From the NCBI GenBank assembly GCA_003165415.1, contig PLUC01000231.1, forward strand, positions 25,824 to 79,431: a stretch of 53,608 nucleotides of DNA, in the 5' to 3' direction. Positions 1-53,608 of the stretch are shown here, piece after piece. Source of the DNA: Holophagaceae bacterium (GTDB taxonomy: Bacteria; Acidobacteriota; Holophagae; Holophagales; Holophagaceae). A program made the position numbers and the translations under genes. A model generated the notes under the pieces. That model ran no database searches. It was not told where the DNA came from and was given only the letters and a program-made list of their open reading frames with translations. Within the stretch, counting starts at the first letter, position 1. The number at the start of each line of letters is the position of its first letter.

Positions 1-185
1 TGGAGGACGACATTCTGGCCGCCTTCCAGGACCAGGCGCGGGAGTCCGCGGATCTACGTCAGGCCCTGGTCGAGAAGGACCAGGTGATCGAGGGGAAGGA
101 TCAGGCCCTGGTGGAGAAAGACCAGGTGATCGAGGAGAAGGACCGCCTGATCGCCGACCTGAAAAAGCGTCTATCCCGCGCCTGA
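1..185 (+). CDS. C-terminal end of a protein with a charged coiled-coil tail (partial)
   Basis: This is the 3' end of a gene that begins before the window; codons run from base 3 and the TGA is at 183-185. The 60 visible residues are almost all helix-forming and charged. They contain a 14-residue unit (two heptads, starting QALVEKDQ) repeated in tandem at about 60-101 and 102-143, followed by a third, diverged part unit before the end at LSRA. Tails like this, made of repeated EKDxxIxEKD units, are common at the C-terminus of Rpn-type PD-(D/E)XK transposase/nuclease proteins. Assigning it to that family is inference, because no catalytic domain is visible. The near-identical DNA of the two repeat units suggests recent slippage. 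Confidence 0.6.
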   Translation, partial: EDDILAAFQDQARESADLRQALVEKDQVIEGKDQALVEKDQVIEEKDRLIADLKKRLSRA

Positions 186-224
186 CCCACAGGGCTCGGA
201 GATTCTTCTGGGTGATGGGCAGCG

Positions 225-2288
225 TTACGGAAATTTGAAGGTCGCCTTGAGCCAGAAAATCCGGCCCGGCTCCTGGATGCGCTCCGAGGGCGTCAGGTAG
301 CCCGGAATGGGGCTGGACTGGCGGTTGATGTGCTCGGCGTAGGCGCGGTCGAACAGGTTGTCGATGCCGCAACTGAACGTGAGGGGCGGGGCGCCGGGGG
401 GCCTCCAGCCGGCGTTGAGGGACCAGACGGCGAAGCCGGGGGTCCGGCCCAGGTCCAGGCCGGCGATGGTGCCCTGGTTCAGGGCGACACGGTCCTGGGG
501 GGCCACCATCCGTACCAGGGACCCGGCGGACCAGGCGCCCTCCGTACAGGCCAGCCCCAGCCGGGCCTCCAGGGGCGGCATCTGGGCCAGGGGCAGGCCG
601 TCGGTGCGGTTCTCGCCCCGGGTGTAGGCCAGGCTCGCGTCCAGGCGGAGCCGGGCGGCCAGGTCCGCGGCCAGGGCCAGTTCGCCGCCCCAGGTGCTCG
701 CCTGGATGTTGCGGGCGACGGTGGCGGCCCTGGGGCTCCCGGCCGGGGTGGGCTTGGGGAAGGCGGACTGGATCAGGATGTAATCGGACACCACGCTGAA
801 GAACCCTGATAAGGAAGTCCTGATCCGGCCCGCCTGGCGGGTGGCGCCCAGGTCCAGCTGGAGGGTCCGTTCGGGGCGGAGGTTGAAGGCGCTGGGGGAG
901 GCGACCCCTTCCATGGGAAAAAGTTCCCAGTAGTCGGGGGCGCGGCACACCTGGCCCAGGCCGGCGAACAGGGTGGTGCCGGACGGGCCCGGCGTCCATT
1001 CGCAGCGGGCGAAGCCGCTCAGCAGAAGCTGCTCGCGGGTGGCGTGGGCTGTGGGGTTGGGGACCGGGGACTGGCCGGCGGACGGGGGGGGCAGCAGGGT
1101 GCGCAGGTCCCGGGCGCGCCACTGGTCCGCCCGGGCGCCGGCCGAGACCTGTCCGCCCCAAGCGCAGGCCCGGGTCCATTCGCTGAACAGGCCGGCGCTG
1201 GCCAGGGTGGCATCCGGGACCCGGGGCATGGACGCCACCGGCAGGGACCCCAGGCGCATGCTCCCGCGGCCGTCGTGCCGGCTGCCGCGGGCGTCGGCAC
1301 CCAGGATCCACTGGGTGTCCTGGCCGGAATAGAGGGTGATGGCGCACCGGGCCCCCCGGGTGGTGCTCCGGGGGTTCCAGGCCCTGGGTTCGGGAAACCC
1401 GGGCGAGGGCGCGAAGGCCCTGAGGGTGCCGTTGTCCATGGTGTGGTCGATGTCGTTGAGGTAGGCCTGGAACTCCACCTTGCCCACCCGGTCCCACAGG
1501 TCGCGGGTTTCGAAGGCCAGACCCAGGTTGCGGCGCTGGAAGCCCACGCCGTCCATGCCCCGGTCGGCGTAGGCGGCCTGGCCGTCGCTCCGGGTCCCCC
1601 GGCACTCCAGCCAGGTGCCCGGGGTGGGCGTCCAGCCCACGGCCGCGTGGGCGCTCCAGCGGGCATAGCGGGAGTGGACCTCCCGGCCGTCCCCGCACCG
1701 GTAGTCGCCGCAACTGGATTCGAGGCCGATGGCCCGCCCGTAGCAGGCGGGGGTTCCGGCCCGGGCGTCCAGGATCTGGTCGAAGCGGCCGAAACCGCCC
1801 ACGGTCCAGCCGCCGGCGGCGGCCCAGCCGGGCCGGTCCCAGTGTGGCGGGGCGCGCTGGAACAGCACGGTGCCGGCCGAGTTCCCGGGGCCGTAGCGCA
1901 CGGTCTGGGGGCCCTTCACCACCTGGATGCGGTCGTAGGCTTCGGGGAACACGTAGGCGGTGGGGGGATCCATGCGCCCGCCGCAGCCGCCGGGGGTCTC
2001 CTCGCCGTCCACCAGGATGCCCAGCCGGGAGCCGGCCATGCCGCGCAGGACCGGGTCCCCGTCGGTGCCACCCTTGCGGACCAGGTTGAACCCGGGGATC
2101 AGGCGCAGGAACTCGGCGCCGTCCTGGGCCGGCACCGGCTGCCGGGGGTTCCTGGGATCCAGCACCGTGACCAGGGGTTCGCTGGGCATGGGCGCGGTCA
2201 CCTGCACCACCGCGCCGGGCGGGTCCTCCAGCGCCCGCACGGGCAGGCAGGCCAGGATCAGGAAACAGGTTGACGCGGGGGCCGGCAT
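225..2288 (-). CDS. oprC: TonB-dependent outer-membrane receptor, copper (OprC/NosA) type
   Basis: Outer-membrane gated porin of 687 residues that would import a metal or metal complex using energy from TonB-ExbB-ExbD. A short hydrophobic signal peptide is followed by a plug domain at about residues 35-150 and a 22-strand barrel that ends in an aromatic-rich strand. The plug contains [15 protein letters not shown] and then [17 protein letters not shown], which are the hallmark segments of the TonB-copper receptor family (Pseudomonas OprC, P. stutzeri NosA). The GGCGGRMD Cys/Met segment matches the region implicated in copper binding in OprC. The ATG at 2286-2288 was chosen over one eight codons upstream because AAGGAG lies seven bases before it and the signal peptide then begins correctly. 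It stands alone, with no partner genes beside it. Family is confident; substrate is inferred from the family. Confidence 0.88.
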
Positions 2289-2401
2289 GGGGAGCTCCTT
2301 GGAGCCTCCCAAGGTCTATGCCTTCAGCCGGGCCCGGGTTCCACCGCAACACGGAGGCGTTGCGGGCTGCAGGGGGCCGAATCAGGCGTATCCTTGTTGG
2401 C

Positions 2402-2692
2402 ATGCGACGATCTGATGTGATTGCCCAGCTCCAATCCCAAAAAGAATCCTTGCTTGCCCTGGGGGTTGGTGAGTTGTATCTATTTGGCAGCGTGGCTCGC
2501 GACGAGGCACGGGATGACAGCGATGTGGATCTCCTGGTCGAGTTCACAGGCCCTCCATCCTTTGACCGGTTCATGGATCTCAAATTCTTTCTCGAAGACG
2601 CGCTGGGAGTCCCGGTGGACTTGGTCACTCGCCGCGCTCTAAAAAAGATTTTGTGCTCGGAAATCGAACGGGATGCCGTCCGTGTCGCGTGA
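2402..2692 (+). CDS. mntA: MntA-type nucleotidyltransferase antitoxin
   Basis: Small (96-residue) minimal nucleotidyltransferase, the antitoxin half of a HEPN/MNT toxin-antitoxin pair. The polymerase-beta-like motif is intact: G29-S30 at the start of GSVARDEARDDSDVD, with the two metal-binding aspartates D41 and D43. In characterised MntA/HepT systems this enzyme uses ATP to AMPylate a tyrosine beside the HEPN active site and so silences the toxin. Its 3' end overlaps the next gene by 20 bp in another frame, the usual translationally coupled arrangement. The start has no strong ribosome-binding site, and the ATG at 2402 was chosen because conserved sequence begins soon after it. GC content is clearly lower than in the surrounding metabolic genes, which suggests acquisition by transfer. 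Confidence 0.85.
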   Translation: MRRSDVIAQLQSQKESLLALGVGELYLFGSVARDEARDDSDVDLLVEFTGPPSFDRFMDLKFFLEDALGVPVDLVTRRALKKILCSEIERDAVRVA

Positions 2693-3032
2693 TGTTGCGC
2701 TCTACCTTCAGGACATCGCCACTTGTGCGTCCAAGGTCATTGCCTATACGCAAGGCATGGACTTCGATTCCTTCCTGGCGGATGACCGGACCTACGATGC
2801 TGTTCTCCGAAATCTCGAATTAATCGGCGAGGCCACCAAACATGTGCCGGAGTCTTTTCGGCAGCAGCACCCACTGATCGACTGGCGGCGCATTGCCGGA
2901 CTCAGGGATATCCTGGCCCATGCTTACTTCGGGGTGGACGACCCCATTCTGTGGGACTTGGTTCAGAACAAGATCCCGGTCCTAACGGAGGCCATGGCTG
3001 GGCTCGGGAAAGAACCCCCGAGTTTAACCTAA
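2673..3032 (+). CDS. hepT: HepT-type HEPN ribonuclease toxin (DUF86)
   Basis: All-helical HEPN-domain protein of 119 residues, the toxin partner of the preceding MntA. The catalytic motif is present as R78-D-I-L-A-H83 followed by A-Y85, the R-x4-H-x-Y form in which Arg and His cut RNA and Tyr is the AMPylation target in studied pairs. Other family landmarks are visible: ALYLQDIATCASKVI near the N-terminus and LRNLELIGEATKHVP in the centre. All active-site residues are present, so the toxin is predicted to be functional. It overlaps mntA by 20 bp. Downstream is a 164-bp convergent gap before the UvrA-like gene in which I see no feature. Confidence 0.87.
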   Translation: MPSVSRDVALYLQDIATCASKVIAYTQGMDFDSFLADDRTYDAVLRNLELIGEATKHVPESFRQQHPLIDWRRIAGLRDILAHAYFGVDDPILWDLVQNKIPVLTEAMAGLGKEPPSLT

Positions 3033-3196
3033 ATGCTTGCATTGAACCCAACCAAGTCCAGCAGCGCCAGTCGGGCGCGCCGAAGGGCCCTCGCATTGGT
3101 GCGTTTCTACCAAATCCAGGGCCGCCCATGGAGGCGAGGAATCAACTCCGGTTGAATGGAGAGCCCAGATAGTAAAAATTGAGCAAGGTTTGCGAT

Positions 3197-6100
3197 TCAG
3201 GAATAAACCCCGGAACCCAGGGCCTGTCCGGTGAAGGACTCGGCACAGGCGGCCACGGCGGCGGGGGGGCCCTGGACCACGATGGCCCCTCCGCCCGCCC
3301 CGCCCTCGGGTCCCAGGTCGATGACCCAATCCGAGGCGGCGATGAAGTCCAGATCATGTTCCACGGCCACCACCAGGTGCCCGGCCCGGGCCAGGCGGCG
3401 CAGGGCGGCGAGCAGCCGGTCCACTTCGCCGAAGCCCAGGCCCCGGGTGGGTTCGTCCAACAGCACGGCGGCCGGGCGCTCTCCGGCGCCGGCCAGCAGC
3501 CCCGCCAGGGCCAGGCGCTGCCGCTCCCCGGCGGACAGGGCGTGCTGGCCCGCCGTCAGGTAGCCCAGGCCGATGTCGGCCAGGGCCTGGAGCGGCCGGG
3601 CGATGGCGGGGTCGCCAGCGAAGATCCGGGCCAGGTCCCCCACGGGGGCCTCCAGAACCTCTGCGATGTCGAGGCCGCCGGCCCGGCATTCCAGGATCCG
3701 GGGCTGGAACCGCCGCCCCTGGCAGTCCTCGCAGCCGACGGTGACGTCGGGCAGGAGGTCCAGGGCCACGGTGACCAGGCCCCGGCCCTGGCAGGTCTCG
3801 CACCGGCCGCCGGGGGCGGCGGTGGAGAAGTGTTTGGCGGAAAGGTGGAGGGCCTTGGCCCGGGCCGTGGCGGCGAAGCGCTTGCGCAGCGGTTCGGCCA
3901 CGCCGGCGAGGGTGGCGACGGTGCTCTGGCCGGCCGCCGGCGCCTGGGTCTGGTCCTGGGCCAGCAGCTCCAGGATGGGCTGGTGGCATTCCAGGCCGGC
4001 GCAGCCCACCGGCTCCCGGCCCTGGAGCCGGGCCTCCAGGGAACGGGCCAGCACGCCCTGGACCAGGCTGGACTTGCCGCTGCCGGAAACGCCGGTGACC
4101 GCCACCAGGGCGCCCGCCGGGAAGGTGACGTCGAGGCCGCGCAGGTTGTGCAGTTTCGCGCCGCGCACGGTGACCCCGGGCCGGAACGGCGGGCCGGGGG
4201 GCGCCAGCGGCCGGGTCCTGCGCCGGAGCAGCTGCCCGGTGTGGGAGGCGCCGTCGGCCATGAGCCCGGCCGGGGTGCCGGCGGCGGTGAGCCGGCCGCC
4301 TTCGGGACCGGCGCCCGGACCCAGTTCCAGGACCAGGTCGGCCTGGCGGATGATGCCGGGATCGTGCTCCACCACCACCACCGCGTTGCCGGCCACCGCC
4401 AGGCGCCGCAGCAGGCCCGCCAGCCGCTGGGTGTCCCGGGGGTGCAGGCCGCGGGTGGGCTCGTCCAGGACGTAGGCGATCCCCGACAGGCCTTCGTCCA
4501 GGGCGGCGGCCAGGCTCACCCGCTGGGCCTCGCCCCCGGACAGGGTGGCCATCTCCCGGTCGGCGCACAGGTAGCCCAGGCCGGCGCGGTCCAGGGCCTC
4601 CAGGCGCCGGAGCAGCAGCGGACGCACGGTGTCCGCCACCGCGCCGCCGGCGGCTGCGAACCAGCCCAGGGCCTCGGTCACGGGCATGCGGGCCAGTTCC
4701 GGGAAGCGCAGGCCGCCGAAGGTGACGGCCCGGGACTCGGGGTTGAGCCGCTCGCCCTGGCAGGCCGGACAGGGGCGTTCGGCCAGGAGCGGCTCCAGGG
4801 CGGCGCCCTTGGGGTCGGCGTGGACCCGCTCGTACTCCCGGTCCACCAGGCGGGCGAAACCCGCCCAGGGGGTGGTGAGCTGGTGCACGCCCCGGGCCTT
4901 GCCGCGCTGGTAGTGCCAGGCCACCTGGAACGGCCGGTCGCCGCAGCCGGCCATGGCCACGTCTTGCTCCCGGGGGCCCAGGTCGCGCCATGGCCGTACG
5001 AAGTCCAGGCCCAGGGCCTGGCCCACGGCCTCCAGGGTGGCCAGGTACTGGCCGTCCGGCTCGCCCAGGTAGGCTCCGAACTTGGTTCCGGCCATGGCTC
5101 CCGCGGCCAGGGGGCGGTCGGGATGGCTCACCAGAAGGACGGGGTCGCAGGCCTGGATGAAGCCCAGCCCTTTGCACTGGGGGCAGGCGCCGGACTGGGC
5201 GTTGGGCGAGAACGCCGCGGCCAGGAGCGGCCCGGGACCGCTCCCGGCCCGGGCGAACAGCAGGCGCAGCAGCTCGTCCAGGCCGGTGACGGTGCCCACC
5301 CGGGACCGGGGGTTGCGCCGGCCGCTGTGCTGGGGCACCGCCACGGTGGCCCGCAGTCCCAGGGCCGTGTCGAACTCGGCTCCGCCCCGCCGGGGCAGCA
5401 GCCGCCGGGCCCAGGGGGCCACCAGGTCGGCGAAGCGGTTCTGGGCCTCGGCCAGCAGGGTGTCGAACACCAAGGAGGACTTGCCGCAGCCGGAGGGCCC
5501 GGTGACCACGGTGAGGCCCCGGGCGGGAATGGCCAGGTCCAGGTGCTTCAGGTTGTGGGTGGTGACCCCGCGCAGCTCCATGGGTGGATCGTCCGCCGGG
5601 GGCGGGGCCGCGGGCGGCGCGGCCTCCGGACCGGCCAGGTGGTTCCCGGTGAGGGAATCCGGGCATGCGGCCACGGCCGCGGGGGGTCCCGCCACCACCA
5701 CCCGCCCGCCCCGGGGCCCGCTGCCGGGGCCCAGGTCGATGACCTGGTCCGCGGCCCGCACCACTTCCTGGTCGTTGTCCACCACCAGCAGGGTGTGGCC
5801 GGCGGCCAGCAGGCGGTCCCAGGCGCCCAGCAGCACCGCCACGTCCGCCGCGTGCAGCCCGGTGGCGGGCTCGTCCAGGGCGATGAGGGAAGGGCCTGCC
5901 CCGGCCCGGGCCAGCTCGGCGGCGAGTTTGACCCGCTGGGCCTCGCCGCCGGAGAGGGTGGTGGCCGGCTGGCCCAGGGGCAGGTGGCCCAGGCCGCAGT
6001 CCATCAGGGCGGCCAGGATCCGGCCCAGGCCGGGATGGTCGTGGAAGCAGGCCGCGGCCTGCTCGACGCTGCCCTCCAGCAGGTCGGCCACGCTGCGGCC

Positions 6101-7990
6101 GCGGTAACGCACCGACAGCACCTCGGGGTGGAAGCGCCGGCCGGCGCAGGCCCCGCAGGTGAGCTCCAGCCGGCCCAGGTGGCGCATGCCCACTTCGATG
6201 ACCCCGGCCCCTTCGCAGGCTTCGCAGCGGCCGCCGGCGGTGTTGAAGCTGAAGTGGCCCTTGCCCAGGCCCAGGGCCCTGGCCTCGGGGGTGGCGGCGA
6301 ACAGGTCCCGGATCAGGTCGAAGGCGCCGGTGTAGGTGGCCGGGTTGGAGCGGGGGGTGCGCCCGATGGGGCTGGCGTCCACGCTGACCAGGCGGCGGAA
6401 GGGGGCGCCGCCCGCTTCGCCCAGGCGCGCCACGATGGCGTCCAGCAGGGAGGTCTTGCCGGCCCCGGAGATGCCGGTGATGACGTTGAGCGCCTCCAGC
6501 TTCAGCGCCACCGCCACGCCGCGCAGGTTGTTGCGGGTCAGGCCGGCCAGCGGCAGCGTCCCGGCCCCGGCCCGCACCGAACGGAATGGCCCCCGCTCCG
6601 GCCGGCGCAGCCAGCGCGCCGTGGGGCTGTCCCCCTCCGGCGGCGGCGGGCCGTTCCACAGCAGGCGCCCGCCCTGGGCTCCGGGCCCGGGCCCCAGGTC
6701 CACCAGCCAGTCCGCTCCGCGCACGATGGCGGGGTCGTGCTCCACCACCAGCACGGTCTGGCCCTGGTCGCGCAGGCGGCGCAGCACCCGCAGCAGCCGG
6801 CCCACGTCATGGGGATGCAGGCCCGCGGACGGCTCGTCCAGCACCACCAGCAGCCCGCGCAGCTCGCCCAGGGCCAGCCCCAGCATGCGCAGGCGCTGGG
6901 TTTCGCCCAGGGACAGGGTGGGCGCCGGGCGCTGGAAGGCCAGGTAGTCCAGGCCCAGCTCGGCCATCAGGCCGCACCGGGCCAGGATGGCGGCGCGGAT
7001 CGGCGCCAGCACGGCCTCCTGCGGCCCGGGGGGCACCCCCGCCAGGAAGGCGCCCAGCTCCCCGGCGGTGTGGGCGGCCAGGTCCACGATCCGCCGGCCC
7101 TGCCAGCGCACCGCCAGGGCCTCGGGCCGGAGCCGGTCGCCGCCGCACGCGGAGCAGGGGGAGCTGCGCACGAAGCGCAGGATCGAGTCGTTGCGCTTGC
7201 CCTTCAGGATGGCTTCCATGACCGGCACCAGGCCGCGGTAGAACCCCTCCTGGCGGGGGCGGGCGGTGATGCCCTCCCAGCGCAGGCGGGACTCCAGCGG
7301 GTGCTTGCCGTAGGGCACGCGCAGCCGGTCCGAGCCGTACAGCACCACCCGGCGCGCTTCGTCGCCCAGCTCCGCCCAGGGGACGTCCACCGAGCCCCCG
7401 TGGGCGCGCAGCACCTGGTCCAGCACCGGCAGGGTCACCTGGGAGTACATCAGGTAGCCGTTGGGGGTGCTCACCCGCAAGGCGCCCTGGCGGAGGGTCC
7501 GGGCCGGGTCGGCCACCAGCAGGTCCAGGTCCAGCCGGTCCTCCACCCCCAGGCCCTGGCAGACCGGGCAGGCGCCTTCGGCGCCGTTGAAGGAGAACAG
7601 CCCGCGGCTGGGGCGCACCGGGCCTTCCGTGTGGCCGAGACGGGCGAACAGCAGGCGCAGGAGGTCCCACACCTCGGTGAGGGTGCCCACGGTGGAGCGG
7701 GGATTGTCCAGGCTGGCCCGCTGGCCCACGGCCACGGCGGGGCCCAGCCCCTCGATGGAGGTCACCGCGGGCCGGCCGGTGCCTCCCGCGAACTGCCGGG
7801 CGAAGGCCGGCAGGGTCTCCAGGAAGCGCCGCCGGCCCTCCCGGAACAGGGTGTCGAAGGCCAGGGAGGACTTGCCGGAGCCGGAGACGCCGGTGACCAC
7901 CGTGAGCCGCCCCCGGGGAATGCTCAGGTCGAGCCCCTGGAGGTTGTGCTCCCGGGCGCCGCGGATGACCAGTTCGGGCGGCTCAGGCAT
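3197..7990 (-). CDS. Tandem UvrA2-like ABC ATPase with four nucleotide-binding domains
   Basis: A 1,597-residue protein made of two fused UvrA-like halves. Walker A motifs lie near residues 34, 504, 828 and 1298 (forms [36 protein letters not shown]). The ABC signatures are LSLGE near 357, LSGGE near 676 and 1148, and LSAGE near 1482. Each half keeps CxxC zinc-module pairs (for example CPVCQGLG with CSACGG, and CETCQGRG with CEDCQGRR). In both halves the segment LRLLFAR is followed almost directly by the FSFN or FSPN zinc-module entry, so the UvrB-binding domain that normally sits there is absent. This matches class II/UvrA2 proteins, linked to DNA-damage or drug tolerance rather than canonical excision. 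Tandem UvrA fusions are known, for example in Chlamydia. The ATG at 7990 was chosen for the GGGAG eight bases upstream. Confidence 0.9.
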
Positions 7991-8068
7991 GGGCTGCTCC
8001 CGGTACGGACCTGCGTCCGGGCCGACCCCCATGCGGGGGGCGGCCCGGACCTTGGATTCTGGTTCCGT

Positions 8069-8239
8069 TCAGCCGGCTACGATGGCCTCGGAGGGACAGG
8101 TATCCACGCAGGCGCCGCAATCGATGCAGACCTCGGGGTCGATGGTGTAGATGGGATCCCCTTCCTTGATGGCCTCCGTGGGGCATTCGCTGACACAGGC
8201 GCCGCAGGCGACGCAGGACTCGGTGATGGTATGCGACAT
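8069..8239 (-). CDS. 2[4Fe-4S] bacterial-type ferredoxin
   Basis: A 56-residue small electron carrier of the clostridial type. Two classical cluster motifs are present, CVACGACVSECP and CIDCGACVDTCP, each followed by (S/T)EAI, giving two low-potential [4Fe-4S] centres in the cytoplasm. The ATG at 8239 follows GGAG at about eight bases. A longer reading starting at 8299 would add 20 residues with no ferredoxin similarity and was rejected. It lies just upstream of the UvrA-like gene on the same strand, with a gap of about 78 bases, so co-transcription is possible but a functional link is not evident. The 135-bp gap between it and the divergent exporter gene carries a short odd palindrome, TGTTG-A-CAACA, near 8333. 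Confidence 0.93.
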   Translation of the reverse strand: MSHTITESCVACGACVSECPTEAIKEGDPIYTIDPEVCIDCGACVDTCPSEAIVAG

Positions 8240-8374
8240 GGTCGGTCTCCAGAAAGGAACAAGTCCAAAGTAGTGCAAATCCTGGGGCAAATTGGTCACA
8301 ATTCAGACCGGGGGCTCTTAATCATGTGTTATTGTTGACAACACACAGCCTGAAACTTTTCCGCGGAGCCCACC

Positions 8375-9703
8375 ATGACCGGCACGGCCAGGACCGAACC
8401 TTCGTCCCAGACCAGCGGCCTGGTGCTGAGGATCCTGCTGACGATCAGCGTCTGCCATTTCCTCAACGACATGATCCAGTCGCTGATCCCGGCCATCTAC
8501 CCGATCCTGAAGACCTCGTTCCATCTCAGTTTCAGCCAGATCGGGCTGATCACCCTCACCGGCCAGCTGACGGCCTCGCTGCTGCAGCCCATGGTGGGCC
8601 TCTACACCGACCGCCGGCCCCAGCCGTTCTCGCTGCCGGTGGGGATGGGCTTCACCCTGGCCGGCCTTCTGCTGCTCTCCACCGCCGCCACGTTCCCGGC
8701 CCTGCTGCTGGCGGTGGGAATGGTGGGGGTGGGCTCGTCGGTGCTGCACCCGGAGTCCTCCCGGGTGGCCCGGGTGGCCTCGGGCGGCCAGCACGGCCTG
8801 GCCCAGGCGGTGTTCCAGGTGGGCGGCAACGGCGGCGGCGCGGTGGGGCCGCTGCTGGCGGCCTTCATCATCCTGCCCCGGGGGCAGGGCAGCATCGCCT
8901 GGTTCGCCATCGCGGCGCTGCTGGCGATGGGGCTTCTCACCACCGTGGGCGTGTGGTACCGGCGCCACGGCGCGGCCCTGCGCGTGCTGCGCGGCGCGGC
9001 CCGGGATGTGCGCGCGGCCGTGCATGACCGGCGGGTGGCCCCGGCCGTGTGCATCCTCATGGCCCTGATGTTCTCCAAGTACTTCTACCTGGCCAGCCTC
9101 ACCAGCTACTACACCTTCTACCTCATCACCCGGTTCCACGTGCCGGTGCGCAGCGCCCAGGTCCACCTGTTCGCGTTCCTGGGCGCGGTGGCGGCCGGGA
9201 CCCTCATCGGCGGCCCGGTGGGCGACCGCATCGGCCGCAAGGCGGTGATCTGGGGCTCCATCCTGGGCGTGCTGCCCTTCACCCTGCTGCTGCCCCACGC
9301 GAACCTGTTCTGGACCGGGGTGCTCACGGTGGTGATCGGGCTGATCCTGGCCTCGGCCTTCCCGGCCATCCTGGTCTATGCCCAGGAGCTGATCCCCGGC
9401 AAGATCGGCACCATCTCGGGGCTGTTCTTCGGCCTGGCCTTCGGCCTGGGCGGCATCGGCGCGGCCCTGCTGGGGCGGCTCGCGGACCGCACCAGCATCG
9501 TGTACGTCTACCAGGTCTGCGCCTTCCTGCCCGCCATCGGACTGCTGGCCGGTTTCCTGCCGAATATGACTATGACTGAGGGGGGACCGCCCGCTCGCGG
9601 TGCTCGCTCTTCGTCCCCCCTCAGACTCCCCCACTCCATGCCCGGGCAGAGCCCGGACATGGAGTCTAGCCAGGTCAAACCTGGAACACCGAAATCTGCC
9701 TAG
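8375..9703 (+). CDS. fsr: MFS exporter of the fosmidomycin-resistance (Fsr) family, with an inserted C-terminal tail
   Basis: Twelve-helix major facilitator protein of 442 residues in the inner membrane. The N-terminal half closely resembles Fsr: [56 protein letters not shown] and [14 protein letters not shown]. Fsr-type proteins export drugs such as fosmidomycin; the natural substrate is unknown. The start has GGAG eight bases upstream. The last transmembrane helix ends near [10 protein letters not shown], where relatives are expected to stop soon afterwards. Here the frame enters an 87-bp repeated element (codons 402-430) and then reads 12 codons into the tail of the convergent chemoreceptor gene, overlapping it by 29 bp. 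The element therefore appears to have displaced the original stop codon. Confidence 0.88.
9578..9664 (+). repeat. 87-bp in-frame palindromic element, copy A (C-terminus of the Fsr-type exporter)
   Basis: First stem: GAGGGGGGAC at 9578-9587 pairs perfectly with GTCCCCCCTC at 9613-9622 across a 25-base loop. Second stem: CTCCATGCCCGGGC at 9634-9647 pairs with GCCCGGACATGGAG at 9651-9664 across a three-base loop, with one mismatch. A second copy of the same length and spacing lies at 47311-47397 and differs at 11 of 87 positions by hand count. The element is 29 codons long without a stop and begins exactly on a codon boundary of the exporter ([15 protein letters not shown]...). No T-tract follows, so it is not a standard terminator, although it sits at a convergent gene junction. 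Confidence 0.85.
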
Positions 9704-11276
9704 CCAGGGTCTGGGCCACCTGGGCCAGGTCCTTGGCGGTGCGGGCGATCTCCTCGGTGGTGGCGGACAGTTCGGTGGCGGCGGAGGCGGTCTGGATGGA
9801 CTCCTGGACTTCCCGCTCCACCTGGCGCGCCGCCTCCTCCCCGGTGCGGCTCTGCTCGGCGGTGGCCTGGGCGATGTGGCTGGCCAGGCGGCCGAAGGCG
9901 GTGAGGTTGGTGCGGATGGTCTCCAGGGAACGCACCGTGGCCCCCACGGTGATGCCGCCCCGGTCCACCGCCGCCTTGGCCTCCTGGATGAGCTGGTTCA
10001 CTTCCTTGGCCGCCAGGCCGGAGCGTTCCGCCAGCTTGCGCACCTCCTCGGCCACCACGGCGAAGCCCTTGCCCTGCTCGCCGGCCTTGGCCGCCTCGAT
10101 GGCGGCGTTGAGGCTCAGCAGGTTGGTCTGCCCGGCGATCTCCTGGATCACCAGGATGGCCTTGGAGATGTCCGCCGCGGTGCGGGTGATGCCGGTCATG
10201 GCCTCGGTGGTGTCGGCGCCGGCGCCGGTCCCCTGCTCCGCCGCGGCCTGGGCCTCGACGAGCTTCACCTGGGTCTCCCGGGCGCCGCTGGCCACCTCGG
10301 AAATGCTGGTGGACAGCTCAGTGATGGACGCCGCCATGCGCTCGGCCCCCGCCTCCTGGGCGTGGGCGCTGCGGGCGATGGCGCCGGTGGCGGAAGCCAT
10401 CTGGTCGGCGGCCGCCGACAGCTGGTGCGAGCCGCTGGCCACCTGGTGCACCCCCTGCATGATGGCGCCCATGGTGCCCTGGAGCTGATCCCCCATCCGG
10501 TTGAGGGTGGCGGCCATGGCCCCGAACTCGTCGCGGCTGGCCAGCCGGCTCCGGGCCCTCAGGTCGCCGCCCGCCGTGGCCTCCAGCACCTGCGCGAACT
10601 CCTTGAGCGGGCTGCTGATGCTGCGGCCCAGGACGATCCCCAGCAGCAGGCTGATCAGGCCCACGGCGCAGCCGGCGGTGATGGTCAGGATGACGGTGCG
10701 CCCGTAGGATCTCCGGATCAGCTTGATGGCGTCCTGGGCCTGCTCCAGGTCCGCGTCCACCAGCTTGGTGGCGTAGCCGTTGAGGGTGAGGTCCATGGGC
10801 AGGAACTTGGCCTCGATGACGGCGGCGGCCGCGTCCTTCTCGCCCGCGCGGGAGGCCGGGAAGATCTCCTGCTCCCTCAGGTTCTTCATGGCCTCGTAGC
10901 CCGCGACGATCTGGGCGCAGCTGTCCCGCGCCGACTTGTCGTCCCCGGGAATGGAGCTGGCGAACTGGCTCATCTGCTGGTGGAAGGTCTGGTCGTAGGC
11001 CTTGCAGATCACCTCGGTCTTGGCGATGGTGTCGGGATCCTTCAGCAGGACGTGGGCGAGGGTGGAGTACTGCATGCGCAGTCGCGCCGAGTTGCCCTGG
11101 CTGAGCTGGGCGATGGGGGTGAGGTTGGCTTCGAACATGCTCTGCGCCTGGTGGAACGAACTGCGCAGGCTGAACAGGCTGAAGCCGATCAGCGCCGCCA
11201 GGAACACCAGGATGAGACTGAACGAGACCATGAGCCTCGCACCGACGGAACGATTATGGAACCACGCCATGCCCAT
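9675..11276 (-). CDS. Methyl-accepting chemotaxis protein, four-helix-bundle sensor type
   Basis: Chemoreceptor of 533 residues. TM1 lies at about residues 14-36, a periplasmic four-helix-bundle (4HB_MCP-like) sensor of about 150 residues follows, TM2 is near 190-215, then HAMP ([15 protein letters not shown]...), and a cytoplasmic coiled-coil signalling hairpin. The tip that contacts CheA/CheW is standard: [21 protein letters not shown] followed by [18 protein letters not shown]. Methylation-type Glu/Gln helices flank it. There is no CheR-docking pentapeptide at the end (ISVFQV). The start at 11276 has AGGAGG six bases upstream. It faces the exporter gene tail-to-tail with a 29-bp overlap and is divergent from cysE. 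Ligand unknown. Confidence 0.93.
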
Positions 11277-11337
11277 CCAGCACCTCCTAAAGGGTGAAGC
11301 CTGGCACCCATCCCCAGCCCGGTCTCACTGCATTTTC

Positions 11338-11356
11338 GTCACAAGTCTGTCACAAG
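11338..11356. repeat. Paired GTCACAAG direct repeat between the chemoreceptor and cysE genes
   Basis: GTCACAAG occurs at 11338-11345 and again at 11349-11356, an 11-bp period close to one helical turn, in the 151-bp divergent spacer between the chemoreceptor and the serine acetyltransferase gene. Such phased repeats are typical of activator sites, but no regulator can be named and no clear -35/-10 pair stands out beside it. Confidence 0.35.
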
Positions 11357-11427
11357 CGGACAACACTCGATATCACCGAACTGAATTTTCCACTGGACAT
11401 CCTTGGCCCGCGCCGCAAAACTTTCTG

Positions 11428-12384
11428 ATGAACCAGACCCCCAGCCGAAACAACCCTAGCCACTTCCAGGAACTGGTCTCGGCCATCGTCGCCAGCGACC
11501 TTGCGGAGCCGCGCACCCGGCACATCGACGCGGGCTACCTGCCCAACCGCGACACCGTGATCGAGATCGTCAAGCTGCTGAGGGAGCTGCTCTTCCCCGG
11601 CTACTTTGGGCGCCAGCACCTCACCTCCTCGACCCTTGAGTTCCACGTGGAGGAGCTGCTGCGGGCCATTGACACAAGGCTGTTCGAGCAGGCGCGCAAC
11701 GCCATCCGCCACCAGGCCACCCGCCGGGGCGAGCCCTGCCTGGATTGCGACCGGTCGGCGGAGCGCATCGTCCACCAGCTCCTGGGCGCCATTCCGCGGC
11801 TGCGCGCCATCCTCGCCACGGACGTCCAGGCGGCCTTCGACGGCGACCCGGCGGCGGCGAACCTAGACGAGATCATCTTTTCCTACCCTGGCCTCCTGGC
11901 CATCTCCACCTTCCGTATCGCCCACGAGCTCCACATCAACAAGCTCCCCCTCATCCCCCGGATCATGACGGAATATGCCCACAACATCACCGGGATCGAT
12001 ATCCACCCCGGCGCCACCATCGATGAGTATTTCTTCATCGACCATGGCACCGGGGTGGTCATCGGCGAGACCACCATCATCGGCAAGCGCGCCAAGATCT
12101 ACCAGGGCGTGACCCTCGGGGCCCTGTCCACCCGCGGCGGCCAGACCCTCCGGGGCGCCAAGCGGCACCCCACGCTCATGGACGAAGTGACGGTCTATTC
12201 CGGCGCCTCGATCCTCGGCGGGGAGACCATCATCGGTGAGGGGGCGGTCATCGCCAGCAACGTGTTCCTCACCCAGTCGGTGCCGGCCGGTACCCGGGTC
12301 TCCGGCAAGAACCCCGAACTGCAGTACAAGAACCACAAGAAGGTGGAGTTCCGGCAGGACTTCCCCGACGACTGGGTCATCTGA
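11428..12384 (+). CDS. cysE: Serine O-acetyltransferase
   Basis: Enzyme of 318 residues that acetylates L-serine with acetyl-CoA to O-acetylserine, the first committed step of cysteine synthesis. An N-terminal helical region of about 180 residues precedes a left-handed beta-helix of hexapeptide repeats. The diagnostic run is GIDIHPGATIDEYFFIDHGT, then GVVIGETTIIGKRAKIYQGV and TLGALS, which includes the catalytic His-Asp region. The long N-terminal portion fits the roughly 310-residue cysE/epsC type rather than the short form. No strong ribosome-binding site precedes the ATG at 11428; it was chosen because upstream in-frame sequence lies in the promoter region. Its stop codon is immediately followed by the GTG of the aldehyde dehydrogenase gene, implying co-transcription. 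No cysK is adjacent. Confidence 0.92.
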   Translation: MNQTPSRNNPSHFQELVSAIVASDLAEPRTRHIDAGYLPNRDTVIEIVKLLRELLFPGYFGRQHLTSSTLEFHVEELLRAIDTRLFEQARNAIRHQATRRGEPCLDCDRSAERIVHQLLGAIPRLRAILATDVQAAFDGDPAAANLDEIIFSYPGLLAISTFRIAHELHINKLPLIPRIMTEYAHNITGIDIHPGATIDEYFFIDHGTGVVIGETTIIGKRAKIYQGVTLGALSTRGGQTLRGAKRHPTLMDEVTVYSGASILGGETIIGEGAVIASNVFLTQSVPAGTRVSGKNPELQYKNHKKVEFRQDFPDDWVI

Positions 12385-13779
12385 GTGATCCCCGGGGATC
12401 TGTTCCAGCGGCAGCGGGAGGCCCGCTGGGCGGTGGCGGCCACCACGCCGGCCCAGCGCCGGGCCAAGCTGCGGCGGCTGCTGGAGGCCCTCACGGCCCG
12501 CCGGGCGGAAGCCCACACGGCGCTGCGGGCCGATTTCGGCAAGGTCCCCGAGGAGGTGGACCTGGCCGAGCTGTATCCGCTCATCAGCGAACTCAGGGGC
12601 GCCATCCGCCACCTGCCCCGCTGGATGCGCCCCGAGCGGGTGCCAACGCCCATGGCCTTCGCCGGCAGCCGGGCCTGGATCCGGCACGAGCCCAAAGGCC
12701 TGGCGCTGATCATCAGCCCGTGGAACTACCCGCTCTACCTGACCCTGGGTCCGCTGGTCTCCGCGGTTGCGGCGGGCAACTGCGCGGTGCTCAAGCCTTC
12801 GGAGTTCACCCCTCACGCCGCCGCCTTCATGCGCTCCCTGCTGGCGGAGGTCTTCCCGGAAACCGAGGTCGCCCTGGTGGAAGGCGACGAGCGCGCCGCC
12901 CAGGCCCTGCTGGAGCTGCCGTTCGACCACATCTTCTTCACCGGCAGCCCGGCGGTGGGCCAGGTGGTCATGCGCGCCGCGGCCGAGCACCTCAGTTCCA
13001 TGACCCTGGAGCTGGGCGGGAAGTCCCCGGTGCTGGTGGACGCGGACGCCGATCCGCGGCTGGCCGCGCGCCGGATCGCCTGGGGCAAGTTCCTGAACGC
13101 CGGCCAGACCTGCGTGGCCCCGGACCACGTCCTGGCCCACCGGAGCATCCACCGCCGCCTGGTGGAGGAACTGTCCCGCGCCGTGGCCTCATTCTATGGC
13201 CCCAGCCCCGCCGAACGGCGGCGCAGCCCGGACTTCGCCCGGATCATCAACGCCCGCCACCACGCCCGCCTGCGCGGCCTGCTGGAGGGCTCCGCCGGTC
13301 GCGTGGAACTGGGCGGGGAGTGGGATGCCAGCGACAACTATTTCGCCCCCACGGTCATCACCGGGGTCCCGCTGGATGCGCCGCTGATGCGGGAGGAGAT
13401 CTTCGGGCCCATCCTGCCGGTGCTGGAGGTGCCCGACATGGACGCCGCCGTGGCCATCGTGAACGCCCGGCCCAAGCCGCTGGCCCTCTACGTCTTCACC
13501 GGCCGGCCGGCCGCCGCCGAGGCGATCCTGGCCCGCACCCGCGCCGGCGGCTCCTGCATCAACGACACCGTCCTCCAGTTCGCCCACCCGCACCTGCCCG
13601 GAGGCGGGGTGAGCCGTTCGGGCCTGGGCAAGGCCCACGGCCATTTCGGCTTCCAGGCCTTCTCCAACGCCCGGGGGATCCTGCGCAGCGGATCGCGGTT
13701 TTCGACCATCCAGTGGATGTACCCGCCGTTCACGTCCCGGGTGCGCAGGCTCATCAATCTGACCCTGCGTTTCTTCTAA
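12385..13779 (+). CDS. Aldehyde dehydrogenase, class 3 / fatty-aldehyde type
   Basis: NAD(P)-dependent oxidation of an aldehyde to its acid; 464 residues, the short length typical of ALDH3-like enzymes. The general base is E209 in LELGGKSP and the catalytic nucleophile is C243 in AGQTCVAPDHVL. The N-terminal segment PKGLALIISPWNYPLYLTLG forms the oxyanion/cofactor region, and the C-terminal hydrophobic segment WMYPPFTSRVRRLINLTLRFF is similar to membrane-proximal ends of fatty aldehyde dehydrogenases. The GTG start directly abuts the cysE stop codon, so translation is probably coupled. It converges, without a gap, on the four-gene lipid-type operon that ends at 13780. Physiological substrate unknown; long-chain aldehyde is a reasonable inference. 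Confidence 0.9.
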   Translation: MIPGDLFQRQREARWAVAATTPAQRRAKLRRLLEALTARRAEAHTALRADFGKVPEEVDLAELYPLISELRGAIRHLPRWMRPERVPTPMAFAGSRAWIRHEPKGLALIISPWNYPLYLTLGPLVSAVAAGNCAVLKPSEFTPHAAAFMRSLLAEVFPETEVALVEGDERAAQALLELPFDHIFFTGSPAVGQVVMRAAAEHLSSMTLELGGKSPVLVDADADPRLAARRIAWGKFLNAGQTCVAPDHVLAHRSIHRRLVEELSRAVASFYGPSPAERRRSPDFARIINARHHARLRGLLEGSAGRVELGGEWDASDNYFAPTVITGVPLDAPLMREEIFGPILPVLEVPDMDAAVAIVNARPKPLALYVFTGRPAAAEAILARTRAGGSCINDTVLQFAHPHLPGGGVSRSGLGKAHGHFGFQAFSNARGILRSGSRFSTIQWMYPPFTSRVRRLINLTLRFF

Positions 13780-14094
13780 TCACTCCTCCTTGGTGAGGAA
13801 GAACACGGTCTCTCCATCCTTTTCAAAGGCCTCACGGGTCCGGTTGACCGGCAGGGACTCGATGACATGCCCGCCCTGGTCCCTGATCTCCACCTGGTTC
13901 ACCCGCTCCAGCTGCCGCAGGTGGGAGCCTTCCCAGCGGACCTCCACCAGGTTGTCCCAGAAACTGGCGTGACCATCGATGCCGATGATCGATGCGACCG
14001 TATTCTGGTAGATCGCCACGTCCTGATCCGCGACCGGGACGCCTTCCGCATCTTCAAACAGAACCACGGCCGCGTTCCGGACCACCATCCTCAT
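13780..14094 (-). CDS. Small protein of unknown function, last gene of the FadL/nucleotidase/SDR operon
   Basis: I do not recognise this 104-residue protein. It has no signal peptide or membrane segment. The sequence alternates short hydrophobic strands with polar turns (VVRNAAVVLFEDAEGVPV, then NLVEVRWEGSHLRQLERV), which suggests a compact beta-rich domain, and it ends in acidic residues. Two ATG codons (14094 and 14088) are possible starts; the first is used here and only weak purine-rich sequence precedes either. The start lies inside the 3' end of the SDR gene (41-bp overlap), so it appears translationally coupled to that operon. Coding is supported by the tight packing between neighbours. 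Confidence 0.6.
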   Translation of the reverse strand: MRMVVRNAAVVLFEDAEGVPVADQDVAIYQNTVASIIGIDGHASFWDNLVEVRWEGSHLRQLERVNQVEIRDQGGHVIESLPVNRTREAFEKDGETVFFLTKEE

Positions 14095-14926
14095 CGTTGC
14101 CCCCGTGAGGCATTCTATCCAACCTCCCCGAGAACCCGTCCATGTTCCGGTCCACCCCGAAAAACCGCATCACGGCGTCGTACAGGCCCAGGGGCAGGAT
14201 CCGCACCAGCAGCACCGCCATCACGAACCGGGGCATGACCAGGCGCCTGCGGTTGCCCTGGATGGCCCCCAGGATCCGCCCGGCCACGTAGTCCGGCTGG
14301 AGGATGGGCAGCAGACGCGGGAAGCTGGTGCGCACGCCCCGGAACATGCCTGTGTCGATGTACCACGGGCAGACCACGGTGGTGCGGATGGGATGGCCCA
14401 GGCGCCTGAGCTCGAGCCGGAGGGATTCGTCGAAGCCCACCGCCGCGAACTTGGAGGCGCAGTAGTCGGTGAGCCGGGAGGTGCCGCCCAGGCCGGCGGC
14501 GGAAGCGATGGTCACCACGTGGCCCCGGCCCCGGGCGATCATGGCCGGGAGCAGGGCGCGCACGGTCCAGAACAGGGCCAAGGTGTTCACCTGGAAGGTC
14601 CGCTCGATGGCCGCGTCGGAGCACTCCAGCAGGGGTTTGCCGGTGACCACGCCGGCGTTGTTGATGAGGATGTCCACCGGGCCCCGGGCCGCCAGCACCC
14701 GGGCGGCGGTGGCCTGGACCGCGGACCGGTCGCACAGGTCCACCGTGAACGCCGCGGCATCCGCCCCAGCCAAGCCCAGCTCCAGCCTGGCCGCCAGCAG
14801 TCCGGCCTGGTCCCGGTCCAGCAGCGTGACCCGGGCACCCCGGGCGGCGGCGCCCCGGGCCAGGAGGCGGCCGATGCCGCTGGCCGCGCCGGTGATGAGG
14901 ACGTGGGCATCGCGGAAGCCGGTCAT
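14054..14926 (-). CDS. Short-chain dehydrogenase/reductase
   Basis: Classical SDR of 290 residues that reduces or oxidises a hydroxyl/keto group with NAD(P). The cofactor motif T12-G-A-A-S-G-I-G19 is followed by ILINNAGV, the catalytic Y155-x-x-x-K159 (YCASK) with an upstream serine, and a C-terminal extension containing a hydrophobic stretch (RFVMAVLLVRILPLGLYDAV) typical of membrane-associated lipid or retinol-type SDRs. Its ATG overlaps the stop codon of the nucleotidase gene in an ATGA, so the two are co-translated. The locus also has a glycerol-3-phosphate dehydrogenase and an alkyl-DHAP-synthase-like protein. Acyl/alkyl-DHAP reductases of the yeast AYR1 type are also SDRs, so that activity is a candidate, but by context only. 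Confidence 0.88.
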   Translation of the reverse strand: MTGFRDAHVLITGAASGIGRLLARGAAARGARVTLLDRDQAGLLAARLELGLAGADAAAFTVDLCDRSAVQATAARVLAARGPVDILINNAGVVTGKPLLECSDAAIERTFQVNTLALFWTVRALLPAMIARGRGHVVTIASAAGLGGTSRLTDYCASKFAAVGFDESLRLELRRLGHPIRTTVVCPWYIDTGMFRGVRTSFPRLLPILQPDYVAGRILGAIQGNRRRLVMPRFVMAVLLVRILPLGLYDAVMRFFGVDRNMDGFSGRLDRMPHGGNDEDGGPERGRGSV

Positions 14927-17238
14927 GGCGCCTGCCGCAGGGATTCGGCCACGGCCGCCAAGGCGCCGATGGCACCCAGCGGGTAGGAGGCGTTCCGGGT
15001 CCGGACCGCGGCGCCGGAAGTCTGGAATTGGCTGAAGTCGTGGCTGGAGCCGTACTCGGAGGTGATCCAGCCGTCGCGGAAGTGGCTGCCATCCAGGTAC
15101 AGGAGGAGGGCCATCCAGGCCTTCACTTCCTGGAAGGCGCCGCCCGGGTCCAGGTTGATGCGGTTGGCCAGGATGGCCTGGAGGCCAGCCGGGGTGGCGC
15201 CCGAGAGCCGGGCGTCCCCCTGGGCCGCCTGGTAGATGGGCGCGCCGGTGCCGAAGCGCGTCTCGGCGGCATTGGCCATGAGGAGCACGTACAGATCCAG
15301 GACGATCCGGTGGCGGCCGGGGGCGAGGACACCCGCCGGGCCGGTGCAGGCGGAGTCTGCGGGAGCGAAGGCCGAAATGGTTCCGATGGCGGCCTGGGCC
15401 TTGGCCATGAGCAGGGCGGCGAGGGCTGCATCGGAATGCCGCTCCGTGCCGGCCACCAGGCCCAGCAGGGCCAGATTGTCCGCGATCCGGACCGTGCCGG
15501 GGTCGGGGTCGCCGAGCCAGACCATGGCACCGGCGTACGGGTTGCCCGCGGCCATGGCGTCCAGGAGGGCGGCGCCCCGGTCGGAAGCCAGGGCGGCCAG
15601 GGCCGCCAGGGCCTGCGCGGCCGGGGTGGAACCCTCCTCCGCCCGCTGCCCGGTGAGGCGGAGCGCGGTGACGGCGCTGGCGGCGGAGAAGAAGGCGGCG
15701 GTTTCCGCCGGCCGCAGGCCGTAGCTTAGGCCGGAGAGGTTCAGGTAGTCGTCCTGGCGGGCGATGCCGGACTGGGTGAGCAGCTGCATGGCGCAAAGGG
15801 TGCGCAGGCCGGCGTCATCCACATACCCTGAGACCAGCGGTTCCCCGGTGCTGCCGTTCTGGGCCGGGTCCGGGGAGAGCCCCAGGGGCAGGATCCCGTA
15901 CAGATCGGCGAAGGTGATGGGGGCGCCGGCATCCAGACCGCCCCGCAGCTCCCCCGCGGCCAGCAGCGCCGCGGTGAACGGGGTCGGGTCGGGGGAGCCC
16001 GCGGCCAGAAGGCCGTTGGCCGCGGCCCGGATGGCGTCCGCGCACAGGTCGCCGAGCCCGTTGGGGGCGGGCACGGCATCCCGGTCATTGGACTGGAGGT
16101 CCTGGGCGGTGCCGGCCACGGGATGGTAGATGCCCCGGGCCGGGTCCCCGGCGGCGTAGTCGCCGAACCGGGCCACCCCGGTGAGCACCGGGGCCAGGGT
16201 CCGGTTCAGTTCCAGGTCGGTGCGGGCCAGACTGAGGGCGAAGGCCGGATCGGGCATGCCCGGGGGATCCAGGGCGGCGAGGACGGCATCGGTCATGGCC
16301 GGGTTTTCCGAGGCCTCCAGCCGGAAGGCGCCGGCCTGGTCATCCCAGGCCAGGTCCACCCGGGAGACATTGGTGCCGTATGCGCCGGCACAGAAGACGA
16401 GGGTCTTCCAGGCGCCGTTGGCCACGGTCCGGGCGGAGTCCAGGGGGTTGTGGGTGTGGCCCGAGGCGATGGCGTCGATCCCGGTCACGTGCCTGGCCAG
16501 GTCCACGTCCTCCCCTTCGGCGCCGGCGGCATCGGTGCCGGCATGATCCAGGGCGATGACGAGCCGGCATCCCTGCCCGCTCCGGAGGCTGTCCACGAGG
16601 GTCTGCACCACTCGGTAGTCCGCGCCGTAGTCCGTGAACCGCACCGGCGCTGCGGGCGCGTCGCCGGCCGCGTCCCTGCCCATGAGCCCGATGAAGCCCA
16701 CCCGCAGGCCGTTGGCCAGGGTTTCCACCACGGTCCCGCGGATCGCCTTGCCCGGGCCCAGGAACGGGGCCAGATCGGCATCCCCGCCCAGGTCAAGGTT
16801 GGAAGCGACGATGGGCGTCCTTAAGCCGAAGCCCCGGGCCGCGGCCCCCAGCACCCCGGCCAGGCCCGCGGGGCCGTCGTCGAATTCGTGGTTGCCCAGG
16901 GTGATGCAGTCGTAGCGCAGGGCGTCGGCGAACCAGAGGGCCAGGGGCCGCCGGCCCAGGGTGAGGTCGTAGATCGTGCCCATGCTCCAGTCCCCGGAAT
17001 CCACCAGCAGCACCGGGTGTCCGCAGGTGGCCCGCACCTGCGTCACGTATGCGGCGATTCTCGGGTATCCGCCCAGGTCCGGGGGGCCGCCGGCGAGGTG
17101 GCCGGCGCCGCGGCAGTGATCGTGGAGGTCGGTGGTCTGGAGGATGGTCACCCGCGCCGCCCCGTCCGGCGCGGCGGACAGGGGCGGGGCGCCGGCGAGC
17201 AGGGCGGCGAAGGCGAACAGCAGGATTTTCACGGTCAC
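14923..17238 (-). CDS. Periplasmic metallophosphatase of the 5'-nucleotidase (UshA) family with a C-terminal extension
   Basis: Exported two-domain phosphohydrolase of 771 residues. A signal peptide (ILLFAFAALLAGAPPLSA) precedes a calcineurin-like domain with the dimetal motifs TTDLHDH, VDSGDW, TLGNHEFD, ALDHAG and ASGHTHN. The 5'-nucleotidase C-terminal domain follows at about residues 370-500 (GDLCADAIRAAA, then GELRGG and TFADLYGILPLG). About 250 further residues at the C-terminus, rich in Ala and Leu helices, exceed the usual 520-650 length and match nothing I recognise. The first motif reads DLHDH rather than the commoner DxHG. The GTG at 17238 is supported by AAAAGGAG six bases upstream. 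It lies 12 bp after the FadL-like gene. Nucleotide or another phosphoester could be the substrate. Confidence 0.85.
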   Translation of the reverse strand: MTVKILLFAFAALLAGAPPLSAAPDGAARVTILQTTDLHDHCRGAGHLAGGPPDLGGYPRIAAYVTQVRATCGHPVLLVDSGDWSMGTIYDLTLGRRPLALWFADALRYDCITLGNHEFDDGPAGLAGVLGAAARGFGLRTPIVASNLDLGGDADLAPFLGPGKAIRGTVVETLANGLRVGFIGLMGRDAAGDAPAAPVRFTDYGADYRVVQTLVDSLRSGQGCRLVIALDHAGTDAAGAEGEDVDLARHVTGIDAIASGHTHNPLDSARTVANGAWKTLVFCAGAYGTNVSRVDLAWDDQAGAFRLEASENPAMTDAVLAALDPPGMPDPAFALSLARTDLELNRTLAPVLTGVARFGDYAAGDPARGIYHPVAGTAQDLQSNDRDAVPAPNGLGDLCADAIRAAANGLLAAGSPDPTPFTAALLAAGELRGGLDAGAPITFADLYGILPLGLSPDPAQNGSTGEPLVSGYVDDAGLRTLCAMQLLTQSGIARQDDYLNLSGLSYGLRPAETAAFFSAASAVTALRLTGQRAEEGSTPAAQALAALAALASDRGAALLDAMAAGNPYAGAMVWLGDPDPGTVRIADNLALLGLVAGTERHSDAALAALLMAKAQAAIGTISAFAPADSACTGPAGVLAPGRHRIVLDLYVLLMANAAETRFGTGAPIYQAAQGDARLSGATPAGLQAILANRINLDPGGAFQEVKAWMALLLYLDGSHFRDGWITSEYGSSHDFSQFQTSGAAVRTRNASYPLGAIGALAAVAESLRQAP

Positions 17239-17250
17239 AGCGGACTCCTT

Positions 17251-18705
17251 TTAAAGGGGCAGGTGGTAATCGATGCCAAAAGCGAGGATGAGGTAGCGCT
17301 TGTCGTATTCCTTGCGTGGGCTGACGGCCGCTCCGGAGGCGGCGAAGGCGGCCTGGAGCGCCTGGTCGCCCTGGTCGGCGTTCTGGTAGCGGTGGACGAA
17401 CCCGGTGCCGGCCACCCCGGCGTTGAGCCGGAGCCGGTCCGACACCTGGCACTGGAAGCCCGTGCCCAGGGACAGGTAGTCGGAATGGGCGCCGGGCAGG
17501 CTGATGTCCAGGGTCGCGCGCCGGCGCTGGCCGATCTGGTTGACGTTCACCCCCAGGCTCAGCAGCCAGCGCGGGTCGAGGCGGTATTCCAGGGCGGCCG
17601 ACTCCTCCCAGGTGTTCCGGTAGTCCCGGCGGGAGTCGATGCCGGCGGCGGGATCGTCCAGCATGTCCATGCGGGCTGAATGCTCCAGGTAGGCGTTCAG
17701 CCCCAGGGATCCGCGCAGGCTCGGGGTGAACTGCCAGCCGGCCCCCAGGCGCCAGGTGCGGGGCAGGTCCAGGCGCGAACGCTGTCCGTCCTGGAACCGG
17801 CCCCCGCCATCGGCGCCGCCGCGCACCGCGGTCCGGAAGCACAGGGGCGTTCCCATTTCATAGGTGAGGTTCAGCACCAGGTCCGGCCGCGGGTAGAGGT
17901 TGATGCCGATCTCGCCGGAATAGCCCACCGCCCGGGAGGTCACGTTGATGAGGGTCAGGGTCTGGTGGCGCTGATCGTCGCCGTACTGGTCGTAGGTGCA
18001 GGCGCCGGCGAAGCCCCCGACGATGTCCTGGCGGGCCCAGACCAGCCGCCCGGCCAGGGCCAGGGCGAAGCGGGGGCTGAACCGGTAGGCCCCGCCGAGA
18101 CGCCAGGCCAGGTAGCGGGAGGAGCCCTTCAGCCAAGAGTTGGAGGGGAAGGGCGCCGCGTCCAGGCCGGCCGCCGCCACCGCGGCCTGGGCCTGGGCCG
18201 GGCCGGCGCCGGCCGCTATCGCCGCCCCATATGCATCGGCACCGATGCGCCCGGAAGCTGCGCCGCCGTATCCCGCCGCCTGCTTCCCGGCCAGGTCCAG
18301 GCTGGGCAGGCCCTGCCGCCAATGGCGCACGGCGGTGGCGCCGATGGTCTCCAGGGCGGTGAACGCGGCCCAGCGGTCCTTCCGGTAGGCGGCATAGACA
18401 TTGGGCAGGAGCCAGGCCGGGTTGCTGGATTCGTCGTTCCGGTCCCCCAGCGCCGGGTTGCCCAGGGTCCGCACGGTGGCCCACTGGAGGATCGTCTGGC
18501 CGCTGAGGTTGAAGGTGAGCCCCGGGCGCAGGTTCACCGTCCCGGCCATGTTGTAGTAGACGATATCGGCGTCATCGATGGCGCTGTTCCGGTCGAAGCT
18601 GCGGATGTACTCGGCGCTCTGGTTGCTGTTGTAGAACACGCCCCCCGCCCGGACAGCCTTGGGCGCGAGCATGGCCAGCAACAAAACGACTTGGGCCCAC
18701 TTCAA
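17251..18705 (-). CDS. FadL/OmpP1/TodX-like outer-membrane hydrophobic-compound transporter
   Basis: Outer-membrane barrel of 484 residues. A signal peptide (VVLLLAMLAPKAVRAGG) leads into SAEYIRSFDRNSAIDDADIVYYN, the N-terminal hatch region characteristic of FadL-family proteins that pass fatty acids or other hydrophobic molecules. Alternating amphipathic strands follow (for example YLAWRLGGAYRFSPRFALAL) and the end YLILAFGIDYHLPL resembles a terminal strand. The start is a TTG at 18705 with AGAGG six bases upstream. It is the first gene of the leftward operon and is transcribed from the AT-rich divergent spacer shared with glpD. Transport of a lipid or lipid precursor is inferred from family and neighbours. 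Confidence 0.82.
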   Translation of the reverse strand: MKWAQVVLLLAMLAPKAVRAGGVFYNSNQSAEYIRSFDRNSAIDDADIVYYNMAGTVNLRPGLTFNLSGQTILQWATVRTLGNPALGDRNDESSNPAWLLPNVYAAYRKDRWAAFTALETIGATAVRHWRQGLPSLDLAGKQAAGYGGAASGRIGADAYGAAIAAGAGPAQAQAAVAAAGLDAAPFPSNSWLKGSSRYLAWRLGGAYRFSPRFALALAGRLVWARQDIVGGFAGACTYDQYGDDQRHQTLTLINVTSRAVGYSGEIGINLYPRPDLVLNLTYEMGTPLCFRTAVRGGADGGGRFQDGQRSRLDLPRTWRLGAGWQFTPSLRGSLGLNAYLEHSARMDMLDDPAAGIDSRRDYRNTWEESAALEYRLDPRWLLSLGVNVNQIGQRRRATLDISLPGAHSDYLSLGTGFQCQVSDRLRLNAGVAGTGFVHRYQNADQGDQALQAAFAASGAAVSPRKEYDKRYLILAFGIDYHLPL

Positions 18706-18723
18706 TGGATACCTCTGATAAAG

Positions 18724-18851
18724 TTATTAAATTTGAATACAGTATTTAAAACCTTATTAATCGTTTTTCAGGAGGATAATTACGTCTTGACATGGCTCAT
18801 TTTCATCGGGCATACTTCACAAAGTCAAGCGCAAGAAGACAAATTTAATAA
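18724..18851. promoter_or_regulatory. 11-bp inverted repeats bracketing the divergent control region
   Basis: TTATTAAATTT at 18724-18734 is the exact reverse complement of AAATTTAATAA at 18841-18851. The two copies sit about 20 bp from the starts of the two divergent genes, one on each side, in a 165-bp spacer that is AT-rich against a background near 70% GC. This symmetry would suit a regulator binding both ends to control both operons. No regulator gene is adjacent. Confidence 0.45.
18787..18816 (+). promoter_or_regulatory. Candidate sigma-70-type promoter for glpD
   Basis: TTGACA at 18787-18792 matches the -35 consensus, and CATACT at 18811-18816 is a reasonable -10, with an 18-bp spacer. 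Transcription would start near 18823 and leave a leader of about 48 bases before the glpD ATG at 18871. The leader lacks a clear ribosome-binding site. Prediction by eye only. Confidence 0.45.
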
Positions 18852-18870
18852 TTAAAATGGTTTATTACCT

Positions 18871-20583
18871 ATGTTCATAAAAAAACAGCTGGAGCCCCTG
18901 TCCGGACCGGACGTGGAGACCCTTTCCTGGAGCGCCAAGGACCGGGACCGGGCCCTGGAGCAGGCCCGGTCCGGCGACTTCGAGCTCATCATCATCGGCG
19001 GCGGCATCACCGGGGCGGGGGTGGCCCGGGAGGCGGCCCTGCGCTCCATCCCCTTCCTGCTGGTGGACCAGGAGGATTTCGCCTCCGGCACCTCCTCCCG
19101 CTCCTCCAAGCTGGTGCACGGCGGCTTCCGCTACCTGGCCCAGGGGGAGTTCCGCCTGGTGCGGGAAGCCGCCACCGAACGCAACTGGCTCCGCTGGGCC
19201 CTGCCCAACCTGGTGCGGCCCCTGGGTTTCTACCTCTGCGCCCATGCCGGCGGCAAGGACACCCCGGGCCGGGTGCGGACAGGCATCCGGCTCTACGACC
19301 TGCTTTCGGACACCCTGTCCCGGCACAAGAACCTTCCGCACCGGTTCCTCACGCCCGCCGAGCTGGCCGACCGGGAGCCGGCCGTGGCCACCGAGGGACT
19401 GCTCATGGCCGGCCACTACTATGACGCGGCGGTGGACGACGCCCGGCTGGTGCTGGAAACCCTCAAGGAGGCGCGGGATGCCTCCGGGGGCCGGTCGGTG
19501 GCCCTGAACTACCTGAAGGCGGTGCGCATCACCTGCCTGGGGGACCGGGGCCTGGAGGTGGAACTGGAGGATGTCCCGGGCGGTGGGCGCTTCACCGTGC
19601 GCTCCCGCTGCGTCCTGAACGCCACCGGGGCCTGGACCGACGCGACCCTCCGCCTGGCCGGAATCGATTCGCGCATGATCCGTCCCACCAAGGGCGTGCA
19701 CCTGGTGGTGCCCAATGCCCGGCTGGGCAACCGGGACGCCTTCGTGCTCAGGTCCCTGGACGACGGCCGCAGCTTCTTCGTCCTGCGCCGGGGCGAGGTC
19801 TCGGTGATCGGCACCACCGACACGGACTACCCGGGCGACCCCGGCCAGCCCTGGTGCGAGCCCCAGGATTGCGACTACCTGCTGCGCACGGTGAACCGGA
19901 TGTTTCCCCGGGCCCGGCTGGACCGGGACGACATCCTCTCCACCTCGGCGGGCATCCGCCCCCTGGTGCGGGGGAGGGACGGCAGCGCTTCCAGCGTGTC
20001 CCGCCGGCACCTGCTCCTGGATCCCGGCACGGGCCTGGTGACCATCGCCGGGGGCAAGCTCACCACCTTCCGGACCATGGCCTGGGAGATCCTGGACCGG
20101 TGCTCCCGGAGCGGCTACCTGCGCAGGCTGCGCGGACCGGAGGCGAGGCGGGACTTCTCCCGGAGGCCCTTCAAGAACGGCCTGTCCTGGGAGGCGTGGC
20201 CGATGGCCGCGGCCCGGCACGGGCTGGCGGGGCTGGTCCCGGAGGCCACCGCGCGCCACCTGTGCCAGCAGTACGGGCACCAGTCGCTGCGGATCCTGGG
20301 GGAGGTGCGCCGGGACCCGCGCGCGGGCGAGCCGCTGCTGGAGGGCCACCCGTTCTGCGCGGCGGAGATCCGCCACATCCTGGCCTTCGAGAACGCCCCG
20401 CGCCTCTGCGACGTGATGCTCCGGCGCACCGAGATGCAGATGCTGGTCTCCCACCGCCGGCAGGCCGACCTGGCCGGACGGGTGGCCGGGATCATGGCCT
20501 GCTACTACCACTGGGACCCGGCCCGGCTGCGGGAGGAGCTCGACCGCTACCTGGACCATGTCCGCAAGACCACCCTGAGCTGA
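18871..20583 (+). CDS. glpD: Glycerol-3-phosphate dehydrogenase, FAD-dependent
   Basis: Membrane-associated flavoenzyme of 570 residues that oxidises sn-glycerol 3-phosphate to DHAP and feeds electrons to quinone. The FAD-binding fold is clear (ELIIIGGGITGAGVAREAAL), followed by GlpD landmarks SGTSSRSSKLVHGGFRYL, LNATGAWTD, RPTKGVHLVVP, SVIGTTDTDYPGDP, ILSTSAGIRPLV and TIAGGKLTTFRTMA. The C-terminal helical domain is present, so the protein is full length. No ribosome-binding site stands out upstream; an overlapping seven-codon frame begins at 18857. It heads an operon with an FGGY kinase and an alkyl-DHAP-synthase-like oxidase. The DHAP it makes could go to glycolysis or, by context, to ether-lipid precursors. 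Confidence 0.94.
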   Translation: MFIKKQLEPLSGPDVETLSWSAKDRDRALEQARSGDFELIIIGGGITGAGVAREAALRSIPFLLVDQEDFASGTSSRSSKLVHGGFRYLAQGEFRLVREAATERNWLRWALPNLVRPLGFYLCAHAGGKDTPGRVRTGIRLYDLLSDTLSRHKNLPHRFLTPAELADREPAVATEGLLMAGHYYDAAVDDARLVLETLKEARDASGGRSVALNYLKAVRITCLGDRGLEVELEDVPGGGRFTVRSRCVLNATGAWTDATLRLAGIDSRMIRPTKGVHLVVPNARLGNRDAFVLRSLDDGRSFFVLRRGEVSVIGTTDTDYPGDPGQPWCEPQDCDYLLRTVNRMFPRARLDRDDILSTSAGIRPLVRGRDGSASSVSRRHLLLDPGTGLVTIAGGKLTTFRTMAWEILDRCSRSGYLRRLRGPEARRDFSRRPFKNGLSWEAWPMAAARHGLAGLVPEATARHLCQQYGHQSLRILGEVRRDPRAGEPLLEGHPFCAAEIRHILAFENAPRLCDVMLRRTEMQMLVSHRRQADLAGRVAGIMACYYHWDPARLREELDRYLDHVRKTTLS

Positions 20584-20594
20584 AAGGAACACCC

Positions 20595-22181
20595 GTGGAA
20601 GACACCCTCCTGACCGTGGACTGCGGCACGCAGAGCCTGCGCGCCATGCTCTTCTCCAGGGCCGGGAAGCTCGTGGACAAGGTCAAGGTGGAGTACGAGC
20701 CCTACCTCAGCCCGAACCCCGGGTGGGCCGAGCAGGACGCCCGGCTCTACTGGAACGCCCTGTGCGCCGCGGCGAGGGAGCTCAAGGCCCGGTCCGGGCC
20801 GGCCTTCGCCCGGGTGCAGGGGGTGGGGGTCGCCGCCCTGCGCAACACCCCGGTGCTGGTGGACGCGGCGGGGGAGGCGGTGCGGCCCGCCATCCTCTGG
20901 CTGGACACCCGGAATGCCGGCCGGGTCTATCGCCCGGGGTGGCTCATGCGCTCCGTCTACGCGGCCATCGGCCTCCTCCCGGCGCTCCTCAAGGCCCAGG
21001 AGGACTGCAAGAGCAACTGGCTGCGGCAGCACCAGCGGGAAACCTGGGACCGGGCCGCCAAGGTGCTCCAGGTGTCCGGCTACCTGAACCACCTGCTCAC
21101 CGGCCAGTTCCGGGACTCCGTCGCCAGCCAGATCGGGCACATCCCTTTCAACTACCAGAAACTGCGCTGGTGCCGCCCGGGCGAGCTGAACGCGCGGGTG
21201 TTCCCGGTGGAGCCGGAAAAGCTGCCGGAGCTGGTGGCCCCCGGCGGAACCATCGGGCGGATCACCCGGGCCGCCGCCGCGGCCACGGGCATCCCCGAAG
21301 GGGTCCCGGTGATCGCCTGCGCCTCGGACAAGGGCGCCGAAAGCCTCGGATGCGGGTGCACCCTCGATTCCATGGCCAGCCTCTCCCTGGGCACCGCGGC
21401 CGCGGTGATGACCACCAGCCGGCGCTACTTCGAGCCCCTGGCCTTCATGCCGGCCTACCCCGCCGCCCTGCCGGGCCAGTACAGCCCGGAGGTGCAGGTG
21501 TTCCGGGGCTACTGGATGATCAACTGGTTCCTTCGGGAATTCGCCACGGCGGAGCGGGAAGAGGGCCGCCTGGCCGGAGTTCCGCCCGAGACCCTGCTGG
21601 ACCGGTTCCTCAGGGACATTCCGGCCGGGTCGCTGGGCCTGATGACCCTGCCCCACTGGGGCGCCCAGCTCAAGCACCCCGCCGCCAAGGGCTCCATGAT
21701 CGGCCTGGGGGAAGTCCATACCCGGGGCCACTTCTACCGTTCCCTGATCGAAGGGCTGGCCTTCGCCCTCCGGGACGGGCTGGAGCGCATCGAGCGGGCC
21801 GGGCGGATCCGGATCGAGCAGATCGGCCTGGCCGGCGGGGCCTCCCAGTCGGAGGAGATCTGCCAGATCACGGCCGACATCTTCGGCCGCCCGCTGTGCG
21901 CCGGGGAGACCTTCGAGGCCGCCGGCCTGGGCGTCGCGGTGATCACCGCCACCGGGGCGGGCCTGCACGGCTCCATGGCCGACGCGGTCCGGCTCATGGT
22001 GCGGCCCGGCCGGATGTTCACCCCCCGGGCCCGGAACACCGAGCTGTACCGGAAGCTCTACCAGAAGGTCCACCGGCGCATCCAGCGGCGGCTGGAGCCC
22101 CTGCATGGGCAGATCCGGCAGATCCTCAACTACCCGGAGCGTTCGGGCGGGGAGTGGCGCCCGGCGGGAGGTGAAGGTTGA
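20595..22181 (+). CDS. FGGY-family carbohydrate kinase
   Basis: ATP-dependent sugar or polyol kinase of 528 residues with the actin-like fold. The N-terminal phosphate loop reads LLTVDCGTQSLRAMLF and the central substrate loop AILWLDTRNAGR. The C-terminal half has SLSLGTAAAVMTT, FYRSLIEGLAFALRDGLERI and GLAGGASQSEEICQITADIFGRP, the FGGY signature area. Sequence does not settle whether glycerol, a pentulose or another polyol is the substrate; its position next to glpD makes glycerol or a glycerol-like polyol plausible. The GTG at 20595 follows AAGGAA, 12 bp after glpD. Its stop overlaps the next ATG by one base (TGATG), so all three genes form one operon. Confidence 0.9.
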   Translation: MEDTLLTVDCGTQSLRAMLFSRAGKLVDKVKVEYEPYLSPNPGWAEQDARLYWNALCAAARELKARSGPAFARVQGVGVAALRNTPVLVDAAGEAVRPAILWLDTRNAGRVYRPGWLMRSVYAAIGLLPALLKAQEDCKSNWLRQHQRETWDRAAKVLQVSGYLNHLLTGQFRDSVASQIGHIPFNYQKLRWCRPGELNARVFPVEPEKLPELVAPGGTIGRITRAAAAATGIPEGVPVIACASDKGAESLGCGCTLDSMASLSLGTAAAVMTTSRRYFEPLAFMPAYPAALPGQYSPEVQVFRGYWMINWFLREFATAEREEGRLAGVPPETLLDRFLRDIPAGSLGLMTLPHWGAQLKHPAAKGSMIGLGEVHTRGHFYRSLIEGLAFALRDGLERIERAGRIRIEQIGLAGGASQSEEICQITADIFGRPLCAGETFEAAGLGVAVITATGAGLHGSMADAVRLMVRPGRMFTPRARNTELYRKLYQKVHRRIQRRLEPLHGQIRQILNYPERSGGEWRPAGGEG

Positions 22182-23872
22182 TGCCGGAACCCTTCACGCC
22201 CCCCTGGCGGGAGGCCGCCCCGCCCCCGGGCTCCTGGCGCGCCCTGTTCAAGTGGGGCGACCCGCATCAGTTCAAGCATCCCGGACCCAGGCTCTACCGG
22301 ATGCTGAAGGCCGCGTTCGGCCTTGGCGACGACGATTTCCGGACGCCCAGCCTGGAGGGGCTGGAGCCGGCGGCCGCCCCCCGCCCCTCCGGGCTGGCCC
22401 CCGGCGCCCGCTCCGACCTGGAGGCCATGCTGGGGCCGGAGAACGTGCGCACCGATGACCAGGCGCGGCTGGGGGCGGCCTGCGGCAAGGGCATGCTGGA
22501 CCTGCTGCGGCTGCGCCGGGGGATCGCCCCGCGGCTTCCCGACGCCGTGCTGCACCCCCGGGACCGGCACGACCTGGTGCGGATCGTGGCCTACTGTTCC
22601 GGGGCCGGGATCGCCATGGTCCCCCGGGGCGGCGCCACCTCCGTCACCCGGGGCACGGAGTGCCCGGCCGGCGGCGTCTCCCTGGATCTGCGCACCCACA
22701 TGGACCGGGTGCTCCGCTTCAACGAGACCGACCAGACCATCACCGTGCAGCCCGGCATGGGCGGCCCGCGCCTGGAGCGGATCCTGAACCGGGCCCCGGA
22801 ACTGTTCGGGGCCTCCCGCCGCTATACTTGCGGGCACTTCCCCCAGTCCTTCGAGTTCTCCACGGTGGGCGGCTGGGTGGCGACCCGGGGCGCCGGACAG
22901 GATTCCACCTACTACGGCAAGATCGAGGACCTGGTCCTGTCCCAGGAATGCGTGACCCCCGCCGGGGTGATCCGCACCGGGGACCACCCGGCGGCGGCCA
23001 CCGGGCCCGACACTGACCAGATCCTCCTGGGCAGCGAGGGCGCCTTCGGGGTGCTGAGCGAGGTCACCCTGAAGGTTTTCCGCCTCATGCCGGAAAACCG
23101 CCGGCGCTTCAGCTACCTGTTCCCGGACTGGGCCTCGGCCCTGGACGCGGTCCGGGAGATCATGCAGGGCCAGTTCGGCCACCCGTCCGTGTTCAGGCTG
23201 TCCGATCCCGAGGAGACCGAGGTGGCGCTGAAGCTCTACGGGCTGGAACGGCCGCCCCTGGAGGCGCTGCTGCGCTGCCTGGGCCTGCGCGGGGGCGCCC
23301 GCTGCCTGCTCCTGGGCGCCGCCGACGGCGAGCGCGGCTTCGCCCGCATGGTCCGGCGGCGGATCGGGCGGGTCTGCCGGAGCCGCGGCGCCCTGCCCGG
23401 CACCGGCCTGGTGACCCGGGCCTGGGAGCGCGGCCGGTTCCGGGACCCCTATCTGAGGGACGACCTCCAGGACTTCGGCATCCTCACCGACACCCTGGAG
23501 TGCGCCGTGGCCTGGGACGGCCTGGAGCGGGTGCGCCGGGGGGTCCAGGCGTTCTGCCGGACCCGGCCCCGGACCCTGTGCCTCACCCACATCTCCCACT
23601 GCTACCCCCAGGGGGCCAGCCTATATTTTGTATTCATGGCAAAGATGGACGACCTGGCGGAATACCTGGCGTTCCAGGCCGGGGTCCTGGACGTCATCCG
23701 CGACCAGGGCGCGGCCATGAGCCACCACCACGGCATCGGCAAGATGGCCGGCCCCTGGCTGCGGGACCAGGCCGGCGCAGGGCAGATGGACCTTTTCCGC
23801 GCCATCAAGCGCCACTTCGACCCCCAGGGGCTCATGAATCCCGGTGGCACCCTGGGCCTGGATCCGCCATAA
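22181..23872 (+). CDS. FAD-linked oxidase resembling alkyl-dihydroxyacetonephosphate synthase
   Basis: Flavoprotein of 563 residues with a PCMH-type FAD domain (VPRGGATSVTRGTE, then VQPGMGGPRLERIL) and a C-terminal FAD-oxidase C domain. Several segments match alkyl-DHAP synthase (AGPS), which swaps the acyl chain of acyl-DHAP for a fatty alcohol: GHFPQSFEFSTVGGWVATRG, DSTYYGKIEDLVL, SHCYPQGASLYF and SHHHGIGKMAGPWL, the last being the active-site His run. It ends FDPQGLMNPGG, standard for the wider family. Other FAD-linked oxidases (glycolate or lactate oxidase types) share the fold but usually lack the HHHG(I/V)GK run. Operon partners that generate DHAP support the AGPS-like reading. Confidence is high for family and moderate for activity. 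Confidence 0.82.
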   Translation: MPEPFTPPWREAAPPPGSWRALFKWGDPHQFKHPGPRLYRMLKAAFGLGDDDFRTPSLEGLEPAAAPRPSGLAPGARSDLEAMLGPENVRTDDQARLGAACGKGMLDLLRLRRGIAPRLPDAVLHPRDRHDLVRIVAYCSGAGIAMVPRGGATSVTRGTECPAGGVSLDLRTHMDRVLRFNETDQTITVQPGMGGPRLERILNRAPELFGASRRYTCGHFPQSFEFSTVGGWVATRGAGQDSTYYGKIEDLVLSQECVTPAGVIRTGDHPAAATGPDTDQILLGSEGAFGVLSEVTLKVFRLMPENRRRFSYLFPDWASALDAVREIMQGQFGHPSVFRLSDPEETEVALKLYGLERPPLEALLRCLGLRGGARCLLLGAADGERGFARMVRRRIGRVCRSRGALPGTGLVTRAWERGRFRDPYLRDDLQDFGILTDTLECAVAWDGLERVRRGVQAFCRTRPRTLCLTHISHCYPQGASLYFVFMAKMDDLAEYLAFQAGVLDVIRDQGAAMSHHHGIGKMAGPWLRDQAGAGQMDLFRAIKRHFDPQGLMNPGGTLGLDPP

Positions 23873-23966
23873 GTTGCTTCTCGATGGGAAAACCGCCCAC
23901 AATGCCGAGTAGAATCATCAAGATTATTGAATCAGCCAAGCTATGCTTGCTTGCGAGGAGAAGATC

Positions 23967-24686
23967 ATGCCTGAGCACCACCTGAACCTTGGCCACACCC
24001 ATTCCGGCCCATCCGCCCGGCGCCCGCTCCTGGCGGCCCTCGCCATGTCGGCCGGACTGTTCCTGAGTCTCGGCTGCGACCGGGACCAGGTGAGCCACGC
24101 CAGCGTGGCCAAGGAGGCCCCCGCGCCCGCGCCCATGGCTCCAGCCCATGGGGCCGCGCCCATGACCATGCCGCCGGGAGCCATGCCTCCCGGAGCCATG
24201 CCGCCCGGAGCCATGCCGCCCGGGGCCATGCCCGGCGGGCAGCTCCCACCGCCGCCCCGCCCCACCGGCAAAGGCGCGCTCAAGTGGGCCCTGCCCAAGG
24301 GCTGGACCGAGACCCCGGGCAGCGGCATGCGCTATGCCACCCTCACCCCGCCGGGGGCGGGCAAGCTGGAGATGTCGGTGGTGGTGCTGCCCGGTCCGGC
24401 CGGCGGGGAACCGGCCAACGTGAACCGCTGGCGCGGCCAGATCGGGCTCCCGCCCCTGGAGGACGACGCCCTCGCCGCCACCCGGAAGACCGTGCCGAGC
24501 AAGGCCGGCGCCGTGGCGGTGTACGACTTCACCAGCCTCGGCGACGTGAAGACCCGCATGGTCGCCGGACTGCTCGCCACGGCCGACGGCAATACCTGGT
24601 TCTTCAAGCTCATGGGCAACGCGGAACCGGTGGCCAAGGCCAAGCCCGCTTTCATGAAGTACCTGGAGTCACTGCACCTTGATTAG
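23967..24686 (+). CDS. Met/Pro-rich lipoprotein upstream of resB-ccsA
   Basis: Exported lipoprotein of 239 residues. A basic N-terminus and hydrophobic segment (PLLAALAMSAGLFLSLGC) end in a lipobox, with the Cys lipidated. Next comes a low-complexity Pro/Ala/Met region with four perfect MPPGA units (15-bp DNA repeats at 24168-24227), then a globular domain of about 140 residues beginning LKWALPKGWTETPGSGMRYATL, which I do not recognise beyond its likeness to small unannotated lipoprotein domains. The ATG at 23967 follows GAGGAG at a good distance. The stop overlaps the TTG start of resB by eight bases, so it is co-translated with the cytochrome c maturation genes. The Met-rich stretch could bind copper, but this is only inference. 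Confidence 0.8.
   Translation: MPEHHLNLGHTHSGPSARRPLLAALAMSAGLFLSLGCDRDQVSHASVAKEAPAPAPMAPAHGAAPMTMPPGAMPPGAMPPGAMPPGAMPGGQLPPPPRPTGKGALKWALPKGWTETPGSGMRYATLTPPGAGKLEMSVVVLPGPAGGEPANVNRWRGQIGLPPLEDDALAATRKTVPSKAGAVAVYDFTSLGDVKTRMVAGLLATADGNTWFFKLMGNAEPVAKAKPAFMKYLESLHLD
24168..24227 (+). repeat. Four 15-bp tandem repeats encoding MPPGA
   Basis: Four consecutive ATG-CC(G/T)-CC(G/C)-GGA/GGG-GCC units encode MPPGA four times, followed by a partial MPGG. Only a few third-position changes separate the units. Because 15 is a multiple of three, slippage would alter the spacer length without shifting the frame. Confidence 0.85.
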
Positions 24687-25839
24687 AAGCATTGCGGTCC
24701 GCTGCTGGATCGCCCTGGCCTCGCTGCAGGTCACCATCGTCGCCCTGGTGCTGCTCATGGCGCTGGTGGTGCTCTGCACCCTGGCCCAGACCGATCTGGG
24801 CACCCTGGGCGCGGTGAACACCTACATGCGCAGCTTCCTGGTCATGCGCCAGGTCCAGGGGCTGCCGTTCCGGGTGCCGCTGTTCCCGGGCGGGGCGCTG
24901 GTGGGGCTGGTGCTGGTGGCCAACCTCAGCGCCGCCCTGGTGCGGCGGTTCGAGTTCAACCCGCGGAAATTCGGCCTCTGGGTGGTCCACGCCGGGCTGA
25001 TCCTGCTGGTGGCCGGGGAGTTCGTCACCGGCGCGTTCCAGGTGGACACGCGCATGACCATCGAGGAAGGCCAGACGGTCAACTACCTGGAGAGCTACCA
25101 CCAGATGGAACTGGCCGTCAGCGACGTCACCGATCCGGCCCACACCGAGGAGTACGGCGTTCCGGACTCGAAGCTGCGGGCGGGCGCCGTCGTCCCCCTG
25201 CCGGGCACCCCGATTACCCTCAAGGTGAAGCGCTACTTCGTCAACGCGGTGCTGGCGCCCCGGGCCGCGGGCGACCCGCCGTCCCCGGCCGACCGGGGCG
25301 TGGGGGCCCAGGTGAAGATCACCGAGGCGCCGCCGGCGACCTCTGACAAGGAGGTCAACGCCGCCTCGGTCCTGGTGGAGCCGGTGGCCGGCGGCCAAAG
25401 CTACGGCACCTGGCTGGTGTCCACCGTGCTCGGGGCCCCCCAGTCCTTCGTCCACGAGGGCCGGACCTACCTGCTCTCCATGCGGGCGCGCCGGTACTAC
25501 CTGCCCTACGCCGTCACCCTCAAGAAATTCAGCCATGACAGCTACGCGGGCACCGACATCCCCAAGAACTTCTCCAGCCTGGTGCACCTCTCCAACCCCG
25601 CCCGGGGGGAGGAGCGGGACGTGCTCATCTACATGAACCAGCCCCTGCGCTACGACGGCAAGGCCTTCTACCAGGCCAGCTACGGCAAGGGCGACACCCT
25701 CTCGGTGCTCCAGGTGGTGGCCAACCCCGGCTGGCTGCTGCCCTACCTCTCCTGCGCGCTCATCACCCTGGGCCTGCTGCTGCACTTCGGCATCACCCTG
25801 TTCAACGCCATCAAGCGCCGCGAAAAGGAGGCCTCGTGA
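24679..25839 (+). CDS. resB: ResB-like cytochrome c biogenesis protein
   Basis: Inner-membrane component (386 residues) of the System II cytochrome c maturation complex, which works with CcsA to deliver haem to apocytochrome c outside the membrane. Membrane segments lie near residues 14-36, 73-90, 97-113 and 355-373. A large extracytoplasmic domain separates the third and last segments and contains VKRYFVNAVLAPR and DVLIYMNQPLRYDGKAFYQAS, the latter a ResB family hallmark. The TTG start at 24679 overlaps the lipoprotein stop and has TGGAG upstream. The end overlaps the next start in a GTGA. Order and overlap with ccsA confirm the assignment. Confidence 0.9.
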   Translation: MIRSIAVRCWIALASLQVTIVALVLLMALVVLCTLAQTDLGTLGAVNTYMRSFLVMRQVQGLPFRVPLFPGGALVGLVLVANLSAALVRRFEFNPRKFGLWVVHAGLILLVAGEFVTGAFQVDTRMTIEEGQTVNYLESYHQMELAVSDVTDPAHTEEYGVPDSKLRAGAVVPLPGTPITLKVKRYFVNAVLAPRAAGDPPSPADRGVGAQVKITEAPPATSDKEVNAASVLVEPVAGGQSYGTWLVSTVLGAPQSFVHEGRTYLLSMRARRYYLPYAVTLKKFSHDSYAGTDIPKNFSSLVHLSNPARGEERDVLIYMNQPLRYDGKAFYQASYGKGDTLSVLQVVANPGWLLPYLSCALITLGLLLHFGITLFNAIKRREKEAS

Positions 25840-27590
25840 AACTCGCCAAGCTGTTCGCCTGGCTCCCGGGGCTGCTGGCCCTGGCCGCGGCGCTCGCCAC
25901 CGCCCTGCCGCCGGGGCCGGTGCGCGGCTTTGACATGGACCGCTTCGGGCGCACCCCGGTGCTGGAGGGGGGCAGGGTCAAGCCCCTGGATTCCGTGGCC
26001 CGGAACGCGCTGCTGATGATCCGGGGCAAGCAGGGCGTCCCCTTCGAGGGGCGCCAGCTGGGCCCGGACGAGTGGATGCTGGACGTGCTGTTCCGCCCCG
26101 AGGCGGCCGATGCCCAGCCGGTGTTCGTGATCAACGACCCGGACATCCTCGGCCTCATGGGGCTGAGACAGACCGCGGACCGCTACTTCAGCTTCGACAC
26201 CATCGCCCCGCACCTCCAGGAGATCCAGTCCCAGGCCATGGCGGCCCAGGCCCTGGAATCGGTGCAGCGCAGCCGGTTCCAGAACGCGGTGGTGAACCTG
26301 TTCGACCGGCTCGTGCTGTACAACCACCTGGAGAACTCCGTGCAGCTGGCGGATTCTCCCGGGCTGTTCGCGGAGCTGCAGGGCCTGGGCGGCCCCCAGT
26401 CCGCCGAGCGCGACCGGAGCCTGGCCGAGGCCTCCCGGTTCCGCATCCTGCCGCCCCTGCCCGGGCAGAGCCCCGACGCCTGGCTGAACACCGGCGAAGC
26501 CCTCATCGCCGCCGCCTCCGGCACCCCCCACCCCGCCCTGGTGGCGCTGGCCACGGCGGGGGCCGGCTACCATGCCGGCCAGCCGGAGGCCTTCAACCGC
26601 GGGGTCGCCGAACTCCAGGGGCTCACGGCCAACCTGAGGCCCGGGGCCCTGCGCCACGCCCGCAGCGAGATCCTGTTCAACCGGGTCCAGCCGTTCTACC
26701 TGGGCATGGTGATCTATGTGCTCGCCCTGCTCACCCTGTTCGCCTCCTGGCTGTGGCGCCGGGACCTGCTCCAGCCCGCGGCGTTCTCCCTGCTGGCCGC
26801 CGGGGCGCTGGTGCACACCGCCGGCCTGGTGTCGCGCATCCTCCTGCAGGGCCGGCCGCCGGTCACCAACCTGTACTCCTCGGCGGTGTTCGTGGGCTGG
26901 GCCGCGGTCATCCTCGGCGTGATCCTGGAACGGATGTACCGCAAGGGCTTCGGCACTGCGGTGGCGGCCGCGGCGGGGTTCGCCTCGCTGATCATCGCCC
27001 ACCACCTGGCCATGGAGGGGGACACCATGGAGATGATGCGGGCTGTGCTGGACTCCAACTTCTGGCTGGCCACCCACGTGGTGACCGTCACCATCGGCTA
27101 CAGCGGCACCTTCCTGGCCGGAATCATCGCCATCGCCTACACCCTGCGCAAGCACATCGCCCCGGCCCCGGACCCCGCCACCACCCGCACCCTGGTGGAC
27201 ATGACCTACGGCATCGTCTGCTTCGCCCTGCTGTTCAGCTTCGTGGGCACCGTGCTGGGCGGCATCTGGGCGGACCAGTCCTGGGGCCGGTTCTGGGGCT
27301 GGGACCCCAAGGAGAATGGCGCCCTGCTCATCGTGCTCTGGAACGCCATCATCCTGCACTGCCGCTGGGGCGACTACATCCGGGAAAAGGGATTGATGGC
27401 CATGGCCATCTTCGGCAACATCATCACCAGCCTGTCCTGGTTCGGGGTCAACATGCTCGGCATCGGGCTGCACTCGTACGGCTTCATGGACCAGGCCTTC
27501 TGGGCCCTGGCCTGGTTCGACGCCTCCCAGCTGGTGCTGATCGCCCTGTGCCTGATGCCCCGGCGGTTCTGGGCCGCGCGGCTAAACTAA
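25836..27590 (+). CDS. ccsA: CcsA/ResC-like haem exporter for cytochrome c biogenesis
   Basis: Multi-spanning membrane protein of 584 residues, the haem-handling core of System II cytochrome c synthesis. The diagnostic tryptophan-rich WWD segment is intact near residues 480-505 (WGRFWGWDPKENGALLIVLW), with flanking His residues such as H in AIILHCRWG and in LHSYGF serving as haem ligands. A long N-terminal extracytoplasmic region of about 270 residues precedes the eight-helix core. This extended form (beginning FDMDRFGRTPVLEGGRVKPLDS) is seen in Bacteroidetes- and Acidobacteria-like lineages rather than in plastid CcsA. The GTG start overlaps the resB stop codon and has AAAAGGAGG just upstream. 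Presence of this pair predicts multiple c-type cytochromes elsewhere in the genome. Confidence 0.93.
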   Translation: MKLAKLFAWLPGLLALAAALATALPPGPVRGFDMDRFGRTPVLEGGRVKPLDSVARNALLMIRGKQGVPFEGRQLGPDEWMLDVLFRPEAADAQPVFVINDPDILGLMGLRQTADRYFSFDTIAPHLQEIQSQAMAAQALESVQRSRFQNAVVNLFDRLVLYNHLENSVQLADSPGLFAELQGLGGPQSAERDRSLAEASRFRILPPLPGQSPDAWLNTGEALIAAASGTPHPALVALATAGAGYHAGQPEAFNRGVAELQGLTANLRPGALRHARSEILFNRVQPFYLGMVIYVLALLTLFASWLWRRDLLQPAAFSLLAAGALVHTAGLVSRILLQGRPPVTNLYSSAVFVGWAAVILGVILERMYRKGFGTAVAAAAGFASLIIAHHLAMEGDTMEMMRAVLDSNFWLATHVVTVTIGYSGTFLAGIIAIAYTLRKHIAPAPDPATTRTLVDMTYGIVCFALLFSFVGTVLGGIWADQSWGRFWGWDPKENGALLIVLWNAIILHCRWGDYIREKGLMAMAIFGNIITSLSWFGVNMLGIGLHSYGFMDQAFWALAWFDASQLVLIALCLMPRRFWAARLN

Positions 27591-27635
27591 TTGATCCACC
27601 ACTCCAGCTGATAGCATGAGACGAGGGAGAAACCG

Positions 27636-29312
27636 ATGATGGGCAACCCGGATCCGGAAGCCTGCCCCGGCGATCCCATCCAGGAGCCCCAGGATGAGCC
27701 CGGCTATCTCCTCCAGACCCTGCTGGACGCCATCCCCTATCCGTTCTTCTACAAGGATCGGCACGGGCGCCTGATGGGGTGCAACCGCGCCTTCGCAATC
27801 TCCAGGAACCAGTCCCGGGAAAACCTGATCGGCGGGACCGTGTTCGAGAGGCTGCCGCCGGCCGAGGCCGCCAGGCTGGACCGCAAGGATCAGGAAATCA
27901 TGCGCTCGGGGATGCATGAGACCTTCACCCAGGATGTGAGCGACGGCCTGCAGGAGACCAGGCAGCTCATCCTCCACAAGGCCCCCTTCATGCACGCGGA
28001 TGGAGCCCTGGCGGGCATCGCCACCACCATCCTGGACGTCACCGACCAGCAGGCGGCGGAGGCGGCCCTGCACCAGAGCCAGGACCTCCTCACCACCATC
28101 AGCCAGAACGTGACGGACCTGATGGCCATCATGGATGCGGAAGGGAGACGCATCTACACCAGCCCCTCCTACCTAACCTCCCTGGGCTACTCCATGGAGG
28201 AGCTGGAAGCCCTCGCTCCCCTAAACCTGATCCACCCCGAAGACCTGCCGCTGATCCTGGATGCCCTGGCCAACGTGTTCGGCCAGGGCATCCAGCAGAA
28301 CGTGGAGTACCGGCTCCGGCACCGGAACGGCGCCTGGCTCCACTTCGAATCCAAGGCCAACCCCATCTTCCATCCCGCGGGCCAGCCCATCCAGGCCCTG
28401 TTCGTGGCCCGGGACGTCACCGCGCGCAAGGAGGCGGAACTGGCACGAAAGCAGATGGAGGTCCAGCTCCGGCACGCCCAGAAGCTCGAGTCCATCGGCT
28501 CCCTGGCGGCGGGCATCGCCCACGAGATCAACACGCCCACCCAGTACATCGGCGACAACACCTCCTTCCTGGGCGGCGCCCTGCCCGAGCTCCTGGCCTG
28601 CATGGCCGCCCAGCGCCGGTTCCTGCTCGACCTGCAATCCCGGCAGGCCCTCCCGGCGGAGGGCGCCGAGGTCCTGCGCCAGATCGGCGCGCTGGACCTG
28701 GACTACCTCATCGATGAGATTCCCAAGGCCATCCGGCAATCCCTGGAAGGGGTCGCCCGGGTGGCCGCCATCGTCAGCGCCATGAAAGACTTTTCCCACC
28801 CGGGGGCAGAAGGGAAGGCCCAGGTTAACCTGAACAAGGGCATCGAGAGCACCCTCACGGTGTCCCGGAACGAGTGGAAGTACGTGGCCAAGGTCGAGGC
28901 GGACCTGGATCCTTCGCTGCCGCCGGTGCTCTGCCTCCAGGGGGAGGTCAACCAGGCCATCCTCAACCTGGTGGTCAACGCCGCCCACGCCATCGAGGAG
29001 TCCCTGGGCGGCCGCCACACCGGGCGCCTGGGCACCATCAAGGTCGCCACCCGCCGGGTGGGCCAGGAGGTGCGGATCTCGGTCTCCGACACCGGCGGGG
29101 GGATTCCCGAGGCCATCCGCGACCGGATCTTCGAGCCGTTCTTCACCACCAAGCCCGTGGGCAGGGGCACCGGACAGGGGCTGGCCATCGTCCGCGCGGT
29201 GGTGGTGGAGAAGCATGGCGGGCGGGTCACGATGGAAACGGAAACCGGCCGCGGTACCACCTTCCATCTGTTCCTGCCGCTGGAGGCCCAGGACGACGAC
29301 CAGGCTCCGTGA
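27636..29312 (+). CDS. Soluble PAS-PAS sensor histidine kinase
   Basis: Cytoplasmic sensor kinase of 558 residues without transmembrane segments. Two PAS domains (about 24-140, beginning LLDAIPYPFFYKDRHGRLMG, and 150-270, containing IMDAEGRRIYTSPSYLTSLGY) precede a dimerisation helix with the phosphoacceptor H296 in [16 protein letters not shown]. An unusual insert of about 100 residues between H-box and N-box is shared by the other kinases here. ATP-binding motifs are complete: [31 protein letters not shown] and GTGQGLAIV. The ATGATG start follows AGGGAG. It leads a co-directional set of HK, HK and REC-HDOD protein. First-domain PAS sequence resembles that of the GGDEF protein at 34261. Confidence 0.92.
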   Translation: MMGNPDPEACPGDPIQEPQDEPGYLLQTLLDAIPYPFFYKDRHGRLMGCNRAFAISRNQSRENLIGGTVFERLPPAEAARLDRKDQEIMRSGMHETFTQDVSDGLQETRQLILHKAPFMHADGALAGIATTILDVTDQQAAEAALHQSQDLLTTISQNVTDLMAIMDAEGRRIYTSPSYLTSLGYSMEELEALAPLNLIHPEDLPLILDALANVFGQGIQQNVEYRLRHRNGAWLHFESKANPIFHPAGQPIQALFVARDVTARKEAELARKQMEVQLRHAQKLESIGSLAAGIAHEINTPTQYIGDNTSFLGGALPELLACMAAQRRFLLDLQSRQALPAEGAEVLRQIGALDLDYLIDEIPKAIRQSLEGVARVAAIVSAMKDFSHPGAEGKAQVNLNKGIESTLTVSRNEWKYVAKVEADLDPSLPPVLCLQGEVNQAILNLVVNAAHAIEESLGGRHTGRLGTIKVATRRVGQEVRISVSDTGGGIPEAIRDRIFEPFFTTKPVGRGTGQGLAIVRAVVVEKHGGRVTMETETGRGTTFHLFLPLEAQDDDQAP

Positions 29313-29405
29313 ACGCCCGGACAAGACTCCGGCGGCGCCACCTCCGTCATCCCGATTCATGCAATCCTGTTGTTCTTGGTTCATGCCTGGAGTGGAAGGT
29401 TCTAG

Positions 29406-31076
29406 ATGGGTTCCTCTACAAACGATGCGCAGCCCCGATGGGGGGATGATTCCGGCTGCAGGCTGCTGCTGCACGCCGTCCCGGGCTGCACGACCCTGGT
29501 GGACAGCCAGGGAGTGGTGGCGGCGGTCAATCACGCCTGGGCGAAGGCCGCCGGCGGGAACCCCTTCGTCGACGGCCTGGAGCCGGGTTCCAGCTACCTG
29601 GAGCATTGCCGGCGCCTGTCCAGATCCGCCAACTCCAACCATGCCTTGGTGGCGGTCGGCATCCTGGCCGCCCTGGAGGGGAAAATCCGGCAAATCAAGC
29701 TGGAGTATCCCGCGGCCAGCGATGGTCAGACGCGCTGGTTCGCCATGACCGCCACCGGCCTCGAAGGGGTAACCGGGACCGAAGGCCCGGTCGTGGTCGC
29801 CCACCAGGACATCACCGACCGGATGGCCTGGGAAACCCGGGTCCGGAGGAACGAGCACCTGTTCAAGGCCACCACCGAGAACGCCCTGGACCTCATCGCC
29901 ATCATGGCCGCGGACGGCCGGACGGTGTACGCCAGCCCTTCCTACGGGAAGACCCTGGGCTATGGGGCGCCGGCCATGGCCAAGGTCAAGCTCCTGGACC
30001 TGGTCTGCGAGCAGGACCGTCCCGGCTTCCGGGAGAACTGCAGGATCGGCCTGGGCAGCGGCCTCAGTCCACTGTTCGAGTACGGCGTGCTGCACCACGA
30101 TGGGCAGTTCCGCGAGATGGAGGCCCGGGCGGTGGCGGTGGACAACCCCGGCGGGGAACGGGACTCCATCCTGCTCATCTCTAGGGATATCACCGCCAAG
30201 AAGGAGGCGGAGCAGGAGCGGGCCAGGATGGAGACCCAGCTCAGCCACACCCAGAAGATGGAGGCCATCGGCCAGCTGTCGGCGGGCATCGCCCACGAGA
30301 TCAACACCCCGTGCCAGTACTTGAGCGACAACCTCAGGTTCCTGCAGGAGGCGTTCGGCGGATTCGCCAAGGTGACCGCCAGCCTGGAGTCGGTCCTTGA
30401 ACGGGTTTCCGGCGGCCATCTGGCCGAACTCCAGGAGGTGAAGCGGGAAGTGGCCGACCAGGACATCGCCTACCTGGTGGAGGAAGTCCCCCGGGCCATC
30501 CAGCAGTCCCTTGACGGCCTGGCGCGCATTGCCACCATCGTCCAGGCCATGAAGGTCTTCGGCCATCCCGGCGGGGAGGAGCAGGTGCCGGTGAACCTGA
30601 ACGAGGCCCTGCGCAATACCCTGGTGGTGGCCCAGGGCGAATGGAAATACGTGGCGGAGGTGGAGACCGACCTGGATCCGGACCTGCCCCCGGTGCTATG
30701 TTCGCCCGGGGAAATGAACCAGGTCCTGCTCAACCTGGTGGTCAACGCGGCCCACGCCATCGCCGAAAAGCTCGGGGGCGCGCCGGGGGAGAAGGGCAGG
30801 ATCACCCTGTCCTCGCGCCTCCAGGGCCCCTGGGTGGAGATCAGGGTCGGGGACACCGGGGCGGGCATCCCGGAAGGCATCCGGGAGAAGATCTTCCTGC
30901 CGTTCTTCACCACCAAGCCGGTGGGCAAAGGCACTGGCCAGGGTCTGTCCATCGTCCATTCAGTGATCACCAAGACCGGCGGCAGCATCGATTTCGAAAG
31001 CGTGGTCGGCCAGGGGGCCTGCTTCATCATCCGGCTGCCCTTGCCACAGGCCAACCCGAAGGGTGGAAACGAGTGA
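29406..31076 (+). CDS. Soluble PAS-PAS sensor histidine kinase (second of pair)
   Basis: Cytoplasmic kinase of 556 residues, paralogous to the one upstream. A weak N-terminal PAS (about 20-145) ends in VVAHQDITDRMAWE, a second PAS (155-275) has IIMAADGRTVYASPSYGKTLGY-type sequence split around residues 165-185, and the H-box is [16 protein letters not shown] with H297. The kinase core is complete ([39 protein letters not shown]). The two kinases differ most in their first PAS domains, implying different inputs. The stop lies about 4 bp before the likely start of the REC-HDOD gene, so that protein is its probable phosphorylation partner. The 93-bp gap before this gene holds nothing I can identify. 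Confidence 0.91.
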   Translation: MGSSTNDAQPRWGDDSGCRLLLHAVPGCTTLVDSQGVVAAVNHAWAKAAGGNPFVDGLEPGSSYLEHCRRLSRSANSNHALVAVGILAALEGKIRQIKLEYPAASDGQTRWFAMTATGLEGVTGTEGPVVVAHQDITDRMAWETRVRRNEHLFKATTENALDLIAIMAADGRTVYASPSYGKTLGYGAPAMAKVKLLDLVCEQDRPGFRENCRIGLGSGLSPLFEYGVLHHDGQFREMEARAVAVDNPGGERDSILLISRDITAKKEAEQERARMETQLSHTQKMEAIGQLSAGIAHEINTPCQYLSDNLRFLQEAFGGFAKVTASLESVLERVSGGHLAELQEVKREVADQDIAYLVEEVPRAIQQSLDGLARIATIVQAMKVFGHPGGEEQVPVNLNEALRNTLVVAQGEWKYVAEVETDLDPDLPPVLCSPGEMNQVLLNLVVNAAHAIAEKLGGAPGEKGRITLSSRLQGPWVEIRVGDTGAGIPEGIREKIFLPFFTTKPVGKGTGQGLSIVHSVITKTGGSIDFESVVGQGACFIIRLPLPQANPKGGNE

Positions 31077-31080
31077 TTCC

Positions 31081-32283
31081 TTGAAAAAGCGCATCCTTTT
31101 TGTCGACGACCAGCCCCTGATCACCATGGGGCTGCAGCGCATGCTGCGTCCCATGCGCGAGGAATGGGACATGGCCTTCGTCGGAAGCGGGGCCGAGGCC
31201 CTGGCCCTGATGGCGGAGGCGCCCTTCGATGTCGTGGTCACAGATGCCCGCATGCCCGGCATGACCGGGCCGCAGTTGCTGGAAGAGGTCATGCGCCTGT
31301 ATCCAGCCACCGTCCGGCTCGTGCTATCCGGCTATGCCGACCGGGACATCCTGGCCCAGTGCGTGGGCGTGGCCCATCAATACATCACCAAGCCCTGCGA
31401 TTCCCAGCAGCTCCGGTCCCTGATCCAGAACGCCAGCCAGTTGAGCGGCCAGAACCTCAGCGAAGGTGTGAAACGCATCATCGGCTCCATCGAACATCTC
31501 CCCAGCGTCCCGGAAGTCTTCCTGGAGCTGACGGAGGCGCTGAACCAGGAGGACCCCAATCCCCAGCGGCTGGGGGACATCATGGGGAAGGACATGGCCA
31601 TGACGGCCGAGATCCTGAAGATCGTGAACAGCGCCTTCTTCGGACTGCGCCGGACCATTTCCACCCCCCAGGAGGCCATCGCCTACCTGGGCATCGAAAC
31701 GATCAAGAACCTGGTCCTGGTCAACCACCTCTTCGAGAAGAGCATCCCCTTCGCCACCAGGCTCCTCACCATCGAGGACCTCTGGCGACACAGCATGGCC
31801 GTGGCCTCAGGGGCCCGGGCCATCGCCATGCTGGAGACCCAGGAACCGAAAGTCCATGAAGAAGCCTTCGTGGGAGGCATCCTCCACGACGTGGGCATTC
31901 TCATCCTCGCCGGGCATTGTCCGGAGGCCTACGACCGGGTCCTGGCCTTGGTGGCCCGGGAGCGGATGCCCCTCCTGGAGGCCGAGCGGGGGGAATTCGG
32001 AGTCACCCACGCCGAGGTGGGGGCGCACCTCCTCGGCCTGTGGGGCCTTCCCGCCTCCCTGCTGGAAATGGTCAGCCTGCACCATCATCCTGCTTTCCTT
32101 GACCGCCCCTGCTTCAGTCCGCTGCTCGCCGTCCACGCGGCCGACGTGTTCATCGGCGGGTCGGATCCAATCCAGGCGTTCACCTGCCACCTGCTCGATG
32201 AACAGGCCCTGTCCCGGGTGGGCCTTGCCCATCGCGTGAAGCCGTGGAAAGCGGCCGCTCTGGCTGCGATTTCTAAACCTTGA
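31081..32283 (+). CDS. Response regulator with receiver and HDOD domains
   Basis: Receiver domain (about 1-125) with acidic pocket FVDDQP, phosphoacceptor D55 in [10 protein letters not shown] and Lys in YITKPCD, joined to an HDOD domain (about 140-340) beginning [19 protein letters not shown] domains lack HD-hydrolase activity in general and act in signalling protein contacts. The TTG at 31081 was chosen because it aligns with [12 protein letters not shown] of the paralogue at 41790. A GTG at 31063 in the same frame is the alternative and would add six residues and overlap the kinase stop. The 3' end overlaps the convergent chemoreceptor by 11 bp. Confidence 0.9.
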
Positions 32284-33862
32284 ATTTCCCCACCACTTGG
32301 CGAAGGCCCTCGGCAACTCCGGCGAGATCATCGGAAGTCTTTGTGATTTCCTGGACGGTAGCGGCGAGTTCCTGGGTGGCTGAGGCATTCTGGGCCAACT
32401 GAGAGGCTGTCTGGTCCATCCGCTTCGCGACATCGTGGCTGGTGTCTGCCTGGGAGGTGCTGAGGGAACCAATTTCGCGGATACTCTCCGCAATTCCGGT
32501 GATCTTGACTCGGATGGTTTCAAGATTTGCCAAACTCGTGGTCATGCCTTCCACCCCTCCAGCCACGGCGTCCTGGGTGTGCTGGTTGAGTTGGGCGATC
32601 TCCAATGCTGCGGTGCGGGAACGTTCAGCCAACTTCCGCACCTCCTCGGCCACAACGGCGAAGCCCTTGCCGAGATGACCTGCCTTCGCTGCCTCTATGG
32701 CGGCGTTCAGGGAAAGAAGGTTCGTCTGGCGGGCGATGTCCTGGATCACCTGCACGGCCTTGAATACTTGGGAGGTGGCTTCTTTGATCTGAGCCATGCC
32801 CTGGGCAGCCCCCTGGCCCGCCTCCGCGCCCCGGGCCGTATCCTGGACAGCTTCCTGGCTCTGGACCCCTGTCTGGAGAGTCCGTTCCCTCATGGAATCC
32901 ACGTTGCGGTTCAATCCCACCATGGCCAAAGTGACCTGTTCTCCAGATCCTTTCAAGTCCTCGCTAACTTTGGCGATGTCCTGCACGGCGCGCGCCATCT
33001 CTTGCGAAGTTGCAGCCAATTCAACACTGCCGGATGCAACCCGGTCAGCAAAATCCCCAATTGTGATCACCATCTCCCTCATCTTGCCGTTGTAGTTATT
33101 GAATGCCTGGGCAGCTTCACCGATCTCATCGCGTGTGGACACCTCAATTTGCTTTGATAGATCGCTCTCTCGTAACCCGGTTACCAGCAAACGCAGAGGG
33201 CGAACCATCCTGTTGGATAGGCTCCTGGAAATGCCCGTCACGATGATGGCCACGGCCAGTGCCCCCCCCATCATGGCAAGCGTGATTTTCCACATTGCAG
33301 AATCGACATCATCCATATAAATCCCCGACCCTACGATCCAACCCCAGTCTTCCACATGCCTTACGTATGCTGTTTTGGGGACGAGCCCTTCCTTTCCCGG
33401 CTTGGCGAAGGAGTAGTCATAGAACCCCCCTCCGGGCGCGGCTGCCAAGTCATCCAAAGCCTTCACGATAGCCTTCAAAGCGGGGGGCTGGTCCTCAGGT
33501 CCTTTGTTTTCAGTTTGTTTGGCCGCAGGCTGAACGAGAATCATATAGCCAGGACCATGGACGAACACGTAGTTGCCGCCTTCATAACGGAATGATTCCG
33601 CCAGTTCCTTGGCCCTTTGTTGGGCTGCCTCCTGGCTCATGTGACCCGCCTTGGCTTCCTCCGCCAAGTAGGTAATCTGGTTATGAATGCCGTCCACCAC
33701 GTTTCGAAGCCCTTCCTTTTTGGAGGAAATCAAAAGTTTGTGAACATTAGGGAGCATGTAACTAGCGATGAGGGCCAGAAACAGAAACATTGGAATCATG
33801 GCTGTACCAAAGACTTTGCCGACCAGGGAGTTGAAGTATGATGGAGTGGTTCGTTTTGACAT
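32273..33862 (-). CDS. Methyl-accepting chemotaxis protein with a single-Cache sensor
   Basis: Chemoreceptor of 529 residues: TM1 at about 18-36, a periplasmic single Cache (sCache_2-like) domain at about 40-190 with [18 protein letters not shown] and [17 protein letters not shown]2 at about 195-212, HAMP, then a signalling hairpin with [21 protein letters not shown] and [18 protein letters not shown]. sCache_2 receptors usually sense small organic acids. No CheR-docking pentapeptide is present. Base composition is lower in GC than the flanking operons, with many A/T-ending codons, and this continues through the GGDEF gene. The ATG at 33862 has GGGGAT upstream. Confidence 0.92.
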
Positions 33863-34168
33863 TCTGGATCCCCAATCTAGTTGAAGCTTTCAAGATTGTA
33901 CTGAGGTTTGAGAATGTGCATGAAATATCTTCGGGAATGGAAGGCACGGGAACCAAGGACCTTGCATAGGTCCTCCACAGGTTTTTCATGCCGCGCCCCA
34001 ACTGAATCGGAGTGCCCATCAGCTTCACGAGAGCCAGGAAACCAGGAATCGGGCGGGCGGAAGGTATTTCCACCTCGGTCAGATTGCGCCGGCTGCGCTG
34101 GGGGGGTAAATGAGCGGGGGCGAACCCCATGGAACCGATGTCGAATCCCTCATTCTCGGAGAGGCACC
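33863..34168. other. 306-bp gene-free spacer of reduced GC between divergent signalling genes
   Basis: No convincing coding sequence on either strand. It should hold the promoters for the leftward chemoreceptor and the rightward GGDEF gene. Visible items are a short interrupted palindrome TTGAA-GCT-TTCAA at 33881-33893, just upstream of the chemoreceptor, and a G-rich stretch near 34095-34120. I see no clear promoter pair. Confidence 0.5.
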
Positions 34169-34264
34169 ATGCCAACCAAGGAAGAGACAGAAGCGCTGGT
34201 GGAGCATCTGGAGGCCGTGCTTGTGCGGATGTCCCAGAAAATGAATCTTGGAACAGAGCAATGA
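34169..34264 (+). CDS. 31-residue open frame translationally coupled to the GGDEF gene
   Basis: Starts at an ATG with GGAGAGG five to eleven bases upstream, one of the better ribosome-binding sites nearby, and ends in an ATGA overlap with the diguanylate cyclase start. The peptide (MPTKEETEALVEHLEAVLVR and a short polar end) is predicted to be an amphipathic helix with no signal sequence. It could be a leader that couples translation, a small interacting protein, or a remnant. No homologue is recognised. Confidence 0.4.
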   Translation: MPTKEETEALVEHLEAVLVRMSQKMNLGTEQ

Positions 34265-35583
34265 AAGAGCATGCTATTCACTTGACGCGTAACTTTTTGA
34301 ATACCCTTATCAATTCCATTCCCTTGCCTATCTTCTTCAAGGATGCGGATGGGTACTACCAGGGCTGTAACGATGCCTTTCTAGATTATGTGGGAAAGCC
34401 CCGTCAGGAAATTGTTGGGCGGACCGTTTTTGACATCTCACCACCGGGGTTGGCGAACGTCTACTTTCAGAAAGACAAGGACCTTATTAGCGATCCCGGA
34501 GTTCAGATCTATGAGAACCAAGTTCGTTGTGCTGACGGGAGCATTCGGGATGTCATCTTCTGGAAGGCCACCTACCAGGATCCAACGGACCAGGGGATCG
34601 GTCTGGTCGGGGTTATTGGTGACATCACTGCCCGCAAGGGCATCGAAACGCGCCTCCAGGAAACCCTGGATCTAAACCAGAAACTGCTGGACGCATCCCC
34701 TCTTGGAATCACGGCCTACCGGGCAGATACAGGCCATTGCGTGCTGGCGAACCCGGCGATGGGAGTCATTGTTGGCGCCACCCAGCAGCAGATCCTTGCA
34801 CTGAACTTCCGGGGTCTCGCCTCGTGGAAGGATTCCGGACTCTACGATATTGCGGAAAAATGTCTGGAAGACCAGGAGACCAAGAAGGTGACCGTGGAAA
34901 TGCACACTACTTTTGGAAAGAACATATGGGCCATGGCCACTTTCACACCCTTCGAAACAAACCATGAACCCCACCTTCTGCTGATGCTGGAGGATGTGAC
35001 GGAACGCATTCTCGCGGACCAGAAACTCCAAGAGGCCAATGGCAGGCTGGAGCGTTTAGCGCGAGAGGACGGCCTTACCGGGTTGGCCAATCGCCGTCAT
35101 TTCAACGAAAGGCTCGAGGCTGAAATTCGCAGAACCCGCCGCGTGGGCAAGGGACTTGCCCTTATTACTTGTGATATCGACTATTTCAAACGCTACAACG
35201 ATAATTACGGTCATCCCATGGGAGATGCCTGCCTGATCACCGTGTCAAAGGTTATGCAAGGGCTCTTCAAACGTGGAGGCGATCTGGTAGCCCGCATCGG
35301 CGGAGAGGAGTTCGCCATTCTTTTGCCGGAAACGCAACTTGAGGCAGCAACAAAGTTGGCGGAGGCCCTGCGCCTTGCTGTCGAATCCGCGGGTATTCCC
35401 CATGAATATTCGAAGATAGCCCCAGTCATCACGATAAGTCTAGGTGTAGCGGCAGCCTCAGTCGAAGAGGAGCGCAGCTCAGAATGGTTCATGGGAGAGG
35501 CCGATGGTGCGCTATATCGGTCCAAGGTAGGAGGGAGGAACCGCGTTTCCATTGGGGAGAGCACTCTCGAGAATTTGGGCTGA
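34261..35583 (+). CDS. PAS-PAS-GGDEF diguanylate cyclase
   Basis: Makes the second messenger c-di-GMP from two GTP; 440 residues, cytoplasmic. Two PAS domains (about 15-135, with INSIPLPIFFKDADGYYQG; and 145-255) precede a GGDEF domain (about 265-430). The active loop is G347-G-E-E-F351 and the upstream DGLTGLANRRHF helix and CDIDYFKRYNDNYGH substrate/metal segment are intact, so it should be active. An inhibitory I-site is present as R338-G-G-D341, five residues before GGEEF, predicting product feedback. The ATG at 34261 was chosen over an upstream one at 34129 because PAS similarity begins right after it and the 31-residue frame ends there. GC is near 52%, well below the window norm. Confidence 0.92.
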   Translation: MKEHAIHLTRNFLNTLINSIPLPIFFKDADGYYQGCNDAFLDYVGKPRQEIVGRTVFDISPPGLANVYFQKDKDLISDPGVQIYENQVRCADGSIRDVIFWKATYQDPTDQGIGLVGVIGDITARKGIETRLQETLDLNQKLLDASPLGITAYRADTGHCVLANPAMGVIVGATQQQILALNFRGLASWKDSGLYDIAEKCLEDQETKKVTVEMHTTFGKNIWAMATFTPFETNHEPHLLLMLEDVTERILADQKLQEANGRLERLAREDGLTGLANRRHFNERLEAEIRRTRRVGKGLALITCDIDYFKRYNDNYGHPMGDACLITVSKVMQGLFKRGGDLVARIGGEEFAILLPETQLEAATKLAEALRLAVESAGIPHEYSKIAPVITISLGVAAASVEEERSSEWFMGEADGALYRSKVGGRNRVSIGESTLENLG

Positions 35584-35588
35584 GCAAG

Positions 35589-36057
35589 ATGCCCGCATTG
35601 GCTGGTTCACGTTTCCAGGATCCTGTGTGCGAGAATTGGTCAAATGCTTCTATCGCTTTGGGATCGTCCCACCGCGTTCATCACATAGGTCGTACATGGG
35701 AACCCTGGTTTTCCGCATTCTCCGCAGGGATGCTGGGCTTTACCGTGCTCACCGCGAAGGACGGCCTTGAGGCAGTCGAGGTGTTCCGCCAGCACCAGGC
35801 TGAAATCCGCTGTGTGCTTACCGACCTGGCCATGCCGCGCCTGGATGGTTGGGGGTTGCTGTCGGCGTTGCACCAAATCGCTCCCAATCTGCCAGTGATC
35901 CTTGCCAGTGGCTACGACAAGGCCCAGGTCTTGGCGGGAAATGACTTCTGATCGCCCGCAGTCCATCCTGAGCAAGCCTTTTGATCTCCAGCAACTTCAG
36001 GACGCATTGGACCATGCATTGGAGGCCAACACTTGGGCTAGAGGGGCAGCCGGATGA
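35589..36057 (+). pseudogene. Frameshifted and N-terminally truncated receiver domain
   Basis: From about 35727 the frame encodes the second half of a receiver domain: LGFTVLTAKDGLEAVEVF, then CVLTDLAMPRLDG with the phosphoacceptor Asp, and LPVILASGYDKAQVLAG. It then stops at 35949-35951. The expected final helices continue in another frame from 35941 (SDRPQSILSKPFDLQQLQ, including the conserved Lys-Pro) to a TGA at 36055-36057. The N-terminal acidic pocket (DDE) is missing upstream. It is therefore the broken end of a response regulator or hybrid kinase, with one frameshift near 35940 and a lost 5' part. The remnant's tail overlaps the convergent kinase gene by about 20 bp. Confidence 0.75.
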
Positions 36058-37099
36058 AGAAGCAGGTTCCCTGGCCATTGGATTCGAAAAATATCTGCCC
36101 CTTGTGCCGCTCGACCACGGTGGAGTAGGCGATGGCGAGGCCCTGCCCAGTGCCTTTGCCGACCCCCTTGGTGGTAAAGAAGGGATCAAAGATCCGGCCC
36201 TGGATCTTTTCCGGGATGCCCGCGCCGTTGTCCTCGAACCGGAGTTCGACGACCCGGTCGAGACGCGCGGCGGCGATGGTGATCCGGCCCGGGGACAGGT
36301 CTCCCTTCCCCATCCGTTCGCTGATGGCTTGTGCGGCATTGACGATGAGGTTCAGCACAAGCTGCCCGATCTCATCACCCAGGCAGGAAACGGGAGGCAG
36401 GTCCGGCTCAAACCGCAACTGGAGATCGGCGACATTCTTCCACTCGTTCTGGGAGACGATCACGGCGGTCCGGATGATGCCTTCCAGATCTTCCGGCTTC
36501 ATCACCTCGCCGGACGGGTGGGAGAACTTCTTCATGGCGTTGACGATGGTCGCGATCCGCGTCAGGCCTTCCGCGGACTGTTCCAGCGCCATCGGCAGCT
36601 GCTCGCGCAGGAAAGCCAGATCCGCGTCGTCGGCGGCGGCATCGAAGACGGCGAGCCGTTCAGGGCACTGCCCGCCGGGACGCACCGCCTCGGCCAGGTC
36701 CCGGGCCGCGTCGAGCACCTTGAACAGAGGCGCGAGCGAAGACCGCAGGAAGGTCACGTTGTCGGAAACGAACTGGGTGGGCGTGTTGATCTCGTGGGCG
36801 ATCCCGGCGGCCAATTGGCCGATGGATTCCATCTTCTGGGCCTGCAGCAGGCGGGTCTGGGTCAATTTCAGCTGGCCCAGGGCGTTCTCCAGGTCGGCAC
36901 GCTCCTTGGCCAGTTCCTGGGTCTTGCGGGCGACGACCCTTTCCAGGGAGATGTTCTGCTCCAGCGTGTTCAGCGCGGTCGTTCCCTGGGCCCGGGAATC
37001 CAGTTGCCGCTGGATCAGGACCGCGATGGTCTTGTCCCGCGCCGCGAGCAGCCGCTCCAGTCGCTCCATCCGCTCCGGTCCCGGATCGGCCCCGGTCAC
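36038..37099 (-). CDS. Soluble sensor histidine kinase co-translated with a FIST protein
   Basis: Cytoplasmic kinase of 353 residues with no PAS or other sensor domain: an N-terminal coiled coil (about 20-90) leads directly to the H-box [16 protein letters not shown] with H102. ATP-site motifs are complete ([39 protein letters not shown]). It shares the long insert after the H-box with the other kinases. The GTG start overlaps the FIST gene stop as GTGA, so it probably gets its signal from the FIST protein, as NahK does from NosP. It is the last gene of a six-gene leftward operon whose receiver-containing proteins are candidate targets. Confidence 0.9.
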   Translation of the reverse strand: MTGADPGPERMERLERLLAARDKTIAVLIQRQLDSRAQGTTALNTLEQNISLERVVARKTQELAKERADLENALGQLKLTQTRLLQAQKMESIGQLAAGIAHEINTPTQFVSDNVTFLRSSLAPLFKVLDAARDLAEAVRPGGQCPERLAVFDAAADDADLAFLREQLPMALEQSAEGLTRIATIVNAMKKFSHPSGEVMKPEDLEGIIRTAVIVSQNEWKNVADLQLRFEPDLPPVSCLGDEIGQLVLNLIVNAAQAISERMGKGDLSPGRITIAAARLDRVVELRFEDNGAGIPEKIQGRIFDPFFTTKGVGKGTGQGLAIAYSTVVERHKGQIFFESNGQGTCFFIRLPL

Positions 37100-38220
37100 G
37101 CCTCACCCCCCCGCCCCAGGGCGATGCCCGTGAGGGTCTGATTCACATGAAGGCCGTTGATCTGCTCACCATAGGTGGAGAAGCCAAAGACCTGGTGCCG
37201 GGCGAGGAAGTCGCCGACCTCCTGGTCGATGCCGAGGTTCTCGAACTCGAGCCGCCGCAGGATGCAGTCGCAGGCGAGGATCGCGAAGGGATCGGGGACT
37301 TCCGCCAGCACCCCGGCGAAGGCCTGTTTGAGCGCCGGGAGTGATTCGAGGCTTTTCCCGATGGTAACGACCAGGCCGGTGTCGATGGCGCAGTACAGGC
37401 TCAAGGACAGGTCGGGGTTCATCCTGGCGATGGAACGGACGAAATGCTCGCCGCCGATGCCCAGCAGCAGGGGGTGGCGGGAGAACACCTCCGGGCCCAG
37501 CCGCTCCACCGGGACCCCGATCGCCTGGGCGTAGACTTCGGCCGCCGCCTCGCCGTTGAACTCCCGGATGACGCGCTTCTCGGGATCGGCATCCGTGATC
37601 ACGAGGTTGACCTCGCCAGGCACGAAGTGCTTGAGCATGAACGGAGCTATGGGTCCGGCGGCCCAGCAGGCGGCGAGCACGGCGGCATCGGACAGGAAGC
37701 GGCCATCGAAATAGACCTGGGTCTGCTCGAAACGCAGATCGTCGCCGGCCGAACCACCAACGATCGGCACATTGTCGAGCGCCTGGTACAGGGCGGAAGC
37801 GACCCGTTCCTCCATCATGGACAGCCCGTCGATGACCAGGAACCCGAAGGGGTGGGAACCGGCCAGACCGGACCCTTCCCCCCGGAAGGAGGCCGCGATG
37901 CTGATGGCCTGATCCTGATAGTCGGCCAAGGGGTGGATCAGGTGGGGCACCACCCGCAGGCAGCCGCCGCCAAGGCCGATGGCCGTCATGCCGCCCCGCT
38001 GGAAACCGCTGGGGCCGATCTGGCCGGAGGAACTGCAGCCGACCACGGGACATGGAAAGGACCGTTTGAGCTCGCGTCCAACCACCTCCAGGTCGTACAG
38101 GGGGGAACAGAACAGGAAAACCACATCGAGTTCCGCGCCACCGACCTGGGCGGCGATCTCCGCCACCGCGGCGGCGGCGTCGACCGCCATGGACACTCCT
38201 TGCTGGGCCGAAAAGGTCAT
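37096..38220 (-). CDS. FIST N/C-domain sensor protein, NosP-like
   Basis: Cytoplasmic protein of 374 residues with FIST_N (about 25-215; LDVVFLFCSPLYDLEVVGRE, then PVVGCSSSGQIGPSGF) and FIST_C (about 225-360; HPLLLGIGGEHFVRSI and VFGFSTYGEQING). FIST domains sense small ligands, and the NosP subgroup binds haem and nitric oxide and controls an adjacent histidine kinase. Here a sensorless kinase overlaps directly downstream, which is the NosP/NahK arrangement. Candidate haem-ligand His residues exist (for example H in MLKHFVPGE), but I cannot identify the ligand from sequence alone. The ATG at 38220 follows AAGGCG. NO sensing is inference from gene order; amino acids or other ligands are alternatives. 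Confidence 0.82.
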   Translation of the reverse strand: MTFSAQQGVSMAVDAAAAVAEIAAQVGGAELDVVFLFCSPLYDLEVVGRELKRSFPCPVVGCSSSGQIGPSGFQRGGMTAIGLGGGCLRVVPHLIHPLADYQDQAISIAASFRGEGSGLAGSHPFGFLVIDGLSMMEERVASALYQALDNVPIVGGSAGDDLRFEQTQVYFDGRFLSDAAVLAACWAAGPIAPFMLKHFVPGEVNLVITDADPEKRVIREFNGEAAAEVYAQAIGVPVERLGPEVFSRHPLLLGIGGEHFVRSIARMNPDLSLSLYCAIDTGLVVTIGKSLESLPALKQAFAGVLAEVPDPFAILACDCILRRLEFENLGIDQEVGDFLARHQVFGFSTYGEQINGLHVNQTLTGIALGRGGEA

Positions 38221-38245
38221 GACGCGCCTTTTTTATAAATGATTA

Positions 38246-39406
38246 TCAGCTTTCGTGCAGGGAGGCCACCACGGTGATGGGCTCGCGAATGCCCCCCAGC
38301 CGGGAGAAGTTGCGGAGCTTTTCCAGGTGGATCAGGTTCAGGCGGGTGCCGGTGGGCACCAGGAGCAGGCCGGTGGCGGTCTGGATGTCACTGCCGAGCA
38401 GGTGGCCGAGGCGGAGTTCCTTCAGGGAGACCTCCAGGATCTGCGTCTCTGCCTCCTGGGGCTCCAGGCTCTTGATGACCCTGGAGAGGCTGCGGATGAC
38501 GGTGAGGTCGTACCACGCGGTCCGGTATTCCATTTCCGCCAAGGCCAGCTTGGGTTCGCCCTTGATGGCGAGCAGGTTCAGGTAGTCGGTGATGACCCGC
38601 AGGATCCGGCCCCCCAGGGGGATGTCAGGCCCCTTCAGGTGATCTGCGGGGAAGCCGGTGCCGTTGAAGTTCTTGCTCATGTATAGGATCGACTCGGCCA
38701 CCGCTTCCAGCCGCGGGATGTGGCGGAGCAGGTTGGAGCCGATCTCCGGAACCCGGTTGGCGATCTCCCGCTCGTTGCTGTTGAGGAAGCCCCCGGTGTG
38801 GATCTTGGACACCAGGGCATCCGGCACGGTGAGGATGCCGATCTGGCTGAGGATGGAAGCGATCCCCAGCACCCACGGGTCCGGCATGGCCAGGTCCCGG
38901 GCCACGCCTTCGGCCAGGGCGGCCATGGTCTGGGCCCGGCCGAAGGAGATGGGGTCCAGAATGCTGAGCAGTTCCACCAGCATGGCCAGGGTGCCCTTGA
39001 GGGTCTGCTCCAGCAGCTGTTTCTCGGCCGTGACCAGCTCGTACTGCCGGATCCCCGCCTCCAGGGTCGCGGCAAGCACCTCGGAATCGCAGGGCTTGGT
39101 GAGGAAGCGGAAGATGGAACCCCGGTTCACGGCCTCCATGGCCGTGGTCTGATCGGCGTTGCCGGTGAGCATGACCCGGGTGCTGTCGGGAAAGCGCTCC
39201 TTGACCTGGCTCAGGAACTCCACCCCGTCCATGCCCGGCATGCGCATGTCCGACACCACGACGGCGTACGGGCCGGACTGGGCCATCAGCGCCAGCGCCT
39301 CCGCCCCACCCAGGGCCACGTCCAGGGTGAAGCGCCGCCTCAGGACACGGGTGTAGGCCTGCAGCACATTGTTTTCATCATCCACCAGCAGAACCTTGTT
39401 CACCAT
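38246..39406 (-). CDS. Response regulator with receiver and degenerate HD-GYP domain
   Basis: Receiver domain (1-125) with VDDENN, phosphoacceptor in VVVSDMRMPGMDG and FLTKPCD, then an HD-GYP-like domain of about 200 residues in RpfG arrangement. In active c-di-GMP phosphodiesterases the fold has HDxGK and HHExxDGxGYP. Here the corresponding segments read SQIGILTVPDALV and YMSKNFNGTGFP, so the HD pair and the HHE histidines are gone and the enzyme is predicted to be inactive. The protein may act as a c-di-GMP-independent or allosteric partner, as reported for the degenerate HD-GYP protein HnoD in the Shewanella NO network. The ATG at 39406 follows GGGAGC. It sits 25 bp before the FIST gene. 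Confidence 0.87.
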   Translation of the reverse strand: MVNKVLLVDDENNVLQAYTRVLRRRFTLDVALGGAEALALMAQSGPYAVVVSDMRMPGMDGVEFLSQVKERFPDSTRVMLTGNADQTTAMEAVNRGSIFRFLTKPCDSEVLAATLEAGIRQYELVTAEKQLLEQTLKGTLAMLVELLSILDPISFGRAQTMAALAEGVARDLAMPDPWVLGIASILSQIGILTVPDALVSKIHTGGFLNSNEREIANRVPEIGSNLLRHIPRLEAVAESILYMSKNFNGTGFPADHLKGPDIPLGGRILRVITDYLNLLAIKGEPKLALAEMEYRTAWYDLTVIRSLSRVIKSLEPQEAETQILEVSLKELRLGHLLGSDIQTATGLLLVPTGTRLNLIHLEKLRNFSRLGGIREPITVVASLHES

Positions 39407-39428
39407 TCCCCGCTCCCGGCCCGACTTC

Positions 39429-40577
39429 TCATTCGTGGCTGATATACACCGGCTCCTGGATATCCAGAATGTCCACCAGATCCCGGAGCAGCAGCAGGTG
39501 GGCGGCCCCCAGCTTGAGCCCCGCCATGAGCACCGGCCGCCCGCCCCGGGTGAGGATGCTCCGGGCGAGGACCATGCCCTCCTTCAGCGCCTCCACGGCG
39601 CAGACGCTCTCGGCGGCGCTGCCGCCCGCCGCGGCGGGCGTGCCGAACTGGGCGTAGAGCGCCCCCAGGACGCGCCCGTCATAGTGGACCTGATGCAAGG
39701 CCATCTCCTCCAGGGCCACTTTCCGGCTCTTGCGCTTCAGTTCGAGGTCGGTGAAATCGGTCACGACCTTGAGGATCCGGGCGCCCAGGGGAATGTCCTC
39801 CCCGCCGACGCCGTCGGCGGGATAGCCCGACCCGTCGAAGCCCTTGGCATGGTACAGGACGATCTGAGAGACCTGGCGCAGGCGGGGGATGTTCGCCAGG
39901 AGCTGCGCTCCGGTTTCCGGCACCCGTCCGAGCAGGGTCCGCTCGCGCAGATCCAGAACCGCGCCAGATTTCAGCCTGGCGAGGAGTTCCGGAGGCAGCG
40001 CGATGCGGCCGATGGGCAACAGCAGGGCCGCGGTCTCCAGATCCCACTCCGCCAGGAAGCCCAGCGCCCGGGCCAGGGCCACGGCCCGGTCCCGGAGCAT
40101 CCGGCCCCGGCCGAACAGCTCGGGGTCCAGGTTGGACAGCAGATCCGTGAGCACCTGGAGGCTGCCCATGAGCGTGTGCTCCAGCAGCTCTTTTTCGGCG
40201 ATCACCAGCTGGTGCTGCCTCAACCCTGCCTGGATGACCTCGGCCAGGTGCTCGGGACTGCAGGGTTTGGTGATGAAGCGGAACACCTGCCCCTGGTTGA
40301 CCGCGTCCATGGCGGTGCCCTGGTCCAGGTTGCCGGTGAGCATGATCCGGGTGGCGTCCGGGGCGAGTTCCTGGGCCGAGCGCAGCAGATCCAGGCCGGT
40401 CATGCCCGGCATCCGCATGTCCGAGACGATCACCGCGAACGGACCGTGGTGCTCCAGGGCCAGGAGCGCCTGGGGACCGCCCATGGCCACCTCCAGCCGG
40501 AACCTCCGGTGCAGCACCCGGTGGTAGCCGTGCAGCACGTTCTCCTCGTCGTCCACCAGCAATACTTTGTCAGCCAT
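39429..40577 (-). CDS. Response regulator with receiver and degenerate HD-GYP domain (paralogue)
   Basis: Paralogue of the next gene downstream; 382 residues. Receiver landmarks are complete (LLVDDEENV, VIVSDMRMPGMTG, FITKPCS). In the HD-GYP-like domain the HDxGK position reads LPIGRIALP, while the GYP loop is better kept than in its partner (YHAKGFDGSGYPAD), with one His surviving. Loss of the HD pair predicts no phosphodiesterase activity, though c-di-GMP binding might remain. The ATG at 40577 has AGGGAGG eight bases upstream and overlaps the REC-HDOD stop by eight bases. Differing decay in the two copies suggests they lost catalysis before duplication and kept different surfaces. Confidence 0.87.
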   Translation of the reverse strand: MADKVLLVDDEENVLHGYHRVLHRRFRLEVAMGGPQALLALEHHGPFAVIVSDMRMPGMTGLDLLRSAQELAPDATRIMLTGNLDQGTAMDAVNQGQVFRFITKPCSPEHLAEVIQAGLRQHQLVIAEKELLEHTLMGSLQVLTDLLSNLDPELFGRGRMLRDRAVALARALGFLAEWDLETAALLLPIGRIALPPELLARLKSGAVLDLRERTLLGRVPETGAQLLANIPRLRQVSQIVLYHAKGFDGSGYPADGVGGEDIPLGARILKVVTDFTDLELKRKSRKVALEEMALHQVHYDGRVLGALYAQFGTPAAAGGSAAESVCAVEALKEGMVLARSILTRGGRPVLMAGLKLGAAHLLLLRDLVDILDIQEPVYISHE

Positions 40578-41786
40578 GGATATCGCCTCCCTGTTGGGCC
40601 TTCTGGGCCCGGACCGCGGTCCGCCAGGGCTCCACCCGGTCCGCCAGGCCGAGCCGGTCCAGGGTGGTCAGGTCGAAGCCCCCGGTCCTGAAGATGGGAT
40701 TCCCGCCCAGCTCGCCCACCAGGATGTCCGCGGCATAGACTGCCAGCACTTGGCTGATGCCGGGATCGGTGATGAGGTGGGGCGTGTGGTGCATGCTCAC
40801 GATGTCCAGCACCGGCGCCGGGATGCCCCACAGGCCCAGGAGGTAGGCTCCCACTTCGGCATGGGTGACGGCGAATTCCTGTTGCTCCACGGTGGTCAGG
40901 AGCGCCTTCTCCGCCAGGAGGGACTCGATGGCCCGGTCATAGGCCTGGGGAAAATTGGAAGCCAGCACGAGGATGCCCAGGTCCTCCAGAACGCCCGCCA
41001 CGAAGACTTCCTCGGCCTGGGCCCGGCTGAGCCCCTGGGCCAGGGCGATGGCCTTGGCCGCGGTGGCGGTGTCCAGACTGTGCCGCCAGAGATCCTCCAT
41101 GGCCAGATGCCTTGTGCCCAGGGGCTCGGCCCGCTCGAAGATCGAATTGACCAGGACCAGGCCCTTGATGGTGTCGATGCCCAGGTAGGTGACGGCTTCG
41201 GAGGGGCTGGAGATGCTCCGGCGCAGCCCGAAGAAGGCGCTGTTGACGATCTTGAGGATCTTCGCGGTCATCCCCATGTCCTGCTCGATGATGCCGCCCA
41301 ATCGGTTGGCGCTGACGTTGGGCTCGGCCAGGGCCGCCTCGAGGTTCCGGAACACCGCGGGCATGGTCGGCAGGCGGTCGATGGATCCCAGGGCATCCTT
41401 GATCGGGTCCGTGACCCGGTCGCCGCCGATGAGGCAGGCGTTGTGGATCATGGTCTTCAACTGCTCCGGGTCGCAGGGCTTGGAGATGTACTGGTGGGCC
41501 ACCCCCAGGCACTGGGAGACCAGGTCCTTGTCGGCGTGGCCCGACAGGATCAGGCGGACGGTACTGGGGTGCCGTTTCCGGATCTCCGTCAGCAGCTGGG
41601 CCCCGTTCATGACCGGCATGCGCATATCCGTGACCACCACGTCGAACGTGCTCTCGGCCATGGCGGCAAGGGCCTTTTCGCCTCCATCCACGAACACCAT
41701 GTCCCATTCGTCCCGCAATGGCCGCAGCATCCGCTGCAGGCCCTGGAGAATCATTGGCTCATCATCAACAAAGAGAATCCGTTTCT

Positions 41787-41790
<4 letters not shown>
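40570..41790 (-). CDS. Response regulator with receiver and HDOD domains (paralogue of 31081-32283)
   Basis: A 406-residue receiver plus HDOD protein. The receiver has FVDDEP, VVVTDMRMPVMNG and YISKPCD; HDOD begins SIDRLPTMPAVFRNL and contains [18 protein letters not shown], nearly the same in the paralogue at 31081. The two proteins align along their whole length. The ATG overlaps the stop of the membrane kinase gene (ATGA), so the kinase at 41787 is its likely phosphodonor. It parallels the HK-then-REC-HDOD order of the rightward cluster, which implies duplication of the unit. Confidence 0.9.
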
Positions 41791-44180
<2,390 letters not shown>

Positions 44181-44345
44181 GGGGGCCCTGGCGGGAGGCT
44201 TGGCTGGAGGGTGTCCTGATCGGCTCTAGGTTAAGTCATTCTTCCAGGCTTTTGAGAGTGCATAATGGTCCCACGAAAATTCAGCCGGATCCTCCCGTGA
44301 AAATCCGGCGTGGGCATGTAACCTGAATTCATTCCGGGAGCCTCA

Positions 44346-45830
44346 GTGGTGAGTGAAGATCTGGTTGATGTGGTGATGGTCGGCGCCGGGATCATGAGCG
44401 CCACCCTGGCGACCCTGCTGCACGAGCTCCAGCCGGAGATGACCTTCAGGGTCTTCGAGCGGCTGGAGGACGTCGCCCTGGAGAGCAGCAAGGCGGCGAA
44501 CAACGCCGGCACCGGCCATGCCGCCAACTGCGAACTGAACTACACCCCCGAGAAGAAGGACGGCACGGTGGACATCGGCAAGGCCCTGGCCATCAACTCG
44601 GCCTTCGAGACCTCGCTCCAGCTCTGGTCCTACCTGGTGGAAAAGAGCGCCCTGGCCGAGCCCGGCAACTTCCTCACCCAGGTGCCGCACCAGAGCATGG
44701 TCTGGGGCGAGGCCAACACCCGGTTCCTGAAGGCCCGCCACGCCCAGCTCAGCGCCCACCCCATGTTCCACGACATGCAGTTCAGCGAGGACCCGAAGCA
44801 GCTGACCGAATGGATGCCCCTGACCATGGAGGGCCGTGAGCTGGACACCCCGCTGGCGGCCACCCACGTGCCCCGCGGGACTGATGTGGATTTCGGCCGC
44901 CTGACCCGGCTCCTGTTCCAGGGGCTGAAGGCCCACGCGAACTTCGACCTGCGCCTGCGCCACGAGGTGCGGGACCTGGAGCGGGAGCCGGACGGCACCT
45001 GGCGGGTGCGGGCCATGGACCTGGCCGCGGGACACATGAGCGAAGTGCGGGCCAGGTTCGTCTTCCTGGGGGCCGGCGGCGCCGCGCTAACCCTGCTGCG
45101 CAAGTCGCGGATCGTCGAGGGCAAGGGCTACGGCGGCTTCCCGGTGAGCGGCCAGTGGCTGATGTGCACCAACCCCGAGGTCATCCACCGGCACCATTCC
45201 AAGGTCTACGGCAAGCCTTCCCTGGGCGCGCCGCCCATGTCGGTGCCGCACCTGGACACCCGGCACATCGACGGCGAGCAGGCCCTCCTGTTCGGACCCT
45301 TCGCCGGGTTCACCACCAAGTACCTCAAGACCGGATCCTACCTGGACATGATCCGGGCCATCGGGCCCGGCAACATCTGGCCGATGATGGCCGCCGGCTG
45401 GCACAACCTCGACCTGACCCGCTACCTCATCGGCCAGGTGCTGCAGTCCCCGGAGCAACGCCTGGCCGAACTGCGCAAGTTCGTGCCCACGGCCCGGCTG
45501 GAGGACTGGAAGCTGGAGATCGCCGGCCAGCGCGTGCAGATCATCAAGGGCGACCCCAAGCTGGGCGGCAAGCTGGAGTTCGGCACCGAGGTGGTGGCCG
45601 CCGCTGACGGTTCCCTGGCGGCGCTCCTGGGCGCGTCGCCCGGCGCCTCCACCGCCGCCACCACCATGGTCTACCTCATCCTGCGCTGCTTCTCCGAACA
45701 GGCCCAGACCGCGGTCTGGCAGGCCCGCCTGCAGAAGATGGTGCCCTCCTTTGGCCACGACCTCACCAAGGAGTTCGACCTGCTGCGCAGGGTGCGCCAG
45801 CGGAGCGACACGGTTCTGGGCTTGGCCTAG
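44346..45830 (+). CDS. mqo: Malate:quinone oxidoreductase
   Basis: Peripheral membrane flavoprotein of 494 residues that oxidises malate to oxaloacetate and reduces quinone, a TCA-cycle step independent of NAD. The FAD motif is DVVMVGAGIMSATLATLL. Family markers follow: SSKAANNAGTGHAANCELNY, FLTQVPHQSMVWGE, THVPRGTDVDFGRLTRLL, FVFLGAGGAALTLLRKS, FPVSGQWLMCTNPEVI and LLFGPFAGFTTKYLKTGSY. Length matches the family norm. Two adjacent GTG codons (44346 and 44349) are possible starts, with GGGAG a few bases upstream. The 165-bp spacer shared with the divergent kinase has CATAAT near 44259 as a possible -10, but no good -35 was seen. Confidence 0.95.
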   Translation: MVSEDLVDVVMVGAGIMSATLATLLHELQPEMTFRVFERLEDVALESSKAANNAGTGHAANCELNYTPEKKDGTVDIGKALAINSAFETSLQLWSYLVEKSALAEPGNFLTQVPHQSMVWGEANTRFLKARHAQLSAHPMFHDMQFSEDPKQLTEWMPLTMEGRELDTPLAATHVPRGTDVDFGRLTRLLFQGLKAHANFDLRLRHEVRDLEREPDGTWRVRAMDLAAGHMSEVRARFVFLGAGGAALTLLRKSRIVEGKGYGGFPVSGQWLMCTNPEVIHRHHSKVYGKPSLGAPPMSVPHLDTRHIDGEQALLFGPFAGFTTKYLKTGSYLDMIRAIGPGNIWPMMAAGWHNLDLTRYLIGQVLQSPEQRLAELRKFVPTARLEDWKLEIAGQRVQIIKGDPKLGGKLEFGTEVVAAADGSLAALLGASPGASTAATTMVYLILRCFSEQAQTAVWQARLQKMVPSFGHDLTKEFDLLRRVRQRSDTVLGLA

Positions 45831-45846
45831 CGATAGGAAAGGCGCC

Positions 45847-46701
45847 ATGTCCACCGTGGAAAGACCGTCGATCCCCCCGCCCGCCTGTGAGGAGCTGAGC
45901 TTCGGCCTCAAGGCGGGCGGGTTGCGGCTGCGGGCGAAGACCATCCTGCCCCCGGGCACCTCCCTCACCGGCACCCGGCCGGCCCTGGTGTTCCTGCACG
46001 AGGGGCTGGGCAGCATCACCCAGTGGCGGAACTTCCCCATGGCCCTGGCCTGCGCCACCCGGCTGCCGGCCCTGGTCTACGACCGCCGCGGCCACGGCAA
46101 GTCGGAGCCCCAGCCCAGGCCGCTGCCCCCGTCCTTCCTGGAGGACGAGGCCTTCCAGCGGCTGCCGGAGGTGCTGGCCGCCTGCGGCATCGAGGCGCCC
46201 ATCCTGGTGGGGCACAGCGACGGCGCCACCATCGCCCTGCTCCACGCTTCCCGCTATCCCGGCGTGGCCCTGGGGGTGATCGCGGAAGCGGCCCACCCCT
46301 TCGTGGAGGCCCGGTGCATCCAGGGCATCTGGCGGACCCTCGCCGCCTTCGAGACCACCGAGCTCCGGGAGCGGCTGAGGTACCACCACGGCGACCAGGT
46401 GGACGGCATGTTCTACGGGTGGAGCGACGTCTGGCTGTCGCCGGCGTTCCGGGACTGGACCATGGTGCCCCTGCTTCAGGCCATCCAGTGCCCGGTGCTG
46501 GCCATCCAGGGCGAGCGGGACGAGTACGCCACCCCGGACCAGGTCCGGGCCATCCTCCAGGGGGTCTCCGGTCCCGCGGAGCGTCTGCTCCTGCGCGGCT
46601 GCGGCCACGTTCCCCACTTCCAGGCCCGGGAACTGGTCCTGTCGGGGATGACCCGGTTCATCGACGCCATCGTCGCCCGCCACAGTTCCGGGGCCGGGTG
46701 A
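45847..46701 (+). CDS. Alpha/beta-fold hydrolase
   Basis: Cytoplasmic serine hydrolase of 284 residues. The oxyanion-hole strand is LVFLHEGLGSITQWRNFP, the nucleophile elbow GHSDGA, the acid residue is in GERDEYATP and the catalytic His in GCGHVPHFQ, giving a complete triad. Proteins with the HEGLGS segment are often found beside acyl-CoA pathway genes and may act as thioesterases or esterases, but substrate cannot be read from sequence. It lies 16 bp after mqo with AGGAAAGG before the ATG and is probably co-transcribed with it. The 180-bp gap to icmF contains a long hairpin. Confidence 0.88.
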   Translation: MSTVERPSIPPPACEELSFGLKAGGLRLRAKTILPPGTSLTGTRPALVFLHEGLGSITQWRNFPMALACATRLPALVYDRRGHGKSEPQPRPLPPSFLEDEAFQRLPEVLAACGIEAPILVGHSDGATIALLHASRYPGVALGVIAEAAHPFVEARCIQGIWRTLAAFETTELRERLRYHHGDQVDGMFYGWSDVWLSPAFRDWTMVPLLQAIQCPVLAIQGERDEYATPDQVRAILQGVSGPAERLLLRGCGHVPHFQARELVLSGMTRFIDAIVARHSSGAG

Positions 46702-46754
46702 TAAGCCGTTGTCTAGAATTAACCTGAACAGGTCGTTGCGGCCCCGGCATAAAT

Positions 46755-46801
46755 GGCCGTAGCAAAATGACCTGAAATGCACAGGTCATTTCGCAACGGC
46801 C
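46755..46801. repeat. 20-bp-arm imperfect hairpin upstream of icmF
   Basis: GGCCGTAGCAAAATGACCTG at 46755-46774 pairs with its near-complement at 46782-46801, with 18 of 20 positions paired across a seven-base loop. The inner ten pairs (AAATGACCTG/CAGGTCATTT) are perfect. A smaller related palindrome, ACCTG-AA-CAGGT, lies at 46723-46734 and repeats the same CAGGT half-site. No T-tract follows, so an intrinsic terminator is unlikely. A REP-like intergenic palindrome, an mRNA structure or a dimeric regulator site are alternatives. Confidence 0.7.
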
Positions 46802-46881
46802 ACTAATTTCACCCTAAGGAAAAAACCGTTCGGGTGCAGAATGGGGAACGCTATTTATCATCCCCCAGCGCCGGAGCCTCC

Positions 46882-49800
46882 ATGGGTGCAAGCGCCGTCC
46901 AGCCAGCCAGGATCGTCACCGCCGCCGCCCTGTTCGACGGGCACGACGCCGCCATCAACCTGGTCCGGCGCCTGCTGGTGGACCACGGCGCCCAGGTCAT
47001 CCACCTGGGCCACGACCGCAGCGTGGCGGAGATCGCCAAGGCGGCGGTGGAGGAGGACGCCGACGCCGTGTGCGTCTCCTCCTACCAGGGCGGGCACATG
47101 GAGTTCTTCGGCTTCCTGGCCGAGCGGCTCCGGGCCGCCGGGGCGGGCCGGGTCAAGGTGTTCGGCGGCGGCGGCGGGGTGATCCTGCCCGAGGAAGTGG
47201 GCCGCCTGGAGGCCGCCGGCGTCGAGAAGATCTACACCCCCGCGGACGGCATGCGGCTGGGGGTGGACGGGATGATCCAGGACCTGCTGGACCGGATCAC
47301 CGATATCAACGAGGGGGGACCGCCCGCTCGCGTTGCTCGCTCTTCGTCCCCCCTCGTACTCCCCCTCGTCATGTCCGGGCAAAGCCCGGCCATGACGTCT
47401 GACATGAACGTCCCTGCCTGGGAGGACCGGCTCGGCCTGTCCCGGCTGCTCAGCGCGGCCCTGGCCCGGGGCCCGGTCCCGGACGGCCCCCCCGAGGTGC
47501 CGGTGCTGGGCATCACCGGCCCCGGCGGCTCGGGCAAGAGTTCCCTCTGCGACGAGCTGATCCGGCGCCTGCTGCTGGATTTCCCGGAGCTGCGCGTGGG
47601 GGTGCTGGCCATCGACCCCACCCGCAAGCGCACCGGCGGCGCCCTGCTGGGGGACCGCCTGCGCTGCAACAGCGGCGGCGACGAGCGGGTGTTCTTCCGC
47701 AGTGTGGCCGCGGAGGGCGGGCCGGACACGGTGGCGTCGGTGCGCCGGGGGGTGGCCGTGCTGAAGCGGGTCTGCGGCCTGATCCTGGTGGAGACCAGCG
47801 GCATCGGCCAGGGCGATACGGACATCATCGAGATGGCCGATCTGCCCGTGTACGTCATGACCAGCGAGTTCGGCGCCGGCACCCAGCTTGAAAAGATCAA
47901 CATGCTGGATTTCGCCCGGATGGTGGTCATCAACAAGTTCGAGGACAAGCGCGCCGAGGACGCGCTGGCCCTGGTGCGCCGCCAGCTCCGGCGCAGCCGC
48001 CGCTTCCCGCCCCCGGCCTCGGACCTGGACCCGGACCGGGACCTGCCGGTGTACGGCACCGCCGCCGCCCACTTCAATGACCCCGGCGTGGACCGGCTCT
48101 ATCTGGACCTGCTGGCCGTCCTGCGGGAGCGGGGCCCCGAGCCATGGCGCTCCAGCCTGCCCGATCCGGGTCCGGCCGCCTTCTCCTGCGAGCGCGCCGC
48201 GCCCATCATCCCCTTCGAGCGCAGCCGCTATCTCCAGGAGATCGTCCAGGCCGTCCGCGGCTACCGGCAGCGGTCCGAAGCCCTGGCGGCCGGCGCCGAC
48301 CGGCTCCAGGCCCTGGAGACCGCCAGCCGGGAGCTGGGCGACGACTCCGAACCCCTGCTGCAGCGGGCGGCCCAGGCCCGCCGGGACCTGGGGCCGGAGG
48401 GCGCCGCCCTGCTGGAGCAGTGGGACGAACTGAACCGGGCCTACTCGGGGGAGGCCTTCACCTACCGGGTGCGGGGCCGGGACCTGTCCCAGCCGCTGTA
48501 CACCCTGAGCCTGTCGGGCACGAAGATCCGCAAGGTCTCACTGCCCGCCACCGACCGCCTGGGCGACATCGTCCGCTTCCTGCGCCAGGAGAATGTGCCC
48601 GGCCGGTTCCCGTACACCGCCGGGGCCTGGACCTTCCGCCGCGCCGACGAGGACCCCAAGCGCCAGTTCGCCGGCGAGGGCGGGCCGGCCCGGACCAACC
48701 GCCGGTTCCACTTCCTGTGCCAGGGGGAGTGTTCCCGGCGTCTGTCCACCGCCTTCGACTCGGTCACCCTCTATGGCCAGGACCCGGACGAACGCCCGGA
48801 CATCTATGGCAAGATCGGCGAAAGCGGCGTCAGCATCGCCACCCTGGACGACATGAAGCAGCTCTACCAGGGGTTCGACCTGTGCGACCCCGCCACCTCA
48901 GTGTCCATGACCATCAACGGCCCCGCCCCGGTGATCCTGGCCATGTTCTTCGAGACCGCGGTGGACCAGCAGCTGGACCGCCACCGCCAGAGCGCGGGCG
49001 TCCAGGCCATTGCGCCGGACACCGCCGCCCGGATCCGGGCCGAGACCCTGCGCAGCCTGAGGGGCACAGTCCAGGCCGACATCCTCAAGGAGGATCAGGC
49101 CCAGAACACCTGCATCTTCTCCATCGAGTTCGCCCTGCGGATGATGGGCGACGTGCAGGCGTTCCTGATCGAGCACGGCATGCGCAACTACTATTCCGTG
49201 AGCGTATCGGGCTACCACATCGCCGAGGCCGGGGCCAACCCGGTCACCCAGCTGGCATTCACCCTGGCCAACGGCTTCACCCTGGTGGAGTACTACCTGA
49301 GCCGCGGCATGGCCATCGACGCCATCGCCCCCAACCTCTCGTTCTTCTTCAGCGCCGGCCTGGACCCGGAATACGCCGTGCTGGGCCGGGTGGCCCGGCG
49401 CATCTGGGCCATCGCCATGCGCGACCGCTACGGCGCCAGCGAGACCAGCCAGAAACTCAAGTACCACGTGCAGACCTCGGGGCGCTCGCTGCACCTCAAG
49501 GAGATGAAGTTCAACGACATCCGCACCACCCTGCAGGCCTTCACCGCCCTCACCGACAACTGCAATTCCCTGCACACCAACGCCTACGACGAGGCCCTCA
49601 CCACCCCCACCGAGGAGTCGGTGCGCCTGGCCATGGCCATCCAGCTCATCACCACCCGGGAGCTGGGGCTGTACCGCAACGAGAACCTGTTCCAGGGCTC
49701 GCACTTCATCCAGAAGCTCACCGATGACGTCACGGAGGCGGTGCTGGAGGAGTTCACCCGCCTGAACGCCCGGGGCGGCGTGCTCCGGGCCATGGAGACC

Positions 49801-50157
49801 CAGTACCAGCGCTCCCGCATCCAGGAGCAGTCCCTGCTCTACGAGACCCGCAAGCATTCCGGCGAGCTGCCGGTGGTGGGCGTCAACACCTTCATCCAGG
49901 AGCACGAGCCGGTCCAGGCCCCGCGCCCGGTGATCCGGTCCAGCACCGAGGAGAAGGACCTGCGCCTGCGCGAGCTGAGGGACTTCCAGCGCCGGCACCG
50001 GGACGAGGCCGGCCCTGCCCTGGAGCGCCTGCGGGAGCAGGTGCGCCGGGGCGGCAACCTGTTCGAGACGCTGCTGGAGACCGTGCGGGTCGCCAGCCTG
50101 GGCCAGATCACCGCCACCCTGTTCGAATTGGGCGGCCGCTACCGCCGTTCCATGTGA
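46882..50157 (+). CDS. icmF: Fused isobutyryl-CoA mutase (IcmF) with an inserted linker element
   Basis: Adenosylcobalamin enzyme of 1,091 residues that interconverts isobutyryl-CoA and butyryl-CoA and carries its own G-protein chaperone. Order: B12-binding domain (about 8-140) with D19-G-H21-D, H21 being the cobalt ligand; G domain with Walker A G210-I-T-G-P-G-G-S-G-K-S; and mutase barrel from about 530. The residues that set substrate choice are F596 in RQFAGEG and Q741 in KEDQAQNTC. This Phe/Gln pair is the isobutyryl type; methylmalonyl-CoA mutase has Tyr/Arg. Residues 144-172 are encoded by an 87-bp repeat in the linker between B12 and G domains. The ATG at 46882 has GGAG six bases upstream; a GTG at 46834 is less likely. 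Followed by acyl-CoA dehydrogenase and carboxylase genes. Confidence 0.95.
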   Translation: MGASAVQPARIVTAAALFDGHDAAINLVRRLLVDHGAQVIHLGHDRSVAEIAKAAVEEDADAVCVSSYQGGHMEFFGFLAERLRAAGAGRVKVFGGGGGVILPEEVGRLEAAGVEKIYTPADGMRLGVDGMIQDLLDRITDINEGGPPARVARSSSPLVLPLVMSGQSPAMTSDMNVPAWEDRLGLSRLLSAALARGPVPDGPPEVPVLGITGPGGSGKSSLCDELIRRLLLDFPELRVGVLAIDPTRKRTGGALLGDRLRCNSGGDERVFFRSVAAEGGPDTVASVRRGVAVLKRVCGLILVETSGIGQGDTDIIEMADLPVYVMTSEFGAGTQLEKINMLDFARMVVINKFEDKRAEDALALVRRQLRRSRRFPPPASDLDPDRDLPVYGTAAAHFNDPGVDRLYLDLLAVLRERGPEPWRSSLPDPGPAAFSCERAAPIIPFERSRYLQEIVQAVRGYRQRSEALAAGADRLQALETASRELGDDSEPLLQRAAQARRDLGPEGAALLEQWDELNRAYSGEAFTYRVRGRDLSQPLYTLSLSGTKIRKVSLPATDRLGDIVRFLRQENVPGRFPYTAGAWTFRRADEDPKRQFAGEGGPARTNRRFHFLCQGECSRRLSTAFDSVTLYGQDPDERPDIYGKIGESGVSIATLDDMKQLYQGFDLCDPATSVSMTINGPAPVILAMFFETAVDQQLDRHRQSAGVQAIAPDTAARIRAETLRSLRGTVQADILKEDQAQNTCIFSIEFALRMMGDVQAFLIEHGMRNYYSVSVSGYHIAEAGANPVTQLAFTLANGFTLVEYYLSRGMAIDAIAPNLSFFFSAGLDPEYAVLGRVARRIWAIAMRDRYGASETSQKLKYHVQTSGRSLHLKEMKFNDIRTTLQAFTALTDNCNSLHTNAYDEALTTPTEESVRLAMAIQLITTRELGLYRNENLFQGSHFIQKLTDDVTEAVLEEFTRLNARGGVLRAMETQYQRSRIQEQSLLYETRKHSGELPVVGVNTFIQEHEPVQAPRPVIRSSTEEKDLRLRELRDFQRRHRDEAGPALERLREQVRRGGNLFETLLETVRVASLGQITATLFELGGRYRRSM
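47311..47397 (+). repeat. 87-bp in-frame palindromic element, copy B (inside icmF)
   Basis: First stem: GAGGGGGGAC at 47311-47320 pairs perfectly with GTCCCCCCTC at 47346-47355 over a 25-base loop. Second stem: CGTCATGTCCGGGC at 47367-47380 pairs with GCCCGGCCATGACG at 47384-47397 over a three-base loop, with one mismatch at the same position as in copy A. Relative to copy A at 9578, arm bases 2 and 3 are changed on both sides so that pairing is kept (T-A to G-C, and C-G to T-A). It starts on a codon boundary and encodes EGGPPARVARSSSPL and 14 more residues with no stop, in the same frame as copy A. Confidence 0.88.
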
Positions 50158-50195
50158 CCTTGTCGCAACATCCCCATCCCATGTAGGAGACGTTC

Positions 50196-51335
50196 ATGAC
50201 TCCGCCCCTCACCATCCTCAACGAAGAGGAGGAAGCCTTCCGCGACCTGGTGGCCGATTTCGCCGCCCGGGAGATCGAGCCGCTCCGGTCCTCCATGGAC
50301 GAAGCCCAGGAGATGGACCCCGCCCTGGTGCGCAAACTGTTCGGCCTGGACCTCATGGGCGTCGAGGTGCCCGAGGCCTATGGCGGGGCCGGGTCCACCT
50401 TCTTCAACGCCATCCTGGTGATCGAGGAGCTGGCCAAGGTCGATCCCTCAGTGGCGGTGGTGGTGGACGTGCAGAACACCCTGGTGGACAACTGCTTCCT
50501 CAACTGGGCCAGCGAAGCCCAGAAGCAGCGCTACCTGCCCCGGCTGTGCCGGGACCAGGTGGGCGCCTACGCCCTGTCCGAGGCCGGCTCCGGCTCCGAC
50601 GCCTTCGCCATGGCCACCCGGGCGGTGCCCAAGGCCGGCGGCTGGCTGCTCAACGGCAGCAAGCTCTGGATCACCAACGCCCAGGAGGCGGAGATCTTCG
50701 TGGTGTTCGCCAACACCGATCCGGCCGCGGGCTACAAGGGCGTCACCGCCTTCATCCTGGAGCGGGGCATGCCCGGCTTCACGGTGGCCAAGAAGGAGAA
50801 CAAGCTGGGCATCCGGGCCAGCTCCACTTGCGAGCTGTCCCTGGCGGACGTCGCCGTGGGCCCCGATCAGGTGCTGGGCCCGGTGGGCAAGGGCTACAAG
50901 GTGGCCATCGAGACCCTCAACGAAGGCCGCATCGGCATCGCCGCCCAGATGGCCGGTCTGGCCGCGGGCGCGCTGCAGCATGCCCTGGCCTATACCCGGG
51001 AGCGCAAACAGTTCGGCCAGCCCATCTTCAGCTTCCAGGCGGTGCAGATGCGCCTGGCGGAGATGGCCAGCCGGGTGGAGGCGGCCCGGCTCATGACCTA
51101 CAACGCCGCCCGGCTCAAGGACGCCGGCGCGCCCTTCGTCAAGGAGGCCGCCATGGCCAAGTATTTCGCCAGCATGGTGGCGGAGTGGGTCGCCAGCGAA
51201 GCCCTTGAATTGTTTGGCGGCTATGGGTTCACCAAGGACTATCCCGCGGAGAAGTACTTCCGCGACTCCAAGATCGGTAAGATCTATGAAGGAACCACCT
51301 TCATGCAACTCCAGACCATCGCCAAGCTGCTCTAG
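50196..51335 (+). CDS. Short/branched-chain acyl-CoA dehydrogenase
   Basis: FAD enzyme of 379 residues that forms the 2,3-enoyl-CoA from branched or short acyl-CoA and passes electrons to ETF. It resembles mitochondrial ACADSB through its length: [79 protein letters not shown] and [19 protein letters not shown]. The catalytic base is the Glu in [16 protein letters not shown]. Likely substrates are isobutyryl-CoA or 2-methylbutyryl-CoA from valine and isoleucine, which fits its place 38 bp behind icmF. GTAGGAG precedes the ATG. Eight bases separate it from the carboxyltransferase gene. Confidence 0.93.
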
Positions 51336-51343
51336 GAGACTCA

Positions 51344-52894
<1,551 letters not shown>

Positions 52895-52902
52895 GAGCCG
52901 CC

Positions 52903-53608
52903 ATGTTCACCAAGATCCTCATCGCCAACCGGGGCGAAATCGCGATCCGGGTGATCCGCGCCTGCAAGGAGCTGGGGGTGGCCACCGTGGCCGTCTACTC
53001 CGAGGCCGACCGGGCCGCCCTGCACGTGCGCGCCGCAGACGAGGCTTACTGCATCGGCCCCGCGCCCAGCCAGGACTCCTACCTGAACGAGGCCAAGGTG
53101 CTGGAAGTGGCCACGCGCTGCGGCGCCGACGCCATCCACCCCGGCTACGGGTTCCTGTCCGAGCGGGCCAGCTTCGCCGAGGCCTGCGCCCGGGCCGGCA
53201 TCGCCTTCATCGGCCCCAATCCCGAGGCCATCCGGGTCATGGGCAACAAGACCACCTCCCGGGTGGCGGTGCACGCCATGGGCGTGCCGCTGGTGCCGGG
53301 CATGCGCGAGAACCTGGCCTCCGAAGACCAGGCCGTGGCCTGGGCCAAAGAGCTGGGCTTCCCGCTGATGATGAAGGCGGCCTCCGGCGGCGGCGGCAAG
53401 GGCCTGCGCCAGATCTCCCGCATGGAGGACCTGCCCGCCGCCTACCGGGCCGCCAAGGCCGAAAGCCTGCACGCTTTCGGCGACGACGCGGTCTACCTGG
53501 AGCGCTACATCGAGCACCCGCGCCACATCGAGATCCAGCTGCTGGGCGACAAGCACGGCCACATCATCTACTTCCCCGAGCGGGAATGCTCCATCCAGCG
53601 CCGCCACC
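52903..53608 (+). CDS. Biotin carboxylase subunit of acyl-CoA carboxylase (partial, runs off the window)
   Basis: First 235 codons of the ATP-grasp biotin carboxylase (AccC/PccA), which carboxylates biotin with bicarbonate and ATP. The start KILIANRGEIAIRVIRACKE, then HPGYGFLSERASFAEAC, FIGPNPEAIRVMGNKTTSR, the glycine-rich ATP lid KAASGGGGKGLRQI and the segment HPRHIEIQLLGDKHGHI followed by ERECSIQRRH are all classical. The ATG has TAGGAG upstream. The frame is open to the last base. Whether a biotin-carrier domain is fused at the C-terminus (PccA type) or is separate (AccC type) cannot be seen, so no symbol is given. Confidence 0.95.
   Translation, partial: MFTKILIANRGEIAIRVIRACKELGVATVAVYSEADRAALHVRAADEAYCIGPAPSQDSYLNEAKVLEVATRCGADAIHPGYGFLSERASFAEACARAGIAFIGPNPEAIRVMGNKTTSRVAVHAMGVPLVPGMRENLASEDQAVAWAKELGFPLMMKAASGGGGKGLRQISRMEDLPAAYRAAKAESLHAFGDDAVYLERYIEHPRHIEIQLLGDKHGHIIYFPERECSIQRRH

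Follow-up and report, generated by a model that had tools for sequence, protein, structure and literature searches.

A short two-hairpin element of Holophagaceae found at predicted stop codons and in frame within proteins

Introduction

Why do two unrelated genes of one bacterium carry the same short stretch of DNA, in the same reading frame and without a stop? The question is raised by the window analysed here, the whole 53,608-nt stretch of a Holophagaceae genome (NCBI GenBank assembly GCA_003165415.1, contig PLUC01000231.1, positions 25,824 to 79,431), in which the initial annotation had pointed to two 87-bp segments, one in an exporter gene and one in icmF, and had read them as copies of a dispersed element. 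Rickettsia, an obligate intracellular bacterium, is the best-known source of palindromic inserts that keep the reading frame.

Results

The window holds two copies of a 99-bp unit

A repeat search of the window paired positions 9571-9667 with 47304-47400 at 86% identity over 97 bp, confirming the places of the two segments; this pair is one of at least 60 direct-repeat families in the window. Folding confirmed two equally spaced stem-loops per copy, with z-scores of -5.5 and -4.1 (+ strand), and none of 200 shuffles folds as well. Both copies are open in one shared frame, as had been observed, because the other two forward frames each contain a stop; in copy 1 these frames are closed at the left edge, and in copy 2 at the right end. 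The 87-bp borders drawn initially were right in location, but compared with the 99-bp unit they start 8 bp too late and end 4 bp too early. That the length is a multiple of three is real, but 99 bp is merely the commonest unit length (31 of the 92 units measured at fixed model borders, followed by 95 bp in 19 and 96 bp in 17; range 92-119 bp, too short to code for a transposase).

Copy 2 (47303..47401, + strand) is a complete unit, 33 codons in length, in frame in icmF (46834..50157, +), the gene for a fused isobutyryl-CoA mutase/GTPase (NF045497). It lies in the linker between the B12-binding and GTPase domains, and IcmF scores above the NF045497 cut-off despite the copy inside it (1540.5 bits vs 1500, residues 24-1107 aligned), which bears out the internal placement. 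Its borders were set by analogy with filled/empty pairs of other copies. Hairpin 1 (47309..47357, +), drawn from the fold, the letters and two-sided changes in helix 1, has a 12-bp stem, ACGAGGGGGGAC/GTCCCCCCTCGT, and a 25-nt loop; hairpin 2 (47367..47397, +), drawn from the fold, has 13 pairs, one mismatch and a 3-nt loop. The target triplet to the left (47300..47302, +), assigned from left-flank counts and from the identity of filled and empty triplets at other sites, is CCG where the consensus is CTG. Copies 2 and 1 match the covariance model described below with 114.4 bits (G000:C187:73123-73222) and 118.2 bits (G000:C187:35390-35489), respectively.

Copy 1 (9570..9668, +), likewise a 99-bp unit in frame, lies in an MFS transporter gene (8375..9703, +; PF07690, MFS_1, 113.8 bits), so the host had been assigned to the right family; the copy sits at the C-terminal end and not in mid-protein, and the name 'Fsr' was not confirmed. 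The one close same-genus orthologue of the exporter (in G004) matches as far as residue 401, beyond which its own tail, of 23 residues, is different. The preceding triplet is TGA, not CTG, and the fold, pair counts and letters place hairpin 1 at 9576..9624 (+; CTGAGGGGGGAC/GTCCCCCCTCAG) and hairpin 2 at 9633..9665 (+).

The element is dispersed through the family and has probably moved recently

The genome from which the window is taken (G000) is a fragmented assembly of 4.84 Mb in 273 contigs. A DNA search of it found the element family at once (40 of 76 candidates scored), and a covariance-model search, which had been proposed as a check, gave further copies: with a model built from 24 copies of this genome, at least 60 own-genome matches were obtained at E<=1e-4 and at least 76 at E<=0.01, both counts being lower bounds because 150 of 5,345 first-look candidates were scored. 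At E<=0.001, matches occur in 58 of the 77 family genomes, and the carriers belong to 8 of the 11 genera. Together with the many copies in this genome and the lack of the insert in all 12 IcmF orthologues that cover its site, this distribution supports the original idea of a dispersed element tolerated inside proteins. Matches per genome range from 0, as in four of five same-genus relatives (G001-G004), to at least 53, as in both G018 and G077.

The exact hairpin 1 pattern was found in 71 stretches of a species-genome collection, 70 of them titled Geothrix (a member of Holophagaceae, Acidobacteriota), Holophagaceae or Acidobacteria. The remaining match lies in a Bacillota metagenome-assembled genome (L217, JAJTBC010000164.1) and has a 384-nt stretch in common with a locus of our genome at 83%; this contig is probably mis-binned. 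A scan of viral contigs for the same pattern gave no match. Rfam had no match in the window at gathering scores, and over seven loci gave one sub-threshold match, away from the element.

Two copies on different contigs of our genome differ at 1 of 99 positions, and five own copies differ from each other at 1 to 4 of 99, at different places. Such near-identical copies at separate places argue for movement in the recent past, and the mobility of the element is thus supported. That the element is mobile and non-autonomous we take as nearly certain. Our overall reading, which we hold to be probable, is of a short element that typically measures 95-99 bp, bears no gene and carries hairpins near both of its ends.

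Both hairpins are kept by compensatory changes

Among the 24 own copies, 94.9% of cells pair, and two-sided changes occur in 29 cells vs 9.0 in shuffles. In 94 distinct related rows, two-sided changes are found in 18 of 26 pairs (13 of 14 in helix 2) and in 224 cells, vs 41.7 in shuffles and at most 51 when the partner is slid by one to three columns. Both alignments lean towards this structure, since it was hand-drawn for the first one and the model guided the fit of the second. Compensatory changes thus keep both hairpins, which are different from each other, lie near the unit ends and have stems of 12 and about 15 bp. Alignments of filled and empty orthologous sites show that the unit starts with AYATGA and ends with GTCTG, or with GTCTA in the main subfamily of our genome; by eye, the ends AYATGA and CGTCTG are not inverted repeats of each other. 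G018 carries a tandem array whose four units follow in 99-bp steps, three of them complete and the fourth lacking hairpin 2, as expected if a unit lands after the terminal CTG of another.

Other palindromes and repeats were seen beside the element. In 18 of 32 examined own copies, mostly lower-scoring ones (among them L249, L254, L258, L260, L262 and L275), part of hairpin 1 is replaced by a perfect palindrome of 20-36 nt with CGCATGCG at its centre, which would fit the insertion or exchange of another palindromic element. A second long non-coding repeat, which starts with TGCAGTTTGGAC, runs for up to 276 nt before contigs end (own-genome loci L256, L281-L283, L285 and L289-L314). In most of the copies examined it adjoins a hairpin directly, either hairpin 2 of the element or palindromes of other families; many of its copies lie at contig ends, and it probably breaks the assembly. 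A relative of this repeat forms an inverted pair around a stretch of ~530 bp (L293, about 1501-2030; G005:C89:9267-9796), resembling a MITE with long inverted ends.

Most carriers lack a Y1 transposase

A Y1 (IS200/RAYT-type) transposase (PF01797) is present in 13 of 77 family genomes and in only 9 of the carriers; it is absent from 49 of 58, a count limited by incomplete assemblies, and these Y1-less carriers include the element-rich G018 (99% complete), G013 and G008. With the RAYT profile NF047646, none of the 77 genomes scored above the cut-off and 11 had weaker matches. No element match (E<=1) was found in 29 loci around Y1-type matches (83,865 bases, two own loci counted twice). With no Y1 gene in 49 of 58 carriers, the mover was not identified by this search. 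Our genome contains two intact IS200-type transposase genes (L031, G000:C270; L032, G000:C2), and the CCCCGGCAGAGCCGGGG hairpin near the ends of these genes differs from the hairpins of the element. At L190, a gene lies between two direct copies of the element; judged by eye from its ORF translation, it is not transposase-like.

The lack of a transposase in most carriers would also be expected of a relic, that is, an extinct CGTC- or GTAG-type REP system that has lost its transposase and no longer moves, and Di Nocera et al. report the same lack for CGTC repeats, for which no dedicated transposase is known in the part of their paper drawn on here (PMC3733652). We regard this reading as doubtful: the near-identical copies at different places argue for recent movement, and the tags that define the two superfamilies do not fit. 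CGTC repeats, which include RPE-4 and RPE-6, are described as having an 8-9 bp stem, a 4-5 nt loop, an unpaired CGTC (TGTC, CCTC) tag and a tail near CCA (PMC3733652). In the Holophagaceae element, the CGT at the right end forms part of the hairpin 2 stem, AGTC is found in many own copies, and two different hairpins occur, with stems of 12 and about 15 bp and a 3-nt loop. GTAG REPs, hairpin repeats lying predominantly downstream of genes (PMC3733652, PMC2817692), have a defining tag that is not consistently found at the ends of the element, and no RAYT above the cut-off accompanies it in the 77 genomes.

The element favours positions 3' of CTG-like triplets and apparently makes no target duplication

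At 8 sites, 26 filled/empty pairs were aligned, and in 21 of them the filled and the empty sequence share the left triplet. TTG replaces CTG in one of the remaining five pairs, and the flanks have diverged in four. An exact CTG precedes 22 of 46 own copies, vs a background triplet frequency of 2.5%, and 47 of 92 copies overall, so that the preference is partial. With an 87-bp query lacking the left flank, read at a fixed offset, CTG was found in 9 among 26 of the first 30 copies; triplet counts on matches of model R1 lean towards CTG because R1 contains left-flank columns. Positions 3' of CTG-like triplets are therefore occupied at a rate above chance. It is present or absent at orthologous sites: the insert in Lon is missing from all six aligned relatives and that in RadA from all nine, and a second genome, G066, carries the RadA insert.

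These sites also bear on whether the element is a MITE moved by a DDE transposase, with a target duplication of 4-5 bp (CTGAY) that decays on the right side. Two stop-codon sites would agree with this, since at L134 and L236 the filled sequence has CTGAC or CTGAT on both sides and the empty one has CTGAC or TTGAT once. At L145 and L135, however, the left triplet is CGG or CCG, as in the empty site, and the right end is still CTG; because these unusual left triplets differ from it, the right CTG is the element's own and need not come from a duplication. On the right side of 74 related copies, the T and G after GTC are kept in 57 and 58, but the next base is A in only 26, and the unit has no terminal inverted repeat. 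We therefore hold a DDE-moved MITE to be unlikely. Insertion is apparently without target duplication, and at stop-codon sites a CTGAY duplication of 4-5 bp is indistinguishable from none. A further candidate duplication, the 12-bp direct repeats CCGATATCAACG / CTGACATGAACG flanking the IcmF copy, was dropped, because most other right flanks and the empty sites have no such repeat.

For the mobile element, single-strand transposition appears the likelier route. A putative trans-acting enzyme would recognise the end hairpins on single-stranded DNA and join the strand 3' of the triplet, in the fashion of an IS200/IS605 (HUH) transposase.

Copies are rare in the truncating phase 0 and enriched at predicted stop codons and in the open frame

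Genes were predicted with a self-trained dicodon model, which replaced a first codon model that could not separate the strands. We classified 92 sites, comprising 36 of 61 own rows and 56 of 82 related rows, the latter a selection from 113 without duplicate places and the weakest rows; copies near contig ends, truncated copies and some orthologous repeats were left out of the 92. After the unit had been taken out, the sites were compared with 20,364 control CTG sites (CTG only) of the same loci. Predicted native stop sites, with the unit between TG and A, account for 14 of the 92 copies vs 0.48% of the control, and the open forward phase for 17 vs 3.4%. In contrast, the truncating phase 0 holds 4 copies vs 43% of control sites; the third phase, in which a codon's TG and the A of the unit make a stop, holds 10 (vs 11.6%). 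Twenty copies lie antisense in a gene (vs 32%) and 27 are intergenic (vs 9.6%). At least three orthologous repeats occur among the 14 stop sites (L129/L148, L186/L248 and L178/L150), and binomial odds overstate these differences because the 92 sites are not independent.

The phases follow from the ends of the unit. A is the first base of the consensus unit, so that a landing after C-TG creates a TGA stop; judging from the sequence, this would be harmless at a native CTGA stop, where copies are enriched, and this stop-rewriting left end is a simple explanation for the many copies directly behind genes. The other two forward phases would give either a stop at the second codon, which is rare, or an open frame of about 33 codons, in keeping with the in-frame inserts in IcmF, Lon and others. 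An open-frame insert is predicted to be tolerated in linkers and tails, where it would add a peptide resembling Asp-Met-Asn/Thr-Glu-Gly-Gly-Pro-Pro. The length is divisible by three in 16 of 17 open-phase copies vs 40 of 75 others, and none of 13 own copies of 95 bp was flagged as running in frame through a gene.

A stricter in-frame test, which requires a coding signal to either side and the absence of a stop, picks out 5 of 61 own matches and 9 of 82 related rows (two of the nine orthologous). The comparison of intergenic with in-frame positions suggested at the outset thus upholds in-frame copies, but as the smaller part in our genome, many copies being intergenic or at stop codons. In our genome the hosts are IcmF, an amidohydrolase, a patatin-like protein, a sugar transferase (reversed) and an unidentified protein; the sugar transferase site is in frame, reversed, by the stricter test and intergenic in the 92-site classification. 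Further own hosts are a thiolase, with the copy at the predicted start, where it may be untranslated, and the exporter of the window, with the copy at its end. Among the related hosts are Lon, GatB (reversed), RadA (reversed), a pyridoxal decarboxylase (reversed), a PD-(D/E)XK/AddB-like protein, an HGSNAT-like protein and a response regulator. The sugar transferase copy (L096) lies between two near-identical stretches of the C-terminal part of the protein, and may have been inserted within a duplicated segment.

The enrichment right at stop codons, on the same strand, could also mean that the element is a conserved functional RNA, a 3'-end stabiliser or bidirectional terminator placed after stops, whose intragenic copies are accidental, and its very stable hairpins with compensatory changes would suit such a role. 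This seems improbable to us given the presence or absence of copies at orthologous sites, the antisense in-frame copies in GatB and RadA, the tandem arrays and the range from 0 to at least 53 matches per genome within one family; moreover, no consistent T-run was found after hairpin 2, and the window has no Rfam match at gathering scores. That the segments are ordinary conserved protein sequence common to IcmF and the exporter, for which nothing speaks beyond the two in-frame positions, is already refuted: the segment is absent from all 12 IcmF orthologues that span the site, most own copies are in frame in no gene, and hairpin pairing is kept by compensatory change.

Discussion

As a short mobile element without a gene of its own, the Holophagaceae repeat is close in several respects to the palindrome-associated transposable elements (PATEs) of Haloquadratum, non-coding relatives already described, as far as these are covered by the part of PMC3119063 drawn on here. 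Both have no terminal inverted repeats and carry palindromes near both ends, and both are numerous and too short to code for a transposase (PMC3119063). Other small repeats insert into the palindromes of PATEs, a further likeness (PMC3119063). PATEs make no target duplication (PMC3119063); for the Holophagaceae element, L145, L135 and the right-end counts favour none, and the stop-codon sites are ambiguous. The two differ in that PATE palindromes match IS605-type transposons of the host (PMC3119063), whereas no IS605-type element with the ends of ours was found in the 29 loci around Y1-type matches, and in that insertion in frame into proteins is seen here and does not figure in that part of the PATE description (PMC3119063). 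IS200/IS605 elements themselves insert 3' of a short fixed sequence without duplication and have subterminal hairpins, as set out in the part of PMC8612924 drawn on here; the Holophagaceae element likewise has subterminal hairpins and lies 3' of a short sequence, CTG-like and not absolute. ISDra2, however, codes for TnpA and targets TTGAT, and IS608 targets TTAC (PMC8612924), whereas our element is non-coding, prefers CTG-like triplets and is found mostly in carriers without Y1 genes.

Its effect on genes recalls other repeats. REP ends often supply the stop of a neighbouring gene, with TAG in GTAG REPs (PMC3733652, PMC2817692) and TGA in the Holophagaceae element. Intragenic REPs are in frame, many of them in genes of DNA synthesis and repair; more than half of these inserts are dimers or groups encoding 20-30 residues, and they are reported from several species besides Rickettsia (PMC3733652). 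RPE-4, RPE-6 and intragenic REPs are palindromic and in frame in genes, and for the CGTC type no dedicated transposase is known (PMC3733652); the Holophagaceae element is alike in all three. The likeness to Rickettsia palindromic elements that had been proposed therefore holds for behaviour, and fails for membership of the CGTC superfamily, RPE-4 and RPE-6 included, on published features. Altogether, the element behaves like PATEs, REPs and RPEs, and falls outside the GTAG and CGTC superfamilies by its tags, and outside the latter also by its stem and loop. In the part of PMC3733652 drawn on here, five phyla are given for CGTC repeats, those of the GTAG type are given for Proteobacteria, Cyanobacteria, Chloroflexi and the PVC group, and Acidobacteria appear once, for TIR-associated transposases.

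We tentatively extend the mobile-element reading to an idea that is possible, if speculative: an orphan element spread across the Holophagaceae, which would depend for its movement on an enzyme that is not of the known Y1/RAYT group. By the build of its ends it would rewrite stops behind genes and elsewhere add a peptide of ~33 residues, and it would thereby keep supplying new protein segments to core genes, lon, gatB and radA among them. The findings place an in-frame process comparable to that of Rickettsia in another phylum, including cultured isolates (Geothrix), with clear empty sites and with hosts that include lon, gatB and radA. They make two questions testable, namely what moves palindromic repeats that have no transposase, and how far the inserts are translated and tolerated.
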